A stretch of 64,000 bases of DNA from NCBI RefSeq assembly GCF_900112205.1, contig NZ_FOKW01000012.1, positions 1 to 64,000 of the forward strand, given 5' to 3'. The notes beneath the pieces were generated by a model. The model made no database searches. It had not been told where the DNA came from and saw only the letters and a program-made list of their open reading frames with translations. This document shows, in pieces, positions 1-64,000 of this stretch (the first letter of the stretch is position 1; each line of letters begins with the position of its first letter). The DNA is from Natronobacterium haloterrestre. GTDB taxonomy: Archaea > Halobacteriota > Halobacteria > Halobacteriales > Natrialbaceae. The position numbers and the translations under genes were made by a program.

Positions 1-1
1 A

Positions 2-82
2 GACGCTCAGAAGATCCACAAGCAACGACCGATCCTTCAAGAACAGCTCGCTACCACCATCCAACCGACCGCTGAGGCTTAG
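2..82 (+). CDS. possible C-terminal tail of a gene cut by the window edge
   Basis: One forward frame is open from the window edge to a TAG at 80-82 and would give a 26-residue hydrophilic tail rich in Gln and Lys. It lies upstream of, and on the same strand as, the GAP-family gene. Third-position GC is modest, so this may be chance. I do not recognise it, and no function is proposed. Confidence 0.22.
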   Translation, partial: DAQKIHKQRPILQEQLATTIQPTAEA

Positions 83-169
83 CTAAAGACCAATGATAAT
101 GCCGTATATCGTATACCGAAACGGAGGTTTCGATCGGCTGGATGGATCGAACCACGGCGAGTACGAACG

Positions 170-805
170 ATGAGCTTCGTAGAAGTTCTCCCTCTGGCCA
201 TCGTGATGATCTCGGGTCCACAGATCATCTCGTCGATCTTCCTTTCCACGAGCGAACGGTGGCGGGCGAACTCTACGGCCTACGTCTTCGGTTCGACCCT
301 CTCTATCAGCCTCGTCGTCGTCGTCGCGTACCTCTTGGGGAATAGTGTCGGTGGGAGTGGCGGCGGCCTGTTGGGTGCGAGTGCACGACAACTCCTCTAC
401 GTCGTCGTTCTCGTTCTCCTCCTCTATGCAGCGGTAGAAACCTACCGAAAACGAACAGTGTCCGAGCCCCCGGAGTGGATGGGTGAGTTGACCAGCGCGG
501 AACCGCAGTTCTCGTTTCGACTCGGGTTCCTCCTGTTGGGTTTTTTCCCGACTAACATCATCACCTCAATTAGCGTCGGAACCTACCTCGCGGCCAACGG
601 TGCACCAGTTACGGACGCGGCTGGGTTCGTCCTGCTCACGCTGTTCATTCTGGCGCTTCCGTTGCTCGGCGTGTTCGTGCTGGGCGAGCGAGCAGAAACC
701 GTGCTCCCGGAGATCCGTGACTGGATGAACGACAATTCGTGGATCATCTCTGAAGCGGTGATCGCACTCTTCATCGTCCTGACTCTTCAGAACCTCTTCG
801 GATAG
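170..805 (+). CDS. GAP family (Sap-like) six-helix membrane protein
   Basis: A 211-residue integral membrane protein with about six hydrophobic segments (near residues 3-25, 40-62, 75-93, 118-140, 150-170 and 185-208) and a short acidic loop between helices 3 and 4. Length and pattern fit the GAP/Sap family, named after a mycobacterial protein implicated in lipid transport; the role in archaea is unknown. The Gly-rich linker near residue 63 and the PTN motif in helix 4 are typical of the family. It is followed after 144 bp by a DUF389 membrane protein on the same strand, which has its own TATA box and is therefore probably transcribed separately. Confidence 0.72.
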   Translation: MSFVEVLPLAIVMISGPQIISSIFLSTSERWRANSTAYVFGSTLSISLVVVVAYLLGNSVGGSGGGLLGASARQLLYVVVLVLLLYAAVETYRKRTVSEPPEWMGELTSAEPQFSFRLGFLLLGFFPTNIITSISVGTYLAANGAPVTDAAGFVLLTLFILALPLLGVFVLGERAETVLPEIRDWMNDNSWIISEAVIALFIVLTLQNLFG

Positions 806-921
806 GGGTGCGCGAACTCACGATGCGTACCGGAAACCGACAATTCCAAAGACTAGAACACTTCTCACCGTCACCTCGACGCGTTCACCATCCTGAACGT
901 CCCCGTTATCGAAACAGATGT

Positions 922-930
922 TTATTATCT
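922..930 (+). promoter_or_regulatory. TATA-like box of the first DUF389 gene
   Basis: The AT-rich stretch TTTATTATC lies about 20-28 nt before the ATG at 950, the spacing expected for a leaderless haloarchaeal transcript. No Shine-Dalgarno sequence precedes the ATG, which agrees with that reading. Confidence 0.5.
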
Positions 931-949
931 TACACACCTTATCCGTCGT

Positions 950-2323
950 ATGCGTCTCGTTCAGGTGTTAATTCCAGAGGGGAAACAAGAAGGGGTTCTC
1001 GAAGCTCTCGATGAAGAGGGGATCGATTACGCAGTCTTCGAGGAAGTTGGACGGGGCGATTTCGAGGCGATGGTTCAGTTTCCCGTTCCCCCGAGCGGCG
1101 TCGAGCCGATGCTGGAGCGACTGACGGAGACGGGAGTTCAGGAAGACGCCTACACGATCGTTATAGCGCCGGAGACCGTCGTCTCACAACGGCTATCCGC
1201 GTTGATCGAACGGTTTCCGGGGCTCCGTATCTCGTGTGAGGAGTTGTACGCACGAGCAGAGGATCTCGCGCCGGCGAACTCGACGTTCTTCACGTTCCTC
1301 ATCCTGAGTACGATCATCGCTACTGCAGGACTGTTACTCGACTCCGCTGCCACCATTATCGGTGCGATGGTGATCGCTCCACTCATGGGCCCCGCCATCT
1401 CTGCGAGCGTCGGGGCGATTCTCGACGACCAGCACATGGCCTCTCGCGGTGTCACTCTTCAGGTGACGGGGCTCGTCGCAGCCATAGCGGTCGGCGCGAT
1501 TATGGGTTGGTTGCTCCAACAGACGATCCTCGTTCCCCCGAATCTCGAGATTCTGACGATCCCGCAGGTCGCAGAACGGACGAACCCGAACTTTCTGTCG
1601 CTCTTTCTCGCCCTCGGCTCGGGTCTTGCGGGGGCGATTAGTGTCATGCGGGGAGCCGGTTCGACACTCGTGGGTGTGGCCATCGCGGTAGCGCTCATTC
1701 CACCCGCGGCCACCTCCGGCCTAGGAATCGCGTTCGGACTCCCCGGCGTGGCAATCGCGGCTGGGGTGCTAGTCCTCGTGAACCTACTCGCCATCAATCT
1801 CTCAGCGCTCGTTCTCTTCTATGTAGCAGGCTTCAAACCGATCGAAACGGGACAGTTCCAGAATGTTCGAGCGTCAGTGTTCTCCCGCATCACAATCATC
1901 GTCGTCGGGATTGCTGTCCTCTCGATTGTCCTCGGTGCCGTCACCTGGACCACGTTTCAGACGCAGTCCGTCGAGGCCCAGGCGCAAGACGAAATTCAGC
2001 GGCAGTTCGACCAAGCGGACATCGATGATGTCGAACTCGTCAGCGTGACTGTCGACTACGAACCTGCCGACTTGCTACTCGGGAACCAACCGGAAGTCAA
2101 CGTCCTAATCGGAATTCCGCGTGACCGCGAGGCACCACCTGACCTCGCTCAGCAACTCGACGACCTCCTGACCGGGCAGCTGGGGCAAGACGTCTTCGTC
2201 CAAGTCGGATTCGTCGAGGCGCAGACGTCCGAAGCGGAACCGCCAGATCCTCCGTTCGGATGGCCGAGTACCTCGGACGATGCTTTGGGTGGCGTTCAGC
2301 ATGCACTCGCAAAAAGGGCGTAA
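950..2323 (+). CDS. DUF389 / TIGR00341 family membrane protein (paralogue 1)
   Basis: A 457-residue protein. An N-terminal soluble domain of about 95 residues has an ACT-like rhythm (MRLVQVLIPEGK, then DEEGIDYAVFEE). Six or more transmembrane helices follow between about residues 105 and 340, with family motifs such as LLLDSAATIIGAMVIAPLMGP and ALIPPAATSGLG. A soluble C-terminal domain of about 120 residues ends the protein. The family is widespread in bacteria and archaea with no established function. The ATG at 950 is preceded by a TATA box at leaderless distance. A second, clearly homologous copy lies at 36915-38273, so the stress island is bracketed by two DUF389 genes. Confidence 0.85.
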   Translation: MRLVQVLIPEGKQEGVLEALDEEGIDYAVFEEVGRGDFEAMVQFPVPPSGVEPMLERLTETGVQEDAYTIVIAPETVVSQRLSALIERFPGLRISCEELYARAEDLAPANSTFFTFLILSTIIATAGLLLDSAATIIGAMVIAPLMGPAISASVGAILDDQHMASRGVTLQVTGLVAAIAVGAIMGWLLQQTILVPPNLEILTIPQVAERTNPNFLSLFLALGSGLAGAISVMRGAGSTLVGVAIAVALIPPAATSGLGIAFGLPGVAIAAGVLVLVNLLAINLSALVLFYVAGFKPIETGQFQNVRASVFSRITIIVVGIAVLSIVLGAVTWTTFQTQSVEAQAQDEIQRQFDQADIDDVELVSVTVDYEPADLLLGNQPEVNVLIGIPRDREAPPDLAQQLDDLLTGQLGQDVFVQVGFVEAQTSEAEPPDPPFGWPSTSDDALGGVQHALAKRA

Positions 2324-2402
2324 TCCGCTGTGTCCCCCGGCCGAGCGTCACCCTCGGTAGAATGTCTCTTTTCGAGGACATACTAATAGAGAGTGACACC
2401 GG

Positions 2403-2680
2403 TTGATGTCGATCACGAGTGTACGCTTAGACCGATATGCGAAGCACCAGAAACGACTATTCAGCATGCATATCCCGACAGAACCTGAACAGAATGTTCT
2501 GCCTTTGCTGAATACAGGGCGCGAACTTTTTCCGCGTCGGGTTCGCCGGAGGCGAACCACTCGCGCAAAAACTTCGATGAAAAAGGCGGGCTGCTCGGCC
2601 TTCGGCCTCGCCGCCCGAGAACCGCGCTCGCTTCGCTCGCGCGGAAACTGGTGCTGAATCTATACTCTCTATTCAGCACG
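2403..2680. repeat. palindrome-rich non-coding element, possible MITE or insertion remnant
   Basis: This stretch has no believable gene but dense inverted repeats. CTATTCAGCA at 2456-2465 is opposed by TGCTGAATA around 2506-2514. GTGCTGAAT at 2651-2659 is exactly opposed by ATTCAGCAC at 2671-2679. Between them are short self-complementary GC-rich runs (CGGCCTTCGGCC, and CGCTCGCTTCGCTCGCG). The end-like motif TGCTGAATACAG at 2506-2517 recurs in reverse complement in the hairpin at 60857-60919. It lies between the DUF389 gene and tRNA-Ser. No transposase is present, so calling it a mobile-element relic is inference. Confidence 0.4.
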
Positions 2681-2735
2681 CCGTTCCTATCAGCTACTGA
2701 GGGTTTCAACAGAGCCAGATCTCCCGTAGTCGTTC

Positions 2736-2790
2736 GTGGCGACCGGATGACTCGCGCCGCTACGCGTCTCTCGTCGTCGTTGGTCGCCAC
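2736..2790. repeat. 9 bp inverted repeat just 3' of tRNA-Ser
   Basis: GTGGCGACC at 2736-2744 and GGTCGCCAC at 2782-2790 are perfect inverted copies around a 37 nt loop. The second arm ends six bases from the 3' end of the minus-strand tRNA-Ser gene. It could be a termination or processing hairpin, or a leftover of an element that targeted the tRNA gene. Confidence 0.4.
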
Positions 2791-2795
2791 AGAAG

Positions 2796-2880
2796 CGCCG
2801 AGAGGGAGATTTGAACTCCCGAGTCCGTGAGGACAGCAGATTTCGAATCTGCCGCCTTGGCCGGGCTAGGCTATCTCGGC
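2796..2880 (-). tRNA. tRNA-Ser (anticodon CGA)
   Basis: The minus strand folds as a class II tRNA. The seven-pair acceptor stem is GCCGAGA with TCTCGGC, and the discriminator is G, as usual for serine. The anticodon loop TTCGAAA sits on the stem GCAGA/TCTGC, giving anticodon CGA. A long variable arm is built on GTCC/GGAC, and the T arm GGGAG-TTCAAAT-CTCCC is intact. CCA is not encoded and there is no intron. A reading frame running through this region on the other strand is a chance extension of the MoxR gene. Confidence 0.95.
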
Positions 2881-3036
2881 TCACCCCTATCTACCCGCGT
2901 GACGTTTTTACCGGTTTCGATTTTTCCCGCCGCCTGTGACGGGTTCCCGATTCCCGTCCCGAACCCCGGTCGCGAAGTCTCCGGCACGGTCCGGACGAGC
3001 GTAAACGATTTGACGAAAGGCCCCGACGCCGTGTCC

Positions 3037-3987
3037 ATGGACGTCACCCAGGCCAGCAGCGAGTGCGAGGCCGTCCTCGAGACGGTCGGCGACGCCGTCA
3101 TCTGTGACCGGTCGTTCCTCGAAGAGATCCTCGTCGGCGTCGTCGCGCGCGGACACGTCCTCGTCGAGGACGTACCCGGTACCGGCAAGACGCTGACTGC
3201 CCGCAGCGTCGCCGACGCGCTCGGCCTCTCGTTTTCCCGCATCCAGTTCACGCCCGACCTCCTCCCCGCGGACGTCACCGGCACGCACGTGTTCAACGAG
3301 CGCGAGCGGACCTTCGAGTTCAACGAGGGGCCGATCTTCGCCAACATCGTGCTCGCCGACGAGATCAACCGCGCACCACCGAAAACGCAGGCCGCTCTGC
3401 TCGAGGCGATGGAGGAGGGGCAGGTCACGGTCGACGGCGAGACCCGCCAGCTACCGGACCCGTTCTTCGTCATCGCGACGCAGAACCCGGTCGAACAGGA
3501 GGGAACGTTCCCGCTTCCCGAAGCCCAGGTCGACCGCTTCCTCGTCAAAACCGCGATGGGGTACCCCGACGAGGACGGCGAGATCGATCTCCTGCGCCGG
3601 CGGGCCGGCCGCGAGACGACGAGTCCCTCGGTCGAATCCGTACTCGAGCCCGATCAGGTCGACCACCTCCGGTCGGTGCCGGAGACGATCCGCGTCGACG
3701 ACGACCTGCTCGAGTACGTGGCCGCACTGGCCCGCGAGACGCGGACGGACGGCCGGGTCGAGGTCGGCGTTTCCCCGCGGGGGACCCAGCGGCTGTTCGA
3801 GGCCGCTCGGGCTTACGCGACGATCCGCGGCCGCGAGTACGTCACGCCGGACGACATCAAACGCGTCGCGAAGCCGGTTCTTGCCCACCGGCTGGTGTTG
3901 ACACCTGACGCGACCGTCAACGACGTCGACAAAACCCGGGTCGTGGAGGGCGTCCTCGAGTCGGTGCCGGTCCCGACGATCGAGTAA
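3037..3987 (+). CDS. MoxR-type AAA+ ATPase
   Basis: A 316-residue AAA+ ATPase of the MoxR family, thought to act as chaperone-like ATPases that mature partner proteins, often with VWA or DUF58 proteins. Walker A (PGTGKT) is at about residues 47-52 and Walker B (LADEINRAPP) near residue 108. Sensor 1 is in IATQNPVEQEG, followed by a C-terminal lid domain with SPRGTQRL. The ATG at 3037 is chosen because the frame upstream runs through tRNA-Ser; GTG at 3031 is an alternative. The usual DUF58 or VWA partner is not next door, which makes this a solitary copy. Confidence 0.88.
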   Translation: MDVTQASSECEAVLETVGDAVICDRSFLEEILVGVVARGHVLVEDVPGTGKTLTARSVADALGLSFSRIQFTPDLLPADVTGTHVFNERERTFEFNEGPIFANIVLADEINRAPPKTQAALLEAMEEGQVTVDGETRQLPDPFFVIATQNPVEQEGTFPLPEAQVDRFLVKTAMGYPDEDGEIDLLRRRAGRETTSPSVESVLEPDQVDHLRSVPETIRVDDDLLEYVAALARETRTDGRVEVGVSPRGTQRLFEAARAYATIRGREYVTPDDIKRVAKPVLAHRLVLTPDATVNDVDKTRVVEGVLESVPVPTIE

Positions 3988-4061
3988 CCGGTTGTAGTCG
4001 AGCCAGGACTCGAGCGTACCCGTGGAGCCGGTCCGGGGACGTCGTCGGTGCTACGCCATCC

Positions 4062-4136
4062 CATCACATTTCTCAAGTGATGTGTATTATTGCTGGACGA
4101 ACATGGTGATAATTGATGTTTGTCTCGATAAATCGA
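4062..4136 (+). promoter_or_regulatory. promoter region of the sugar porter with two short palindromes
   Basis: This AT-rich stretch upstream of the transporter holds CATCAC (4062-4067) opposed by GTGATG (4077-4082), and TCGATAAATCGA at 4125-4136. A TATA-like segment (TTTACTATTG) follows at about 4145-4154, 27-36 nt before the ATG at 4182. The palindromes are candidate operators for a sugar-responsive regulator; none has been tested. Confidence 0.35.
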
Positions 4137-4181
4137 TGGGTTTGTTTACTATTGTAAGAAATAATTCTTCAGCGTTGGACT

Positions 4182-5624
4182 ATGCCAATGATCCCAACCC
4201 GCTCCGGGAACACCGAACGGAACTCGTTCGTCTACGTCGTCGCCGCGCTGGCGGCGCTCAACGGGCTCCTGTTCGGGTTCGACACCGGCGTCATCGCCGG
4301 TGCCATGTTGTATATCAAATCGAGTTTCGAACTAACCGCGCTGCTTGGCTACCCGGTGAGTTCCTCCCTCGTGGAAGGGCTCATCGTCAGCGGTGCGATG
4401 GGGGGTGCGATCGTCGGTTCGGCGTGCGGGGGACGGCTGGCAGACCGCCTCGGCCGGCGACGGCTCATCCTCGTGGGAGCCGTAATCTTCTTCGTCGGCT
4501 CGCTCGCCATGGCGATCGCGCCGAACGTCGAAGTGCTGATCCTCGCCCGATTCGTCAACGGCATCGGGATCGGTTTCGCGGCGGTCGTCGGCCCGCTGTA
4601 TATCTCCGAGATCGCTCCGCCGACGATCCGGGGATCGCTGGTCTCGCTGAACCAGTTGGCGATCACGAGCGGCATCCTCGTCGCCTACCTCGTCAACTAC
4701 GCGTTCTCGAGCGGCGGCGCGTGGCGCTGGATGCTCGGCGTCGGAATGGCCCCCGCGGTCGTTCTCTTCGCCGGCATGCTGTTCATGCCGGAGAGCCCGC
4801 GCTGGCTCTACGAACGGGGCCGTGAAGGAGACGCCCGAAACGTGCTCTCGCGGACGCGCTCCGAGAGCCGTGTCGCCGAGGAACTCCGCGAAATCAGGGA
4901 GACGATCGAAACCGAATCCAGTTCGCTCGGCGATCTGTTGCAGCCGTGGGTACGCCCGATGCTCGTCGTCGGTATCGGGCTCGCGGCCTTCCAGCAGGTC
5001 ACCGGGATCAACGTCGTCATGTACTACGCCCCGGTGATCCTCGAGTCGACCGGGTTCGCGGATACCGCGTCGATCCTGGCGACCGTCGGCATCGGCGTCG
5101 TCAACGTCGTGATGACCGTCGTCGCGGTCCTCCTGATCGACCGCACCGGGCGTCGTCCGCTGTTGCTCACCGGCCTCGTGGGGATGACCGTAATGCTGGG
5201 CGTGCTCGGACTGGCGTTCTTCCTGCCGGGCCTGTCGGGCGTCGTCGGCTGGATCGCGACGGTCGGCCTGATGCTGTACGTCGCGTTCTTCGCGATCGGT
5301 CTCGGCCCGGTGTTCTGGCTACTCATCTCCGAGATCTACCCGACCCAGATCCGCGGGACGGCGATGGGTGCGGCCACCGTCGTCAACTGGGCGGCGAACC
5401 TGCTCGTCTCGCTCAGCTTCCTCGGTCTGGTCGACGCAATCGGCCAAGCGTGGACGTTCTGGCTCTTCGGCGGGCTCTGCCTGGCCGCCCTCGCGTTCAG
5501 CTACACGCTCGTCCCCGAAACGAAGGGGCGCTCGCTCGAGGAGATCGAGGAGGACCTCCGCGACCAGGCGATCGCCGCCGGCACTCACCCCGAACGGTCG
5601 ACTCTCGCGGATGACGACGACTGA
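4182..5624 (+). CDS. MFS sugar porter family transporter
   Basis: A 480-residue, twelve-helix major facilitator. Sugar porter signatures are GRLADRLGRRR in the loop after helix 2, PESPRWLYERGR after helix 6, QQVTGINVVMYYAP in helix 7, DRTGRRPLLL in the helix 8-9 loop and PETKGRSLEEIEEDL after helix 12. The family imports hexoses, pentoses or polyols, usually with protons or Na+; the substrate cannot be read from sequence. The start is the ATG following an AT-rich promoter. No catabolic gene is adjacent, so the transporter stands alone between moxR and the convergent ppc. Confidence 0.9.
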   Translation: MPMIPTRSGNTERNSFVYVVAALAALNGLLFGFDTGVIAGAMLYIKSSFELTALLGYPVSSSLVEGLIVSGAMGGAIVGSACGGRLADRLGRRRLILVGAVIFFVGSLAMAIAPNVEVLILARFVNGIGIGFAAVVGPLYISEIAPPTIRGSLVSLNQLAITSGILVAYLVNYAFSSGGAWRWMLGVGMAPAVVLFAGMLFMPESPRWLYERGREGDARNVLSRTRSESRVAEELREIRETIETESSSLGDLLQPWVRPMLVVGIGLAAFQQVTGINVVMYYAPVILESTGFADTASILATVGIGVVNVVMTVVAVLLIDRTGRRPLLLTGLVGMTVMLGVLGLAFFLPGLSGVVGWIATVGLMLYVAFFAIGLGPVFWLLISEIYPTQIRGTAMGAATVVNWAANLLVSLSFLGLVDAIGQAWTFWLFGGLCLAALAFSYTLVPETKGRSLEEIEEDLRDQAIAAGTHPERSTLADDDD

Positions 5625-5750
5625 AAAGGACCTCTAGTACCGATCCGGGGCTCGAGTTCGACGGCGGATCGGTGCGCCGTCGTTACACTCGAGCCGAACG
5701 CGTGGTAGTCGGTGAACGGGACGCCGGTTCCCGGACGACTCCCGGTATCA

Positions 5751-8447
5751 CTACCCCGTATTCTTCATCCCGGCCGCGATACCCTTGACCGTCAGCCGCA
5801 GCGTCCGCTCCTCGACGTCGGTCCGGTGGGTCTGGTCGAGCAGGTACACCTGCAGCAGGTTCAGCGGATCGACGTACGGGTTTCGCCGCTCGAGGTTCTC
5901 GCCGAGCCAGTCGCGAGTGTGTAATCGATCCCGGCGGCCGATCGTCTTGATCAGGTCCGCGGCCCGCTCGTACTCCTCGCTCACGCGGGGGAAGAACCGC
6001 TCCCGCAGGTCGTCGTCGGCCAGGTCGGCGTACTGCTCGGCGATCTCGAGTTCGGTCCGGGACAGCGACAGCGCCGCGTTATCGAGGGTGGTCCGGAAGA
6101 ACGCCCACTCGTCGTACATCTCCTGGAGCGTCTCGGTCGAGCCGCCGTCCTCGAGGTAGGCGTCGATCCCGGCCGCGATGGCGTACCAGCCCGGCAGGAT
6201 ACACCGCGACTGGGTCCAGGAGAACACCCACGGAATCGCCCGAAGGTCCTCGACCGTGCGCTCGCCGCTGCGGGACGCCGGCCGCGATCCCAGGTTGAGG
6301 TCCTCGATGACCGTGATCGGCGTCGCCTGCTCGAAGTACTGGACGAAGCCGTCGCTCTCGAGCAGGTCGCGGTACTCCTGTCGGGCGGCGTCGGCCATGG
6401 TCTCCATCGCCTCGGTCCACTCCTCGGCGACTTCCTCCTCGGGTTGCTCGATCGCCCGCTTGCGGGCCCGGAGCTGGGCGTTCAGCATCTGCTCGATGTT
6501 TCGCTCGGCGATCCGGGGATTGGCGTACTTCTCCGCGATGGCCTCCCCCTGTTCGGTGAACTTGACCTGGCCCGTGACGGTGCTGTTCGGCAGGGCGAGC
6601 AGGGCCTCGTTCATCGGGCCGCCGCCACGCGAGATCGAGCCGCCACGGCCGTGGAACAGCCGCATCGTGACGTCGTGGTCGTCACAGATCTCGCCGAGTC
6701 GCCGCTGGTTCTTGTACAGCGACCAGTTCGCGGCGAGGAAGCCGTTCTCCTTGTTCGAGTCCGAGTACCCCAGCATGATCTCCTGGGTCCGGCCGCGGGC
6801 CTCGAGCGCCTTCGCGTAGGCCTCGTTCTCGAACAGCGTGCCCATGATCCGGCGCGCGCCCGAGAGGGCGTACTCGGTCTCGAGCAGCGGCACGATGTCG
6901 ATCCCGCAGTGTTCCGGCAGGGAGACGACGCCGGCCTGATCGGCGAGGAACAGCACCTCGAGGACGTGGCTTGGCTCCTCGGTCATCGAGATGGCGTAGG
7001 TATCGATGGCCTCGATGCCGTACTCGGTCTGCCAGTCGCCGAGTTCGTCGAACAGGCGCAGGACCCGCGCCGAGTCTTCCGAGAGGTCCGCGTCCTGGAG
7101 TTCGCCGAGATCGATCACCGACTCGTCCTGCAGAACCGCGTCGGTCAGCAACTCCACGCGCTCGTCCTCCGAGAGCGCACGGTAGTCGATTCCCTCGGTT
7201 TCGAGGGCTTCGGCGATGGCTTCGGTGTGTTTCGCCTGGTGGTCACGCAGGTCGAGACTCGCCAGCGAGAAGCCGAAGGTTGCGACGCGCCGACGGATCG
7301 GATCGACGTGGGCATCGACGACGCTCTCGCCGCCGTTGTCCCGCAGGCTCTCGGCGATGAGTTCGAGGTCCTCCCGGAGTTCGTCGGCGTCGTCGTAGCC
7401 GCCGGGCCGGACGTCGCCGACCCGGTCGAGCCGTTCGCGCATGAGCTTGAGCTTCTGGCGGTAGGGTTCGTCCGGGTACCGCCCCTCGGCCTCGCGGGCG
7501 GTTCCGGGGAGCCGCTCGCGGTCGTCCTCGAGCGAGGCCTCGAACGCCGAGCCCGCGGTGATCCGGCTGCCGTCCTGGCTGAGTACCCCGGAGAGACGCT
7601 TGAGCTGATCACGGTACTTCTCGAGGATGACCGCACGCTGGCGCTCGAGCGTGGCCGCGGTCACCTCGGGCGTGACGTAGGGATTGCCGTCGCGGTCGCT
7701 GCCGGCCCACGAGCGGAACTCGAAGAGCTTCGGCACCTCGAGGTCGCCCTCGATCTCCTCGTCGATCGCGTCGGCCAGTTCGTCGTACACTTCGCCGACG
7801 ACGTCGAACAGCGTGTTCTCGAGGTACCACTGGACGTTCCGGGCCTCGTCTTCGGGTTCGGGCTGACGGTTGCGGACCTGCGGGGTCTGCCAGAGGCTCG
7901 TCACCTCGGCGTCGACGTCGCGCCAGACCTGCCGTTTCTCCTTGTCGGTCAGCAGCCGCTCGTCGACGGTCTCGAGGTACGTCGAGATGGTCCGGAGCTT
8001 CGATTTGACGGTCTTGCGCCGTGCCTCCGTCGGGTGGGCGGTGAACGTCGGCTCGATGAGCACGTCGTCGAGCACCTGCCGGGCGGTCTCGAGGTCTACC
8101 TCTCCCAGCTCCTCGGCAGCGGTCTCGAGGCTGTCCTCGAGCGTTTCCTCCTGGGAATCGGTTCGGATCGAGCGGACGCGTTCGCGTTCCTCCGCGAGGT
8201 TGATCAGTTCGAAGTACGTCGTGAACGCTCGAGAGACGATCCGTTGCTGGTGGGGGGACAGTCCCTCGAGTTCCGCGATCAACGGCTCCCGGGACTCGAG
8301 GTCGCCCGACCGATAGGCGATGGCGTTTCGCCGGCAGGACTCGACGGTCTCGAACGCGTTCCGGGACGTTTGCTCCTCGAGAACGTCTCCGAGCAACGCG
8401 CCGAGTTCGCGGACGTCCTGGCGGACGTCCCTGTTGTGCAGGTGCAT
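5751..8447 (-). CDS. ppc: phosphoenolpyruvate carboxylase
   Basis: An 898-residue cytosolic enzyme that adds bicarbonate to phosphoenolpyruvate to make oxaloacetate, refilling the TCA cycle. The catalytic-histidine motif TFTAHPTEARRKTV is at about residue 138. The glycine loop HGRGGSISRGGGP, the GYSDSNKENGF segment and the C-terminal NTG end are all present, so this is a full-length bacterial-type PEPC and not the short archaeal type. The frame is open 28 codons further upstream, but the ATG at 8447 is preferred because an AT-rich box (8471-8480) sits at leaderless distance from it. Confidence 0.95.
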   Translation of the reverse strand: MHLHNRDVRQDVRELGALLGDVLEEQTSRNAFETVESCRRNAIAYRSGDLESREPLIAELEGLSPHQQRIVSRAFTTYFELINLAEERERVRSIRTDSQEETLEDSLETAAEELGEVDLETARQVLDDVLIEPTFTAHPTEARRKTVKSKLRTISTYLETVDERLLTDKEKRQVWRDVDAEVTSLWQTPQVRNRQPEPEDEARNVQWYLENTLFDVVGEVYDELADAIDEEIEGDLEVPKLFEFRSWAGSDRDGNPYVTPEVTAATLERQRAVILEKYRDQLKRLSGVLSQDGSRITAGSAFEASLEDDRERLPGTAREAEGRYPDEPYRQKLKLMRERLDRVGDVRPGGYDDADELREDLELIAESLRDNGGESVVDAHVDPIRRRVATFGFSLASLDLRDHQAKHTEAIAEALETEGIDYRALSEDERVELLTDAVLQDESVIDLGELQDADLSEDSARVLRLFDELGDWQTEYGIEAIDTYAISMTEEPSHVLEVLFLADQAGVVSLPEHCGIDIVPLLETEYALSGARRIMGTLFENEAYAKALEARGRTQEIMLGYSDSNKENGFLAANWSLYKNQRRLGEICDDHDVTMRLFHGRGGSISRGGGPMNEALLALPNSTVTGQVKFTEQGEAIAEKYANPRIAERNIEQMLNAQLRARKRAIEQPEEEVAEEWTEAMETMADAARQEYRDLLESDGFVQYFEQATPITVIEDLNLGSRPASRSGERTVEDLRAIPWVFSWTQSRCILPGWYAIAAGIDAYLEDGGSTETLQEMYDEWAFFRTTLDNAALSLSRTELEIAEQYADLADDDLRERFFPRVSEEYERAADLIKTIGRRDRLHTRDWLGENLERRNPYVDPLNLLQVYLLDQTHRTDVEERTLRLTVKGIAAGMKNTG

Positions 8448-9067
8448 AACACACCCATGGTCACGGGGATGTAAAAAATCCTTGGTGGAGTTTACAATCG
8501 CCGCATTCGGAACGTCCTCCGACGGCAACAATTCTTGATGATAGATAGGAACTGTTTCGCGGATGGTTTCGGCACTACTCGCCTGGAGAGTAACCCGTCG
8601 GTCGTACAGTGAGAAACCTTACTTCAGTTTTCAATTGTGTTATAGGGCTGGCCTCGCCGACGATCGGAGCCCTCAATTGTGCCGTCGGGCGGTAGCGACG
8701 TTCCGACTGTTCAGTCCGGCCCGCCTGCGGGACGACGATCGAAATCGGCCGGAACGTCGCGGAGGTCCGGTGGCCACACGGCGCTTACTTCGATCAGGTG
8801 TAATTAAATCGACAATTTTGATCATTCTGGTGAAATATATAGTTGAGGTCTGTTTCACCGTGCAGTAACCCGAGCCGTTTGTTGACCCCACTTCAGTGGT
8901 ACTTCCTCATCAAAACCAGTTATATCTGTGAATTTGATATATCGGCCGATAACCCGTCTTCCCGAACCGTCCAACTCTCGAGAACTGGCAGGGGCCGCTC
9001 CCCGTCCGCCGCGCACCTTTATTCCGGTTGACGACGAACCTCGGAACGTTCCCCGAGAGCATCCACT
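8448..9067. other. 620 bp intergenic region between divergent ppc and uspA
   Basis: No gene is supported here. The ppc promoter box is at 8471-8480. The nonamer TCAATTGTG occurs twice (8631-8639 and 8673-8681). A perfect 11 bp inverted repeat, GCGACGTTCCG at 8695-8705 and CGGAACGTCGC at 8750-8760, frames a 44 nt loop. From about 8800 to 8950 the sequence is markedly AT-rich with several TATA-like stretches and leads into the Usp gene at 9068. Confidence 0.5.
8695..8760. repeat. 11 bp perfect inverted repeat in the ppc-usp intergenic region
   Basis: GCGACGTTCCG (8695-8705) and CGGAACGTCGC (8750-8760) could pair as an 11 bp stem around 44 nt. It belongs to no recognised gene; it may be a structured untranslated RNA, a small RNA or a chance repeat in GC-rich sequence. 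Confidence 0.35.
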
Positions 9068-9973
9068 ATGTCATACCACGTTCTCGTGCCCGTCGACGGC
9101 TCGGATCGGGGATTCGCCGCCCTCGAGTACGCGCTCGCCTCGTTTCCGGACGCATCGATCACCGCTCTCCACGTCGACGACCCGCGTCACGACCCCGGGA
9201 CGGGCATCGGTGATTCACCGCCGGCCGAACCCCCCGATGATCGGGAGGACAGGGGGGTCCTCGAGCGCGCGGCCGACCGCGCGGACGAGTCCGAACACGA
9301 CGGCGAGTTCCGGACGGAGCAACGGGAGGGGCGACCGCACGCCGAGATCCTCTCGGTCGCGGCCGGCGACGATGACGACCGCGGCGTCGATCACGTCGTC
9401 CTCGGCAGTCACGGGACGTCGCCGATCGACCAACCGTTCCTCGGACGCGTCAGCGAGGCCGTGGTCCGACGCGCACCGGTCACGACGACGGTCGTTCCGG
9501 AGTCGACCGATGCGATCCGCGAGCGCCAGTTCCCCGGCAAGGTGTTGGTCCCGGTCGACGGCTCCGAGCAGTCGACGGCGGCCCTCGAGTACGCGCTCGC
9601 GACGTTTCCGGAAGCGCATCATACCGCATTCCACGCGCTGTCGCTGCCCGTCGATCGCTCGAGAGCGGGCGCCGAGGGGACGTACCTCGAGAAGATCCTG
9701 TCGGCTCACGAACACCGCGCCGGCGAACTCCTCGGGGCGGCGACCGACCTGGCCGACGAGTACGGGGCGACCCTCGAGACGGCGACGGCCGACGAGAAGC
9801 CGGCGGCAGCGATCGTCGACTACGCCGAGACGGACGAGTTCGATCAGATCGTCATGGGGAGTCACGGCCGCTCGCTCGCGGCGCGGTTGCTCGTGGGTTC
9901 GGTGGCCGAACGGGTCGCCCGCCGCTCGCCGCGAACGCTGACGCTCGTCAGGGGTGCGCCGTCGTCGGTGTGA
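9068..9973 (+). CDS. tandem universal stress protein (two UspA domains)
   Basis: A 301-residue cytosolic protein with two UspA folds (about residues 1-150 and 157-298), each beginning VLVPVDGS. Domain 2 has the ATP-binding pattern G-SH-G-9-GS (GSHGRSLAARLLVGS). Domain 1 reads GSHGTSPIDQPFLGR: Arg replaces the final Ser/Thr, so nucleotide binding there is probably altered. An Asp-rich insertion (DDDD) precedes the domain 1 motif. The closest relative in the window is 21539-22426, with the same architecture and the same loss in domain 1. The next gene, an aldehyde dehydrogenase, follows on the same strand. Confidence 0.9.
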   Translation: MSYHVLVPVDGSDRGFAALEYALASFPDASITALHVDDPRHDPGTGIGDSPPAEPPDDREDRGVLERAADRADESEHDGEFRTEQREGRPHAEILSVAAGDDDDRGVDHVVLGSHGTSPIDQPFLGRVSEAVVRRAPVTTTVVPESTDAIRERQFPGKVLVPVDGSEQSTAALEYALATFPEAHHTAFHALSLPVDRSRAGAEGTYLEKILSAHEHRAGELLGAATDLADEYGATLETATADEKPAAAIVDYAETDEFDQIVMGSHGRSLAARLLVGSVAERVARRSPRTLTLVRGAPSSV

Positions 9974-10042
9974 GTCGGGGGTTCCACAGCCGCCTGCCCG
10001 GCCGACCGAAATTTCATGTAGCCGCGAGTGAACGTGTACGCT

Positions 10043-11629
10043 ATGGCACAGACGACGGAGTCGACGGTCCTCGAGCGGACGGGGATCACGACCGATCTGC
10101 TCGACCGGCTGACCGCGCGTATCGAGACGGGCGACGACCGGTCGGAGATCGAGGTTCGGACGCCGGTCGCCGACGAGGCGATCGCCTCCGTGCCGGCCTG
10201 CGACCCCGCGGACGTCGCCGTCGCGGTCGAGCGAGCGCGGACCGCGCGAGCGGCGTGGGCGAACAGGCCGATCGAGGAGCGGGCAGCCGTCCTCGAGCGG
10301 TTCGGGGACCTCGTCGGGGAGTACCGCGAGGAACTGCTCGACGTGGTCCAACTCGAGACCGGCAAGGCACGCCACCACGCGCTCGAGGAGGTACTGGACG
10401 TGCCGCTGACGTGTTCCTACTACGCCGAGAACGGGCCAGCCGTCCTCGCGGACGAGGAGCGCTCGGGAGCGGTTCCGCTCGCGGCCGACGCGACGGTCAC
10501 GTACGACCCGGTCGGCGTCGTCGGTGTGATCTCCCCGTGGAACTATCCGCTGACGCTTGCGATGACCGACGCGATCCCCGCCCTGCTGGCCGGCAACGCC
10601 GTCGTCTGCAAACCCGACGAACGGACGCCGTTGATCGCGCTCGCCCTCGCCGACCTCCTCGAGAAGGCGGGACTCCCGGAAGGGGTGTTCGGGATCGTCA
10701 CCGGTGAAGGGGCGACGGCCGGGCCCGCCCTGATCGACGGGGTCGACTACGTCGCGTTCACCGGCGGCACGGAGACGGGCCGAGCGGTCGCCGAGCGGGC
10801 CGGCCGAAACCTGATCGACTGTTCCCTCGAACTCGGCGGAAAGAACCCGATGCTCGTCCTCGAGGACGCCGACGTCGAGACGGCCGCCCGCGGCGCGGTC
10901 AAGGGTGCGTTCACGAACGCGGGCCAGCTCTGTCTCGCTCCGGAACGGATCTACGTCGACGAACGCCGCTACGACGAGTTTCTCGACGCCTTCGTCGGGG
11001 CGACCCGGTCGCTCTCGGTCGGGCTCGCGTTCGAGTACGGCCCCGACGTCGGCTCGCTGATCGACGGGGACCACCTCGAGCGGGTCCGCGAACACGTCGA
11101 GGGCGCGGTCGACGACGGCGCTGCGCTGCTCTCGGGCGGCCGCGCTCGGCCCGACGTCGGGCCGTTCTGTTATGAACCGACGATCCTGACCGACGTCGAC
11201 CCCGACTCGCGGGTCGCCTGCGAGGAGACGTTCGGCCCCGTCGTCTCGGTCGTCCCCGTCGCGGACGTCGACGAGGCGGTCGAGCGGGCCAACGACACGT
11301 CGTACGGACTCAATGCCAGCGTCTGGACGGGGGACCGCGATCGCGGCCGGGCGGTCGCCCGCCGGATCGACTGCGGCACCGTCTGCGTCAACGACCCGTA
11401 CACGGTCGGCTGGGCGGCCGTCGACGCCCCGATGGGCGGGTTCGGCGACTCCGGGCTCGGCCGCCGACACGGCCCCGAAGGTCTCCGCCGCTACGTCGAT
11501 GCCCGAACGATCGCGACCTCGCGGATCGGCCCGCTCGACGCGCCGCCGGGGATCGATCCCGGCTGGTTCGCCCGGATCATGTCCGGACTGACGGCGGTCC
11601 GGCGGCGGCTGACGAGGTGGGTGCCGTGA
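10043..11629 (+). CDS. aldehyde dehydrogenase, succinate-semialdehyde dehydrogenase-like
   Basis: A 528-residue NAD(P)-dependent aldehyde dehydrogenase oxidising an aldehyde to its acid. SPWNYPL in the cofactor domain, FTGGTETGRAV, the catalytic Glu in LELGGKNPM and the nucleophilic Cys in NAGQLCLAPERI are all present. The C-terminal extension after the last ALDH motif (about 45 residues, ending in a basic segment) is longer than in short-chain members. ATG 10043 is preferred over GTG 10028. It overlaps the next gene by 4-13 bp, so the two are almost certainly co-transcribed and translationally coupled. The substrate is uncertain; the pairing with an acyl-reductase-like SDR hints at longer-chain aldehydes. 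Confidence 0.87.
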   Translation: MAQTTESTVLERTGITTDLLDRLTARIETGDDRSEIEVRTPVADEAIASVPACDPADVAVAVERARTARAAWANRPIEERAAVLERFGDLVGEYREELLDVVQLETGKARHHALEEVLDVPLTCSYYAENGPAVLADEERSGAVPLAADATVTYDPVGVVGVISPWNYPLTLAMTDAIPALLAGNAVVCKPDERTPLIALALADLLEKAGLPEGVFGIVTGEGATAGPALIDGVDYVAFTGGTETGRAVAERAGRNLIDCSLELGGKNPMLVLEDADVETAARGAVKGAFTNAGQLCLAPERIYVDERRYDEFLDAFVGATRSLSVGLAFEYGPDVGSLIDGDHLERVREHVEGAVDDGAALLSGGRARPDVGPFCYEPTILTDVDPDSRVACEETFGPVVSVVPVADVDEAVERANDTSYGLNASVWTGDRDRGRAVARRIDCGTVCVNDPYTVGWAAVDAPMGGFGDSGLGRRHGPEGLRRYVDARTIATSRIGPLDAPPGIDPGWFARIMSGLTAVRRRLTRWVP

Positions 11630-12726
11630 CCGTGACCGGGACCGATGCAGCCGACGCCGAGGTGTTTCTCACCGGCTTCCCCGGGTTCCTGGGGTCGGCC
11701 CTGCTCGAGCGCCTGTTGGCCCGCGGGGACGGGCCGGTCGCCTGCCTGGTCCAGCCCCGATACCTCGAGACCGCACGCCGGCGGGCCCGGGAGATCGCCG
11801 ACGGGCTCGAGCGGGACGCCGGGATCGCGCTCCTCGAGGGCGATATCACCGAGCCGGACCTGGGACTGGACGACACGGCGGCGCTCGCGGACGTCGGCGA
11901 GGTCTACCACCTCGCAGCCGTCTACGACCTCGGGGTCGACCGCGACCTGGCGGAGGCGGTCAACGTCAGGGGAACCGAACACGTCCTCGAGTTCGTCGAG
12001 GAACGCGGCGCTCGCCTCCACTACGTGAGCACCTGCTACGTCAGCGGTCGCTACGACGGCGTCTTCACCGAGGACCACCTGCGGGAGGGCCAGTCGTTCA
12101 ACAACCACTACGAGGAGACCAAGTACCGCGCCGAGGTCGCGGTGCAGGAACGGATGGCCGACGGACTGCCCGCGACGATCTACCGCCCCGCGATCGTCGT
12201 CGGGGACAGCCGGACCGGCGAGACCGACAAATACGACGGTCCGTACTACTTGCTGCGGTTGTTGCTCGCCCAGCCGTCGTGGCTCTCGGTGACGTTCGCG
12301 CCGCCGGGCGCGGACGGGGCCGAACTCAACGTCGTCCCGCGCGACTTCGTCGTCGACGCCATCGCCTCTCTCAGCGACCGCGAAGAGTCCGTCGGCGAGG
12401 TCTATCAGCTGTGTGACCCCGCGCCGCTTCCCGTGTCGCGGTTCGTGGACGTGCTCGCCGACGCGGCCGGCCATCGCACCGTCGGCGTGCCGACGACGAA
12501 GTCACTCGCACGGTCGGTGACCGAACGCCTCGAGGCCCGGTTCGGCGTCGACCTCGAGCCGGCGACCCTCGACTACCTCGACCACCCGACGCGGTACGCC
12601 TGCCCGGCGACCCGTCGGGCGCTCGCGGGCAGCGGGATCGAGGTACCTCCCTTCGAGTCCTACGCGGACCGGCTGGTCGACTACGTGCGCCGGAACCCGG
12701 ACGTACGCGACGACGCGATGGTCTGA
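11617..12726 (+). CDS. extended SDR, NAD-binding_4 / thioester-reductase-like
   Basis: A 369-residue extended short-chain dehydrogenase/reductase. The nucleotide-binding turn TGFPGFLGS is at about residues 19-27. An Asp-rich substrate-side segment follows (EGDITEPDLGL), then STCYVSGRYDGVF, and the active-site pair lies in YEETK near residue 171. The family includes fatty acyl-CoA reductases and the thioester-reductase domains of carboxylate reductases. GTG 11617 gives the longest form. GTG 11626 overlaps the upstream stop as GTGA and is equally likely as start. Together with the ALDH, it could interconvert acyl thioester, aldehyde and acid; that is inference. Confidence 0.75.
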   Translation: MGAVTVTGTDAADAEVFLTGFPGFLGSALLERLLARGDGPVACLVQPRYLETARRRAREIADGLERDAGIALLEGDITEPDLGLDDTAALADVGEVYHLAAVYDLGVDRDLAEAVNVRGTEHVLEFVEERGARLHYVSTCYVSGRYDGVFTEDHLREGQSFNNHYEETKYRAEVAVQERMADGLPATIYRPAIVVGDSRTGETDKYDGPYYLLRLLLAQPSWLSVTFAPPGADGAELNVVPRDFVVDAIASLSDREESVGEVYQLCDPAPLPVSRFVDVLADAAGHRTVGVPTTKSLARSVTERLEARFGVDLEPATLDYLDHPTRYACPATRRALAGSGIEVPPFESYADRLVDYVRRNPDVRDDAMV

Positions 12727-12751
12727 CCGCGTCGGCTACGACTCGCGTCGG

Positions 12752-14197
12752 CTACGACTCGTGGGGCCACGTCGTGATCGCCCCGTAATCCCCGGGGACG
12801 ACAGGCCCGTCGAGTAACGGATCGTCCGTCGCCGTCATCCACTCGTGGAGCTGGCGAGCGAGGTCCTCGCGGACGTCCTGGTACCGGGGTTCGAAGACGA
12901 CGTTCTCGTCCTCCTGGGGGCTCTCCTCGAGGTCGTACAGTTCCTCGTACGGACGTGGCGGGACGGCGTCGCTCTCCCGGACGGCCCGGCCGGCTTCGCT
13001 CGCGAAGACGTCCTTGGTGAGGTACACTTCCGGGAGGTGCCAGAAGCTCCGAATGTACTTGTACTGCTCCGTCCGGATCGCTCGGACCGGGTTGTACATG
13101 TCGTGCCAGGTCATCCCGGCGAACACCCGTTCGCGGGGCTCGTACTCGTCGTCGGTCAGCAGCGACAGGAAGCTTCGTCCGTTCAGCCCGTCGGGGGGCT
13201 CGAGGTCGTCCACGACGGTGCCGTCCCTTTTCGCGTCCCCGTCCCCGTCCCCGTTCCCGTCTCCGTCTCCATCTCCGTCGTTACCGCCGTCACCGCCGTC
13301 CCACGCGACGAGTTCGAGCAGCGTCGGTAACACGTCGACGTTGCTCACCAGTTCGTCGTACCGCGTCCCGTCGTCCGCCACGCCGGGATATCGGAGCAAC
13401 AGCGCCGCCTCGATCCCCGGATCGTAGCAACTGCCCTTCGCCCGCGGAAAGGCGATCCCGTGTTCCGTCGTGAAGACGACCAGGGTCTCCTCCTCGAGAC
13501 CGGTCTCGGCCAGCGCATCGAGGATCGAGCCGACGGCGTCGTCGACGGCCCGGACCATGCCGTGCATCTCCGCCAGGTCCTGCCGGACGCCGCGCCGATC
13601 GGGGAGATAGGTCAGGGGTCGAACCCCGTCGGGGTCGTCCGTCTCGTAGTAGTCGCTGTCGAAGCCGAACCGGCCGTTCTCCTCCTCGACGCGGTGGAGT
13701 TCGAAGAAGCCGACGGCGGCGAAGAAGGGCGCGTCGAACGCGGCTTTCTCGAGGAAGCCGGAAACCACCGAGGCGACGTTTCGCGCCCGGTTGGCCTGGT
13801 GGACATCCGGCGAGACACCCGGGTAGAGGTTCCCCTCCGAGTGGACGTACTCGTACTCGAGGCGGTCGGTGTCCTGGGTAATGTGCTGGAGCCCGAACAG
13901 GTGGGTCTCGTAGCCGAGGTCGTCGAGGTAGTGCGGGAGGATCCGTTCGCCGTCGTCGAGTTCCCAGTCGCCGTGGGCCAGCCCCATCAGGCCGTTGACG
14001 TGGGGATGCCGGCCGGTCATGAAACTGCCGCGGCTGGGCGAACACTGCGGGGCCGTCACGAAGTGGTTCTCGAAGAGGGCACCGCGCTCGGCGAACTCGT
14101 CGAGCCGGGGCGTTTCGACGTCAGCCCCGTAACAACCGAGGTACCGACCCAGATCGTGGCAGGTGATCAGCAGGACGTTCGGTCGATCGGCGGGCAT
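12752..14197 (-). CDS. Cys-type sulfatase with an internal Asp/Gly repeat
   Basis: A 481-residue member of the alkaline phosphatase/sulfatase superfamily, hydrolysing a sulfate ester. The N-terminal metal site is in LLITCHDLGRYLGCYG. The formylglycine signature C-x-P-S-R (CSPSR, Cys52) is intact, so a maturation enzyme would be needed. TGRHPHVNGL and the C-terminal metal motif TTEHGIAFPRAKG are also present. No signal peptide is seen, so it is probably cytosolic. Residues about 300-330 are an Asp/Gly/Asn run encoded by hexamer repeats at 13205-13300, absent from typical family members. ATG 14197 is chosen over GTG 14212. It converges on the SDR gene. Confidence 0.85.
   Translation of the reverse strand: MPADRPNVLLITCHDLGRYLGCYGADVETPRLDEFAERGALFENHFVTAPQCSPSRGSFMTGRHPHVNGLMGLAHGDWELDDGERILPHYLDDLGYETHLFGLQHITQDTDRLEYEYVHSEGNLYPGVSPDVHQANRARNVASVVSGFLEKAAFDAPFFAAVGFFELHRVEEENGRFGFDSDYYETDDPDGVRPLTYLPDRRGVRQDLAEMHGMVRAVDDAVGSILDALAETGLEEETLVVFTTEHGIAFPRAKGSCYDPGIEAALLLRYPGVADDGTRYDELVSNVDVLPTLLELVAWDGGDGGNDGDGDGDGNGDGDGDAKRDGTVVDDLEPPDGLNGRSFLSLLTDDEYEPRERVFAGMTWHDMYNPVRAIRTEQYKYIRSFWHLPEVYLTKDVFASEAGRAVRESDAVPPRPYEELYDLEESPQEDENVVFEPRYQDVREDLARQLHEWMTATDDPLLDGPVVPGDYGAITTWPHES
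13205..13300. repeat. hexamer microsatellite inside the sulfatase gene
   Basis: About a dozen degenerate copies of a GTCCCC/GTCTCC hexamer encode a Gly-Asp-rich stretch on the minus strand. The repeat keeps the frame, so length changes of six bases would alter only the number of Asp-Gly pairs. Confidence 0.7.
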
Positions 14198-14300
14198 GGC
14201 GAGGGATACCACGATATCCCGAATAACTGTTGGGCGGCGAGGGGCCGGGCACGGACACCCGGCGACCCGGTTTTTTGTCCGCGGTCGACGAACGAGGGGT

Positions 14301-14732
14301 ATGGACGTACTGGTCCCGATCGACGATTCCGATCCCGCCCGGAAGGCGGTCGCCCACGCGGTCGAATCGAACCCGGTCGACGATACCGATCTTCACCTGC
14401 TACACGTCGTCGATCTCACCACGGCGATGTACGGCGAAGAATCCCTCTACGCGTACGATTCGTTGATCGAGACGAGGCGAGAGGCCGCCGAGCGACTGTT
14501 CGACGAGGCCGTCGACATCGCGGCCGAGGCCGGCCACGACCCTGACGACGTCACCCGGGAGACCGTCGTCGGCCGCCCGGCCCGAGAGATCGTCGAGTAC
14601 GCGGCGGAACACGACGTCGACGCCGTCGTGATCGGGAGCCACGGCCGCAAGGGCGCGTCGCGGATCCTGCTGGGCAGCGTCGCCGAACAGGTCGTCCGGC
14701 GTGCCCCCGTCCCGGTCACCGTCGTCCGATAA
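14301..14732 (+). CDS. universal stress protein, single UspA domain
   Basis: A 143-residue UspA protein starting MDVLVPIDDSDPA, with ATP-binding motif GSHGRKGASRILLGS near the C-terminus and the usual final strand APVPVTVVR. A T-rich box at about 14270-14277 lies roughly 25-30 nt upstream, compatible with a leaderless transcript. It belongs to a subgroup in this window sharing the IDDSDPA start (also 31929 and 38296). It is divergent from the sulfatase and followed after 68 bp by another Usp. Confidence 0.92.
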   Translation: MDVLVPIDDSDPARKAVAHAVESNPVDDTDLHLLHVVDLTTAMYGEESLYAYDSLIETRREAAERLFDEAVDIAAEAGHDPDDVTRETVVGRPAREIVEYAAEHDVDAVVIGSHGRKGASRILLGSVAEQVVRRAPVPVTVVR

Positions 14733-14800
14733 GATCGACTCGAGGGCGCTGTCGCCACCCCCGCATACTATTTTGCCCCTCCGCGAGGTACGGGTCCCCG

Positions 14801-15262
14801 ATGTCCCGGAAGATACTCGTCCCAGTCGATGGCTCGCCGCTGTCCAGGCAGGCCCTCGAACACTCCCTCGAGGAGTTCGAGGACGCCACCGTGGTCGCGC
14901 TCCACGTACTGGACCCGTCCGAACCCGGATACAGCACGCCGACGCCGGTCGACGTCAGAACCGAGCCGCCGCAGGGGTCCGAAGAGTGGTACGAACGGGC
15001 CCACGAGGAGGAGGAATCGGTCTTCGAGGAGGTACGGGAGATAGCGGCCGAATACGACGCCGAAGTGACGACCGAAAGCACCACCGGCGAACCCAGCCGC
15101 GAGATCGTCGACTACGCCGAGGAGAACGACGTCGACCACGTCGTGATCGGCAGTCACGGGCGTACCGGGCCGACGCGGCTGCTGCTGGGCAGCGTCGCCG
15201 AGGTCGTCGTCCGACGCGCGCCCGTGTCCGTCACCGTCGTTCGAGACGTGGAGGCGCTCTGA
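14801..15262 (+). CDS. universal stress protein, single UspA domain
   Basis: A 153-residue UspA protein (ILVPVDGSPLSRQAL) with an intact nucleotide motif GSHGRTGPTRLLLGS. A longer variable loop of about 20 residues (PTPVDVRTEPPQGSEEWYERAH) precedes the third helix. Its closest relative here is 33971-34423, which shares the PVDGSPLS start and the EEWYE/DEWYG loop. A TATA-like CTATTTTG at about 14767-14774 lies 27-34 nt before the ATG, suggesting its own promoter. Confidence 0.92.
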   Translation: MSRKILVPVDGSPLSRQALEHSLEEFEDATVVALHVLDPSEPGYSTPTPVDVRTEPPQGSEEWYERAHEEEESVFEEVREIAAEYDAEVTTESTTGEPSREIVDYAEENDVDHVVIGSHGRTGPTRLLLGSVAEVVVRRAPVSVTVVRDVEAL

Positions 15263-15336
15263 CCGCCGTTTCCGGCGGCCGGACGGTACACCGGCCCGAG
15301 CCAGATCAACGGGAACGGGCGACTGCGTCGCGCCGC

Positions 15337-15819
15337 TTACCGCACGACGGTGACCGGAACCTCGACCCGCCTGACGACGACCTCCGCGGTACTGCCGAGC
15401 CGCAGGTCCGTCGCAGTCCCCCGGTTGCTTCCACCGCGGCTCCCCATCACGACCTGGTCGACCTCGGCGTCCTCGACGTAGCCGACGATCGTCTGTGGCG
15501 GAGCGCCGACCGCGGTGGCCGTCTCGATTTCGGCGTCCTCGGGGTCGACGTCGACGGCCTCGAGGGCCTCCGCGAAGAGTTCAGACGCCGCTTCCCGCTT
15601 GTTCTCGTGCCAGGTTTCGGTCAGCGGAGTCAGTCCATCCTCGTCCTCGTCCCCGTCCTCGTCTTCGTCTTCGTCTTCGTCGTCGGCCCGTTCGAACGGG
15701 TCGATCGCGTGAAAGAGGACGATCCGTCCGTCCGGAAAGGTCTCGAGAGCGTACTCCAGCGCCGACTGTGCGTGCCCGGACCCGTCGTGGGGGACCAGAA
15801 TCGAAGTCGATCGTGACAT
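15337..15819 (-). CDS. universal stress protein with an acidic Asp-Glu repeat loop
   Basis: A 160-residue UspA protein starting MSRSTSILVPHDGS. Residues about 43-60 are a DEDEDEDEDGDEDEDG run in the loop after the second strand, encoded by trinucleotide repeats at 15640-15690. The nucleotide motif is irregular (GSRGGSNRG, then LRLGST, twelve residues between Gly and GS instead of nine). ATG 15819 is preferred to an upstream in-frame ATG because the conserved fold starts there. It converges on the Usp gene at 14801. Confidence 0.9.
   Translation of the reverse strand: MSRSTSILVPHDGSGHAQSALEYALETFPDGRIVLFHAIDPFERADDEDEDEDEDGDEDEDGLTPLTETWHENKREAASELFAEALEAVDVDPEDAEIETATAVGAPPQTIVGYVEDAEVDQVVMGSRGGSNRGTATDLRLGSTAEVVVRRVEVPVTVVR
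15640..15690. repeat. trinucleotide repeat coding an Asp/Glu run in a Usp gene
   Basis: CGTCCTCGTC and CGTCTTCGTCTT units repeat in phase with the reading frame and encode alternating Asp and Glu on the minus strand. Slippage would lengthen or shorten the acidic loop without breaking the gene. Confidence 0.65.
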
Positions 15820-16137
15820 CGGTATCGGAGTGGTGATCGAACCCATGCGGGGAACGGTAGTAAACCTACGCCCGGCCTCTCACCCGAAGACGGCGCGGCC
15901 ACGACGAGCACGGGGATCGGCGAGGGCCGGAGGGCGGTCGGTAACGCTCCGAGCAGCCGCCGGCTCGCTCGCTCGAGTGCCTCGCCCGCGGCCGGGCTAC
16001 CGGCGGTCGGGACGGGGAGCGAGTCGAGCGACTCGAGGTCGAGGTCGTGAACGGGACCGGGACCGGGACCGGGTTCGGGTTCGGGTTCCGGGTTCCGGGT
16101 TCCGCGTTCGTCCGTTCCGGTCGGCCTCGCGCCGGCG
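15820..16137. other. 318 bp spacer between two minus-strand Usp genes, with G-tract array
   Basis: No gene is supported. The spacer is GC-rich and contains the G-tract repeat described at 16053-16099, which starts 39 bp beyond the stop codon of the upstream Usp gene (16138-16560). The rest shows only Arg-rich shadow frames. Confidence 0.5.
16053..16099 (+). repeat. eight-tract G-rich hexamer array (G-quadruplex candidate)
   Basis: Eight GGG tracts, at 16053, 16059, 16065, 16071, 16077, 16083, 16090 and 16097, are separated by 3-4 nt loops (ACC, then TTC, then TTCC). This meets the usual quadruplex pattern twice over. The G-rich strand is the template strand for the flanking minus-strand Usp genes, so a quadruplex would lie in the path of RNA polymerase between them. 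Function is inference. Confidence 0.6.
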
Positions 16138-16560
16138 TCACCGGACGACCGCGACCGGAATCGGCGAGCGGCGGACGACCGTCTCGGCGACGCTGCCCAG
16201 CAGGACCCGCGAGACGCCCTCGCGGCCGTGACTCCCGATGACGATCGTGTCGGCCCCGTGGTCTTCCGCGAACTCGACGATCTCGCGGTCGGGTTCCCCT
16301 GTCGCGACTTCGGTCTCGATTTCGCGGTCGTGTTCGGCGGCCCGCTGGGCGGCCTCGTCGAGGATCGTCTGCCCTCGGTCCTGGGCCTCGTCGTCGGGCG
16401 TTACCTCCGTGGTATCGTCGAACGCGCCCCAGTAGCCTTCGGGGGCCGGAACGACGTACAGGGCGGTGACGTCCGCGTCCGGGAACTTCTCGAAGGCGTA
16501 CTCGAGGGCGTCTTTCGACGGCGCCGATCCATCGTACGGGACGAGGATGCTATCGCTCAT
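16138..16560 (-). CDS. universal stress protein, single UspA domain
   Basis: A 140-residue UspA protein (MSDSILVPYDGSAPSKDAL) with a canonical nucleotide motif GSHGREGVSRVLLGS and the terminal strand SPIPVAVVR. The loop after strand 2 carries PAPEGYWGAFDDTTEV. It lies 156 bp downstream of the PhaB-like gene on the same strand. It may share a transcript with that gene or use the AT-rich stretch around 16585. Confidence 0.92.
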   Translation of the reverse strand: MSDSILVPYDGSAPSKDALEYAFEKFPDADVTALYVVPAPEGYWGAFDDTTEVTPDDEAQDRGQTILDEAAQRAAEHDREIETEVATGEPDREIVEFAEDHGADTIVIGSHGREGVSRVLLGSVAETVVRRSPIPVAVVR

Positions 16561-16716
16561 GGTCGGCGATACGTTCGCATCCGATATAATACGTCGTCCC
16601 GACTCCCGCGGGCCGAGGGAAACCCGAACGGCTTTCGGTCCGTTCCGGGGTGCTCGGCGCCGAAAACGGCAGTCCGGTGAGGGGAATGAGGATGGGGACG
16701 ACCCCGGTGAGTTCCG

Positions 16717-17499
16717 CTACCACTCCATTCCGCCGTTGATCCCGATGACCTGACCCGTCATGTAGTCGGCGTAATCCGTCGCGAGGAACCGCACCATCCC
16801 GACGATGTCCGTCGTATCGGCGAACCGGTTCAGCGGGATGTCGTCCCGGATCTGCTCCCGGATCCGCTCGGGAACTTTCTCGAGCATGTCCGTCTCGGTG
16901 AACCCGGGCGCGACGCAGTTGGCCGTCGACCCGTGTCTCGCCAGTTCCAGCGCGATCGTTCGGGTGAACGCGATCAGTCCGCCCTTCGAGGTCGCGTAGT
17001 TGGCCTGCCCGTAGTTGCCCTGCTGACCGACGACGCTCGAGATGTTGATGAGCCGTCCCCTGTCGGCGTCCTTGATGTCGTCGTAGAACGCCTTCGTGCA
17101 GTTGAACGTCCCGTTGAGGTTGACCTCCATGACCGTCGTCCAGTCCTCGTAGGTCATGTTCTCGAACTTCCGATCGATCGTGATCCCCGCGTTGTTGACC
17201 AGGACGTCGACCTGCCCGACCTCCTCGTGGACCCGTTCGACCATCTCGGAGACGTCGTCCGGATCCGAGACGTCGGCACCCACCGCGATCGCCGTCTCGT
17301 CGTTCTCCCGGATCCGCTCGGTCACCTCCCTGGCTTTCTCGTCGGAACTGCGGTAGTTCACGACCACGTCGGCCCCACACCTGGCGAACTCGAGTGCGAT
17401 GTCACGACCGATCCCGCGCGAGGACCCGGTTACCAGACAGGTCTGGTCGGCGAGCGGGCGTCGATCCAGCGGTTCCAGCCGATGAACGGATTCTGACAT
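16717..17499 (-). CDS. phaB: PhaB/FabG-type SDR (acetoacetyl-CoA reductase candidate)
   Basis: A 260-residue classical SDR reducing a 3-ketoacyl thioester with NADPH. The cofactor motif TGSSRGIG is at about residues 24-31, NNAG at about 107-110, then the Ser of NISSVVGQQGNYG and the catalytic YATSK. The C-terminal INGGMEW matches acetoacetyl-CoA reductases closely. In haloarchaea such enzymes supply 3-hydroxybutyryl-CoA for polyhydroxyalkanoate; FabG-like use is possible since archaea lack normal fatty acid synthesis. A TATA-like TTGTTAAC lies about 25-30 nt upstream. PHA synthase genes are not in the window. Its place between a Usp and a P-type ATPase suggests a stress or reducing-power role. 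Confidence 0.8.
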   Translation of the reverse strand: MSESVHRLEPLDRRPLADQTCLVTGSSRGIGRDIALEFARCGADVVVNYRSSDEKAREVTERIRENDETAIAVGADVSDPDDVSEMVERVHEEVGQVDVLVNNAGITIDRKFENMTYEDWTTVMEVNLNGTFNCTKAFYDDIKDADRGRLINISSVVGQQGNYGQANYATSKGGLIAFTRTIALELARHGSTANCVAPGFTETDMLEKVPERIREQIRDDIPLNRFADTTDIVGMVRFLATDYADYMTGQVIGINGGMEW

Positions 17500-17928
17500 G
17501 CATCCGTCGCCTCAACGTCCACCGTGTTAACAATACCCCCACGTTTGCCGCAGGTGCGTCCGGATCGCGGGTCGTCGACGCCCGATCCCGGCGGACGTCG
17601 GCTGATTTTCCATCGACGACGGCATTCGAGAGGGACCGCCCGAGGGCGGAGTCGGCGCTGAACCGGTTCCAGATGGGCGCCAGGGTATTAAGACGGTCAT
17701 CGTCGTAGGGACGGCCCGCGATCGTCCGGACCCCACTCACCCAGCGTCGAGTTCGGCGGCGACGGCGGTTCGACGGCCCGGCCCGGTCTCGAGCGGAAGG
17801 CCGTTCGGGTAGGAGGCGACGCTCCGCGGCGGGGCCACCGCTGGCCGGATGGTTCGGGACAGCAGACGGCGATATCTTCCCCCGCAGTATCGGCACGCAC
17901 ACCGCAACCCACTCCCCTCGACGCACAC
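17500..17928. other. 429 bp divergent promoter region of phaB-like gene and P-type ATPase
   Basis: No gene is supported. The phaB side has GTGTTAACAATACC near 17524-17537. The ATPase side has a GATATCTTCC stretch near 17870-17880 but no strong TATA box. The two genes are divergent and could share control. Confidence 0.4.
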
Positions 17929-20676
17929 GTGTCACGAGCAGCGTACGACGAACGAGCGAGACCGGAGTCTGACAGCGACTGGCACGCCAGTCACGTCGAG
18001 GAGGTTTACGACGCACTGGCGACTTCGGATCAGGGACTCGAGCCGTCGGAGGCGCGGGACCGCCTCGAGCGCGAGGGTCCGAACGAGATCGAAGCCGAGG
18101 AGGGGGTCTCCTCGCTCGGCATCCTGCTCGAGCAGTACGCCTCGGCGCTGATCTGGGTGCTGATCGTCGCGGCGGTCGTGATGGCCGGCGTCGGACACAC
18201 GCTCGACGCGGGGGTGATCGCCGCGATCGTCGTCTTCATCACGCTGTTCGGCTTCGTCCAGGACTACCGCGCCGAGCAAAGCATCCGCGCGCTCCAGGAG
18301 CTGTCGACGACCTATGCCCTGGTCCGGCGTGGCGGCGAGAAGCGGGAGGTCGACGCCACGCGGCTGGTACCCGGCGACGTGATTTTCGTCGAGTCCGGCG
18401 ACGTCGTGCCGGCGGACGCCCGCATCGTGGAGGCGTCGGACCTGCGCGTCGACGAGTCCGCCCTGACCGGCGAGAGCGTCGGGGTTTCGAAAACCACCGG
18501 GATCGTCGATCCGGAGACGTCGCTTGCCGACCGGACGAACCTCCTCTACAAAGACACCGTCGTGGAACGGGGGTCGGGGAGGGCCGTCGTCGTGGGGACC
18601 GGCTCCGACACCGAGATCGGACGGATCGCGACCGCGCTCGAGGAAGCCGAAGAGCGCGAGACGCCGTTCCAGGCGGAGATGGACCGACTGGGGAAGATCA
18701 TCGCCGCCGGCGTCGCGGGCGCGGTGGCGGTGATCGCGGTCGCCGAACTCCTCGTCGGCGACACGGACCCGTTGCAGGTGTTCCTCACGGCGGTGGGGAT
18801 CGCCGTCTCCGCCGTTCCGGAGGGGCTCCCGGCTGTCGTCACGCTCTCGCTCGCGCTCGGCGCTCGCCGGATGGCCGACCGCAACGCGCTGGTTCGTCGG
18901 CTCCCGGTCGTCGAGGCGCTCGGCTCCGTCGACGTCATCTGTACGGACAAGACGGGGACGCTCACCGAGGAGGAGATGACCGTCCAGCGGATCGTCACCA
19001 ACCGCGAGGGGTACGAGGTGACGGGGACGGGCTACGACGCCGACGGCGAGCTGCTCCGAGACGGCGAGCCGGTCGAGACCGAGTGCGTCGCCGAGGTGCT
19101 TCGCTGTGGGATGCTCTGTAACGACGTCGAGATCGGGAGACGCGAACGCGCTGACGACGTCTCCGGCGAGGACGACGACGATGACGGTGAACGAGCCTAC
19201 CTCGGCGACCCCACCGAAATCGCGCTGTTCGTCGCCGCCCAGAAGGCCGGTTTCGACCGTCGGGAACTCGAGTCCGCATACCCCCGCGTGGGCGAGATCG
19301 GGTTCACCTCGGCGCGAAAGCGGATGACGACGGTCCATCGGACGCCCGACGAAAAGCGGTACGGCGACGCGGTCGCCTACACCAAGGGCGCACCGGAGGT
19401 CGTCCTCGAGCGATGCAACCGCGAACTCGTCGACGGCGAGATCGTTCCCCTCTCGGACGACCGCCGGGCGGAGATCGAACGGCGGTACGAGTCGCTCGCG
19501 GCCGACGCGTTCCGCGTGATGGGGTTCGCGTTCGAGCCCGAGGTCCCGGAATCGCAGGTCGAGGATCCGGACGAGGAGCTCGAAACGGACCTGGTGTTTC
19601 TCGGGCTGCAGGGGATGCTCGACCCCCCGCGTCCCGAGGTCGCTGACGCGCTCGATGCCTGTCTGTCGGCGGGGATCGACGTGGTGATGGTGACCGGCGA
19701 CAACGCTGCGACGGCCCGCGCGGTCGGGGAGGAGATCGGCCTCCGCTCGGCGCGCGTCCTCGCGGGCCCCGACCTCGAGGGGATGGACGACGACGAGTTG
19801 CGCGAGGCCGTCGAGGACGTCGACATCGTCGCGCGCACGTCTCCCGCGCACAAGACGCGGATCCTCCAGACGTTACAGGAGAAAGGCCACACGGTGGCGA
19901 TGACCGGCGACGGGGTCAACGACGCGCCCGCGGTGAAAAACGCCGACGTCGGCGTTGCAATGGGGATCCGCGGGACCGACGTCACCGAACAGTCCTCCGA
20001 CGCCGTGCTCCTCGACGACAACTTCGCGACGATCCGGGACGCGGTAAAAGGCGGTCGCCGGATCTTCGACAACGTCCGCAAGTTCGTCAACTTCCTGCTG
20101 TGCTGGAACGCCGGCGAGGTGTTGCTCGTGTTCACCGGCTCGCTGCTCGGGTTCGGGCTCGTGATCACTCCCGTACAGATCCTCTGGATCAACGTGGTCA
20201 CCGACGGCCTTCCGGCCCTCTCGATGGGCGTCGATCCGGCGACCGACGACGTCATGGACCGGCAGCCCAGACCGCCCGACGAGGGGGTGATCACCGACCG
20301 GATCACGGTCTCGGTTCTGGGCGTCGGGGCCCTCATCGCGGCGACGATCATGCCGCTGTTCTACGTCCACCGGGCGGACGTCGAACTCGCGCGAACGATC
20401 GTGTTCACGTCGCTCGTGGTTTTCGAGATCGCCGGCATCCAGGCGGTCCGCTGGCGATACGGACACGGGCCGTTCTCCAATCGGTGGCTCGTGATCGGCG
20501 TGGCGGTCGCGCTCGGGTTGCAACTCTTCTTGCTGTACACGCCCGTCGGGGTGCTCTTCGACGTCGTCCCGCTGGCGCTCGTCCACTGGGGGCAGATCGG
20601 CCTCGCCCTTGCGACCTTCGGCGCGTTGCTCGCCGCCCTCGAGCGCGTGCTGGATCGGTACTACGACCGGTACTGA
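17929..20676 (+). CDS. P2-type cation-transporting ATPase (Ca2+/PMCA-SERCA-like)
   Basis: A 915-residue membrane ATP-driven cation pump. The N-terminal cation-ATPase domain ([20 protein letters not shown]) is followed by two helices, the actuator motif LTGES at about residue 180, and helix 4 with [12 protein letters not shown], the PEGL signature of P2A/P2B pumps. The phosphorylated Asp340 is in [10 protein letters not shown], the hinge is [21 protein letters not shown], and six C-terminal helices follow. An acidic insert (EDDDDDGE) lies in the N domain near residue 418. GTG 17929 is the start. The stop codon is the first three bases of a dispersed palindromic element. CtpF of the mycobacterial dormancy regulon is of the same class. 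Confidence 0.9.
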
Positions 20677-20767
20677 TACGGATTGCTGTACCGATTTCGC
20701 GGCGCAACCGCCTCGTCCGCCGCCGAGTCGCGGCTGCGCCGGAACTGACGGACAGTAAACCGTATGA
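20674..20767 (+). repeat. dispersed palindromic element, copy 1
   Basis: An imperfect long hairpin. The outer ends are TGATACGG and CCGTATGA, and the inner arms GCGCAACCGC and GCGGCTGCGC-like. It includes the conserved block GGAACTGACGGACAGTAAAC. Its first three bases are the TGA stop of the P-type ATPase. Copies at 39122-39205 and 53752-53834 align along the whole length and also abut a TGA stop. Confidence 0.8.
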
Positions 20768-20983
20768 GTTCCGGCACACTGCCGCCGGTCGCTTGGCCTC
20801 GGTGGAATCGGGGGCAAAGAATCGATGCCGTTTCGACACGACCCGGCGGGACGACTTCCACGTCACGCCGGTGTGCGATACTGCACGCCGAACGAGGGCG
20901 GCAGTCCGAGCGCCGAACGTCGGACCTATCAGCTCTCGATCGTGTGGGCAAACGAACTTGCCGATCCCTCGCGTGGAGGGAGT

Positions 20984-21388
20984 ATGACTCGGGTACTGGT
21001 CCCGGTCGACGGCTCGGCGGAAGCAAAGCGAGCACTGGAATCGGCGTTCGAGTTGTTTCCCGGCGCCGAGATCCACGCTCTCCACGTGATACAGGTCACG
21101 CGAATCCCGTCCGATCCGAAGACGACGCCCTACGAGTACGCCAGAGAGAAAGGGGAAGGGTTTCTCGAGGACGCCGAGGAGATCGCAGCCGAGCACGATC
21201 GGAACATCGAGACGGCGCTCACCGAGGGCCACACCGCACGAACCATTCGGAACTACATCGACGATCACGACATCGATCACGTCGTCATCGGAAGTACCGG
21301 CCGATCGAGGGTGTCGAGGGTGCTGCTCGGAAGCGTCGCGGAGACGGTCGCCCGTCGGTCCCCCGTTTCGGTCACGATCGTTCGGTGA
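20984..21388 (+). CDS. universal stress protein, single UspA domain
   Basis: A 134-residue UspA protein (MTRVLVPVDGSAEAKRAL) with an intact nucleotide motif GSTGRSRVSRVLLGS. The ATG at 20984 is preceded by GGAGGG five bases upstream, a convincing ribosome binding site, which is unusual in this window where most Usp genes look leaderless. The frame is open further upstream but without coding character. It lies downstream of element copy 1 and upstream of a tandem Usp gene. Confidence 0.9.
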   Translation: MTRVLVPVDGSAEAKRALESAFELFPGAEIHALHVIQVTRIPSDPKTTPYEYAREKGEGFLEDAEEIAAEHDRNIETALTEGHTARTIRNYIDDHDIDHVVIGSTGRSRVSRVLLGSVAETVARRSPVSVTIVR

Positions 21389-21538
21389 GGGCCGGGCGTC
21401 GCCGCTCTCGGTCGACACTGGCGGCCCTCGACCCGAGCAGCGACCGACCCTCGGTGAGCGACCGTGGTTCGGGTTTATACGGGTCGCCATGGAAGGTCGA
21501 GCCGTTCGGGCGAGCCACCGCTCGCACCGACGATAGCC

Positions 21539-22426
21539 ATGCCACAGCACGTCCTCGTTCCGCTCGACGGCTCGGACCACGGGTTCGCCGGTCTGGAGTA
21601 CAGCCTCGAGTCGTTTCCCGACGCGTCGATCACCGCACTCTCCGTCGTCGATCCCACGCACGATCACACCGCGACGGTGGGGTCGTCCGAATCACCGATG
21701 GAGCGTGCCGAGGCGCAACGGGACGCGGTCCTCGAACGCGCGATCGACCGGGCAGGCGATCACGGTCGTGAGATACGGACCCTGGGCCGAACCGGCCGTC
21801 CACACACCGAGATCCTCACGGTCGTGACCGACGAAGACATCGACCACGTCGTGCTGGGGAGCCACGGCGAATCACCGATCACGAGCCCGTTTCTCGGCCA
21901 CGTGAGCGAGGCCGTCCTGCGCCGGTCCCCCGTCTCGACGACGATCGTGCCCGAATCGACGGCGGCGCTGCGAGACCGGGAGCTCCCCGGACCGATCCTG
22001 GTTCCCGTCGACGGTTCGGAACAGGCCGAGGCCGCACTCGAGTACGCACTCGAGACGTTTCCCGGCGGCTCACACACCGCGTTTCACGTGCTCGAACTCC
22101 CGTTCGATCGGTCCCCGGAGGCCGTCGAGGGGACCTACCTCGAGGAGGTTCGGGCCGACTACGAGGACCGCGCCGAGGAGGTCCTCGAGTCGGCGACGGC
22201 GCGTGCGGACGAACGAGAGGCGTCGATCGAGACGGCGACCACATCCGGGACGCCCGCCGAAGAGATCATCGACTACGCCGTGGCGAACGGGTACGCTCAG
22301 ATCGTCATGGGCAGCCACGGACGCTCGCTGCCGTCGCGACTGATAACCGGATCCGTCGCGGAACGGGTCGCGCGTCGCTCGCCACGAACGGTAACCCTGA
22401 TCCGGGGAACTCCAACGATGGACTGA
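21539..22426 (+). CDS. tandem universal stress protein (two UspA domains)
   Basis: A 295-residue protein with two UspA domains (VLVPLDGSDHGFAG from residue 4, ILVPVDGSEQAEAA from about residue 153). Domain 2 keeps GSHGRSLPSRLITGS. Domain 1 has GSHGESPITSPFLGH, with His in place of the final Ser/Thr. Sequence and architecture match 9068-9973, so the two are paralogues from duplication. The domain 1 change is shared in place but not in residue (Arg there, His here), which suggests relaxed or altered nucleotide use. A TATA-like TTTATACG is at about 21474-21481. Confidence 0.9.
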   Translation: MPQHVLVPLDGSDHGFAGLEYSLESFPDASITALSVVDPTHDHTATVGSSESPMERAEAQRDAVLERAIDRAGDHGREIRTLGRTGRPHTEILTVVTDEDIDHVVLGSHGESPITSPFLGHVSEAVLRRSPVSTTIVPESTAALRDRELPGPILVPVDGSEQAEAALEYALETFPGGSHTAFHVLELPFDRSPEAVEGTYLEEVRADYEDRAEEVLESATARADEREASIETATTSGTPAEEIIDYAVANGYAQIVMGSHGRSLPSRLITGSVAERVARRSPRTVTLIRGTPTMD

Positions 22427-22494
22427 GGTCGCGTCGCCCGCAGCCACACGCTCGACGTCGCGATCCTCGCCGGCCTCGGCTCCGGAACCCGGGA

Positions 22495-22905
22495 TCACCT
22501 GACGATCGTTACCGGGACCGGTGCCCGACGGGCGACCGTCTCGGCGACGCTCCCGAGGAGCACTCGAGAGGCTCCGTCACGACCGTGGCTGCCCATGACG
22601 ATCCGGTCGACATCGTGGTCGTCGGCGTACCTAACGATCTCACGGGCCGGCTGGCCAACGACCACCGCCGTTTCGATCGGCCCGCCGTGCTCGTACTCGG
22701 CGATCAGTTTCGCGAGCATCTCGCGTCGTCTCGCTCGTAACTCGTCGTAATCCAGCCCCGCAGTCTCGAGATGGGCTTCCGGTGGCCCCCTCGAGAAGAC
22801 GGTCAGCACCGTGATCGACGCGTCGGGAAACGACTCGAGGGCGTGTTCGAGCGCCCGCGTTGCCTGTTCGGAACCGTCGACCGGGACGAGAACGTGTTTG
22901 GACAT
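22495..22905 (-). CDS. universal stress protein, single UspA domain
   Basis: A 136-residue UspA protein starting MSKHVLVPVDGSEQ, with GSHGRDGASRVLLGS as nucleotide motif and APVPVTIVR at the end. The fold starts at ATG 22905, so the in-frame extension upstream is not used. It converges on the tandem Usp gene at 21539. Upstream lie 271 bp shared divergently with the permease relic. Confidence 0.92.
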   Translation of the reverse strand: MSKHVLVPVDGSEQATRALEHALESFPDASITVLTVFSRGPPEAHLETAGLDYDELRARRREMLAKLIAEYEHGGPIETAVVVGQPAREIVRYADDHDVDRIVMGSHGRDGASRVLLGSVAETVARRAPVPVTIVR

Positions 22906-23176
22906 CGGTGACCGGTATACAGACCCCGCATCACGGAGTTCCCTAACGTTTTCCACCGCGAGCGGGCGGGAGGTGGGTCCGGACGGCGCTCGAACTCCGA
23001 ACGCGGGCGTACTGTCGCTCGAGCACCCGTCACTGACAACGCTACGGCGAGACCGACGGATGGGGTGTGGCCGGCGGTGCGGGTACCGACGGGATCCGCT
23101 AACGGTCCCCCGACTCGGGGACCGTAAGTGGGCTTTTTATGGACCGGGATCGGATACCACGGTACCCGATCCGAGC

Positions 23177-23604
23177 ATGAGTCGCGACGACGAGGAACTC
23201 TCGCGGGAACTCGGGCTACTCTCCGCGTTCGCGATCGGCGTCGGCGTCATGGTCTGTGCCGGGATTTTCGTCCTGCCGGCGTCAGCGGCCGCAACGGCGG
23301 GTCAAGCGGCCGCTGCCGCCTTCGTTCTCGCGGGGTTTATCGCGTCGTTTACCCCGTCGTCCCCGTCCTGGGTGCACTCTTCTCCTTCGGCCTGATCGGG
23401 TTCATGGCTCCGATCGAAATTCTGCTGAGCGCCCTGTTCGTCGTCTTCGGGGTACTCTGGTACCTCATCTATGCCCGGTCGAACACGCGACGGAAGGGGC
23501 CCTCGCACAGTATCGAGAGACGTGAGAATCGTGTGCTACTGGACAGGATAAAAGCCGATTTCGGCCCTCTCTTCGAGTACCGGCGCTCCGTTCGATTCGA
23601 GTGA
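23177..23604 (+). pseudogene. APC-family amino acid permease relic (internal deletion plus frameshift)
   Basis: The 5' part encodes a clear APC permease N-terminus (LSRELGLLSAFAIGVGVMVCAGIFVLPASAA, then a second helix) up to about 23345. The reading then makes sense only in another frame, which gives the last helices of such a permease (PVVPVLGALFSFGLIGF, then EILLSALFVVFGVLWYLIYARSNT) and a short tail. Intact relatives are over 400 residues, so roughly 300 codons of the middle are missing. A TATA-like CTTTTTATGG lies near 23132-23141. Either it is a decayed gene or a frameshifted mini-protein; decay is far more likely. Confidence 0.75.
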
Positions 23605-23800
23605 CCGTGGCCCGGTGACGGGGCGAAGCGACGCATCGGTCGGACCACGATCACCTCCGTTCGTCGCGTCGCTGCGGGGACGCTCTCGTGTGCTGCGTTC
23701 CCGTCGGGAACCGCCCTCGACCCTCGCCGGAACGATCGCAAGATGGCGGATGCCAGTAACCTGGAACGAGCCATACACTCATTACGTGACTCGAGGTACC

Positions 23801-24571
23801 ATGACACGTATGGCCGACCAGACCCCCTCCGCGTCGTTCGAACAGGTTGCACAGGTACCGGCGGAGTCGCCCACGCTGATCGAGGGGCTCCCCGGACACG
23901 GCCTCGTCGCGTCGATCGCCGTCGACCAGATCACGGACCAACTCGGCCTCGAGCACTACGGGAACGTCGCTTCCGACGCGTTCCCCCCGGTCGTCACCTT
24001 CGAGGACGGCCTCGTTCAGGACCTGGTCCGGGTCTACGCCGGCGAGAACCCCGCCGTGATGACCCTCGAGAGCGACCTCGCGCTCCCGCCACAGGCGTTC
24101 GAACCCCTCGCCGAGTGCGTCCTCGAGGAACTGGCCGACGACTTCGAGCGGGCGATCTTCCTCGCTGGCGCGCCCGCCCAGTCCGAGGAGCGACTCGGCG
24201 AGGTCACTGGGGTCGCGACGAACGACGAGATCCGGACCGACCTCGTCGACGCCGGCATCACCGTCCCCGAGGAGCCGGGGCTGGTCGGCGGCATCACGGG
24301 GACGCTGGTTCGGGAGTGCTTCCAGGCCGACGTCCCCGCGGCGCTGCTGATCGTTCGCTCCCACCCGTTCCTGCCCGATCCGGGGGCGGCGAAGTCGGTG
24401 ATCGAGAACGCCCTCGAGCCGCTGGTCGACTTCGACATCGATACGACGGCGCTGGACGAGCAGGCCGACGAGATCCAGCAGCGGATGCAACAGGTCGCCA
24501 AGCAGTACCAGCAGATGGCCGAAGAACAGCAAGGAACACAGCAGCAGGTCCAGACGGGAATGTTCCAGTAA
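23801..24571 (+). CDS. PAC2 family protein (proteasome assembly chaperone-like)
   Basis: A 256-residue cytosolic protein of the PAC2/PbaB superfamily. The N-terminal motif ESPTLIEGLPGHGLVASIAVDQI is the family hallmark, and GGITGTLVRECFQADVPAALLIV is a conserved core. The C-terminal 50 residues form a Gln-rich coiled coil. Archaeal relatives help assemble or activate the 20S proteasome; haloarchaea carry several PAC2 genes, so this one may have another client. ATG 23801 and ATG 23810 are both possible starts. It lies between the permease relic and two convergent tandem Usp genes. Confidence 0.85.
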   Translation: MTRMADQTPSASFEQVAQVPAESPTLIEGLPGHGLVASIAVDQITDQLGLEHYGNVASDAFPPVVTFEDGLVQDLVRVYAGENPAVMTLESDLALPPQAFEPLAECVLEELADDFERAIFLAGAPAQSEERLGEVTGVATNDEIRTDLVDAGITVPEEPGLVGGITGTLVRECFQADVPAALLIVRSHPFLPDPGAAKSVIENALEPLVDFDIDTTALDEQADEIQQRMQQVAKQYQQMAEEQQGTQQQVQTGMFQ

Positions 24572-24676
24572 CGACGGCGCTGCGTTCAGGTTGCCGCCTG
24601 GGTCTGCCCGTCTCCCGCTCTCTTTGTGCCCGCTAGTCACCCCCGAGATCGGGCCGCGGACGGGGACCGTCAGTCG

Positions 24677-25606
24677 TCAGGCGTCGTCGTCGCGCGCGGC
24701 CAGCGGCACGCACCACACCGGCACGTCGACGGAACGGACGACCGACTCCGTGACGCTCCCGAGCAGGTGACGCTCGAGGCCCGAGCGCCCGTGGGTGCCG
24801 ATGGCGATCAGGTCGATCCCGTCGTCGGCGTAGTCACGGATCACGCGCGCTGGCGGCCCGTTCGCGACCGTTCCCTGAACGCTGACGCCGGCCTCCCGCG
24901 CCCGGTCCCGGACCGCGTCCAGAACTTCCCGTCCGGTCTCCTCGAGTCCGGCCAGGATCTCGTCGGGGGCGACGTTGCCGGGAACGTGACTCGTGTCCGC
25001 GGAGTACAGCGCGTGGACGGTGGCGTCGAACGCCGATGCCGTTTGGACCCCCCAGTCGACCGCGGCCATCGCCCCCTCGCTGCCGTCGGTCGGTAACAAC
25101 ACATCGTCGACGGTGTCGGCCGTCAGCGACGTCTCGGTTTCCGTCTCCGTCGGCGGGACGGCCAGTACGGGCACGTCGACGGTTCGCAGGACGTTCTCGG
25201 TGACGCTGCCCAGTAGCACGCGGCGCACGCCTGACTGCCCTTTCGTCCCCATCGCGACGGCGTCGATCCCGGCCTCCGCGACGTAGTCGGCGATGACGCG
25301 GTACGGCACCCCATCTTCGGTCGCGGTCGTGACCGAGAGCCCCGCGTCGCGCTCGCGCGCTCGCTGCGCGACGGCTTCGACGGCGGTTTCGGCCTCTGAG
25401 GCGGCGGCCTCGCGGATCCCTGCTTCGTCCGTCCCGTCTTCGAGCGTCCCGATCCCGTCGAACTCGGAGCCGTCGACGACCGAGAGGACGTGTACGTGTA
25501 CCTCCGCGTCGGCCGCGACCGCGACGTCGAGTCCGCGTTTCGCACCCACGAGTGCGTTCTCGCTGCCGTCCGTCGGGAGTAGTATCGAATCGATCGCGTC
25601 TCGCAT
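24677..25606 (-). CDS. tandem universal stress protein (two UspA domains)
   Basis: A 309-residue protein with two complete UspA domains. Both nucleotide motifs are intact: GTKGQSGVRRVLLGS in domain 1 and GTHGRSGLERHLLGS in domain 2. The linker after domain 1 is PPTETETETS. It belongs to a second tandem-Usp subfamily (ILLPTDGS and VLLPTDGS starts), distinct from the 9068/21539 pair. It is preceded 82 bp upstream by a related tandem Usp on the same strand, so the two may be an operon. Confidence 0.92.
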   Translation of the reverse strand: MRDAIDSILLPTDGSENALVGAKRGLDVAVAADAEVHVHVLSVVDGSEFDGIGTLEDGTDEAGIREAAASEAETAVEAVAQRARERDAGLSVTTATEDGVPYRVIADYVAEAGIDAVAMGTKGQSGVRRVLLGSVTENVLRTVDVPVLAVPPTETETETSLTADTVDDVLLPTDGSEGAMAAVDWGVQTASAFDATVHALYSADTSHVPGNVAPDEILAGLEETGREVLDAVRDRAREAGVSVQGTVANGPPARVIRDYADDGIDLIAIGTHGRSGLERHLLGSVTESVVRSVDVPVWCVPLAARDDDA

Positions 25607-25688
25607 CGCTAGCCCCTTCCCCGCGACGGCGAATAACAGTGGGGGGTGGTAATAGTGAAGGGCCGTGTTCGAACGACCCGGACGGCGG

Positions 25689-26597
25689 TTACGACGTGTC
25701 CGACTCGTCCTCGAGCGTTCGGGCCGTCAGCACGGGGACGCTCGCGTTCGGCACCACCCGCTGGGAGACGCTGCCGACGACGAGGCGCTCGACGTTCGAC
25801 TTGCTCTCGGTCCCCATCACGAGCAGGTCGACGTCGGTCCGGTCGACGTACTCGAGGATTACCTCCGTCGGCGGGCCGCGTTCGATCGCTTCGACGGTCT
25901 CGAGGCCGCGGTCGCCGGCCCGATCGGCTACGGCCGCCGTCGTCCGCTTCCCGTGTTCCTCGAACGCGTCCCGGAGCTTCGAGGGTCCGCTCCGGCGTTC
26001 GTCTCCGAGCGTATCGTCGTCGGCGTCGACCGCGTACAGCGCGTGCAGCCGGGCATCGCAGGCCTCGGCGAGCGAGAGCGCGCGGTCGGTCGCCGCGGCC
26101 GATCCGATCGAGCCGTCAGTGGCGAGACAGACCCCTTCGACGGCGTCGCCCTCGTCCACGGACGCGTTCTCGAGGTCGGGACCGCCGGAGCGCCGGGACG
26201 CCGCGCCGACCGTCATCACCGGCCGTTCGGCGTCCCGGATCACCTCGAGGGCGACGCTACCGAGCAGTGCCTGGCGCAGCCCGGTCCGGCCGTGTGTCCC
26301 CACGACGAGCAGGTCCGCGTCGATCGAGTCGGCGTATTCGCGGATCTCGTCGGCTGGCCGGCCGGTACGGACGGTGGCATCGGCTTTCCGACCCGCTTCC
26401 CTCGCGCGCGTCACGACCTCCTCCGCGGCGGCCTCGCGTCGATCACGTCGACGGCCGCTCCTGAACCCCTCTTCGACGACGGACAGGGCGCGAACGGACG
26501 CCTCGAGCGTTCGGGCCAGGGTGATCCCCGCGTCCGCGGCGTCCGCGGCCACGTCGCTCCCGTCGGTCGCGATGAGAACGTCGTCGTACTCGTACAT
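25689..26597 (-). CDS. tandem universal stress protein (two UspA domains)
   Basis: A 302-residue protein with two UspA domains. Domain 1 carries an intact motif GTHGRTGLRQALLGS. In domain 2 the motif is GTESKSNVERLVVGS, where Ser or Lys stands in place of the second Gly, so ATP binding there is doubtful. ATG 26597 (MYEYDDVLIATDGS) is chosen because the fold begins there. It is divergent from the CBS/HPF-like gene, with which it shares about 300 bp of upstream DNA. Confidence 0.9.
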   Translation of the reverse strand: MYEYDDVLIATDGSDVAADAADAGITLARTLEASVRALSVVEEGFRSGRRRDRREAAAEEVVTRAREAGRKADATVRTGRPADEIREYADSIDADLLVVGTHGRTGLRQALLGSVALEVIRDAERPVMTVGAASRRSGGPDLENASVDEGDAVEGVCLATDGSIGSAAATDRALSLAEACDARLHALYAVDADDDTLGDERRSGPSKLRDAFEEHGKRTTAAVADRAGDRGLETVEAIERGPPTEVILEYVDRTDVDLLVMGTESKSNVERLVVGSVSQRVVPNASVPVLTARTLEDESDTS

Positions 26598-26900
26598 GTA
26601 GACGGCTACGACGACCCGGATCTTTGCTCTGTTGCCCTGACCCACGATCGGCCGAACCCGCCGGAGACGGAGCGTCGATACCGGACGTCCGTGAACCGAT
26701 TCCGGTTGCGGCAACTCCGAGCCGGCGGGAACGACCGCCCGGGTATTTGGGACTCGGTATCGAACGCTCACGTGGAGGCGTCACTCGTCACTCGGAAGGG
26801 CACACCGTAGACCGAACTACCGGGTACTGACACCGAACGCCGACCATCGCGCATCGATCGTCGAACACAGCGCGGCACCGCGGACACGATACTCACAGCC
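26598..26900. other. 303 bp divergent spacer, Usp versus CBS gene
   Basis: No gene is supported. The CBS side carries CGATACTCACAGCC just before the ATG but no strong TATA box, and no clear palindrome was seen. Control of both genes from here is possible. Confidence 0.35.
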
Positions 26901-28133
26901 ATGAATATTGCCGATATCGTCTCGGAGGAGTACGTCGAATTCACCCCGGACACTACCGTCTCGAAGCTCGTCGGCACCTTCGCCGATACCGACGTCAAAG
27001 GTGTCGTGGTGCGAGGAGAGGACGAGTTCGAAGGAGTGGTCACGCGCCGACAGCTCGCCACGTCGCACCGGCAACCGAACGAAAAGCTCGGGTCGCTGGT
27101 CTGGCACGTCCCCAGGCTCGCCCCCGACGAGGACATCCGGAAGGTGGCACAGCTGATGATCGACACCGACTCACGCTTGCTCCCGGTCTTCGACGACCGG
27201 GAGTTGATCGGCGTCGTCACCGTCGACGACGTCCTCGAGAAGGTTCGCCCCTACCTGGACGCGGCGACCGTCGCCGACGCCTGCTCGACGGATCTCGTCG
27301 CGCTCGATCCGGAGTCGAGCCTCGGGGAGGCGCTGAACGTCTTCCGTGAGAACCGCATCACGCACCTGCCGGTCGTCGAAGACGGGTCGGCCGTCGGGAT
27401 CTGTAGCCTCTACGACGTGACGGATCTGACGGTCCGCGCCGAGGTCCAGAGCCAGGGCGGCGACGCCGGCGGCGTCGACCCCTTCGGCGGGGAGATTTCC
27501 TCGAGCATGGGCCGGACGCGCCGCGGCGGGTACGGCGCGCGGGAAGGCGAACTCGAGCGGATGCTCGATCTCCCGGTCCAGGACGTGATGGCGTCGCCGG
27601 TCCGGACGGTTGGGCCGTCCGAGACCCTCGATACGGCTGTCGACGAGATGTTCGAGATCGGCGCCTCGTCGCTCGTGGTGACCGATCCCGACGACCCCGA
27701 CGGGTCGCCGTCCGGGATCGTGACCAAGACCGACGTGCTCGACTCGCTCACCTGGGAGGCCGGCGGCAACCGGGCCGTACAGGTGTACGGCACGGACCTG
27801 ATCGACGACCTGACCTACGACGAGATCGTCGAGATGATCGAGACCTTCGACGATCGGGACGGCGGGATGAACCTCCTGGACGCGAAGGTCCACCTGCACG
27901 AACACGACGAGAAACGCCGGGGTCGACCACTCCTGCTCGCGCGCGTCCGTCTCCACACCGACCGGGGGCTGTACGTCGCCTCGGGCGAAGGGTTCGGAGC
28001 CAAACACGCGCTCAACGAGGCGCAGGACGTCCTCGAGCGGCAGATTCGCGACGAGAAGACCTACGGTCGCACGAAGAAGCCGCCGGGCGAGGAGTACTGG
28101 GAGAAGCGGTTCGGCTGGCTGCTCGAGGAGTAA
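26901..28133 (+). CDS. four-CBS protein with a C-terminal HPF/S30AE-like domain
   Basis: A 410-residue soluble protein. CBS motifs run from about residues 1-55, 65-120, 125-180 and 222-285, forming two Bateman pairs that usually sense adenine nucleotides. The C-terminal 80 residues (about 325-390) do not look like CBS. The pattern AKVHLHEH, then LLLARVRLHTDRGLYVASGEGFGAK, then HALNEAQDVLERQIRDEK follows the strand-strand-helix layout and basic-helix ending of ribosome hibernation-promoting factors. If so, it would couple energy sensing to ribosome silencing. The CBS part is certain; the HPF-like reading is my own comparison and needs a profile search. It sits among stress genes. Confidence 0.82.
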   Translation: MNIADIVSEEYVEFTPDTTVSKLVGTFADTDVKGVVVRGEDEFEGVVTRRQLATSHRQPNEKLGSLVWHVPRLAPDEDIRKVAQLMIDTDSRLLPVFDDRELIGVVTVDDVLEKVRPYLDAATVADACSTDLVALDPESSLGEALNVFRENRITHLPVVEDGSAVGICSLYDVTDLTVRAEVQSQGGDAGGVDPFGGEISSSMGRTRRGGYGAREGELERMLDLPVQDVMASPVRTVGPSETLDTAVDEMFEIGASSLVVTDPDDPDGSPSGIVTKTDVLDSLTWEAGGNRAVQVYGTDLIDDLTYDEIVEMIETFDDRDGGMNLLDAKVHLHEHDEKRRGRPLLLARVRLHTDRGLYVASGEGFGAKHALNEAQDVLERQIRDEKTYGRTKKPPGEEYWEKRFGWLLEE

Positions 28134-28188
28134 GGGCCTCGAGGACGAGGGTGGGTGAGTTCGCCGTTCGGCGTCGGCCGGATGCCGT

Positions 28189-28238
28189 CTGCCGGCTGCA
28201 GTCCGCCGGTTGCAGTCCGCCGGCTCACGTCTGCCGGC
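28189..28238. repeat. short 14 bp imperfect tandem repeat
   Basis: TGCAGTCCGCCGGT (28197-28210) is followed by TGCAGTCCGCCGGC (28211-28224) and the looser TCACGTCTGCCGGC (28225-28238). It lies in the 126 bp between the convergent CBS and glycosyltransferase genes, so it may act at the 3' ends. Confidence 0.5.
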
Positions 28239-28259
28239 TCCGAACCGGCGGCGGAACGC

Positions 28260-29177
28260 CTACTCGGTTTCGTTTTCGACGACGGTCACGTCGAACGTGT
28301 CCGGCCAGCGGTAGCGCCGACCGCCCCAGACGAACGTCGGGCGAACGATCCCGGCGATACCGAAAAGCGGTGCGAGGAGCAAGGACGGCACTGCGAAGAG
28401 CCACGTCTTCCGCTCGACGCCGAGCGCGCGGTACCGGTCGCGCGCGAGGGACGTGACGCTCACGGCGACCAGCAGCGGCGCGACGAGGCCGGCCGCCACG
28501 ACGGCGAGGAAGATTCCGAGGATCGCGAGCGTTCGCCGCGGCGCGAACCGGTAGAAGATCGTGACGAATCGCGTGACCCGCTCGTAGGTGACTCGAGGGC
28601 CGCCCGGGACCCTCACCGGATCGACGAGCTCCCGCGAGGCGACGACGTCGTCGGTGTACTCCGCCAGCAGGGCGTCGTCGGAGACCGTTCGACGGAGGTC
28701 GGCGATGTATCCCTCGAGGTCGATCTCGCGCCGATCGAAGGTGACGCCGCCGCCCCAGGTCACCCAGTTCGTCCAGTCGACGACGAACGAGGCGACGACG
28801 ATACAGAGCGGCTCGAGCAGTTTGAACGGGTAGTCCTCGCTGTAGAAGACCGGGATCGCCGTCACGGTCCCGTGTTCCTCGCCGAGGCGCTTGATCGTGG
28901 CCAGCCACTCCTCGTCGCGCTCGACGTCGTCGTCGGTCAGCACGATCCGGTCCTGGGAGGCGTGCTCGAGCGCGAGCGCGACGGCGTTTGCCTTGCCCGA
29001 ACACCCCTCCGGCTCGCCGGCGACCAGCAGTCGAGACTCCTCGGGGAGGTCGGCGCTCGCCACCGGGTCGTCCTCGCTATCGCAGACGACCAGCAGTTCG
29101 TCCGCGGGCTCGAGTTGCCCGGCCAGCTGTTCGCACGACGTCGTCCACTCGAACGTCGGCAGGATGACGCTCGCCAT
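28260..29177 (-). CDS. family 2 glycosyltransferase with C-terminal membrane segments
   Basis: A 305-residue GT-A type transferase. The N-terminal strand is SVILPTFEWTTSC and the nucleotide-sugar acidic motif is LTDDDVERDEEW at about residues 77-88. An acceptor-side segment around WTNWVTWGGGVTFDRREI follows. Two or three hydrophobic segments in the last 90 residues (LAILGIFLAVVAAGLVAPLLVAV and FAVPSLLLAPLFGIAGIV) anchor it in the membrane. The family adds sugars to lipids, polysaccharides or glycoproteins; the acceptor is unknown and no other surface-sugar gene is adjacent. It converges on the CBS gene. Confidence 0.85.
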   Translation of the reverse strand: MASVILPTFEWTTSCEQLAGQLEPADELLVVCDSEDDPVASADLPEESRLLVAGEPEGCSGKANAVALALEHASQDRIVLTDDDVERDEEWLATIKRLGEEHGTVTAIPVFYSEDYPFKLLEPLCIVVASFVVDWTNWVTWGGGVTFDRREIDLEGYIADLRRTVSDDALLAEYTDDVVASRELVDPVRVPGGPRVTYERVTRFVTIFYRFAPRRTLAILGIFLAVVAAGLVAPLLVAVSVTSLARDRYRALGVERKTWLFAVPSLLLAPLFGIAGIVRPTFVWGGRRYRWPDTFDVTVVENETE

Positions 29178-29512
29178 CGGGCCACCGTACGTTCGGTAGT
29201 CGGCTAACGGTTTGGGGATGGGTCACCGGCTGAGAAGCCGCCCCATCTCCGCGGCGGTGTAGGGACCGCGACTCACTGGGTCGCTCGAGCATCGGCCAGC
29301 CGCCGTCGGGAACCCGTAATCGGGGACTACTTCCGGTTCGGTCGGACCAGAATGGAGACCGACGCTACCGTCGGAACAGATGCCTTTCCGGTGGTTTTGG
29401 GCGGACCGCCGGAGTTCGTAACTGCGTTCTGAACGCCACTCGGGTTCGACTCGCGGCGGTCGACGGACGGTACTCGACAGTAGTGTTGCCGAAACAACAA
29501 TAGCTGCGTATC
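29178..29512. other. 335 bp spacer, glycosyltransferase to SPW-like protein
   Basis: No gene is supported. The sequence is GC-rich near the glycosyltransferase start, and a moderately AT-rich stretch with CGAAACAACAATAGC near 29488-29502 precedes the small gene at 29513. No palindrome of note was seen. Confidence 0.35.
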
Positions 29513-29767
29513 GTGGGGGCGGCGGTTTTCCTGCTCGCGGGCTACAACTACTACCGACTCGTCAGCGCGCTCCCGACCTGCGTCGGCGTCATGTCCCTCG
29601 CCGCGCTCCTAGGGCTGTGGACCGCGGCCGTGCCCTTCGCGTTCGGGATCGGGAGCCAGACGCTGCTGTGGAGCACCGTCGTCGCCGGCGTACTGGCGCT
29701 GATCTTCGCGGGCTACGTCGCGTACGCGGGTCGATCGGTCCGGACCGGCACGCCCGCGAGGACGTGA
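29513..29767 (+). CDS. small membrane protein, SPW-repeat-like
   Basis: An 84-residue hydrophobic protein from a GTG start, with two to three membrane segments. The stretch LLGLWTAAVPFAFG, then WSTVVAGVLALIFAGY, resembles one unit of the SPW repeat, a small membrane motif common in haloarchaea and actinobacteria. Function is unknown. The AT-rich box CAACAATAGC just upstream supports expression. The N-terminus has no obvious partner repeat, so it may be half of a normally doubled protein. Confidence 0.55.
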   Translation: MGAAVFLLAGYNYYRLVSALPTCVGVMSLAALLGLWTAAVPFAFGIGSQTLLWSTVVAGVLALIFAGYVAYAGRSVRTGTPART

Positions 29768-29839
29768 CCGTGGCTGGCTGACGTCGCGACGACGCCGTGG
29801 CCGGACGACGACGTGACGGCCTGACGACCCGGGCACTCG

Positions 29840-31153
29840 TCAGTCGGTCCCGTATCGGTGCTCGAGCAGTTCGGAGATGGAGTCGACGACGTCCGTGAGG
29901 TACACCGTCCCCCACAGCGTGACGATCACCGCGCCGACGGCGTTGAAGACGAGATCGACGATGGTGTCGTCGATCCCGTACTGGGCGAGTACGGCGTCGA
30001 GTCCCAGACGGATCGCGCTCTGGTCGACCGCAAACTCGAGAATTTCCCAGCTCACCCCGGCCGCGAGTACGAACAGCAGGATGAACGTCGTCATCAGCTT
30101 CGGCGGGATGTAGACGTCGGTGGTGTGGACGTGTACGGCCCGGAAGACGGCGTAGCCTGCCGCGGCGACGACCGACGCAGACAGCGCGTGGGTGAGGTGA
30201 TCCCACGGCCCGACCGCGTCGTACAGGCCCGCCGAGCCGAGCGCGTGCAGGAAGACAGCGGCCGTGATCCAGAGCACGAGCCCCGGGTCCATCGGGAGGT
30301 CGTACTCCCGCTCGAGGATCGCCGGGACGAACGTGATCGCGAGCGCGACCGCGGCGTTGGCGATCGTCGTGAGGTCGCGAGCGTAGAGCCCCCAGAGCAG
30401 GACGCCCGCGAGCACGGCTTGCATGGCCCTGCTCGCTCGTCGCTGGCCGCGGCTCGAGAGCCCGAGTCGGTCCCTGAGCGTCGACGTCTCGGTGTCGTCG
30501 GCCGGTTCGTCCTCCACCTCGACCTCGGTCCGGGGTCGGGGCGGCACGTACGTGCGGTCGGTCGGCCCGCCGTTGTGCGAGCGGAAGTAGCGGTCGAAGA
30601 GGACGCCGCTGCCGATCCCGGCGATCCCCGCGTAGACGAACTCGAGCATGACAGCCGCGTTGATCGCGGTCGCGGAGCGGCCGTCGAGGAGGAAGGCCGT
30701 CCCCAGAAACGTATCGGCCAGCCACCGGAACACGTTCCAGAGCCCGGCGACGGCGAGCGTCGTCACGACCACGAAGACGACGGCGAACGTCCGGTTCATT
30801 CGAACGGCCGTGAACTGGTGGAGTTCGGCGGCGATCAAAAGCGCCAGCGCGGCGACCGCGAGATAGGTCGGCAGATCGGTCGCGAACGCCCGGCCGAGCA
30901 GGGCCTGCCAGAGGATCGGCACGGCGACGATCGCGACGAGTTCCCACGGCGGCATGACCCGCGGATCGCGAAACACCAGCCCGGGTAACAGGACGATCGC
31001 GACGACCGCCGTCGCGATGACCGTCCAGTCGAACGCACCCTCGAGAGCGGTCAGGGCCGCCGTCAGTAACAACACGCCGGTGAGGAGCCAGCCGGCGACG
31101 GCGTTCGGCCCCGTCTCCGAGAGCAACGCGCCCAGGTCGTCCGTCCGATCCAT
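29840..31153 (-). CDS. polytopic membrane protein, DUF2238/YjdF-like
   Basis: A 437-residue integral membrane protein with about ten hydrophobic segments and a charged cytoplasmic loop (residues about 220-250, rich in Glu and Asp) separating two halves. The C-terminal half (DHLTHALSASVVAAAGYAVFRA, then SWEILEFAVDQ, then DTIVDLVFNAVGAVI) carries His, Glu and Asp in helices, as in DUF2238/YjdF-like proteins. Function is not established. ATG 31153 and ATG 31162 are alternative starts; the longer frame upstream lacks coding character. Confidence 0.7.
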   Translation of the reverse strand: MDRTDDLGALLSETGPNAVAGWLLTGVLLLTAALTALEGAFDWTVIATAVVAIVLLPGLVFRDPRVMPPWELVAIVAVPILWQALLGRAFATDLPTYLAVAALALLIAAELHQFTAVRMNRTFAVVFVVVTTLAVAGLWNVFRWLADTFLGTAFLLDGRSATAINAAVMLEFVYAGIAGIGSGVLFDRYFRSHNGGPTDRTYVPPRPRTEVEVEDEPADDTETSTLRDRLGLSSRGQRRASRAMQAVLAGVLLWGLYARDLTTIANAAVALAITFVPAILEREYDLPMDPGLVLWITAAVFLHALGSAGLYDAVGPWDHLTHALSASVVAAAGYAVFRAVHVHTTDVYIPPKLMTTFILLFVLAAGVSWEILEFAVDQSAIRLGLDAVLAQYGIDDTIVDLVFNAVGAVIVTLWGTVYLTDVVDSISELLEHRYGTD

Positions 31154-31248
31154 ACCGGGCATTCGAACGACGCGCCCAAAGCGGTATCCCTCTCTACCTT
31201 CTCCCAGACGGAACGCTCTTGTCATTCCGTCGGTTACGAGAGGACACG

Positions 31249-31860
31249 ATGATGGCCACGACGCACGCGCTGTGGGGGATGCTCCTGGCCGTGCCCGTCC
31301 TCGCGGTCGCTCCCGAACACGCACCCGCCGCGTTCCTCGCGGGGCTCGTCGGCGGTCTCGCGCCGGACCTCGACCTCTATGCCGGCCACCGGAAAACGCT
31401 TCACTACCCCGTCTACGCCTCGATCGCCGCCGGATCGGCGCTTGCGATTGCAGCCCTGTCTCCCTCGACGTGGACTATCGGCGCCGCCGTCGGGCTCGCC
31501 GCCGCGGCGTTGCACGCCGTCACCGACGCGCTCGGGGGAGGTCTCGAGTTGCGCCCCTGGGAGGGGACCTCCGACCGGGCCGTCTACAGCCACTTCCACG
31601 GGCGGTGGCTCCGCCCCCGGCGACTGGTCCGGTACGACGGTGCGCCCGAGGACCTCGCGCTCGCCGGGGTCGCGGCGGTCCCGGTGGCGACCGCCGGCGG
31701 CGACGCCGTCGCGACGGTCGTCGTCGGCCTGTTCGCCGCCTCGGCCGTCTACGTCGTCCTTCGAAAGCGGCTCGCGGCGCTCGCCGAGCGGCTGGTGGGA
31801 CTGATCCCGGCTCCGGTGCGTCCGTACGTCCCGGCCCGATACCTCGAGACCGGGGGCTAA
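31249..31860 (+). CDS. YdjM-like membrane metal-dependent hydrolase
   Basis: A 203-residue membrane protein of the LexA-regulated YdjM/DUF457-like family. The features are an N-terminal ATTHALWGMLLAV, then GGLAPDLDLYAGHRKTLHYPV with the conserved Asp and His residues in a metal-ligand pattern, then LHAVTDALGGGLELRPW. The family is called metal-dependent hydrolase, but activity is poorly tested. The start could be ATG 31249 or 31252; GAGAGG upstream is a weak ribosome binding site. It is divergent from the previous gene and followed by a Usp with its own TATA box. Confidence 0.8.
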   Translation: MMATTHALWGMLLAVPVLAVAPEHAPAAFLAGLVGGLAPDLDLYAGHRKTLHYPVYASIAAGSALAIAALSPSTWTIGAAVGLAAAALHAVTDALGGGLELRPWEGTSDRAVYSHFHGRWLRPRRLVRYDGAPEDLALAGVAAVPVATAGGDAVATVVVGLFAASAVYVVLRKRLAALAERLVGLIPAPVRPYVPARYLETGG

Positions 31861-31898
31861 AAGAACGGGAAGCCGCGAGACGACCTCCCGGTTCCAAA

Positions 31899-31906
31899 TT
31901 TTTATA
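31899..31906 (+). promoter_or_regulatory. TATA box of the Usp gene at 31929
   Basis: TTTTTATA lies 23-30 nt before the ATG with no ribosome binding site, the layout of a leaderless promoter. The following dodecamer GACGTGGAACCC (31911-31922) also occurs before the Usp gene at 35950. Confidence 0.6.
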
Positions 31907-31928
31907 CGCTGACGTGGAACCCCCGGAT

Positions 31929-32339
31929 ATGCACGTCCTCGTCCCGATCGACGACTCCGATCCGGCGGAACAGGCACTCGAGTATGCACTCGCGGAGTAC
32001 CCGGACGCGGACATCACGGCACTGCACGTGATCGATCCCTACGAGACGAGCGTCGACGCGTGGTTCGCCGACCGGGACTACCTAAAAGACCTGGAGGCGG
32101 AAGCCGAGACGTTGCTCGAGAACGCCCGGGAGATCGCCGACGACCACGGGGCCTCGATCGACACGGACTCGGTCGTCGGCAAGCCGGCCCGGGAGATCAC
32201 GGACTACGTCGACGAGGCGGACGTCGACGAGGTCGTCATCGGCAGCCACGGTCGCCGCGGGACCACCCGTGTGTTGCTGGGCAGCGTCGCCGAGACGGTG
32301 GTCAGGCGCGCACCGGTCCCGGTAATCGTCGTCAGGTAG
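31929..32339 (+). CDS. universal stress protein, single UspA domain
   Basis: A 136-residue UspA protein (MHVLVPIDDSDPAEQALEYAL) with a canonical motif GSHGRRGTTRVLLGS and a final strand APVPVIVVR. It is nearly superimposable on 38296-38715 and 14301-14732 in its first 20 residues, so these three form one subgroup. A strong TATA box at leaderless distance precedes it. The long in-frame extension upstream overlaps the YdjM-like gene and is not coding. Confidence 0.93.
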   Translation: MHVLVPIDDSDPAEQALEYALAEYPDADITALHVIDPYETSVDAWFADRDYLKDLEAEAETLLENAREIADDHGASIDTDSVVGKPAREITDYVDEADVDEVVIGSHGRRGTTRVLLGSVAETVVRRAPVPVIVVR

Positions 32340-32370
32340 CGGAACCGGCGAACGGTCGGCGGTGCTCGGC

Positions 32371-32571
32371 CTACGGTAACCCGATGGGGAGCTTCTCGAG
32401 GAGCTTGACCTGGATCGTCCGTTTCACCGTCGGGACGAGCCCGCTCCGGATCGTGTCGACATCGGCCTCGATCCGGGCGTGCTCGTCGGTCTCGTACTCG
32501 AGGTCCCGCGGGACGACGATCGGCGTCCGCCTGGCCGCCTGCCCCGAGAGCAGCGCGGCCAGCGTCGCCAC
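32371..32571 (-). CDS. small ORF or degraded gene tail, unknown
   Basis: A 66-residue frame with good haloarchaeal codon use (LAALLSGQAARRTPIVVP near the start, VKRTIQVKLLEKLPIGLP at the end) beginning at a GTG. Upstream, plausible coding continues only in another frame. This may therefore be the last third of a frameshifted gene and not a complete small protein. I do not recognise the family. It lies between a Usp gene and hsp20, convergent with the Usp. Confidence 0.35.
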   Translation of the reverse strand: MATLAALLSGQAARRTPIVVPRDLEYETDEHARIEADVDTIRSGLVPTVKRTIQVKLLEKLPIGLP

Positions 32572-32699
32572 AGCCGTCGGATTCGGTCCCGATCACGTTT
32601 CGGATCGACCACGGACAGCCCCGTATGTCCACGGGACCGATGAAACGTTTAACTCGCCGCCCGGTGGAGCGTTCACCGGGGAGCGTGCCCCGGATACAC

Positions 32700-33164
32700 A
32701 TGGCAACCGACGACAACCCATTCAAAAGCCTCGAGCGCCAGTTCGAGCGCATGCAACGGCAGTTCGAACAGGCCCTCGAGACGTGGAACGTCGATCAGTT
32801 CGGAACGCCGGCGACGGCGACCGAGCGGATGGGGATCGATCTCGCCGACCGCGGCGACGAGTTCCTCCTGACGGCCGACGTTCCCGGATTCGAGAAAGAG
32901 GACATCGAGCTGCGGCTCTCGGACGATACGGTTCACATCACTGCAAAGCGCGAGCGGGAGACGACCCAGGAGTCCGACGAAGCGGACGAGGACATGTACA
33001 TCCGAAGCGAACGCGAGCGTCGATCGCTGAGTCGCTCCGTCAGCCTCCCCCACCCGGTCGAGGAGGACGCCGTCGAGGCGACGTACCGGAACGGCGTCGT
33101 GACACTGATGCTTCCGAAGCGGGAGACGACGGAGCCGACGGGTCGGACGATCGACATCAACTGA
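32700..33164 (+). CDS. Hsp20 / alpha-crystallin small heat-shock protein
   Basis: A 154-residue small heat-shock protein that holds unfolding proteins in solution. An amphipathic N-terminal arm (SLERQFERMQRQFEQALETW) is followed by the alpha-crystallin domain from about residue 45 (GDEFLLTADVPGFEKEDIELRLSDDTVHI), the hallmark YRNGVVTLMLPK near residue 138 and a short C-terminal tail. ATG 32700 is preferred over upstream starts because conservation begins there. An AACGTTTAACTC stretch at 32642-32653 may be the promoter. It is followed after 69 bp by an alpha/beta hydrolase on the same strand. Confidence 0.93.
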   Translation: MATDDNPFKSLERQFERMQRQFEQALETWNVDQFGTPATATERMGIDLADRGDEFLLTADVPGFEKEDIELRLSDDTVHITAKRERETTQESDEADEDMYIRSERERRSLSRSVSLPHPVEEDAVEATYRNGVVTLMLPKRETTEPTGRTIDIN

Positions 33165-33233
33165 ACGGCCGACCTGGGCGGATCGGCCCCTCGAGCCCGA
33201 GGGGTGGAGGTCGGCACACAGAGACCACGAGAA

Positions 33234-33875
33234 ATGTCCGCGAGGAACTACACCACGATTCCGGTCGACGACGTCGAACTCGAGGGTGACCTCGCCGTCC
33301 CGGCGGACGCGGACGGCGTCGTCGTCTTCGCACACGGGAGCGGAAGCAGTCGGAAGAGCCCGCGAAACAACTACGTCGCCGACGCGCTCCGGGACCGGGG
33401 ACTGGGGACCCTGCTGTTCGACCTGCTGACCGAAGCCGAAGACCGGGACCGCGAGAACCGGTTCGACATCCCCCTGCTGACCGACAGGCTGGTCGCGGCC
33501 ACCGAATGGCTCCGCGACAGCGAGGCGACGGACCCGGACGTCCGGTACGGCTACTTCGGCTCGAGCACGGGGGCCGCGGCGGCGTTGCGCGCGGCGGCCC
33601 GCCCCGACTCGGGCGACGTCGACGCCGTCGTCTCCCGCGGCGGCAGGGTCGACCTCGCCTCGGAGCGACTGGGCGAGGTCACCGCGCCGGTGCTCCTGAT
33701 CGTCGGTGGCGAGGACGAACAGGTGCTGCGGTTAAACCGGGAGGCGACCGACGCGCTGGCCGGCCAACACGAGGTACACGTCGTCGAGGGCGCGGGCCAC
33801 CTCTTCGAGGGCGAGGGGGAACTCGAGGAAGTCGCCGACGTGGCCGCCGACTGGTTCGAGCAGCAGCTCCTGTGA
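33234..33875 (+). CDS. alpha/beta hydrolase, dienelactone hydrolase-like
   Basis: A 213-residue alpha/beta hydrolase. The oxyanion region is VVVFAHGSGSSRKSPRNN, the nucleophile elbow is GYFGSSTGAAAAL (G-x-S-x-G), the acid is in VGGEDEQVLRLN and the catalytic His in GAGHLFEGEGELEEV. The protein class often sits next to or fused with a phosphoribosyltransferase in bacterial stress clusters; here that partner is absent. It probably belongs to one transcript with hsp20. The substrate is unknown. Confidence 0.85.
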   Translation: MSARNYTTIPVDDVELEGDLAVPADADGVVVFAHGSGSSRKSPRNNYVADALRDRGLGTLLFDLLTEAEDRDRENRFDIPLLTDRLVAATEWLRDSEATDPDVRYGYFGSSTGAAAALRAAARPDSGDVDAVVSRGGRVDLASERLGEVTAPVLLIVGGEDEQVLRLNREATDALAGQHEVHVVEGAGHLFEGEGELEEVADVAADWFEQQLL

Positions 33876-33970
33876 GGATATCGACGACCGTCGGGAAAAT
33901 ACCGCTACCCTGCTCCCACGGGTCGGGTGCGCCCCCCGACACTATGGTCGTTCCGCTCGAATACTCGCGT

Positions 33971-34423
33971 ATGGTCAGTACGGTGCTCGTCCCGGTAGAC
34001 GGTTCGCCGCTATCGTTCCGGGCGCTTCGCCACGCGCTTCGAGAGTACCCCGAGGCCGAGGTGGTCGTCTACCACGTGGTCGACCTCTTCGACCCCGGCT
34101 ACGGGCGCGACTCCCTCGTCGATTCGCCGTCGGCCTACGAGCCGATGATCGGCACCGACGAGTGGTACGGCTCGGTCGAGGAAGCGACCGATCGCCTGTT
34201 CTCGGAAGTCGAAGCCGTCGCCGACGAGTACGATCGGGAGGTGACGACCGAGTCCGACATCGGCGACCCGGGGCGTCTCGTCGTCGAGTACGCCACCGAG
34301 GAGGACGTCGACCACGTCGTCATCGGTGCCCACGGCCGGCCCGACGAGCGGCGGCCGCTGTATGGAAGCGTCTCCGAGACGGTGGTCCGTCGGGTTCCGG
34401 TCTCGATAACCATCGTTCGGTGA
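33971..34423 (+). CDS. universal stress protein, single UspA domain
   Basis: A 150-residue UspA protein (MVSTVLVPVDGSPLSFRALRHAL) with nucleotide motif GAHGRPDERRPLYGS, which keeps the spacing but is unusually charged. The loop IGTDEWYGSVEEAT matches the related protein at 14801. The start is the ATG at 33971, where the fold begins. It is followed after 62 bp by a tandem Usp gene. Confidence 0.9.
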   Translation: MVSTVLVPVDGSPLSFRALRHALREYPEAEVVVYHVVDLFDPGYGRDSLVDSPSAYEPMIGTDEWYGSVEEATDRLFSEVEAVADEYDREVTTESDIGDPGRLVVEYATEEDVDHVVIGAHGRPDERRPLYGSVSETVVRRVPVSITIVR

Positions 34424-34451
34424 GGCGGGGGCCCCTCCGACGGGGTGGCTT

Positions 34452-34475
34452 GATAGTGGTACGTCACGAACTATC
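34452..34475 (+). promoter_or_regulatory. 6 bp inverted repeat before the tandem Usp gene
   Basis: GATAGT (34452-34457) and ACTATC (34470-34475) are perfect inverted copies 11 bp upstream of the ATG at 34486. They overlap the position where a TATA box or start site would be. A binding site for a repressor is possible. Confidence 0.3.
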
Positions 34476-34485
34476 GGACAGGACC

Positions 34486-35376
34486 ATGATATCCGTCGAC
34501 ACCGTGCTCGTCCCGACCGACGGCAGCGCCGGCGCAGAGGCGACGATCGCCCGTGCGATCGACCTGGCCGAGACGTACGGCGCGGCCGTCCACGCCCTGT
34601 ACGTCGTCGACGAAGGGATCGGCGCCATCGACGCCGACCTCGATGCCGACCAACTCGAGGCTGCGTCGGCCCACTCCGAGCCCCGCGGCCGCGAAGCGAC
34701 GATTCAGGTCACGAACCGCGCCGAAGAGCGGGGGCTCGAGACCGCCCGCGAGGTTCGGGAGGGTGTTCCCCACCGGTCGATCCTCGCGTACGCCGACGAA
34801 CACGACGTCGACCTGATCGCGATGGGGACCCACGGTCGAACGCGAGTGGGCGAGGAACGCGCTCGCATGGGGAGTACCACCGAGCGCGTGATCACGCTCG
34901 GCGACGTGCCGGTGCTTTCCGTACCGTTGACGGCCGATACCCCGGACGAACCCGAACTCGAGCGGGTCGTCGTCCCGACCGACGGCAGCGACGCCGCCGA
35001 GCGCGCCGCCGACAGCGCCCTCGAGCTCGCAGAGCGGTACGACGCTGAGATCCGGCCCGTCTACGTCGTCGACGCGACGATCTACGACCTCGAGGACGCG
35101 CCCCGGAGCATCGTCGGCCTGCTCTCTGAGGGCGGCGAGAACGCGACCGAGTTCGTCGCGGCCGCGGCCGCGGAACGCGACCTCGAGGCGGCGACGGCCG
35201 TTCGCCGCGGCGTCCCGGCCGACGAACTGCTCGAGTACGCGACGGACGTCCGTGCCGACCTCGTCGTCATGGGGACGCGAGGCCGGGCCGCCGGCGACGC
35301 CGACGACCGATTACTGGGGAGCACGACGGCGCGGGTCGTCTCGCGGGCCGAGGTACCGGTGCTGGTCGTCGAGTAG
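34486..35376 (+). CDS. tandem universal stress protein (two UspA domains)
   Basis: A 296-residue protein with two UspA domains (VLVPTDGSAGAEAT and VVVPTDGSDAAERA). Both nucleotide motifs are stretched: GTHGRTRVGEERARMGST and GTRGRAAGDADDRLLGST have eleven residues between Gly and GST instead of nine. The loops after strand 2 are long and acidic. It is related to the 24677 and 25689 tandem proteins. It is part of a run of four Usp genes on the plus strand (33971, 34486, 35467, 35950). Confidence 0.92.
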   Translation: MISVDTVLVPTDGSAGAEATIARAIDLAETYGAAVHALYVVDEGIGAIDADLDADQLEAASAHSEPRGREATIQVTNRAEERGLETAREVREGVPHRSILAYADEHDVDLIAMGTHGRTRVGEERARMGSTTERVITLGDVPVLSVPLTADTPDEPELERVVVPTDGSDAAERAADSALELAERYDAEIRPVYVVDATIYDLEDAPRSIVGLLSEGGENATEFVAAAAAERDLEAATAVRRGVPADELLEYATDVRADLVVMGTRGRAAGDADDRLLGSTTARVVSRAEVPVLVVE

Positions 35377-35466
35377 CCCGGCCCCGACTCGCCCGGGACC
35401 GGGTCCAGGTGGACCGCGGTGTGCAGTGTAAACTATATGCCGCCACCTGTGGTGGCTACCGACCGC

Positions 35467-35871
35467 ATGTACGATACGATCCTCGTCGCGACCGACGGCA
35501 GCGAACCTGGGGACCGTGCGGCCGAACACGCGATGGACCTCGCGTCGACGTTCGACGCCGACCTCCACGCGACGTACGTGGTCGACACCCGACGGTACGG
35601 CGGTTCAGTGGTGAACGACTCGGGCGAGGTCGTCTCCGACCTCGAGGACCGGGGGAACGAGATCCTCTCCGATATCGCCGCTCGAGCGCCCGTCGACGTA
35701 CACCGGGAACTCCGCCAGGGTCGCCCCCACGAGGAGATCGGTGCCCTCGCGGAGGAGGTCGACGCCGATCTGATCGTCCTCGGGAACCGCGGGCTGGGAT
35801 CCGGTGGCGAGATCGGCAGCGTCGCGGAGCGTGTCGTCAGGTACGTCGACCGGCCGGTGCTGACCGCCTGA
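35467..35871 (+). CDS. universal stress protein, single UspA domain, shortened motif
   Basis: A 134-residue UspA protein (MYDTILVATDGSEPGDRAAEHAM). The nucleotide motif GNRGLGSGGEIGS has only seven residues between Gly and GS, two fewer than usual. It ends DRPVLTA, like its neighbour at 35950, so the two are tandem duplicates. TATA-like AAACTATATG is at about 35430-35439, 28-37 nt before the ATG. No ribosome binding site is seen. Confidence 0.9.
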   Translation: MYDTILVATDGSEPGDRAAEHAMDLASTFDADLHATYVVDTRRYGGSVVNDSGEVVSDLEDRGNEILSDIAARAPVDVHRELRQGRPHEEIGALAEEVDADLIVLGNRGLGSGGEIGSVAERVVRYVDRPVLTA

Positions 35872-35949
35872 GAGCGTCGCGTGTCCGGACATATCAGCCA
35901 TCGAGGTGTGAGCTATTTGTCGCCTTTCGACGTGGAACCCGTTACACCG

Positions 35950-36369
35950 ATGTACGACACGATACTCGTTCCGACGGACGGGAGCGACCCGGCGAATCGC
36001 GCGGTCGAACACGCACTGACGCTCGCCGACCGGTACGACGCCGACGTACACGCGTTGTACTGCGTCGAGACCCACCGGTACGGCGAACCCGCGTTGAGCA
36101 GCGCCGAGATCGTCCTCACCCGACTCGAGGAGCAGGGCCAGGCGATGCTCGAGGAACTCGCGGACCGGGCGGACAACGTGGGGATCCGGTGCGAGTCCAC
36201 CGTCTGTCACGGGCGACCCTGGGAGGAGGTCCGGAAGAAAGCCGAGGAACTCGACGCCGACCTGGTCGTGATCGGGTTCCAGGGCCAGAGTCACGAACGC
36301 ACGGGGAAGATCGGCAGCGTGGCGGAACGCGTCGTCAGGACGGCGGATCGTCCGGTGTTGACCGCCTGA
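35950..36369 (+). CDS. universal stress protein, single UspA domain
   Basis: A 139-residue UspA protein (MYDTILVPTDGSDPANRAVEHAL) with motif GFQGQSHERTGKIGS (nine-residue spacing, no basic residue in the usual place) and ending DRPVLTA. It is a tandem duplicate of 35467-35871. Two Cys residues (LYCVETH and IRCESTVCHG region) are unusual for this halophilic family. GACGTGGAACCC at 35929-35940 is shared with the promoter region of 31929. Confidence 0.9.
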   Translation: MYDTILVPTDGSDPANRAVEHALTLADRYDADVHALYCVETHRYGEPALSSAEIVLTRLEEQGQAMLEELADRADNVGIRCESTVCHGRPWEEVRKKAEELDADLVVIGFQGQSHERTGKIGSVAERVVRTADRPVLTA

Positions 36370-36914
36370 GGTGCCGTCGCCGCGACGAGTCGGACCGACG
36401 TTCTCGCCCCCGTCGCCCGCGGCGTTTCGACGTCGTAACCATTCGCCGGTGGATTCGCCGCTCCACGGGGAGGACACGCGTCGGGTGCTCGAGTCCGCAC
36501 CCGACGGCCCGCCGGTCGACCGACCGCGTTCGGCAGGGGACGGTTCCGGAAACGGGGACGTTCGAACCGCACCGAAACGGTCGGTTGATTGATTGTTTCG
36601 TACAGTTCCAGCGGGATCGAACGGCGGACCGGTCAGCGGGCTGTACAGGTACAGCTGATAGCTGTACATTTACAGCAGTATGGGTGTAATCATCGGTTAG
36701 CCGAAAGGAACGGGATCCGTTACGACGGCAGGGAACTCGGTTCCCGCGAGTCGTCAGTCGTCGGAGATGGAGGCGACGACGTCCCATCGATGGCCCGCGC
36801 CGGTACCGTTCGGGCGTCGGCCGCGGGGTCGAATCGAATGGCACCGCCTGATCCCTGCAGTACAGGCCTGGCCCGGCACCAGAACTATCCCGCCGCCCGT
36901 GGTCGACCCGTTCG
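36370..36914. other. 545 bp intergenic region with tandem palindromes
   Basis: No gene is supported; open frames here are short and Arg-rich. The region contains the two 16 bp palindromes at 36640-36676 and an overlapping TTACA/TGTAA pair (36670-36674 and 36685-36689). The distance from the palindromes to the DUF389 start (about 240 bp) leaves room for an untranslated leader or a small RNA. Confidence 0.5.
36640..36676 (+). promoter_or_regulatory. two 16 bp palindromic operators spaced 21 bp centre to centre
   Basis: GCTGTACAGGTACAGC (36640-36655) is a perfect 7+2+7 palindrome. GCTGTACATTTACAGC (36661-36676) has perfect 6 bp arms with the same half-site GCTGTA/TACAGC. Their centres are 21 bp apart, two helical turns, so two dimers would bind on the same DNA face. 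A third overlapping inverted pair follows. A related imperfect site, GCTGAAATATACAGC, lies upstream of arcA at 49501-49515. Confidence 0.6.
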
Positions 36915-38273
36915 ATGCGGTACCTCGAGATCACCGTCCCCGCCGATCGTCGACGTGCCATCCTCGACGTACTCGACGAGGAAGGAATCGAGTACGTCGT
37001 CACCGAGGAGGCGACGGCGTCCGCTGTCGACGATGCGGCGGTCGTTCGGCTTCCGCTCCCGACCCGTGCCGTCGAACCAGTACTCGACCGACTGGCCGAC
37101 GCCGGCCTCGAATCGGGTCGCGTCGTCGTCATCGACGCTCAGACGGTCGTTTCGAGCGAGTTCGACGACCTGCTAGAGCGGTACAGCCGCGGCGGAACGA
37201 GAGGCCCCCGGACCTCGAGACAGGTGTTGCGGACGAAGGCGGACGAGTTCACGCCGTCGCTCTCGGTATACCTCGTCATGCTGCTGATCAGTGCCGTCGT
37301 CGCGACTGCGGGACTGCTGGCGGACTCGCCCGCGGTCGTCGTCGGATCGATGGTTATCGCACCGTTGCTCGGTCCCGCACTGGCTGCCAGCGTCGGCATC
37401 GTCACCGGCGACGACGACCTGCGATCCACGGGGTTCCGGTACCAGACGCTCGGTGTCGCCATCGTGATCCTGGCATCGATCGGGCTCGCGACGCTCGCCC
37501 GACTCGGCGGGCTCGAACCGGGTGGCGTCGACATCGTCGTCGTCGCCGAACTCGAGGAGCGGGTCTCGCCGAACCTGCTCTCTATCGCGGTCGCGCTCGG
37601 GGCCGGCGTGGCGGGTATCCTGAGTCTGACGCGGGGCTTCTCCGAAGCGATCGTCGGCGTGATGATCGCGGCCGCGCTGATCCCGCCGGCGGCGGCCGTC
37701 GGCATCACGGTTGCCTGGGGGATGTACGGCGCGGCCGTGGGAGCGCTCGTGCTCGTCGTCGTCAACGTCCTGTCGATCAATCTCGCCGCACTGGTCACGC
37801 TGTGGGTCGCCGGCTACCGGCCGCAGGGCCTGTTCGACGTGTCGCCGACGCGCAGGCGTACGGCCACCTACGGGGCCGTCTTCGGGGTCGCGTTGCTCGT
37901 CCTCGCCGCGCCGCTGGCCGGAATCACGCTGCTCGAGTTCCAGGCGACCCAGTTGAAATCGTCCGCCGACGAGGCGGTCGCCGACGCGCTCGAGGAACCC
38001 GAACACGCCGACTTCGAGGAGGAATCCGTCGAAGTCGTTCTGGACGACGACTATCCGGTCCGCTCGATCGATCGCGTCGTGGTGGCGGTTCGCGGTCCCG
38101 ATCCCGGCCCAGATCCGGAACTCAGCGATCGGATCTACGAACGCATCGCCGAGTCCGAGGGCCCGGTCGTCGTCGAAGTCAGGTACCTCGTCGGCGAACA
38201 GCGCGGTCAGCGAGATACCAGTGGAGACTGGACCGGGGAACTGATCGTGCACACGGCGGGCGACGGTCGGTGA
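36915..38273 (+). CDS. DUF389 / TIGR00341 family membrane protein (paralogue 2)
   Basis: A 452-residue paralogue of 950-2323 with the same plan: an N-terminal soluble domain (MRYLEITVPADRRRAILDVLDEEGIEYVV), about seven membrane helices (VVATAGLLADSPAVVVGSMV, then ALIPPAAAVGITVAWG, then VLSINLAALVTLWVAG) and a soluble C-terminal domain of about 120 residues. Function is unknown. It follows the palindrome-bearing intergenic region and converges on a Usp gene 22 bp away. Confidence 0.85.
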   Translation: MRYLEITVPADRRRAILDVLDEEGIEYVVTEEATASAVDDAAVVRLPLPTRAVEPVLDRLADAGLESGRVVVIDAQTVVSSEFDDLLERYSRGGTRGPRTSRQVLRTKADEFTPSLSVYLVMLLISAVVATAGLLADSPAVVVGSMVIAPLLGPALAASVGIVTGDDDLRSTGFRYQTLGVAIVILASIGLATLARLGGLEPGGVDIVVVAELEERVSPNLLSIAVALGAGVAGILSLTRGFSEAIVGVMIAAALIPPAAAVGITVAWGMYGAAVGALVLVVVNVLSINLAALVTLWVAGYRPQGLFDVSPTRRRTATYGAVFGVALLVLAAPLAGITLLEFQATQLKSSADEAVADALEEPEHADFEEESVEVVLDDDYPVRSIDRVVVAVRGPDPGPDPELSDRIYERIAESEGPVVVEVRYLVGEQRGQRDTSGDWTGELIVHTAGDGR

Positions 38274-38295
38274 CCGTGGCTCCGCCGCGCGGCCC

Positions 38296-38715
38296 CTACC
38301 TGACGACGGTCACCGGCACCGGCGCGCGCCGAACGACCCGTTCCGCGACGCTCCCCAGCAGGACCCGACTGACCCCGGTACGGCCGTGGCTGCCGATGAC
38401 GATACGGTCGACGTTCGCGTCCGTCGCGAACTGGACGATAGCCCGGGCCGGGGAGCCGGCGAGTACCTCGGTCGTCAGCGAACACCCGTGCTCGTCCGCG
38501 AGCGACCGCGCGGGCCCGAAGGTCGCCTCGAGACGGTCGTCGTCGGTCGCGACGGGTAACTCCACGCCGTAGGGCGCGTCGTCGCCGCGATGAGCGGCGA
38601 CCGACGGTTCGACGACGTGCAAGGCGGTGAACTCGGCGTCGGGGACGTTGCTGAAGGCGTACTCGAGTGCCTCGCGAGCGGGGTCGGAGTCGTCGATCGG
38701 AACGAGGACGTGCAT
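38296..38715 (-). CDS. universal stress protein, single UspA domain
   Basis: A 139-residue UspA protein (MHVLVPIDDSDPAREALEYAF) with a canonical motif GSHGRTGVSRVLLGS and APVPVTVVR ending. It contains one Cys in EHGCSLTTE. It is closest to 31929-32339, so one of them probably arose by duplication within the island. ATG 38715 is chosen; an in-frame ATG nine codons upstream is less likely. It is the last Usp gene of the main island. Confidence 0.92.
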   Translation of the reverse strand: MHVLVPIDDSDPAREALEYAFSNVPDAEFTALHVVEPSVAAHRGDDAPYGVELPVATDDDRLEATFGPARSLADEHGCSLTTEVLAGSPARAIVQFATDANVDRIVIGSHGRTGVSRVLLGSVAERVVRRAPVPVTVVR

Positions 38716-39121
38716 ACGGTACTGTTCGAGGGGACGACGCATATACGATGTGACGAGCCACCTACGTTCTGTTCAGTAGACGGGTCGGCTATCCTATTGT
38801 CATCTTAATATGTAGGAGAGGCGATGTAATCCGGTCGATACCCTCACTGGACCAATCGACCGTATGCCGATACCTCGAGTAATTCATGGTTTAGTTCGTC
38901 CGGGAAAGGCGACTCCGATCGATACGGAACCGCCAGTCTCTCGAGCGGGGGAGAGCGGATATCCTACTGGACCATCGAGATTTCATACGGCCCTGCTTAC
39001 TCACAGACCGAACGGCTCCCCTCCGATCGGCTAGTATGATACGCTCTCGAGAGTCACGCCAGTCAGCGTCACGGGTGACCGATCGGGTGGGGACCTCGTT
39101 CACGCGTCGTGGGCCCGACTC
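38716..39121. other. spacer between uspA and element copy 2
   Basis: No gene is supported. The first 120 bp are AT-richer (CTATTGTCATCTTAATATGTAGG near 38792-38814) and could be a promoter facing either way. The remainder shows only short shadow frames. Confidence 0.4.
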
Positions 39122-39205
39122 ATACGGATCGCTGTCCCGACGGACCGGCGCAACCGCGACCCGGGCGGCGGTTGCGTCGGAACTAACGGACAGTAAACTG
39201 CATCA
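39122..39205 (-). repeat. dispersed palindromic element, copy 2
   Basis: It aligns with copies 1 and 3 over its whole length: ATACGGATCGCTGTCC at one end, ACGGACAGTAAACTGCAT at the other, and GCGCAACCGC/GCGGTTGCGT forming the inner stem. Read on the minus strand it begins TGATGCAG, and that TGA (39203-39205) is the stop codon of coaD. Confidence 0.8.
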
Positions 39206-39670
39206 CTCGAGCAGCCGACCGTGTTCGTCGATCTCGCCTTCGACTATGCGCGTCGACGAGATGCGCTCGCCGTCCTCGGCGAGCACGTACGGAGCGACGA
39301 TACCCGTCAGCGGTTCGTATCCCTCCTCGCGTCGCAGACGGTTGATCGTCTCGAGTTCCGGCGCGGTTTCCGGGGAGACGACCAGCGCGTCGATCGATGG
39401 TTCGTCGCCGACGATCCCGTACTCGCTCTCGAGTTCGTGGATCTCGACGTTGCGACCCCGGTCGTCGAGTTCGGCGATCGTTTCGACAACGGATTCCCGA
39501 CGGTGCTCGAAGGAGGGGATCTCGCGGGGCTTCGTCCGGGTTTCGGTCGCAAAAGCGTCGCTGGTGAGCCCAACGACGACGCCGTCGGTCCCGAACCGAA
39601 GCGCGTGGTCGAACAGGTTCCGGTGCCCGTCGTGGATCGGCCCGAACGTGCCGGCGACGGCGACCTTCAT
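39203..39670 (-). CDS. coaD: phosphopantetheine adenylyltransferase, archaeal type
   Basis: A 155-residue nucleotidyltransferase transferring AMP from ATP to 4'-phosphopantetheine, the penultimate step of coenzyme A synthesis. The N-terminal GTFGPIHDGH is the HxGH nucleotide-binding motif, and ISSTRI near residue 141 is the second signature of the superfamily. It is the short archaeal form, distinct from bacterial CoaD. TATA-like TTGATAAGG lies about 25-30 nt upstream. It is divergent from pyrB, and its stop codon is the first codon of element copy 2. Confidence 0.9.
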   Translation of the reverse strand: MKVAVAGTFGPIHDGHRNLFDHALRFGTDGVVVGLTSDAFATETRTKPREIPSFEHRRESVVETIAELDDRGRNVEIHELESEYGIVGDEPSIDALVVSPETAPELETINRLRREEGYEPLTGIVAPYVLAEDGERISSTRIVEGEIDEHGRLLE

Positions 39671-39803
39671 ACCCCCGCTGGTGGTTCCTGCCTTATCAAC
39701 CCTGTTTCTACCGGGCTACGGGACGACCGGCGACCTCGGCCAATCGCCCGAACACTGTTTCTTCTCCGGAACGTTCGATCCGGACGGGATATTTAGTATT
39801 TAA

Positions 39804-39821
39804 ACCTGTATCGATACAGGT
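39804..39821 (+). promoter_or_regulatory. perfect 18 bp palindrome upstream of pyrBI
   Basis: ACCTGTATCGATACAGGT is a perfect palindrome with 9 bp arms, directly after an AT-rich TATTTAGTATTTAAA. It lies 84 bp before the pyrB ATG and about 134 bp before the coaD start, between the two divergent genes. A dimeric regulator of pyrimidine or CoA genes could bind it. Confidence 0.6.
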
Positions 39822-39904
39822 CTGTGCATCCATAGCAAACCACCCCCGAGCAGGTTCACGATGGAAGGGAAGATTCAAGTTATGCGGAGCGGACACCCAG
39901 AGTG

Positions 39905-40840
39905 ATGCACCTCGACCACCTCGTCACCAGCAAGCAACTGTCGCGGGCGGACATCGAAACCGTCCTCGACCGGGCAGCCGAGATCGATGCCAACCCAGGG
40001 GCATTCGCCGACCGCTACCCCGATTCCGTCCTCGGCCTCCTCTTTTTCGAACCGAGCACTCGCACGAAAATGAGCTTCGACACCGCCATGAAACGCCTCG
40101 GCGGCGACATCGTCGACATGGGCTCGGTCGACTCCTCGAGCGTCAAGAAAGGGGAGACGCTCGCGGACACGGTTCGGGTCATCGAAGGGTATGCGGACGC
40201 GCTGGTGCTGCGCCACCCCAAGCAGGGGGCGGCCCAGATGGCAAGCGAGTTCGTCGACGTCCCGCTGTTGAACGCCGGCGACGGCGCTGGCCACCATCCC
40301 ACCCAGACGCTGCTGGACCTCTACACCATCCGCGAGAACGCCGGCCTCGAGGACCTGACGATCGGGATCATGGGCGACCTGAAGTACGGGCGGACGGTCC
40401 ACTCGCTGGCCCACGCGCTGACGAACTTCGACGTCCACCAGCACTTCATCAGCCCCGAAAGCCTCCAGCTTCCCCGCGAGGTCGTCTACGACCTGCACCA
40501 GGAACAGGAGGGGACCCAGATCCGCGAACACGACTCCCTCGAGGGGATCCTGCCGGACCTGGACGTCCTCTACGTCACCCGGATCCAGCGTGAACGGTTC
40601 CCCGACGAAAACGAGTACCAGAAAGTCGCCGGCGAGTATCAGATCGGCCCCGACCACCTCGAGGACGCCAGCGACGACCTGACGATCATGCACCCACTTC
40701 CCCGCGTCGACGAGATCGCACCCGAAATCGACGACACCGACCACGCGGCCTACTTCGAACAGGCACACAACGGCGTCCCCGTCCGAATGGCGCTGTTGGA
40801 TCTGCTGCTCTCGAACGCCGGAGGTGAGACCGATGAGTAG
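39905..40840 (+). CDS. pyrB: aspartate carbamoyltransferase catalytic subunit
   Basis: A 311-residue enzyme joining carbamoyl phosphate and aspartate, the committed step of pyrimidine synthesis. The carbamoyl phosphate loop [20 protein letters not shown], the [18 protein letters not shown] motif and HPLPRVDEI are complete. ATG 39905 is preferred over the GTG one codon earlier. It overlaps pyrI by eight bases, so the two are translationally coupled as in other archaea. Confidence 0.96.
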
Positions 40841-41297
40841 CGATCAACACCTTCGCGTCAGCAAGATTCAGGACGGCACCGTCATCGATCATATCCGTGC
40901 CGGACAGGCGCTCAAAGTGCTTCGCATCCTGGGTATCGACGGGACGAACGACGAACAGGTCACGGTCGGGATGAACGTCTCGTCGGACCGCCACGGTCGC
41001 AAGGACATCGTCAAAATCGAAGGGCGCGAACTGAACCAGGACGAGGTCGACGTCCTCTCGCTGATCGCGCCGAACGCGACGATCAACATCGTCCGGAACT
41101 ACGAAGTCGCCGAAAAGCGCCGCGTCGACCGGCCCGAGGTCGTCGAGGGCGTCCTCTCCTGTCCGAACCCGAACTGTATCACCGCCAACGACGAACCCGT
41201 AAGTTCCCGGTTCGAAGTGCTGGACGACGGGATGCGGTGTCGGTACTGTGAACAAATCGTCAGCGAGGACATCCCCTCGCTGATCGATCCCGAGTAA
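40833..41297 (+). CDS. pyrI: aspartate carbamoyltransferase regulatory subunit
   Basis: A 154-residue allosteric chain that binds nucleotides at its N-terminal domain ([24 protein letters not shown]) and zinc at the C-terminus. All four zinc Cys ligands are present: CPNPNC and CRYC separated by about 24 residues. It overlaps the pyrB stop (ATGA). Together they form the catalytic-regulatory holoenzyme, controlled by CTP and ATP. Confidence 0.95.
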
Positions 41298-41392
41298 GGT
41301 CCGCACCCAGGTCCCGCCTTTTCTTTGCCGTCGAACCGCGGGACGGAACCCCGCCGAAGTATCAATAATAATACTGGAACGATCGTAGTGGA

Positions 41393-41402
41393 ACTTATAT
41401 TT
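41393..41402 (+). promoter_or_regulatory. TATA box of argS
   Basis: ACTTATATTT lies 25-34 nt before the argS ATG at 41427, at leaderless distance and without a ribosome binding site. argS therefore probably has its own promoter and is not only read from pyrBI. Confidence 0.55.
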
Positions 41403-41426
41403 CTGGGGAATAAACGACCACCTATA

Positions 41427-43322
41427 ATGCTTTATCAGCTTCGACAGGATCTGATTACGGGGCTCCGCGATGCGACGGCGGACGCGGGGTACGACTACGA
41501 AATCGACATCTCCGACATCGAAGTCGAAGACGTCACTGACGAGGAAAAAGGGGAGTTCTCCTCGCCGCTCTCGTTCTCGATCGCAGCAGACGCGGGTGAA
41601 CCGCCCGTCGCAGTCGCGGAATCGATCGCGGACGCCCATCGCGCGAACGGGCTCCCGGACGGGATCGAGACGGTCTCCGTCGAGGGCGGCCACATCAACT
41701 ACCACGCGGACAGGTCGGCGCTCGCGAGCGAGACGCTGTCGGTGATCCTCGAGGAGGGGACCGAGTACGGCACCCGCACGGTCGCCGAATCGGATACGAT
41801 CCTCGCGGACGTCTCCTCTCCCAACATCGCCAAGCCGCTCCACGTGGGTCACCTGCGGAACACGATCCTCAGCGACGCCGTCATGAACGTTCTCGAGGCG
41901 CGGGGCCACGACGTCACCCGTGACAATCACCTCGGTGACTGGGGGGTGCAGTTCGGGAATCTGATGCACGAGTACACCGAGTTCGGTAACGAGTCGGACT
42001 TCGAGTCGGACCCGATCGAACACCTGCTCGACCTCTACCAGCAGTTCGAACAGCGCGACTCGATGCTCGAGGACCTCGAGGAGAACGAGCCCGTCACCGA
42101 TCGGTTCAGAGAGTCCGTCGAGGAGGAGCGGGAATACCACGCCGAAAGCGGTAAGGAATGGTTCGCACGCCTCGAGCAGGACGACGAACAGGCGGTCGAT
42201 CTCTGGGAGACGTTCCGGGAAGTGAGTATCGACCGCTTCGAGGAGACTTACGCCGACCTCGACGTCGACTTCGACATCTGGATGGGCGAGAGCTTCTACG
42301 CCCGCGAGGGCTGGAACGACGTCGTCATCGAGAAGGCACTCGAGAACGACGTCGCCATGCGCGGGGACGGCGAAGCGGTGTACATCCCGATCTACCCGGA
42401 CGATTACGAGAACGTGGGCGACCCGAACGCAGCGGACGTCGACCGCTCGCTCGACCGCGCCCGCGAGATGCTCGAGGAAAGCGACGACCTCGAGGACGCC
42501 GACTTCGAGCCGTTCTACATCGTCAAGTCCGACGGATCGACGCTGTATGGCACCCGGGACCTGGCGACTATCGAGTACCGTCTCCAGGAGTACGACGCGG
42601 ATCAGTCCGTCTACGTCGTCGCGAACGAGCAGGAACGCTACTTCCAGCAACTGTTCGTCGCCGCACGGAAGATGGGGTACGACGACATCAAGCTCAAGCA
42701 CATCGACTACGGCCTGATCAGCCTGCCCGAAGGCAGCATGTCGACCCGGAAGGGACAGATCATCACCGCTCGCGAAGTGCTCGACCGTGCGCGGGACCGC
42801 GCCCGAGACATCGTCGAGGAGAAGGGCCGCAGCGCCGAGGACGAGATCCAGGCGGTCGCGAACAAAATCGCGCTGGCGACTGTCAAGTACGAGATGGTCG
42901 CCTCCAAGCGGGCACGGGACATCACCTTCGACATCGACGAGTCGGTGTCGCTCGAGGGCGACACGGGACCCTACGTCCAGTACGCGGCGACTCGAGGGTA
43001 CAGCATCCTCGACGGTGCGGACGCCGTCCCGGCTGCCGACCAGATCGATCCGTCGAACTTCAACGAGACGGACGTGGAACTGCTGTACGAACTCGCTCGC
43101 TACCCGATCGTCCTGGAGCGCTGTGAGGAGCGATACGACGCGGCGCCGCTTGCCCACTACCTCCTCGAGCTTGCCCACGTGTTCAACTCCTTCTACCACA
43201 AGAACCAGGTTCTGGAGGCCGAGAGGGCCCGGGACGAGCGTCTCGTGCTGACCGAGGCGACGACGCAGGTCTTCGAGAACGGGCTCGACCTGCTCGGAAT
43301 CGACGTACTCGAGCAGATGTGA
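41427..43322 (+). CDS. argS: arginyl-tRNA synthetase
   Basis: A 631-residue class I synthetase charging tRNA-Arg. The N-terminal Add-1 domain covers about residues 1-125. The HIGH motif (SSPNIAKPLHVGHLRNTILSD) is near residue 135, MSTRKG stands in the KMSKS position at about 439-444, and a C-terminal anticodon-binding domain ends the protein. A very acidic connective insert is typical of halophiles. It is followed by a hairpin at 43327-43347 and converges on arcD. The synthetase next to arginine deiminase genes is notable, because both act on arginine. Confidence 0.95.
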   Translation: MLYQLRQDLITGLRDATADAGYDYEIDISDIEVEDVTDEEKGEFSSPLSFSIAADAGEPPVAVAESIADAHRANGLPDGIETVSVEGGHINYHADRSALASETLSVILEEGTEYGTRTVAESDTILADVSSPNIAKPLHVGHLRNTILSDAVMNVLEARGHDVTRDNHLGDWGVQFGNLMHEYTEFGNESDFESDPIEHLLDLYQQFEQRDSMLEDLEENEPVTDRFRESVEEEREYHAESGKEWFARLEQDDEQAVDLWETFREVSIDRFEETYADLDVDFDIWMGESFYAREGWNDVVIEKALENDVAMRGDGEAVYIPIYPDDYENVGDPNAADVDRSLDRAREMLEESDDLEDADFEPFYIVKSDGSTLYGTRDLATIEYRLQEYDADQSVYVVANEQERYFQQLFVAARKMGYDDIKLKHIDYGLISLPEGSMSTRKGQIITAREVLDRARDRARDIVEEKGRSAEDEIQAVANKIALATVKYEMVASKRARDITFDIDESVSLEGDTGPYVQYAATRGYSILDGADAVPAADQIDPSNFNETDVELLYELARYPIVLERCEERYDAAPLAHYLLELAHVFNSFYHKNQVLEAERARDERLVLTEATTQVFENGLDLLGIDVLEQM

Positions 43323-43326
43323 ACCG

Positions 43327-43347
43327 CCTCGGGGTCAAGCCCCGGGG
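43327..43347 (+). terminator. hairpin after argS
   Basis: CCTCGGGG and CCCCGGGG pair with one mismatch around a TCAAG loop, starting four bases after the argS stop codon. It is a probable RNA 3'-end structure. Confidence 0.45.
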
Positions 43348-43746
43348 CATTCGCCTTGACCGCCTGTAAACAGTTCGGCTCCCCCTTCGATCGTTTTCGT
43401 TACGGTGTCGGTTTGTCGCCGGTCCGTCGTCAGTAGACGGGGTGGGCATTCGTTACTCGTGTACTTCAAGTTCCAGCTCGCACTAATTATAGAAAGGCGA
43501 ACTGAAACCAGAAATGACAAAATCTAGTAAATAGTGTTCGATGGATATCTGTCGCTATTCGGGCACTGAGGCCTAATTCACGGACGTATTGAGTCGTTGG
43601 GAATAAAATCATAGGATATCATATTATAACTCGTTTCGGACATCGGCTGTCGACAGGTGGGGACTGACATATGACGGGTCTTGGTTCCAGGCCTCGAGGA
43701 AGAGGTATCCAGCAGAAAGAGAGAAACGAAAAACGGTCCGCAAGCG
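43348..43746. other. about 400 bp convergent spacer between argS and arcD
   Basis: No gene is supported. From 43470 to 43680 the sequence is clearly AT-richer than its surroundings (GAAATGACAAAATCTAG and GGGAATAAAATCATAGG), unlike the coding DNA on either side. Both neighbouring genes end here, so it may hold termination signals or a decayed insertion. Confidence 0.4.
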
Positions 43747-45204
43747 TTACGCGACCGCTTCGACCGGCTGCTCCGTCGGTTCTTCCGGCTCCTTCATGTA
43801 CATCTTCCACCCGGTGAAGCCCATGATGACGACCAGGATCGGCGACAGCAGTCCCACGAAGAAGTACGGGAGGTAGCTAAGCACGGGCACGCCCAGCGCG
43901 GCCGACATGAAGACGCCGCCGGAGTTCCACGGGATCATCGCCTCCGAGACGGTACCCGTCTCCTCGAGAGTCCGGGAGAGGCTCGTCCCGTCGAGGTCGT
44001 ACTCGTCGTGGAGGTCGCGGAACGTCATGCCCGGCACGACGATGGACATGTACTGGTCGGCCGTGAGGACGTTCATCAGGAGCGGACCGATGGCGGTTGC
44101 GAGCGTGGCGCTCCCGACGCCACGGACGGCTTTGGCGGTGTTGTGAGCGAGCACCGCCAGCACGCCGGTGATCTCCAGCAGGCCACCGATCGACAGGGCA
44201 CCGAAGACGATCGTGATAACCCAGATCGAGCCGTTGAGGCCACCGCTGGCGAGGAGTTCGTTGACGAGTTCGACGCCGGTTTCGGGACCGGTCCCGTAGT
44301 GGATGATATCCCACGCCTCGGCGAGTCCGCGTCCCTGGATGACGATCGAGACGGCGGCACCGGAGAACACGCCAGCACCGAGTGCCGGCAGTGCGGGATA
44401 GCCCGCTATCGCGAACCCGAACGTGATGATCAGGGGGACCAAAACGAGGATGGACAGTTCGTACGTGCCGGCGAGTGCGCCCTGAATTTCCGCGACCTGT
44501 CCGGCCGCATCGCCCCCGCTACTCGTATCGGCGGTGAGCCCGAGGATCGTGTACAGCACGAGCGATACGACGCCGATGATGATCGTGTTCGGGAACATCC
44601 CGCGAACGTGGTCCCACAGATCGACGTTACTGACACCGGACGCGAGCAGGGTGGTGTCCGACAGGGGCGACTGCTTGTCACCCATGTAGACGCCCGAGAG
44701 GATCGCACCCGCGGTCAACGGCTCGGGGATGCCGAGGCCGGCACCGATACCGACCAGTGCGATACCGAGCGAGCCAGCCGTGGTCCAGGAGGACCCGACC
44801 GCCGTGGCGACCACGAACGAAAGGAGTGCGGCAAGCGGGACGAAGACGCTCGGCGTGAGGAACTCGAGCCCCCAGTACATGATGAAGGGGATCGTCCCGG
44901 CGTCGATCCACGAGGCGATCAACATGTAAATCACGAAGAGGATGAAGATCGCCCCGAGTCCCATCACGATGCTGTTCGAAATACCGTCGAAGAGCTCGTC
45001 CCACGAGTATCCCCAGCGATATCGTGCGATGAGCCCGATAAAGGCAATCCCCCAGAGCAGGGGCATCTGTGCGTCGAGCCCGAGATAGACGATACCGACG
45101 GCCAGGAACGTGATCATCCCGGCTATCGGTAACAGTGCTTCACCGAACGACGGTCGCCGTTCGGGATCGAAATCCTCGTAACTTTTCGGTTCGAAATCTA
45201 CCAT
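43747..45204 (-). CDS. arcD: NhaC-family antiporter, probable arginine/ornithine exchanger
   Basis: A 485-residue membrane transporter with about eleven helices of the NhaC Na+/H+ antiporter family. The family core [31 protein letters not shown] and [15 protein letters not shown] are present. In haloarchaeal arginine fermentation loci an NhaC-type protein takes the place of the bacterial ArcD exchanger, importing arginine for ornithine; that assignment rests on location. ATG 45204 is chosen. A gap of 621 bp separates it from arcB, so it is probably transcribed on its own. Confidence 0.8.
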
Positions 45205-45825
45205 TGTGATTACCTGTTGTTTCGGTGAGGTGGTTACTGATCGGTTCGCCGTCACTTACGACGCTCTGATCAGGGTCTCGTTGCCTACACTTCGGTCTTT
45301 ATCTCAGACTAGGATAAAACTACCGCTGATTCCTATTCCTGTAGGTAGTAATTCCCAATAATAATCCCTCAGGGTCCATCAGAACGGCTCTGCTTGGCAC
45401 ACACTCTCTCACAGGGCGAGCATCGATCACGACGCCTTTCGATATCAGTAGCTGATAGATATATATTAACGTGCGGTAATTGTGTAGGATCGGGCAGGAG
45501 TTCGAGTTCCCTCTAGGGACGGCGATGGACGACGACACCAATCGTTTCGGTTCTCGAGAGTGTCCGTGCCCCCTCGAGAGCAGTGTCGTGGCGCGTGCCG
45601 TCCCAGCGACGGACCGTCTCAGAGACACACTGGGAGTTCGGTGTGGTCCAGTCGGTCCTCGGTCGTGAGAGCGAATCGCCAAAGTCGAAAGTGGGTACCG
45701 GGTTCGAAGGGCTCCGTGCCGTGGCTACACACGACGCGCGCTGTAGCCGAAAAGCGGGTTAGGGATGGATGTCGACGCGTTTTGTTTCGACCGCTTCCGT
45801 CGGTGTTCGAGGGGACGATCCGGAC
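45205..45825. other. 621 bp gap between arcB and arcD
   Basis: No confident gene. AT-rich from about 45300 to 45480, with a perfect TATCAG-TAG-CTGATA palindrome at 45443-45457 followed by ATATATATTAAC, a plausible promoter with operator. A minus-strand frame (45320-45682) has short stretches that look vaguely coding (VVIDARPVREC, then AVLMDPEGLLL), so part of the gap may be a decayed gene. Confidence 0.4.
45443..45457. promoter_or_regulatory. 15 bp palindrome in the arcB-arcD gap
   Basis: TATCAG-TAG-CTGATA has perfect 6 bp arms and lies beside the AT-rich ATATATATTAAC. It is about 240 bp upstream of the arcD start and may be an operator for a separate transcript. Confidence 0.4.
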
Positions 45826-46713
45826 TTATTCGTTGACCAGCGTATGGAGGATGGCTTTCTGGACGTGCATGCGGTTTTCGGCCTGGTCGAAGATCACCGA
45901 CTGGGGACCGTCAGCGACCTCAGCCGTAACCTCCTCGCCACGGTGGGCCGGGAGGCAGTGCATGAAGACGGCGTCGTCGCGAGCAGCGTCCATGAGATCC
46001 TGGTCGACCTGGAAGCCGTCGAACTCGGCGAGTTTCTCCTCGCGCTCGTCTTCCTCGCCCATGCTGACGAAGACGTCGCTGTAGACGGCGGTCGCGCCGT
46101 CGACTGCCTCGTACGGGTCGTTGGTGACCGTCACGTCAGCATCGCTGACGCGTTCCTGGATCTCCTCGTCGGGCTCCATACCTTCGGGAGTGGCGATGCG
46201 ACAGTCGACGTCCATCTTTGCGGACGCCTGCATCAGCGAGTGGGCGACGTTGTTCCCGTCGCCAACGAACGCGATCGTGTCGAGACGGTCCTTTTCGTGG
46301 AGGGTGTACAGGTCGGTCAGAGCCTGACACGGGTGGAGGAGGTCAGTCAGTCCGTTGACGACCGGAACGTCGGCGTGTTCGGCGAGTTCGATCATCTCCT
46401 CGTGATCGAACAGGCGGGCCATGATAGCGTCCTCGTAGCGAGACATGACCTGGCTGACGTCCGAGATGGGCTCCCCGCGGCTGAGCTGAGAGGACCCCAT
46501 CTCGAAGAAGATGCCGTGGCCGCCGAGCTGGGTCATTCCCGTCTCGAAGGACAGGCGCGTCCGCGTCGACGGCTTCGCGAACAGCATCACGAGGGTCTTG
46601 TTGTCCATCACGGAGGAGAACTCGTCGGGGTTCTCCTTCATCTCGTCGGTCAGTTCGAACAATTGTTCGATCTCTTCGGTCTCGATGTCGTTGATGTCTA
46701 TCAGGTGCTGCAT
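45826..46713 (-). CDS. arcB: ornithine carbamoyltransferase (catabolic)
   Basis: A 295-residue enzyme that phosphorolyses citrulline to ornithine and carbamoyl phosphate in arginine fermentation. The carbamoyl phosphate loop AKPSTRTRLSFETGMTQLGG, the ornithine motif TDLLHPCQALTDLYT and the C-terminal HCLPAHRGEEVT are all present. It has its own TATA-like TATTTAATT at 46738-46746, 25-33 nt upstream. It lies 56 bp after arcC. The same fold could serve arginine synthesis; the neighbours argue for the catabolic direction. Confidence 0.93.
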   Translation of the reverse strand: MQHLIDINDIETEEIEQLFELTDEMKENPDEFSSVMDNKTLVMLFAKPSTRTRLSFETGMTQLGGHGIFFEMGSSQLSRGEPISDVSQVMSRYEDAIMARLFDHEEMIELAEHADVPVVNGLTDLLHPCQALTDLYTLHEKDRLDTIAFVGDGNNVAHSLMQASAKMDVDCRIATPEGMEPDEEIQERVSDADVTVTNDPYEAVDGATAVYSDVFVSMGEEDEREEKLAEFDGFQVDQDLMDAARDDAVFMHCLPAHRGEEVTAEVADGPQSVIFDQAENRMHVQKAILHTLVNE

Positions 46714-46737
46714 CGTTTTGTATTTCCTGTGGTTGTG

Positions 46738-46746
46738 TATTTAATT
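46738..46746 (-). promoter_or_regulatory. TATA box of arcB
   Basis: Read on the minus strand, AATTAAATA sits 25-33 nt before the arcB ATG, giving arcB its own leaderless promoter although arcC ends only 56 bp upstream. Confidence 0.5.
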
Positions 46747-46769
46747 CTTTGGCTATTCCCACCTGCTAG

Positions 46770-47693
46770 TTATCGATCCGCCGGGACGACCGTCGTCCCG
46801 GTTTCCCCCTCGAGTGCCTCCGTGGCGGTTTCCGGTGCCGTAATAACCGCCCGATCGCCGCCGTTCTCGACGAACTCGATACACGCCTCGACTTTCGGTG
46901 CCATACTCCCTTCACCGAACTCGCCGGCCTCGAGGAGTTCGGCCGCCTCGTCGGCGGTGAGCTCGTCGAGTCGTTCCTGGTCGTCGGTCCCGAAGTTCCG
47001 GTAGACGGCTTCGACGTCGGTCAACACCAGGAAGTCGTCCGCACCGATATCGGTGGCAAGTACCTGTGCGGCGCGGTCCTTGTCGATGACGGCTTCGATC
47101 CCTGTCAGCCCGCCGTTGTCTTCCACGACGGGAACGCCGCCACCGCCGACGCTAATGACTGGCTTGCCGGTCTCCACGAGCGTTCGGATGCGGTCCGACT
47201 CGACGATCTCGATCGGCTGGGGGGACGGAACGACGCGCCGGTAGCCGACCTCGCCGTTACCGTTCGTGTCCTCCTTGACCGGGAAGTCCTTCGCTTCGGC
47301 CTCGGCTTCGTCGTAGAACGGACCGATCCGCTTCGTGGGATCGTCGAACGCCGGATCGTCCCCGTCGACGAGCGTCTGCGTGATGACGGTCGCGGGGGTT
47401 TCCCCGAGGTCCTCGCGGAGTTGCTGCTGGAGAAGGTAGCCGATCTGTGCCTGCGATTCAGCGCCGAGGACGTCGAGCGGCTTCTCCCCGACGGAGTCCG
47501 ACTCCTCGTTCTGGAGGAGCAACTGTCCGACCTGCGGACCGTTGCCGTGAGTGAAGACGAGTTCGTGCCCGCGCTCGTGAAGATCGACGAAGTGTGGGAC
47601 AGTCTCCCGAATCGTCTCTCGCTGATCTTCGATCGATCCTTCGCCACCTCTGAGTAGGGCGTTCCCACCCAGAGCTACGACTGTATAGCTCAT
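46770..47693 (-). CDS. arcC: carbamate kinase
   Basis: A 307-residue kinase making ATP from ADP and carbamoyl phosphate, the energy-yielding step of arginine fermentation. The N-terminal VVALGGNALLRGG and FTHGNGPQVGQLLLQ motifs and the central VISVGGGGVPVV are signature segments of the amino acid kinase family in its carbamate kinase form. A 302 bp gap with an AT-rich AAGAGTTTTC box separates it from arcA, so a separate promoter is likely. Confidence 0.95.
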   Translation of the reverse strand: MSYTVVALGGNALLRGGEGSIEDQRETIRETVPHFVDLHERGHELVFTHGNGPQVGQLLLQNEESDSVGEKPLDVLGAESQAQIGYLLQQQLREDLGETPATVITQTLVDGDDPAFDDPTKRIGPFYDEAEAEAKDFPVKEDTNGNGEVGYRRVVPSPQPIEIVESDRIRTLVETGKPVISVGGGGVPVVEDNGGLTGIEAVIDKDRAAQVLATDIGADDFLVLTDVEAVYRNFGTDDQERLDELTADEAAELLEAGEFGEGSMAPKVEACIEFVENGGDRAVITAPETATEALEGETGTTVVPADR

Positions 47694-47995
47694 GGGTACT
47701 TGGAACTCTCTCCAGGTAGCAGAAAACTCTTATGCTGATTCTCAGGCGTCGGTGTGACGAACGTTCGCAGGACGTGTGAGTAGCCCGAGTACAGATACTG
47801 TGCCGTCACAGGGGCGTTTTGGCTTCCCGTGACGTCGAAGGCTACTGGACGTCCGAAGCCCGGTAGGGCAGAACAAAAACGAGCGGCTGCGCCGCGGTCG
47901 CAAAGAACGGCGACCGAGTAGCGGCGCAGGGATCACGACGAACGCAGCCGAGGGGGACACCGGCGACCGTGCCTCTGACGTTGCTCGATGAGACG
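47694..47995. other. 302 bp gap between arcA and arcC
   Basis: No gene is supported. Only the arcC-proximal 40 bp look like a promoter. The middle contains GC-rich short repeats around GGCTGCGCCGCGGTCG and GTAGCGGCGCAGG that could fold, so an mRNA processing or termination structure between arcA and arcC is possible. Confidence 0.35.
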
Positions 47996-49456
47996 TTACT
48001 CCGGAACGCGACGGAGCGGCGTCGTCATGCAGTGAATCGCACCGTATCCTGCCCGGAGATTGATGATCTTCCGACCTTCGCCGTCGGGAACGACCGTCAC
48101 GTCGTAGTCCTCCTGCAGCCCCGTCACGAACTGCCGCATGACGCAGTCGTCGTCCTCCGAGAAGCGGACGGGGAGGATCTTACGGGGGCCGAGCGTCAGG
48201 AAGTTCGTGATCGCCTTCAGTGCCGTGTCGACGTCCGGATGGTCCGGATCGACGTAGTCGTAGACGTCGACGATCTCGAAGCCCTTCTCACGCAGGTAAT
48301 CGCCGAAGTTCACGTCCGGTCGATCCAGGACGTACGGCTTCTCTTCGTCCTCGACTCGCCGATACACGTCGAGAGTCGTGTTGTCCACGAGCTCCTTGTG
48401 GGCCACGGCGAGGTCCTCGTCGACGAAGTTGAACCACGTGTCGAGGTGCATGATGTCCATCTCGACTTCGCCGTTGTCGTCGTCCTTGTTCTCCTGAGCG
48501 GCTTCGAACGGTGCGCGAACGAGTCCGACTTCCGACGTCCCGAACGCGTCGTCCATCAGGAGGCGATGGCCGGCCGCGTAACTGGTCCGGTGGACGTATT
48601 CGGTATCGTCCTCCGCGATGTCATGTTCCGGATACGCAGTGCCTTCCGGAACCTTCGCCGAGACCCCGAGGAGCGAGAACTCGCCGGCGGGATAGAAGTC
48701 GCCGCCTTCGACGAGCACTTCGGTCGACTGGATGTCGTCACGTTCCGGAACGTATTCGGTGACGTCGTGTTCGTGCACCTGGGACATGTCCGCGACGATA
48801 TCGACGTCGAACTGGTTCCCGTCGAGAGCCTTCCAGGATGCGCGAGCGATGTCGACCTCGGGCTTGCGCGTGTCCTCTTTCATCGAACAGAGGACGACCC
48901 CGTTCTTGGTGACGAACTGCTGGTCCCGCTGGAAGTACATGTTCGTAAGCGGCTGTTCCAGTTGGACGCTCGTCGTGTCCCAGCGGTCGGGGTTCGACCC
49001 GGGGACGTCCTCCTCGGCGTCGGCCCGATGGCGAATGACCTTCGCATTGCTCAGGACGGCCTGCATCTGTGTATGCGGGTTGAGCTCGTGCAGTCGCGAC
49101 CACAATTCGTCCCGCCGATTCACCCGGACCTCCTCCTCGAGTTCGCTGAGATCGAAGTCGACACGCGACGAGAGCAGCGCGCTCATCCCGCCGCCGTTGG
49201 CGAGGTCGTCGTGGAGGTAGTGGATCGGGTCGTCAACGGGCAGCGCTTCCTCGAGGTCCCGGGAGAGGCTGAGATGTTCCTGTTGGGCCTCGACGAGCGA
49301 GAAGTCGTCGAGGAAAAGGTTCGGTTCGGGGTCCATGATCCCGACGAACGTTTCGGTACCCGGAAGATGCATCCGAACCGCCTGTAGTGGGTCCCACTCG
49401 GCGGTAGCCTGTACTTTCGGGAGGTCGTCCGTGTGCTTCGGGGATTGATTACTCAT
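47996..49456 (-). CDS. arcA: arginine deiminase
   Basis: A 486-residue enzyme hydrolysing arginine to citrulline and ammonia. Arginine/guanidino-modifying features are MHLPGTETFVG near the N-terminus, EGGDFYPAGEFSLLGVS, MHLDTWFNFVDEDLA and the nucleophilic Cys476 in GAIHCMTTPLRRV. It is longer than the usual bacterial enzyme (about 410 residues), with acidic insertions as in halophilic relatives. An upstream AT-rich stretch (TTTACATACTTG on the minus strand) and a palindrome at 49501-49515 lie between it and arcR. Confidence 0.95.
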   Translation of the reverse strand: MSNQSPKHTDDLPKVQATAEWDPLQAVRMHLPGTETFVGIMDPEPNLFLDDFSLVEAQQEHLSLSRDLEEALPVDDPIHYLHDDLANGGGMSALLSSRVDFDLSELEEEVRVNRRDELWSRLHELNPHTQMQAVLSNAKVIRHRADAEEDVPGSNPDRWDTTSVQLEQPLTNMYFQRDQQFVTKNGVVLCSMKEDTRKPEVDIARASWKALDGNQFDVDIVADMSQVHEHDVTEYVPERDDIQSTEVLVEGGDFYPAGEFSLLGVSAKVPEGTAYPEHDIAEDDTEYVHRTSYAAGHRLLMDDAFGTSEVGLVRAPFEAAQENKDDDNGEVEMDIMHLDTWFNFVDEDLAVAHKELVDNTTLDVYRRVEDEEKPYVLDRPDVNFGDYLREKGFEIVDVYDYVDPDHPDVDTALKAITNFLTLGPRKILPVRFSEDDDCVMRQFVTGLQEDYDVTVVPDGEGRKIINLRAGYGAIHCMTTPLRRVPE

Positions 49457-49500
49457 GGGAATTCAGCTAGGTGTTTCGACAACAAGTATGTAAATGCATC

Positions 49501-49515
49501 GCTGAAATATACAGC
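49501..49515 (-). promoter_or_regulatory. imperfect palindrome in the arcA promoter
   Basis: GCTGAAATATACAGC (GCTGTATATTTCAGC on the coding strand) lies 45-59 nt upstream of the arcA ATG, just behind the AT-rich promoter. Its ends GCTG/CAGC and AT-rich centre resemble the double palindrome at 36640-36676. It is a possible ArcR or shared-regulator site. Confidence 0.4.
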
Positions 49516-49535
49516 CGTTTATCCAACCCGGCGTC

Positions 49536-50324
49536 TTACTCTGTCTCTATTTTCACTTCGATGATGTTTGCAGCTTCCATCACCAGCTCCGGCACCTCGT
49601 CCGTAAACTGTGCGTTCTGCAGGCGAGTTTTCGGTGCGGTGACGCTGACGGCACCCGCGACGGCTTCCCCCGGACCACGGACCGGTGCACCGATGGACCT
49701 GGTCCCGCGGATCTCCTCTTCGTCGTTGACCGCGTACCCCCGTTCGCGGATCTCCGCCAGTTGCTCGCGGAGCGTTCCCCGATCGGAGATCGCGTTGGAA
49801 TCGTCGTCGAACTCCGTCCGCGCGATCAACTCGTCCCGACGCTCCTCGGGAAGAAACGCGAGTATGGACTTGCCGGCCGCGCTCGTGTAGAGTTGGCGCG
49901 GAGTTTCTCGCATCCTGAGGTGGTAGTCGCTGGTCACCGCGTCTTCCCCCATCGCTTCGTAGAGTACGATCTGGTCCCCGTTCGATTCGGTGACCAGGTG
50001 AGCGGTGTGACGGGTCTGGTCGGCCAGTTCGTCGATTTCGTCCCGCCCGATCCGATAGAGGTCGGTGTTGTTACGTGCGTAGTTCGAGATGGGAATGACC
50101 CAGTACCCGATCTGGTAGGCACCGTCGTCCTCCTGTGTTACGATCCCCTCCTGGCGAAGCGTCGCCAGGTACGTGTATATCGTCGATTTCGTCAGTTCCA
50201 GGTCGTCGGTGAGTTCCTGTAACGTGGCGCCTCGCCTGTCTTTGATCGCGTGAACGATGTCGATCGCTTTGTGAACGGATTTGATCTGGCGGGGTTCGTC
50301 CGCGTCCGACGTGTCCGGTTTCAT
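49536..50324 (-). CDS. arcR: IclR-type regulator of the arc locus
   Basis: A 262-residue IclR-family regulator. A winged helix at about residues 10-75 (KSVHKAIDIVHAIKDRRGATLQELTDDLELTKSTIYTYLATL region) is followed by the effector domain with the typical YTSAAGKSILAFLPEE and EEIRGTRSIGAPVRG. It stands directly upstream of arcA on the same strand, as in haloarchaeal arcRACB loci, and probably controls them. ATG 50324 is preferred. TATA-like CTTATACT (50349-50356) lies at leaderless distance. Confidence 0.9.
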   Translation of the reverse strand: MKPDTSDADEPRQIKSVHKAIDIVHAIKDRRGATLQELTDDLELTKSTIYTYLATLRQEGIVTQEDDGAYQIGYWVIPISNYARNNTDLYRIGRDEIDELADQTRHTAHLVTESNGDQIVLYEAMGEDAVTSDYHLRMRETPRQLYTSAAGKSILAFLPEERRDELIARTEFDDDSNAISDRGTLREQLAEIRERGYAVNDEEEIRGTRSIGAPVRGPGEAVAGAVSVTAPKTRLQNAQFTDEVPELVMEAANIIEVKIETE

Positions 50325-50348
50325 ATTCGAACGCACGCAGAGTAGCAT

Positions 50349-50356
50349 CTTATACT
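50349..50356 (-). promoter_or_regulatory. TATA box of arcR
   Basis: On the minus strand AGTATAAG lies 25-32 nt before the arcR ATG with no ribosome binding site between, the layout of a leaderless promoter. Confidence 0.55.
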
Positions 50357-51505
50357 GCCCTCATCTGCCCACCGATTGAAAATAGTCAAATACGCCCCTC
50401 CGACCATCGTTACCGATACGACTTCCATCGAGTTGTCGGCTCTCAGCCCTCGAGGACGACGAAAATGTGTCTCCCGACTCTCGAGAGCGTTCGCAGTCGT
50501 CGATACGCAGCGGCCCCCAATCGCCGATGGTATCCGGGCGGTCCACTCGAGGTTCTCGATCGTAACGTGAACAGCGGTCGTAACGAGAGAACTCCGGATT
50601 CGGCGGTCGAGAGGCCTGGCAAAATCGCCATATGATTGATTTGAGATAGCCAAACCCAGGGAGGAACACGATGGACCCGCAAGTAGTGGAAATACACCTC
50701 TATAACCGACATCTGGGCGTTAAAGCACTGATATTGCCGATCTTACCTTCTCACGAACACGCCAAAGACGACTCGAGCACGATATAGGATTTGATAGAAT
50801 CAAACGAATCCTGCTGGTTTTTCGTTCGTACTCACTCCGCTGCTCACTTCTCGGCGTGCATTCCCTTGTAAGAGGGAGAGTACCGTTCTCTTCGCCTTGC
50901 TCGTGGGATTGCGGCCTCCCGCTGTCTGACCGTGGTCTCCGCACTCGAGGCGAGGCGGGTAGTTCCCGGCACTCGAATTACAGCAGTACCGGTGTAATTC
51001 GACATACTCAAATACCCGTTCGACTGCTCGATCGAGTCAACCCCGTTTTCGACCGTCGTGGCACTCATCGGGGTGGACACACCTACTGGTCGACGTCACG
51101 TGAAGTTGACGGGGGGCTAGATCCTTCCAGTTCGAACCCTCCCGAGCTACTTTCGATCCGACAGAAACGCCCGAAGGGTTTAGATATCAGTATGGACTGG
51201 AAAACACATCGTCTATGAAAGTATAACGATACCCTGACTAATACCTCGACCGTCGACGATCAGCCGATCCATCTATCGAATACAGTGACGAGAAAACCCA
51301 CCTGATCGGGATGTGTTGTTAAAACTCCGACGAGAGTGCAGTATCTCTATTACAGACAGCTCTCTTGTGACGGCGAAAATAATTCCGATAGAATGACTTT
51401 TCTCGGTTATATCATTCTGCACATCATCTATTATGGAGCAGTGATTCATTATTAAATCCCAGTATGTTTTGTTAATACGACTCGACATACACTAACTCGA
51501 GCACG
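50357..51505. other. 1.1 kb gene-poor region between arcR and the UbiB kinase
   Basis: I see no gene that can be defended. TTTGAT-AGA-ATCAAA (50790-50804) is a perfect hairpin followed by a short T run. TTACAGCAGTACCGGTGTAAT (50978-50998) has TTACA/TGTAA arms and matches 36670-36690 with two changes. From about 51190 to 51490 the DNA is strongly AT-rich. It could be a decayed mobile or viral segment or a long regulatory region. Confidence 0.45.
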
Positions 51506-53098
51506 TCACAGCGCCGACGTCCACCGGACGCGAACGTATTGGGCAAGCGCCAGCAGCGCCCCCGCGAGACTCAGGAGTTCGTACGCCCCTTCCTGGAACG
51601 CCAACAGCCCAGCCGTTACGAACAGCGCGGCCGCGAGGACGGCGTACCCGACGCCCGGATCGCCGCCGGTCGGCCTTTCGACCGGCTCGGTCCGGACGAG
51701 GAGTTCGCCCCGCTCGAGTTGGCCAAGGACGGCGTCAGCCCGAGCCGGTAGCCCCGCCACGACCGGTGCAGAACGCCGGAAATCCGCCTTCACGTCCTCG
51801 AGCAGCGCCTCGAACTCGCCCTCGATGAACCCGTAGTCGACGAGAAACGATCGCGTCACCGCGATGAAGTCGAACTCGGGGTCGAGGCTCCGACAGACTC
51901 CCTCGCCGACTGTCCCCACCCGCATGAGCAACATGACGTTCGGCGGGATCCGAAACGGAAAGTCATGGAGCATCGACAGCAGTTCCGTGACGATCAGCCG
52001 CCAGGTGACGTCGCCCCGGCCCTCGAGGTTCTCGATCACCAGTTCGAGCACCTGTCTGACCGCGACCCGGTCGACGTCGGGGTCCAGCACCTCGAGGGCG
52101 ATGAGCGTGTTCAACAGGCCGTCGACGTCCCGCCGGACGAGCGTCCGGTAGAGGTCGGTGATCTCGTCCTGTTCCTGGCGCGTGAGCCGCTGGCTCATCC
52201 CGTAATCGTAGATCACGAGCCGTCCACCCTCGGTCACGGCGAGGTTTCCGGGGTGAGGATCCGCGTGGAACACGCCGTCGACCAGCCCCATCCGGAGGTA
52301 GGTGCGGGCGATCAACGTCGCTAGCTCCGTCCGGCCCATCCCCGCCGCCTCGAGTGCGTCGTCGTCGGTGATCTTACGGCCTTCGACGTACTCCATGGCC
52401 ACCAGCCGCTTCGAGCAGCGGTCGTCGTACGTCTCGGGGACGACGACCCGGTCCTCGTCCGCGAAGTTCTCGCCGATCTCGGCCATGATCGAGGCCTCGC
52501 GGGCGAAGTCCAGCTCCTGGAGGATGATCTCCTCGAAGTCGTCGGCGAGATTCCGGATCGAGTAGCGCTGGCGCTCGTCGGCGAACGCCGCCAGGATCGG
52601 GACGAATCCCCGAATGACGCGCAGGTCCCGTTCGACGAGCGAGACGAGCCCCGGGCGTCGCACCTTCAGTGCGATCCGTTCCCGTCCGCTCTCGGAGTCG
52701 AACTCGGCCGTGTAGACGAACGCGAGCGACCCGCCCGCGACGGGTTCGAGCGTCTCCAAGTCGACGGCTGGATCGTCGCCGAGTTCCGCCTCGACGACGG
52801 TCATCGGATCGCCGCCGGCGTCTTCGGGAACCTCGTCCTGCAGGGTAGCGAACGCTTCGACGTAGGTCGGGGGGACGATGTCGGGGCGCGTCGAGAGCAC
52901 CTGCCCCACCTTGATGAACGCGGGGCCGAGATCCAGCATGATATCGGTCAGTCGCTGGGCACGCTCGCGGTGGACCGCCGTCGTCACCTGCCGCGATGGG
53001 CCGAACAGCAGGAACCGGCGACGATCACGGAGGAAGGCGATGGCGACGGGGAGAAACCGGACGAGAACCTGTAGATACCGGAGGTAGTACCCTCTCAT
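51506..53098 (-). CDS. ABC1/UbiB (AarF) family atypical kinase
   Basis: A 530-residue membrane-associated atypical kinase/ATPase linked to quinone biology in bacteria and mitochondria. Family features in order are the KxGQ motif (GPAFIKVGQVLSTRPD) at about residues 58-73, an Ala-rich ATP loop in VAGGSLAFVYTAEF, the Lys of ALKVRRPG, the catalytic VFHADPHPGNLAV, and IYDYGMSQRL (DYG for DFG). Two helices at the C-terminus act as an anchor. ATG 53098 is chosen. The frame stays open some 210 codons upstream but overlaps the divergent membrane gene and has no coding character. Confidence 0.9.
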   Translation of the reverse strand: MRGYYLRYLQVLVRFLPVAIAFLRDRRRFLLFGPSRQVTTAVHRERAQRLTDIMLDLGPAFIKVGQVLSTRPDIVPPTYVEAFATLQDEVPEDAGGDPMTVVEAELGDDPAVDLETLEPVAGGSLAFVYTAEFDSESGRERIALKVRRPGLVSLVERDLRVIRGFVPILAAFADERQRYSIRNLADDFEEIILQELDFAREASIMAEIGENFADEDRVVVPETYDDRCSKRLVAMEYVEGRKITDDDALEAAGMGRTELATLIARTYLRMGLVDGVFHADPHPGNLAVTEGGRLVIYDYGMSQRLTRQEQDEITDLYRTLVRRDVDGLLNTLIALEVLDPDVDRVAVRQVLELVIENLEGRGDVTWRLIVTELLSMLHDFPFRIPPNVMLLMRVGTVGEGVCRSLDPEFDFIAVTRSFLVDYGFIEGEFEALLEDVKADFRRSAPVVAGLPARADAVLGQLERGELLVRTEPVERPTGGDPGVGYAVLAAALFVTAGLLAFQEGAYELLSLAGALLALAQYVRVRWTSAL

Positions 53099-53260
53099 CG
53101 GTGTCTGGCGAGGGGGCCGTCGATCGTGGGACGATCCATACGTCGTGTTCGAAGACCGAACACAAATACGTCGGTGATCCCGCTGACTGCGGTCGATCGG
53201 GTCGGCGCCGGCGTCGAACCGATCGATAGATTGAACAGTTCCGCCAGTCTCGTCGTAGCT

Positions 53261-53692
53261 ATGGACGCGGGGCAACGACGGCAGTGGGTTTTGCTGGTCG
53301 GGTGCCTGCTCGTGACCGGGATCGTCTACCTCGGGTTGATCCCGCGTCTCGTTCTCGCCGGGGATAGCTCTCGGGCGGTGCGATACGTCGGACTCGGCTG
53401 GGTACCCTACACCTGTCTGTTCTACGTCGTCGGTCGGCTCTTCTCCACGCCGGAAACCCTGCCGAACATGCGCGCGGCCGACGCCGGTCTGGGGCTCTTT
53501 CTGGTTGCGCTTCTGTTGAGCCTCGGTCTCGACGCCTGGGGGTTCACGCCGGAAGCCGTCCCGGCGGCCCACGCCCTTCAGGCGGTCGCCGTTTTCGTCG
53601 GACTCGCGCTGTTCGGCTGGGGGCTTGGCCGCCGGTCGAAGGCGATCGCAACGAGGACCGATGCGGGCGCGGAACGCCGCTCGAGCGAGTGA
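53261..53692 (+). CDS. small four-helix membrane protein, unknown
   Basis: A 143-residue protein starting MDAGQRRQWVLLVGCLL, with four hydrophobic segments and a basic C-terminal tail. No family is recognised with confidence. It is divergent from the UbiB kinase and convergent with the Usp gene at 53832. Coding is supported by codon use and the hydrophobic pattern. Confidence 0.6.
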   Translation: MDAGQRRQWVLLVGCLLVTGIVYLGLIPRLVLAGDSSRAVRYVGLGWVPYTCLFYVVGRLFSTPETLPNMRAADAGLGLFLVALLLSLGLDAWGFTPEAVPAAHALQAVAVFVGLALFGWGLGRRSKAIATRTDAGAERRSSE

Positions 53693-53751
53693 GGGGTGAG
53701 GAGTGAGGCGAGTGAACCGAGCCGTCGCTCGCACGTCGTCCGTGTGGAGTC

Positions 53752-53834
53752 GTGCGGTTTACTGTCCGTCAGTTCCGGCGCACCCGCGACCCGGGGGCGG
53801 TTGCACCGGTAGATCGGGACAGCAAGCCGTATCA
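53752..53834 (-). repeat. dispersed palindromic element, copy 3
   Basis: On the minus strand it reads TGATACGGCTTGCTGTCCCG at one end and GGAACTGACGGACAGTAAAC near the other, aligning with copies 1 and 2 throughout. Its first TGA (53832-53834) is the stop codon of the Usp gene. The three copies thus all start at a stop codon. Confidence 0.8.
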
Positions 53835-54266
53835 GTCCCGCTTCCCGACCACGAGCACGTCGAGATCGCCGTGACGGGTAACGCCGTCCGTGACGCTCCC
53901 GAGCATCAGTCGGCCGACGCCACCCCGTCCCCGCGTCCCCATGACGACGACCTCCGCATCCACCTCGTCGGCATACTCGAGGATCTCGTGAACCGGGACG
54001 CCCGTCCTGACTTCCCCTTCGACGTCGATTCCGCGGTCGGCCCCACGTTCCTCGAGTCGCTCGACGAACGTCGCCGCGCGGTCGGTCAGGACGTCGGCCG
54101 CGCTCGCGTCGTCCCCCGGGAGGCGAACGGAGCCCAGCGGCCCGGTTTCGGCGATGCTGATGGCGTACACCGTGCCGTCGGCCGTCTCCGCGAGGTCGAA
54201 CGCGCGACTCGCCGCCCGCTCGGCGTAATCGCTCCCGTCGGTCGGAACGAGGATCCGATCGTACAT
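53832..54266 (-). CDS. universal stress protein, single UspA domain
   Basis: A 144-residue UspA protein (MYDRILVPTDGSDYAERAASRAF) with a canonical motif GTRGRGGVGRLMLGS. It stands 15 kb away from the main Usp island. ATG 54266 is chosen as the start of the fold. Its stop codon is part of element copy 3, as the ATPase and coaD stops are part of copies 1 and 2. Confidence 0.92.
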   Translation of the reverse strand: MYDRILVPTDGSDYAERAASRAFDLAETADGTVYAISIAETGPLGSVRLPGDDASAADVLTDRAATFVERLEERGADRGIDVEGEVRTGVPVHEILEYADEVDAEVVVMGTRGRGGVGRLMLGSVTDGVTRHGDLDVLVVGKRD

Positions 54267-54471
54267 ATCTCGACGGTCGCGGTCGACTCCCATAAATCGC
54301 GCCGCCGAGTCCGTTTCGGATAGCCAGCTCCAGTTTTCCACTCCAATGGTGCCTATACGAGGGTAATCGAGCCGAACGAGACCTCGAGACGGCGTCCCGA
54401 CGCCGATAACCAGCCGCTGGGAACCGCGCTCGTCGTTTATGCCGGCGCTGGTGAATCATTCGAACGGAGTC

Positions 54472-54690
54472 ATGAACGCCGACACGTTACAAGCGGAACT
54501 CGAGGCCGCGGGCGAACTGATGGTAACCGTCGAAACGTTCGAGGAACCGCTCGAGTTGCACCGCCACGACACCGAGATCGGCACCGAAGAGATCACGCTC
54601 GAGTTGACCGACGGGAAGCTGGTCTTCGACGTCGACGCCGTCGTCGGCTACTGGAAACACCAGCACTCGCTGTCGGACTACGGGCTCTGA
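54472..54690 (+). CDS. small conserved-looking acidic protein, unknown
   Basis: A 72-residue soluble acidic protein (MNADTLQAELEAAGELMVT, ending WKHQHSLSDYGL). The alternating strand pattern suggests a small beta-rich fold. I do not recognise a named family, though the type is common in haloarchaea. An upstream ATG at 54439 would add 11 residues. It is divergent from the Usp gene at 53832. Confidence 0.6.
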   Translation: MNADTLQAELEAAGELMVTVETFEEPLELHRHDTEIGTEEITLELTDGKLVFDVDAVVGYWKHQHSLSDYGL

Positions 54691-54761
54691 ACGGTTCGTT
54701 CCGAGCGGCTTCAAAGTTTTTACGGGAAATCAGGTGAAAGTGCAGTTCTCCCCGAACGACC

Positions 54762-55055
54762 TCACTGCCCGTCGTAGACGTGAACCGTCATCGTCTCCTC
54801 GAGCGACGCGACGACGTCGTACTCCCCGACCGTGAACCCGACTCGCACCTCGGTCCCGCGACGGTCGGCGTGCTCGAGCAACTCCGCGAGGGCCCCGGCG
54901 TCGACGCTTTCGTATAACGCCTCGAGTTCGGCGGCGGGGACCCCCTCGGCGGCAGCGATCGCTCGCACGAGGGTCTGGAGTATCGACTCCGACTCGCGGC
55001 GCTCGGTTCGAAGGAGGGGTTCGTCGGGCGACCGGTCGCAGTCGTTCGTGACCAT
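54762..55055 (-). CDS. stand-alone HalOD1 output-domain protein
   Basis: A 97-residue protein made of one HalOD1 output domain: a helix rich in Ala and Glu (ESILQTLVRAIAAAEGVPAAELEALYESVD), then two or three strands (GTEVRVGFTVGEYDVVASLEETMTVHVYD). In haloarchaea the domain follows sensory or receiver domains; isolated copies are common and their partner is unknown. A similar solo copy is at 60153-60404. Confidence 0.8.
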   Translation of the reverse strand: MVTNDCDRSPDEPLLRTERRESESILQTLVRAIAAAEGVPAAELEALYESVDAGALAELLEHADRRGTEVRVGFTVGEYDVVASLEETMTVHVYDGQ

Positions 55056-55113
55056 ATAGGGACTCGTGACTGTTCGGCAAAGAGGACAGTTCCAAATCAG
55101 ATTGGGAGTGGGG

Positions 55114-56295
55114 TCACGTCGCGAACCGTCCCGCGAGCAGGCCGCCGTAGACGACAGCACCGACGAACGAGAGCGCGACGCCGACGGATCGAACCTGGGT
55201 CTGGGCGGTCCCGCAGGCGATGCCGGCCGCCTGGACGGTGACTCCGGACGCCAGGAGCGCGATCGAGAGCGCCACCGTCCGCTCGCTCGCGCCGGGGAAC
55301 CGGCCGTCGGGGACGGGGAAGAACTGGTAGGCGTAGCCGGCGATCGTCAGCGGGAAGAAGCCAGCTAGTACGAGGGTCCGGTGAACCGCCACGGCGTCCT
55401 CGATGCCGGCACCGAACGCCAGCGGGAGGGCGACTGCGACGGCAAGCGCGCCCGCGAGCGCCCCCAGCCCGATTCCGGCGAGTTCGGTCCGGGAGCGGTC
55501 GGTTCGAACGGCGACGACGGCCACCAGGAGCAGGTAACACACCATCGCGATCCCGGCAAGGAGCGCGCCGACGCGGAACCAGCGCGGGCGGCCGAGCCCG
55601 GCAGCGAGAAACGCCGGGGCGATCGCGCCGGCCGCGAGCGTCGGCCAGGCGAGGCTCCGCGGCGGCGAGACGTGATAGAAGCCGACCAGCAGGCGCGCAC
55701 CGAGGGCGAACACGAGCACCGCGCCGAACCCGAACGCGTAGACGTGGCTCACGCGCGGGAAGGCGACCGACTGCTCGACGAGCGGCGTGCTCGCGAGCAG
55801 TGCGACCGTCCCGATCAGGAGATACCCCAGCGCGACGGGGATCGCCGCCGTCGCGACCCTGGTGGATCGCTGGGGGCGGTCACCCAGTTTGAACACGTCC
55901 CCGGGCCGCTCGAGGAGGACGGGACAGACGGTCGCGGCCAGCGAGCCGACGAAAGTGGCTACGCCCAGCGTCCAGAGCACCGCCCCGGCCGTAAACAGGG
56001 TCCCGATCCCGTCACGCAGCCACCCGCCGACGAGGAAGGCGACACCGAGGTACGCGAGGACGAAGTGGACCCCGGCGAGCCGTGGCTCGGACAGCGTCCG
56101 TCCGGCGTAAGGCGGCAGGAGGAGATAGCCCATCCCGAAGATCATCGGACAGACGAAGCCGAACAGCCCGAGCAGGACGACCGTTCGCCCGTCGGCCCCG
56201 GCGGGGATCGAGAGCAGGGTGGCCGCGAACGCGGCCGTGCTGGCGACCACGAACCGCTGGGTCCAGCGTTTGAGTCCGGCAGCACTTTCGTTCAT
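55114..56295 (-). CDS. twelve-helix membrane protein, unknown
   Basis: A 393-residue integral membrane protein with about 11-12 hydrophobic segments and few charged loops. Histidines lie within or next to helices (VHFVLAYLGVAFLVGG, RVSHVYAFGFG, VAVHRTLVLAGF), which recalls haem-copper oxidase or NnrS-type proteins. I cannot assign a family. ATG 56295 is chosen; the longer open frame upstream runs against the start of the M28 peptidase gene. It is divergent from that gene. Confidence 0.65.
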   Translation of the reverse strand: MNESAAGLKRWTQRFVVASTAAFAATLLSIPAGADGRTVVLLGLFGFVCPMIFGMGYLLLPPYAGRTLSEPRLAGVHFVLAYLGVAFLVGGWLRDGIGTLFTAGAVLWTLGVATFVGSLAATVCPVLLERPGDVFKLGDRPQRSTRVATAAIPVALGYLLIGTVALLASTPLVEQSVAFPRVSHVYAFGFGAVLVFALGARLLVGFYHVSPPRSLAWPTLAAGAIAPAFLAAGLGRPRWFRVGALLAGIAMVCYLLLVAVVAVRTDRSRTELAGIGLGALAGALAVAVALPLAFGAGIEDAVAVHRTLVLAGFFPLTIAGYAYQFFPVPDGRFPGASERTVALSIALLASGVTVQAAGIACGTAQTQVRSVGVALSFVGAVVYGGLLAGRFAT

Positions 56296-56450
56296 GTCGC
56301 GGTGACCGTCTCGAGGAGCCGACCGACCAAGTAAGTTGAGCGGCACATCTCCGCCTGGCGGCCTCGAGTCGGCGACCGCGGTCGTGACATCGAGCGATCC
56401 CGACTTCCGCATCCCGTACCTTCTTTGGGATTCCCGATCCCCCACACTCC

Positions 56451-57806
56451 ATGACGAACCTACCCGACAGCGTCGTCGGCGACGCACACACGAGTTCCTT
56501 CCACTGGGACGTACTCGAGGATCTGGTCGACATCGGGAACCGGATGGCCGGCCAGGAAGGCGAACGACGGGGCGCGGAACGCGTGAAAGCGGCCTTCGAG
56601 GCGGTCGGCCTGCGAAACGTCGCCCTCGAGGAGTTCGAGATCGACGGCTGGTGGCGCGGGAACGCTGCCCTCGAGACCGCCCGCTCCCACGCGGAGACGT
56701 ACGACGCCGACTATCAGGTGATCGGCCTCCCCGGCACCCCGAGCGGCACCGTCGAGGCTGAACTGGTCGACGTCGGCTACGGCCGCCTCGAGGACTTCGC
56801 GGACGCCGACCTCGAGGGGAACGTCGCGATGGCCTCGAGCGAGACACCCGACGATCACGAACGGCGACTCCATCGGATGGAGAAGTACGCCAGCGCGGTC
56901 GACGCCGGCGCTGTCGGGTTCGTCTTCCGCAACCACGTCGAGGGCTGTCTGCCTGCGACCGGCGAGATCGGCTACGACAACCGCCCCGGGCCGATCCCCG
57001 CCGTCGGCGTCTCCAGGGAGGTCGGCCGACGGCTGCTCCGCCACGCCGAGGACGGCGAACTGACGGTCGAACTCGCGGTCGACGCCCGGAACGAACCCAC
57101 CGACTCGGTGAACGTCGTCGGCGAACTCGGGCCCGACACCGACGAGGTCGTGCTGGTGACCTCCCACGTCGACGCCCACGACATCGCCGAGGGGGCAAAC
57201 GACAACGGCGCTGGCACCGCGCTGGTCTGTGAGATCGCCCGCCTGCTGAAACGGGTCGAGGACGACCTCGAGACCCGGGTCCGGTTCGTCCCCTTCGGCT
57301 CCGAGGAGATTGGCCTCCAGGGAGCCTCCCACGCCGCGGCGACGCTCGATCTCGAGAACGTGAAGTGCGTCATCAACCTCGACGGCGCGGGCAACTCCCG
57401 TACCCTCCGGGTCAACGCCAACGAGTTCGACGCCGTCGCGACCCTCTTCGAGGAGATCGCCGACGAGTACGACGTGCCCCTCGAGACGGACGACACCATC
57501 AGCCCCCACGGGGACCAGTGGGCGTTCGTCCAGGAGGGCGTCCCCGCGTCGATGACCTCCTCGACGTCGGACTCGAGCGGCCGCGGCTGGGGTCACACCC
57601 ACGCCGACACGCTGGACAAACTCGACGTCCGCGACCTCCGGGAACTGTCCGTGCTCGTCGCCTCCGCGGCGTTCACCGCGGCCGAGGCGGACCGGGAGTT
57701 CCCGCAGCGCTCCCGCGAGGAGACGAAGGCGTTGCTCGACGAGGGGTACGTCCAGGAGCTGAAGATCGGCGGTCGGTGGCCGTACGACGAGGTCGAAGAC
57801 GAGTAG
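56451..57806 (+). CDS. M28 family zinc aminopeptidase with PA-like insert
   Basis: A 451-residue metallopeptidase removing N-terminal residues from peptides. Zinc ligands can be read in TSHVDAHDIAEGANDNGAG (His and bridging Asp), the catalytic GSEEIGLQGA, INLDGAG and GHTHADTLDKLD (His). A protease-associated-like domain occupies about residues 100-210. No signal peptide is evident. It is the first of two plus-strand genes, followed by a MATE exporter after 111 bp. Confidence 0.88.
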   Translation: MTNLPDSVVGDAHTSSFHWDVLEDLVDIGNRMAGQEGERRGAERVKAAFEAVGLRNVALEEFEIDGWWRGNAALETARSHAETYDADYQVIGLPGTPSGTVEAELVDVGYGRLEDFADADLEGNVAMASSETPDDHERRLHRMEKYASAVDAGAVGFVFRNHVEGCLPATGEIGYDNRPGPIPAVGVSREVGRRLLRHAEDGELTVELAVDARNEPTDSVNVVGELGPDTDEVVLVTSHVDAHDIAEGANDNGAGTALVCEIARLLKRVEDDLETRVRFVPFGSEEIGLQGASHAAATLDLENVKCVINLDGAGNSRTLRVNANEFDAVATLFEEIADEYDVPLETDDTISPHGDQWAFVQEGVPASMTSSTSDSSGRGWGHTHADTLDKLDVRDLRELSVLVASAAFTAAEADREFPQRSREETKALLDEGYVQELKIGGRWPYDEVEDE

Positions 57807-57917
57807 AACACCGGCCTCGAGCGGTTCGAACGGGAGGTATCCGTTCCGCGCCGTCGAAACACCCCCAGCGCTTCCGCAAACTCAGTTTTTAACCACGCCG
57901 GCAGGCATTCATCGCCA

Positions 57918-59339
57918 GTGCTGTCGGTAGTCCTCGCTCTCGTCGGGAGTCGGCTGTGGCGCGCCTGGCGCCGCGTGTTCGACCTCTCCTGGCCCGTCAT
58001 GGCCGAACAGGTGTTGCGGACGCTGATGCGGACGACCGACCTGATCGTCGCCGGCTTCTTCTCCCCCGCGGCGGTCGCCGCGGTCGGCCTCGCGGACATC
58101 TACGCCCGGTTTCCGCTCCGGTTCGGAATCGGCATCGGTGACGGCGCGATCGCGCTCTCGAGCCAGGACACCGGCGCCGACGCGACTGCGAACCGCGACC
58201 AGGCGGTGACACAGGCGCTTTTGCTCGGGCTGCTCGGCGGGATTCCGTTCGTTCTCTTCGGCCTACTGCTCAACGAGTCGGCCATCGCCGTGCTCGGGGC
58301 CCTCGCCGAGGACGGCGCGATGGCCCAGGTGATCGAGTACGGCAGCACCTACCTGCTGCTCGTCATGGTGTCGGCTCCGGCTATCCACGTCAACTTCATC
58401 GCCGCCCGGTCGATCCAGGGGACCGGCGACACGAAGACGCCGATGTACGTCAACGGCGCGGTCAACGCGCTCAACATCCTCCTGACGGTCGGGCTCGCGT
58501 TCGGCGTCGGACCGCTGCCGGAACTGAGCGTGATCGGCATCGCCGCGGCGACGGCGCTTGCCGACGGACTCGGCGCAGTCACCTTCCTGGCGATCATCGG
58601 CAGTTCGGCAAGCGACATCCAGTACGTCCGGCCGCGGCGGTTCGTCATCGCCAAACAACTCGTACTCATCAGCTGGCCCCGCATCGCCGAGGGCGTCTCC
58701 GAGATGATCGCCGAGTTCCCGTTCAACGCGATCCTGCTCGCGTTCGGGACCGAGGTCAACGCCGCCTACCACATCGGCCGCCGGATGTACCAGCAGGTCG
58801 CCTCGCCGCTGGGCCGGGGGTACGGCGTCGCCGCCAACATCCTGGTCGGCCAGTCGCTCGGCGAGGGCGACTCGAGTGTGGCGTACTACTACGGGCTCGC
58901 GGCGACCGGACTGAGCGTGCTCACGGTGGGTGGGCTCTGTGCAGCGCTTTTCGTGTTCGCCGAGCGGTTCGTCCTGCTTTTCACCCGCGACCCCGCGACC
59001 GTCGAGTACGCGACCGGGTTCGCGCAGGCGTACGCGATTGCGGCGCTGCTGATCGCCGCGTACATCGTCCTCGCGGGGTCGCTTCGGGGCGGCAGCGAGA
59101 CGCTCACGCCGTTCATCGCCCGCCTCGTCGGGACCTTCGTCTTCCTGCTCGGGTTCACGTACGTCGTCGGCGTCGAACTCGGCTACGGCGTCGTCGCGGC
59201 CTACCTCGCTGTCATCCTGGATTTCGTCTTCCGGGTCGCCTACCTCGCGGTCGTCTACTACCGTCGCCGGTGGGTCGACCGCGGGACGTCGATGATGACC
59301 GAGCGAGGCAGCCTCGAGGGGAGTTCTCAGGACGATTGA
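57918..59339 (+). CDS. MATE family efflux transporter
   Basis: A 473-residue, twelve-helix exporter of the multidrug and toxin extrusion family. Both MATE halves are present: WPVMAEQVLRTLMRTTDLIVAGFFSPAAVAAVGLAD at the start, and WPRIAEGVSEMIAEFPFNAILLAFGTEVNAAYHIGRRMYQ in the second half. The GTG start follows an AT-poor spacer. The substrate cannot be inferred; exchange is driven by Na+ or H+. Confidence 0.9.
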   Translation: MLSVVLALVGSRLWRAWRRVFDLSWPVMAEQVLRTLMRTTDLIVAGFFSPAAVAAVGLADIYARFPLRFGIGIGDGAIALSSQDTGADATANRDQAVTQALLLGLLGGIPFVLFGLLLNESAIAVLGALAEDGAMAQVIEYGSTYLLLVMVSAPAIHVNFIAARSIQGTGDTKTPMYVNGAVNALNILLTVGLAFGVGPLPELSVIGIAAATALADGLGAVTFLAIIGSSASDIQYVRPRRFVIAKQLVLISWPRIAEGVSEMIAEFPFNAILLAFGTEVNAAYHIGRRMYQQVASPLGRGYGVAANILVGQSLGEGDSSVAYYYGLAATGLSVLTVGGLCAALFVFAERFVLLFTRDPATVEYATGFAQAYAIAALLIAAYIVLAGSLRGGSETLTPFIARLVGTFVFLLGFTYVVGVELGYGVVAAYLAVILDFVFRVAYLAVVYYRRRWVDRGTSMMTERGSLEGSSQDD

Positions 59340-59518
59340 CAATCGTCGAGAGGGCGGTTTCGGAGTGGCGAGTAGAACTCTCCCTGGCGTCCGAAAACGG
59401 GAACCGGTGAAACGATCGCCTTCACTGATGGCTTGAAGATGGTCGTCGAATAGGCAATACGTCTCTCTCGTGATGAGGTCACCGTGCAATCGCTCAAGAG
59501 TCGCTACCGATAGAGGGG

Positions 59519-59733
59519 TCACGACTCCTCGACGTCGTCGAGTTCGGGATCGAAGGGATCTTCGACTGCACAATCGACGTACGCTGCGAGTTTGAACGCG
59601 AGTTCCAGTGAGGTCGTACCGGTCAGGTTCGATAGCATTGATCGTCTGGCGGGAGACCGACTGTCTCCGCAAGGTCCGTCTGACTCTCGTTGCGTGTTTG
59701 ACGTTCCTCGCGGATTTTCGAGTCCAATACTAT
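59519..59733 (-). pseudogene. XRE-type helix-turn-helix regulator, two frameshifts
   Basis: Three adjacent minus-strand frames join into a typical 65-70 residue XRE regulator. SKIREERQTRNESQTDLAETVGL comes from the first frame, SRQTINAIEPDRY from the second and TSLELAFKLAAYVDCAVEDPFDPELDD from the third. The frame slips near 59675 and near 59617. Intact relatives are common in haloarchaea downstream of a small membrane protein, as here. The stop at 59519-59521 is in place, so decay is recent and by single-base changes. Confidence 0.75.
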
Positions 59734-59798
59734 CGGTAGTAGTCGAGGCGGGATGCAGACGTGAGACACGATGGCGGTCGTGGTCCCGAGGGTGGCCG

Positions 59799-60077
59799 TC
59801 ACGGACCCCACTCGAGGTACGTGGTCGTCGATAGCGCTCCCAGCGACGGGAACCCGATGGCCGCGAGCCACCCGAACACTGCGAGGGTGACACCGCTTGC
59901 CTGCTGTCGGATCGCGTCATCGTGCTCGTCGAACATCGTGTAGTCCGAGAGATACGGAATCACGATTCCGGCAGCCATCCAGTAGCCCGTAGAAAACGCG
60001 TACAACAGCCAGAGAATGTAACAAGGGCGGACCAGGTAGACAGGGCCGTTTCCTCTCCCGATCAGTTGCACCGGCAT
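59799..60077 (-). pseudogene. small membrane protein remnant upstream of the XRE relic
   Basis: A 92-residue frame with two hydrophobic segments (LVRPCYILWLLYAFSTGYWMAAGIVI and GVTLAVFGWLAAIGFPSLGAL) separated by DEHDDAIRQQA. This linker resembles the DERD-type linker of membrane proteins that pair with XRE regulators (DUF2178-like). It is shorter than typical relatives. Given the frameshifted partner just downstream, I treat it as partial or decaying, with moderate doubt. Confidence 0.45.
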
Positions 60078-60152
60078 ACACCGCGAGTCGAACTCCCACT
60101 CGTGAAGATGCTGTGTGTGCCGGTAGGTTCTGCTAGATCAGTCATCAAAGAG

Positions 60153-60404
60153 TCATTTTTGTCTTCCGGAACAGGCCTCATATTTCATGCCATCGATAAA
60201 TATCGTTCCACCGTGCGTTAGACGCACCTGGTGGTCGCTGACACGAAAGGTAAATTCCCAGACGCCGTCGTCCATGTTCTCTAACTTCTCCAACACTACG
60301 GGATCGATATAGTCCGCTAGGATGAAATCCACCTCTGATGCATCCATATTATCCGATTGGGCTATCGCTTCGATCACCTCGCCGACAATATCATTGTCTG
60401 ACAT
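60153..60404 (-). CDS. stand-alone HalOD1 output-domain protein
   Basis: An 83-residue HalOD1 domain (NDIVGEVIEAIAQSDNMDASEVDFILADYIDPVVLEKL, then WEFTFRVSDHQVRLTHGGTIFI). It overlaps the stop of the upstream DUF7344-like gene by 14 bases, so the two are co-translated. This is a common haloarchaeal pair of a winged-helix protein and an output domain; its signal is unknown. Confidence 0.78.
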   Translation of the reverse strand: MSDNDIVGEVIEAIAQSDNMDASEVDFILADYIDPVVLEKLENMDDGVWEFTFRVSDHQVRLTHGGTIFIDGMKYEACSGRQK

Positions 60405-60798
60405 CGTGATACAGTTCCTCATAGATATCACAACCAGTGATCAGCGACTTGGGAAACCGATCAATCGATTCCTCTATAAGATTGAACATAACTTCGACCT
60501 CCTCGAAGTGGTGGCCACGCTGGACGCAAAACGGGTCGCGCTCCCATCGGACGTAGCCAGCGTCGGCCAGTTTCGGGAGGTGGCTGTGCTCAAGTCGCAT
60601 GGCCGCTCTCTCTGAATCCCACGACGAGTCGGGTGCCTTCGCGGCTTCCGGAAGTGGAAGTCTCCTCTCCTCTGGTGCGTCCTTTAGCGAGTAGATTATC
60701 ATTCGGCGTTCCTGTGAGGCAAGGATCTCGTGGAGTTGATCCCATCGATCGATTGCGGATCCCTCCGGGCTGGATGGATCGGTTTCCATGTCCTCCAT
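60391..60798 (-). CDS. DUF7344-like winged-helix protein
   Basis: A 135-residue soluble protein with a winged-helix core: DQLHEILASQERRMIIYSLKD, then ERAAMRLEHSHLPKLADAGYVRWERD. This resembles ArsR-like and DUF7344 regulators in haloarchaea. The tail has no known motif. ATG 60798 and ATG 60822 are both possible starts. It is paired by overlap with the HalOD1 gene downstream. An imperfect 63 bp palindrome (60857-60919) lies upstream in its promoter zone. Confidence 0.75.
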   Translation of the reverse strand: MEDMETDPSSPEGSAIDRWDQLHEILASQERRMIIYSLKDAPEERRLPLPEAAKAPDSSWDSERAAMRLEHSHLPKLADAGYVRWERDPFCVQRGHHFEEVEVMFNLIEESIDRFPKSLITGCDIYEELYHDVRQ

Positions 60799-60856
60799 AG
60801 GGGTGTGAGGTAAGTTAAACATTATAGCAGCCAGGCTATCTTGAAAGACCAACTAT

Positions 60857-60919
60857 CTGTATTCAGCAGAAAGCGACCGTCTTCCTCAGACTCCGTCAGA
60901 AGACCCCTGCGGAATACAG
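60857..60919. repeat. 63 bp imperfect inverted repeat upstream of the DUF7344-like gene
   Basis: CTGTATTCAGCAG (60857-60869) faces CTGCGGAATACAG (60907-60919) with one mismatch, and GTCTTC (60879-60884) faces GAAGAC (60899-60904) inside. The outer arm shares 12 bases with 2506-2517 in reverse complement. It may be a terminator for ptsI, an operator or an insertion-element end. Confidence 0.5.
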
Positions 60920-61009
60920 CGGATGAGTTCGTCACGAGAGCCTCGGTTGTCCCACGACGACGGCAGTGAACATGTTCGCCGGCCTGATCCGAACTGAACA
61001 CGCACGGGC

Positions 61010-62695
61010 TTACTCGCCTTCGAGATACTCGTGAACTTCCGCTTTCGTACTGGCACTGAGTACGCGGTCCGCCAGTTCTCGAGCGGTTTCGCTCTCGGTG
61101 GCTGTCACCTCGGCTTTGACCGTCGGAATCGTCACCGCACTCATACTCAACTCGTCCAGGCCGAGACCGACGAGCAGTTCGGTCAGATCAGGGTCGCCAG
61201 CCATCTCGCCGCACATTCCGATCCAGGCGTCGGTGTCGTGAGCAGCCTCGACGCTCCGACGAATCGAACGCAGGACCGCCGGATGCAAGGGGTCGTGCAG
61301 GTCGGCGACGGCGTCGCTCTCCCGGGAGGCAGCCATCACGTACTGGGCCAGGTCGTTCGTACCGATACTGAAAAAGTCGACGCGCTCGGCGAGTTCTTCG
61401 GCCATCGTAACGGCCGCTGGCGTTTCGATCATCACCCCGATCTCGGGGACGGCGTAGGGAATACCTTCTTTCTCGAGGGTCGTCGCGACCTGATCGACCG
61501 TGTCGAGGGCGCCATCGAGTTCTTCGACGGTCGTAACGAGCGGGAACATCACCGAGAGACGACCGGCCCCTTCCGTAGCAGCGCGCAAAAGCGCCCGGAG
61601 TTGGGACTCGAAGAGGTCCGCGTCCGCATCGAGCGAGCGGCGGATCCCACGGTCGCCGAGGAACGGATTCTCCTCTTCGTCAGCGTCGAGATACGGAATC
61701 GGTTTGTCACCGCCGATATCGAGCGTGCGGACGACGATCCGACCGTCCGGGAACGCGTCGAGTGCGTCAGTGTATACCTCGAGCTGTTCGTCCTCGTCGG
61801 GCGGCTGCTCGCGGTCGAGAAACAGGAACTCGGTCCGGTAGAGGCCGATTCCGTCAGCCCCCTGCCGGGTCGCTCCCTGGAGTTCCGCACTGGTACCCAC
61901 GTTTGCAGCGACTTCGATCTCCGTGCCGTCTGTCGTCTCGACGGGCTCCGTCCGGATTTCGACGTCTCGAGTAGCAGAAACGCGCTCGCGAGTCCCTTCG
62001 TCAGGGTCGACGATCACCGCGTCCTTCTCGGCATCGATAGCGACAGTCGTTTGTTCCTCGATTTCCAGCAATTCCTCGCCAACGCCGACGACCGCGGGAA
62101 TGCCAAGCGATCGTGCGAAGATGGCGGCGTGGGACGTCCGTCCACCGGTCACCGTCGCGAACCCGGCAACTCGGGCAGGATCGAGCTGGGCCGTATCGCT
62201 CGGGGTGAGACGTTCGGCGAGAATTACCGTTCCCTCCGGGACCGCTGATAGGTCGATCCGCTCGTCGCCCGCGAGCAGCCTGCGGAGCCTGTCTCGGATA
62301 TCCCGCATGTCGTCGGCACGCTCGGCCATCATTCCATCCATCCCCTCGAACTGGTCGATAGCGTCCCCGAACGCCCTGTCTACGCCGACTTCTGCGGCGT
62401 CCCCCTCTTCGATCGCTTCCTCGATACTGTCGGTGATCTGTGGATCGTCCAGGAACTGCAGGTGGGCGTCGAACACTGCCGCTTCCTCTCGACCGACGCG
62501 TTCGGCCGTCCGTTCGCGTTCACGCTGTAACTCCTCACGGGCGCTCCCTCTGGCCTCCTCGAAGCGCTCCAGTTCGGTCTCCGGGTCGTCGGCCTCGACG
62601 GATTCTGCGCCGGGTATCCCCCCGGTTCGGTACCAGCGAACCGTTCCGAGACCGGACAGCGGCGTGACGGCGACGCCTGATACTCGAAAGGTCAT
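61010..62695 (-). CDS. ptsI: PTS Enzyme I (phosphoenolpyruvate-protein phosphotransferase)
   Basis: A 561-residue cytosolic enzyme that takes phosphate from phosphoenolpyruvate to HPr. The phosphorylated His189 lies in TVTGGRTSHAAIFARSLGIPA. PEP-binding motifs (DGIGLYRTEFLFLDR, then NPFLGDRGIRRSL, then FFSIGTNDLAQYV and IGMCGEMAGD) are complete. The start overlaps the HPr stop (ATGA), so the two are coupled. No sugar-specific PTS permease is visible here; DhaM/DhaL next door is the likely acceptor. Confidence 0.94.
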   Translation of the reverse strand: MTFRVSGVAVTPLSGLGTVRWYRTGGIPGAESVEADDPETELERFEEARGSAREELQRERERTAERVGREEAAVFDAHLQFLDDPQITDSIEEAIEEGDAAEVGVDRAFGDAIDQFEGMDGMMAERADDMRDIRDRLRRLLAGDERIDLSAVPEGTVILAERLTPSDTAQLDPARVAGFATVTGGRTSHAAIFARSLGIPAVVGVGEELLEIEEQTTVAIDAEKDAVIVDPDEGTRERVSATRDVEIRTEPVETTDGTEIEVAANVGTSAELQGATRQGADGIGLYRTEFLFLDREQPPDEDEQLEVYTDALDAFPDGRIVVRTLDIGGDKPIPYLDADEEENPFLGDRGIRRSLDADADLFESQLRALLRAATEGAGRLSVMFPLVTTVEELDGALDTVDQVATTLEKEGIPYAVPEIGVMIETPAAVTMAEELAERVDFFSIGTNDLAQYVMAASRESDAVADLHDPLHPAVLRSIRRSVEAAHDTDAWIGMCGEMAGDPDLTELLVGLGLDELSMSAVTIPTVKAEVTATESETARELADRVLSASTKAEVHEYLEGE

Positions 62696-62952
62696 TCTGG
62701 CGTGGTGAGCACTGCTTCGAGCGCTTCCAGCGCGGCCTCTTCGTCGGGGCCGTCGGCAGTGATAACGACGTCTTCGCCCGACGGGGCGTTCAGGCCGGTC
62801 ACTGCGAGCATACTCGCAGCGTTGACCGGATCACCATCGACTGGCGCGACCGTGACCTCGCTGTCGTACTCGTTTGCCGTCTCGACGAATCTCGAGGCCG
62901 GCCGTGCGTGCAAGCCGTCTTCCGGAACGATCGTTACGGTGCGTTGAATCAT
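62692..62952 (-). CDS. ptsH: HPr phosphocarrier protein
   Basis: An 86-residue phosphocarrier with active His15 in DGLHARPAS and the usual NAASMLAVTGLNAPSGEDVVI segment. ATG 62952 is the start; TATA-like CGATAATTC lies 25-33 nt upstream on the minus strand, giving its own leaderless promoter. It passes phosphate from Enzyme I to DhaM. Confidence 0.93.
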   Translation of the reverse strand: MIQRTVTIVPEDGLHARPASRFVETANEYDSEVTVAPVDGDPVNAASMLAVTGLNAPSGEDVVITADGPDEEAALEALEAVLTTPE

Positions 62953-63275
62953 ACTGTATCGTTTCGTTGGGTGAATTATCGCGTTCTGGAGACTCAATCA
63001 GCTATACTCCCTAATTCAAGGAGGCCGGATCAGAGTAATACCCTTTCGTAGCACGGTGACCACAGTATACTCTTGTTGACAGGTGTATCGTCGTACAGAC
63101 CGTACGGTCGAACAGCGTCGTCTCCCTGCTGTCGCCGTCCGCTCCGCCGATCGGTTCCACACTCCAGCGTGTACGCGTATCGTCGGACGAACGGCACTAC
63201 CCGATCACCCTCGGGGAGGGGCCAGGAATCGGTTACGTCGTTCACTTCTCCGCCGATTACTATTCGGGATTCGGA
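62953..63275. other. 323 bp gap between dhaM and ptsH
   Basis: No gene is supported. It holds the ptsH promoter near 62977-62985 and the perfect palindrome GACCGTACGGTC at 63098-63109. The dhaLM genes end here and ptsHI start, so the region may carry separate control of the two units. Confidence 0.45.
63098..63109. promoter_or_regulatory. perfect 12 bp palindrome between dhaM and ptsH
   Basis: GACCGTACGGTC is self-complementary and lies about 146 bp upstream of the HPr start. It is a candidate operator for a regulator of the dihydroxyacetone or PTS genes; not tested. Confidence 0.4.
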
Positions 63276-63656
63276 TCAGTCCAGTTTCCGATATTCGCGT
63301 GCTTCTTCAGCCCGTTCGACGACCGAATCGAGCGTCGCTTTCCCGCTGGTCGTCTCGACGCCAGCGTTGACCGTACCCTCTAACACTGGTGCATCGGCGA
63401 TTGCCGTGTCGGCATCGCTCATCTCGATCGCCAGCTCGGCGTTCATGACGGCGCTCCCGAGATCGACGAGGACGACGACCCCGTCTCCGTCGTCCGCGGC
63501 CTCGATAGCGTCCCGAATTCGTTCCGCGTCGGTACCGAGGCCTCCGTCCTCGCCGCCCGCGGGCTCGATCTGTGCGTCAGCGGCCATCTCCAGGGCGACC
63601 TCACAGATCCCTTCCGCGGCGCGAGCGCTGTGTGAGACGACGACGAGGCCGATCAT
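63276..63656 (-). CDS. dhaM: DhaM, PTS-dependent dihydroxyacetone kinase phosphotransferase subunit
   Basis: A 126-residue EIIA-mannose-type protein that receives phosphate from HPr and rephosphorylates ADP bound to DhaL. The N-terminal GLVVVSHSARAAEG holds the phospho-accepting His9, and VVVLVDLGSAVMNAELAIEM is the family core. Many bacterial DhaM proteins carry extra HPr and EI-like domains; here those are separate genes (ptsH, ptsI). It overlaps dhaL by four bases. Confidence 0.93.
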   Translation of the reverse strand: MIGLVVVSHSARAAEGICEVALEMAADAQIEPAGGEDGGLGTDAERIRDAIEAADDGDGVVVLVDLGSAVMNAELAIEMSDADTAIADAPVLEGTVNAGVETTSGKATLDSVVERAEEAREYRKLD

Positions 63657-64000
63657 TCTCCCTCGCCCTCCGAGACCTCGTCGGGCATCTCCTCGGGTGC
63701 TTCCTCGGCCTCCGCAGTGGCCTCGACTTCGCCGTCGAGATACGTCTGTGCGGTCGCAAGCAGTTCTTCCACGATGAAAAGCGTCGACGTCGCGCCGGGG
63801 TCCTGATGACCAACCGACCGCCAGCCGAGGTAGGACGCGCGCCCCTTCTTCGCTCGGATGGGCGTGGTGAACCCGACGCCACGCTCGGCCGCGTCGACCG
63901 CCTTCGCCAGCGCTTCGAGGGGTGCCAGATCGTCAGTCTCGATCGATTTCTTGTAGGTGTGGACGGCCGGTGTCAGCGCGTCAACCATCGTCTTCGCGCC
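63653..64000 (-). CDS. dhaL: DhaL, dihydroxyacetone kinase ADP-binding subunit (cut by window edge)
   Basis: The C-terminal half or so of DhaL. The frame is open to the edge and reads GAKTMVDALTPAVHTY, then RAKKGRASYLGWRSVGHQDPGATST, matching the DhaL nucleotide-binding core. A very acidic tail (EATAEAEEAPEEMPDEVSEGEGE) follows the last helix. The start and first part lie beyond 64000, where dhaK is expected. It works with DhaK and DhaM to phosphorylate dihydroxyacetone. Confidence 0.9.
   Translation of the reverse strand, partial: GAKTMVDALTPAVHTYKKSIETDDLAPLEALAKAVDAAERGVGFTTPIRAKKGRASYLGWRSVGHQDPGATSTLFIVEELLATAQTYLDGEVEATAEAEEAPEEMPDEVSEGEGE

What the first reader, a model, noticed from the sequence alone, without database searches (positions are those of the whole stretch)
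26901..28133. Four-CBS protein fused to a hibernation-factor-like domain
Residues about 325-390 after the CBS repeats follow the strand, strand, helix layout and basic-helix ending of HPF/S30AE ribosome hibernation domains. A nucleotide-sensing CBS module joined to a ribosome-silencing domain would make a direct energy-to-translation switch, well placed in a stress island. The CBS part is clear; the HPF-like part is my own visual comparison.
Basis: partly seen in the sequence, partly recalled or inferred. Interest (0 to 1): 0.7.

Follow-up and report, generated by a model that had tools for sequence, protein, structure and literature searches.

The report
Haloarchaeal HibA-type ribosome hibernation factor

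Summary
[quoted passage not shown] The Pfam S30AE match alone is weak, but a fold search with a model of this domain gives only HPF/RaiA/YfiA at the top. The protein is a haloarchaeal member of HibA, an archaeal ribosome hibernation family published in April 2026 (PMC13324472). A 71%-identical protein is a chain of four PDB entries that also hold a haloarchaeal-type ribosomal protein uL2 (9L96, 9L98, 9L9C, 9L9V).

Beyond the published text I read: Halobacteria carry one near-universal core HibA (short loop, usually near radB) plus patchy accessory paralogues, of which the window gene is one. All accessory copies sampled have an insertion, usually 18-25 residues, rich in Gly with a conserved Arg, at the position of the loop that enters the peptidyl-transferase centre in P. 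abyssi HibA. They form one branch of the tree and often sit in universal-stress-protein islands: 22 of the genome's 75 Usp domains lie in this window.

The parts
26901..28133 (+). hibA-type gene (accessory, long-loop class A), 410 aa
   Evidence: ORF; full-length 71% identity to PDB 9l96_a, E 1e-195; orthologues 57-99% identical
26901..27434 (+). CBS repeats of the N-terminal side (residues 1-178)
   Evidence: Pfam PF00571, four stretches in the protein; model elements
27435..27548 (+). extended loop, residues 179-216 (RAEVQSQGGDAGGVDPFGGEISSSMGRTRRGGYGAREG), at the position of the P. abyssi HibA PTC loop; 37 residues in the counted stretch (180-216) here against 10-12 in core and other archaeal HibA
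   Evidence: alignment, loop lengths, G186 G187 G210 G212 R214 G216 invariant in 77 long-loop proteins; low pLDDT at 179-215, i.e. no fixed fold predicted when free
27549..27761 (+). last CBS repeat with intact T275/D278 nucleotide-site motif (GIVTKTD)
   Evidence: Pfam CBS; T275 and D278 invariant in classes A, B and core
27762..28130 (+). HPF/RaiA (S30AE-like) C-terminal domain, residues 288-410, core 293-387
   Evidence: PF02482 sub-threshold; model; Foldseek to 1l4s, 4v4g, 1imu, 4v8i, 6h4n, 4hei; E337, R340-G341, E363, G366, E379-R380 shared with P. abyssi and methanogens
24677..26771 (-). two double-Usp proteins directly upstream (24677-25606 and 25689-26771), part of the Usp island at 9.1-54.3 kb
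   Evidence: Pfam PF00582; 22 of 75 genome Usp domains lie in the window

Best explanation
The gene encodes an accessory, stress-island HibA: a ribosome hibernation factor. Inferred from P. abyssi HibA: the HPF/RaiA domain would sit in the mRNA/tRNA channel of the small subunit, and the four-CBS module would occupy vacant tRNA sites on the large subunit, so that the idle ribosome cannot translate and is protected from breakdown. Inferred for this class: the enlarged Gly-rich loop with a conserved Arg enters the peptidyl-transferase centre more deeply than the short loop of the core paralogue and gives stronger large-subunit binding. The CBS module probably binds adenine nucleotides; what the nucleotide does is unknown. 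Shown here: domain makeup, family membership by sequence and fold, paralogue structure, conserved loop insertion, Usp-island setting, and co-occurrence of a class-A protein with a haloarchaeal-type uL2 in four PDB entries. Not shown here: ribosome binding of this very protein, the loop's position, and any regulation. The confidence is for 'HibA-family hibernation factor'; for the loop's deeper reach into the peptidyl-transferase centre it is about 0.5.
For: Full-length 71% identical chain in 9l96/9l98/9l9c/9l9v, and the same entries hold a haloarchaeal-type uL2. P. abyssi HibA matches over CBS and HPF parts (E 1.3e-28). HPF fold. HibA biology: 70S cryo-EM, translation inhibition in vitro, deletion lowers 70S and delays regrowth in T. 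barophilus (PMC13324472). One branch holds all 67 long-loop rows and none of the 32 short-loop rows, with loop columns left out of the tree (SH-aLRT 93). Loop residues invariant in 77 proteins. Usp domains per 20 kb: class A 4.7, core 0.25; Fisher P 0.0004.
Against: PF02482 score is below its cut-off. The PDB entries' paper and coordinates could not be read. uS7 and uS12 chains of those entries were not found, so the HPF-domain/30S contact may not be what was seen there. Species relatedness weakens the Fisher P-value. P. abyssi data show no clear nucleotide effect.
Confidence: 0.9

Rival explanations
1. Large-subunit specialist: the accessory HibA acts mainly on free 50S subunits, plugging the peptidyl-transferase centre with its long loop, while the core HibA handles 70S. 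The HPF domain then adds 30S binding only secondarily.
For: The entries with class-A HibA and uL2 yield no haloarchaeal uS7 or uS12 chain; long conserved loop only in accessory classes.
Against: HPF-domain signature residues are fully conserved in class A; a 50S-only deposit may reflect subunit splitting during preparation or focused refinement; coordinates not read.
Confidence: 0.25
2. Direct energy switch: AMP/ATP binding to the CBS module sets whether the protein engages ribosomes.
For: CBS nucleotide motifs S169/D172 and T275/D278 conserved; P. abyssi CBS module binds AMP > ADP > ATP (PMC13324472); fold close to AMPK gamma.
Against: Neither AMP nor ATP clearly changed ribosome binding in reconstitution.
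Confidence: 0.2
3. Not a ribosome factor: a general CBS regulator whose HPF-like domain has been reused, e.g. for RNA or protein binding in the Usp stress response.
For: Haloferax HVO_2384, a CBS protein with a hibernation-factor domain, co-purified with an inactive Pat2 acetyltransferase variant (PMC12607858); Thermococcales HibA pull-downs with DNA factors; sub-threshold PF02482 score.
Against: Co-occurrence of a 71% identical chain with uL2 in four PDB entries; conserved HibA motif set; published HibA-ribosome complexes.
Confidence: 0.05

Closest known systems
HibA of Pyrococcus abyssi (PDB 9sr9 and others; PMC13324472)
   Same: Four CBS repeats plus C-terminal HPF/RaiA domain, same order and similar length; alignable over both parts; shared HPF-domain motif residues
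   Different: Loop at the PTC position 37 residues in the counted stretch against 12; accessory paralogue in a Usp island; distant in sequence
Class-A HibA chain a of PDB 9l96/9l98/9l9c/9l9v
   Same: 71% identical over full length, same long loop; groups with Haloferax profundi (SH-aLRT 99)
   Different: Another species; no paper found
Core haloarchaeal HibA (own genome G000:C29:23069-24166; by its reported mass Haloferax HVO_2384 is probably of this type)
   Same: Same architecture
   Different: About 34% identical, short loop, nearly universal, usually near radB rather than Usp genes
Dri (Pyrobaculum) and Sri proteins (Methanosarcina), CBS proteins in archaeal ribosome structures
   Same: CBS modules bound to archaeal ribosomes (entry titles; Dri also in PMC13324472)
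   Different: Dri has two CBS modules and no HPF domain; the Sri chains found are about 270-340 aa, too short for a four-CBS module plus HPF domain
Bacterial HPF/RaiA (YfiA)
   Same: C-terminal fold
   Different: No CBS module; HibA has archaeal insertions in the domain (PMC13324472)

Membership tests
HibA | N-terminal module of four tandem CBS domains | tested here: met
   PF00571, 4 stretches, E 4e-37
[quoted passage not shown]
   Model and Foldseek; Pfam match is sub-threshold only
HibA | Sequence relationship to P. abyssi HibA over both parts | tested here: met
   phmmer E 1.3e-28, two stretches covering CBS and HPF parts
HibA | Loop that reaches the peptidyl-transferase centre | tested here: inconclusive
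   Loop present and longer than in P. abyssi; its position on the ribosome was not testable here
HibA | Binds ribosomes, inhibits translation, preserves 70S | not testable with these tools
   Only indirect: a 71% identical chain shares PDB entries with uL2
HibA | CBS module binds adenine nucleotides | tested here: inconclusive
   Motif residues S169/D172 and T275/D278 conserved; binding itself not testable
Ribosomal_S30AE (PF02482) | Score over curated cut-off 23.7 bits | tested here: not met
   15.2-17.7 bits; core paralogue's domain 24.5 bits
Dri | Two CBS modules, no HPF domain | tested here: not met
   One four-CBS module plus HPF domain

The most novel reading that the evidence does not exclude
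Halobacteria run two kinds of HibA: a near-universal short-loop core form linked to the radB region, and stress-island long-loop forms whose conserved Gly-rich, Arg-bearing loop fills the peptidyl-transferase centre and perhaps the entrance of the exit tunnel, letting them guard free large subunits as well as 70S.
Probability: 0.3. Interest if true: 0.65.

Novelty: new variant of a known kind. Interest (0 to 1): 0.42.

Why it matters
It places ribosome hibernation inside haloarchaeal stress islands and offers a natural pair (short-loop core, long-loop accessory) with which to test what the peptidyl-transferase-centre loop and the CBS nucleotide site do. Haloferax, which has relatives of these genes, is genetically tractable, so the question can be tested.

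Tried and rejected
NCBIfam hits of the whole protein (PrdR, IMP dehydrogenase and others) are generic CBS matches far below their cut-offs. Papers on entries 9l94-9l9v: none found. A search for core-type HibA in PDB used the wrong strand and is void. The viral fold library gave nothing at E <= 0.001. aRDF was considered as a relative and set aside: no CBS or HPF part is described for it. Promoters were not analysed.

Full report
What is there. The ORF at 26901-28133 (+) encodes 410 residues. Its start agrees with orthologues. Pfam finds four CBS stretches (E 4e-37) and a weak S30AE match at residues 325-387 (E 0.036; 0.0078 for the C-terminal part alone; below the cut-off). In the whole genome no other stretch matches PF02482 better.

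Is the HPF likeness real? The domain folded alone from a single sequence gives pLDDT 77 and the order E-H-E-E-E-H. Foldseek against PDB: the nine matches with E <= 0.001 are protein Y/YfiA/RaiA/HPF structures (1l4s, 4v4g, 1imu, 4v8i, 6h4n, 4y4o, 4hei). The full-length model (23 sequences, pLDDT 71.5) shows the same elements, and its CBS part resembles AMPK gamma and archaeal ribosome-bound CBS proteins. A profile of archaeal C-terminal domains ranks E. coli RaiA first (E 0.0003) and HPF second (E 0.003) among the translated frames of 18 kb of E. coli DNA. The shared run (TDRGLYVASGEGFGAKHALNEAQDVLERQI here, [30 protein letters not shown] in RaiA) speaks for homology.

What it is. PDB chain 9l96_a (also in 9l98, 9l9c, 9l9v) is 71% identical over the whole length. 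Those four entries also contain a uL2 chain that matches this genome's uL2 at 447 bits, second only to the other haloarchaeal-type group (1s72 and kin) and far above other archaea (316 bits or less). No uS12 or uS7 chain of these entries appears in the searches, so the modelled particle may be a large subunit. The P. abyssi chain 9sr9_H matches over both parts. P. abyssi HibA is described in PMC13324472: HPF/RaiA domain in the 30S channel, CBS module at the peptidyl-transferase centre (PTC), uL5 or the L1 stalk, translation inhibition in vitro, and loss of 70S and delayed regrowth on deletion in T. barophilus. The window protein therefore belongs to HibA.

What differs. Halobacteria have a core HibA (own genome C29:23069-24166, about 34% identical to the window protein). 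All but one of 242 genomes of the class have a clear HibA-like match (best E 1e-30 or better; the exception is G166). The window type (class A) is patchy: by my count at E < 1e-140, 25 of 61 genomes sampled in the family and 38 of 242 in the class. A further set (class B, mostly 43-53% identical) exists; two genomes carry A and B about 8-11 kb apart. All A and B proteins sampled have a longer loop where P. abyssi HibA has its PTC loop: 23-37 residues in the counted stretch against 10-12 in core, methanogen and P. abyssi proteins. G186, G187, G210, G212, R214 and G216 are invariant in 77 long-loop proteins. With the loop columns left out, the long-loop proteins still form one side of a branch (SH-aLRT 93; quick search, root on a long branch). 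The text of the HibA paper does not discuss haloarchaeal paralogues; its supplements could not be read.

Setting. The window holds 22 of the genome's 75 Usp domain matches, where 1.07 is expected. In 20-kb stretches, class A has Usp domains in 16 of 20 (mean 4.7), class B in 11 of 20 (3.45), core in 4 of 20 (0.25); A against core P 0.0004, ignoring relatedness. Neighbours include an HSP20, a P-type ATPase and a PAC2 protein; an arginine-fermentation gene set (ArcD, ornithine carbamoyltransferase, carbamate kinase, a weak arginine deiminase match) lies about 16-21 kb downstream. The core gene instead lies within about 6 kb of radB in 18 of 20 loci, and none of 20 class A loci shows radB.

Mechanism. 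Shown for a relative: ribosome binding and silencing by HibA. Shown here: membership, loop, setting. Inferred: the long loop reaches deeper into the PTC. Unknown: the role of nucleotides. The CBS motif residues S169/D172 and T275/D278 are conserved, which fits binding of adenine nucleotides, but in P. abyssi AMP or ATP did not clearly change ribosome binding.

Verdict. The kind is known since 2026; the long-loop, stress-island paralogue is a variant that the text I could read does not describe, although a close relative is already in the PDB.

Noticed in passing
G000:C29:20000-27000 (L099); core loci L143-L162: The core haloarchaeal hibA lies within about 6 kb of radB in 18 of 20 loci (often adjacent and convergent), while 20 class A loci show none. 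The HibA paper cites pull-downs linking HibA to recombination and replication factors in Thermococcales.
   Followed up: partly
window 9077-54266: 22 Usp domain matches in one 45-kb stretch, 29% of all found in the 4.5-Mb genome.
   Followed up: partly
window 43747-49456 (-): Arginine-fermentation gene set: ArcD-type antiporter, ornithine carbamoyltransferase, carbamate kinase and a protein with only a weak arginine deiminase match (49 bits against a cut-off of 414), followed by an IclR-type regulator at 49536-50348.
   Followed up: no
PDB 9l94-9l9v (not in the window): Eight entries share one haloarchaeal-type uL2 chain; four of them also hold a class-A HibA. No paper was found and no uS7 or uS12 chain appeared, so they may be large-subunit structures.
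   Followed up: partly
G115:C1:1233227-1233871: A class-A match that covers only residues 191-410 (77% identical, open frame 293 aa): possibly a truncated hibA with one CBS repeat and the HPF domain.
   Followed up: no
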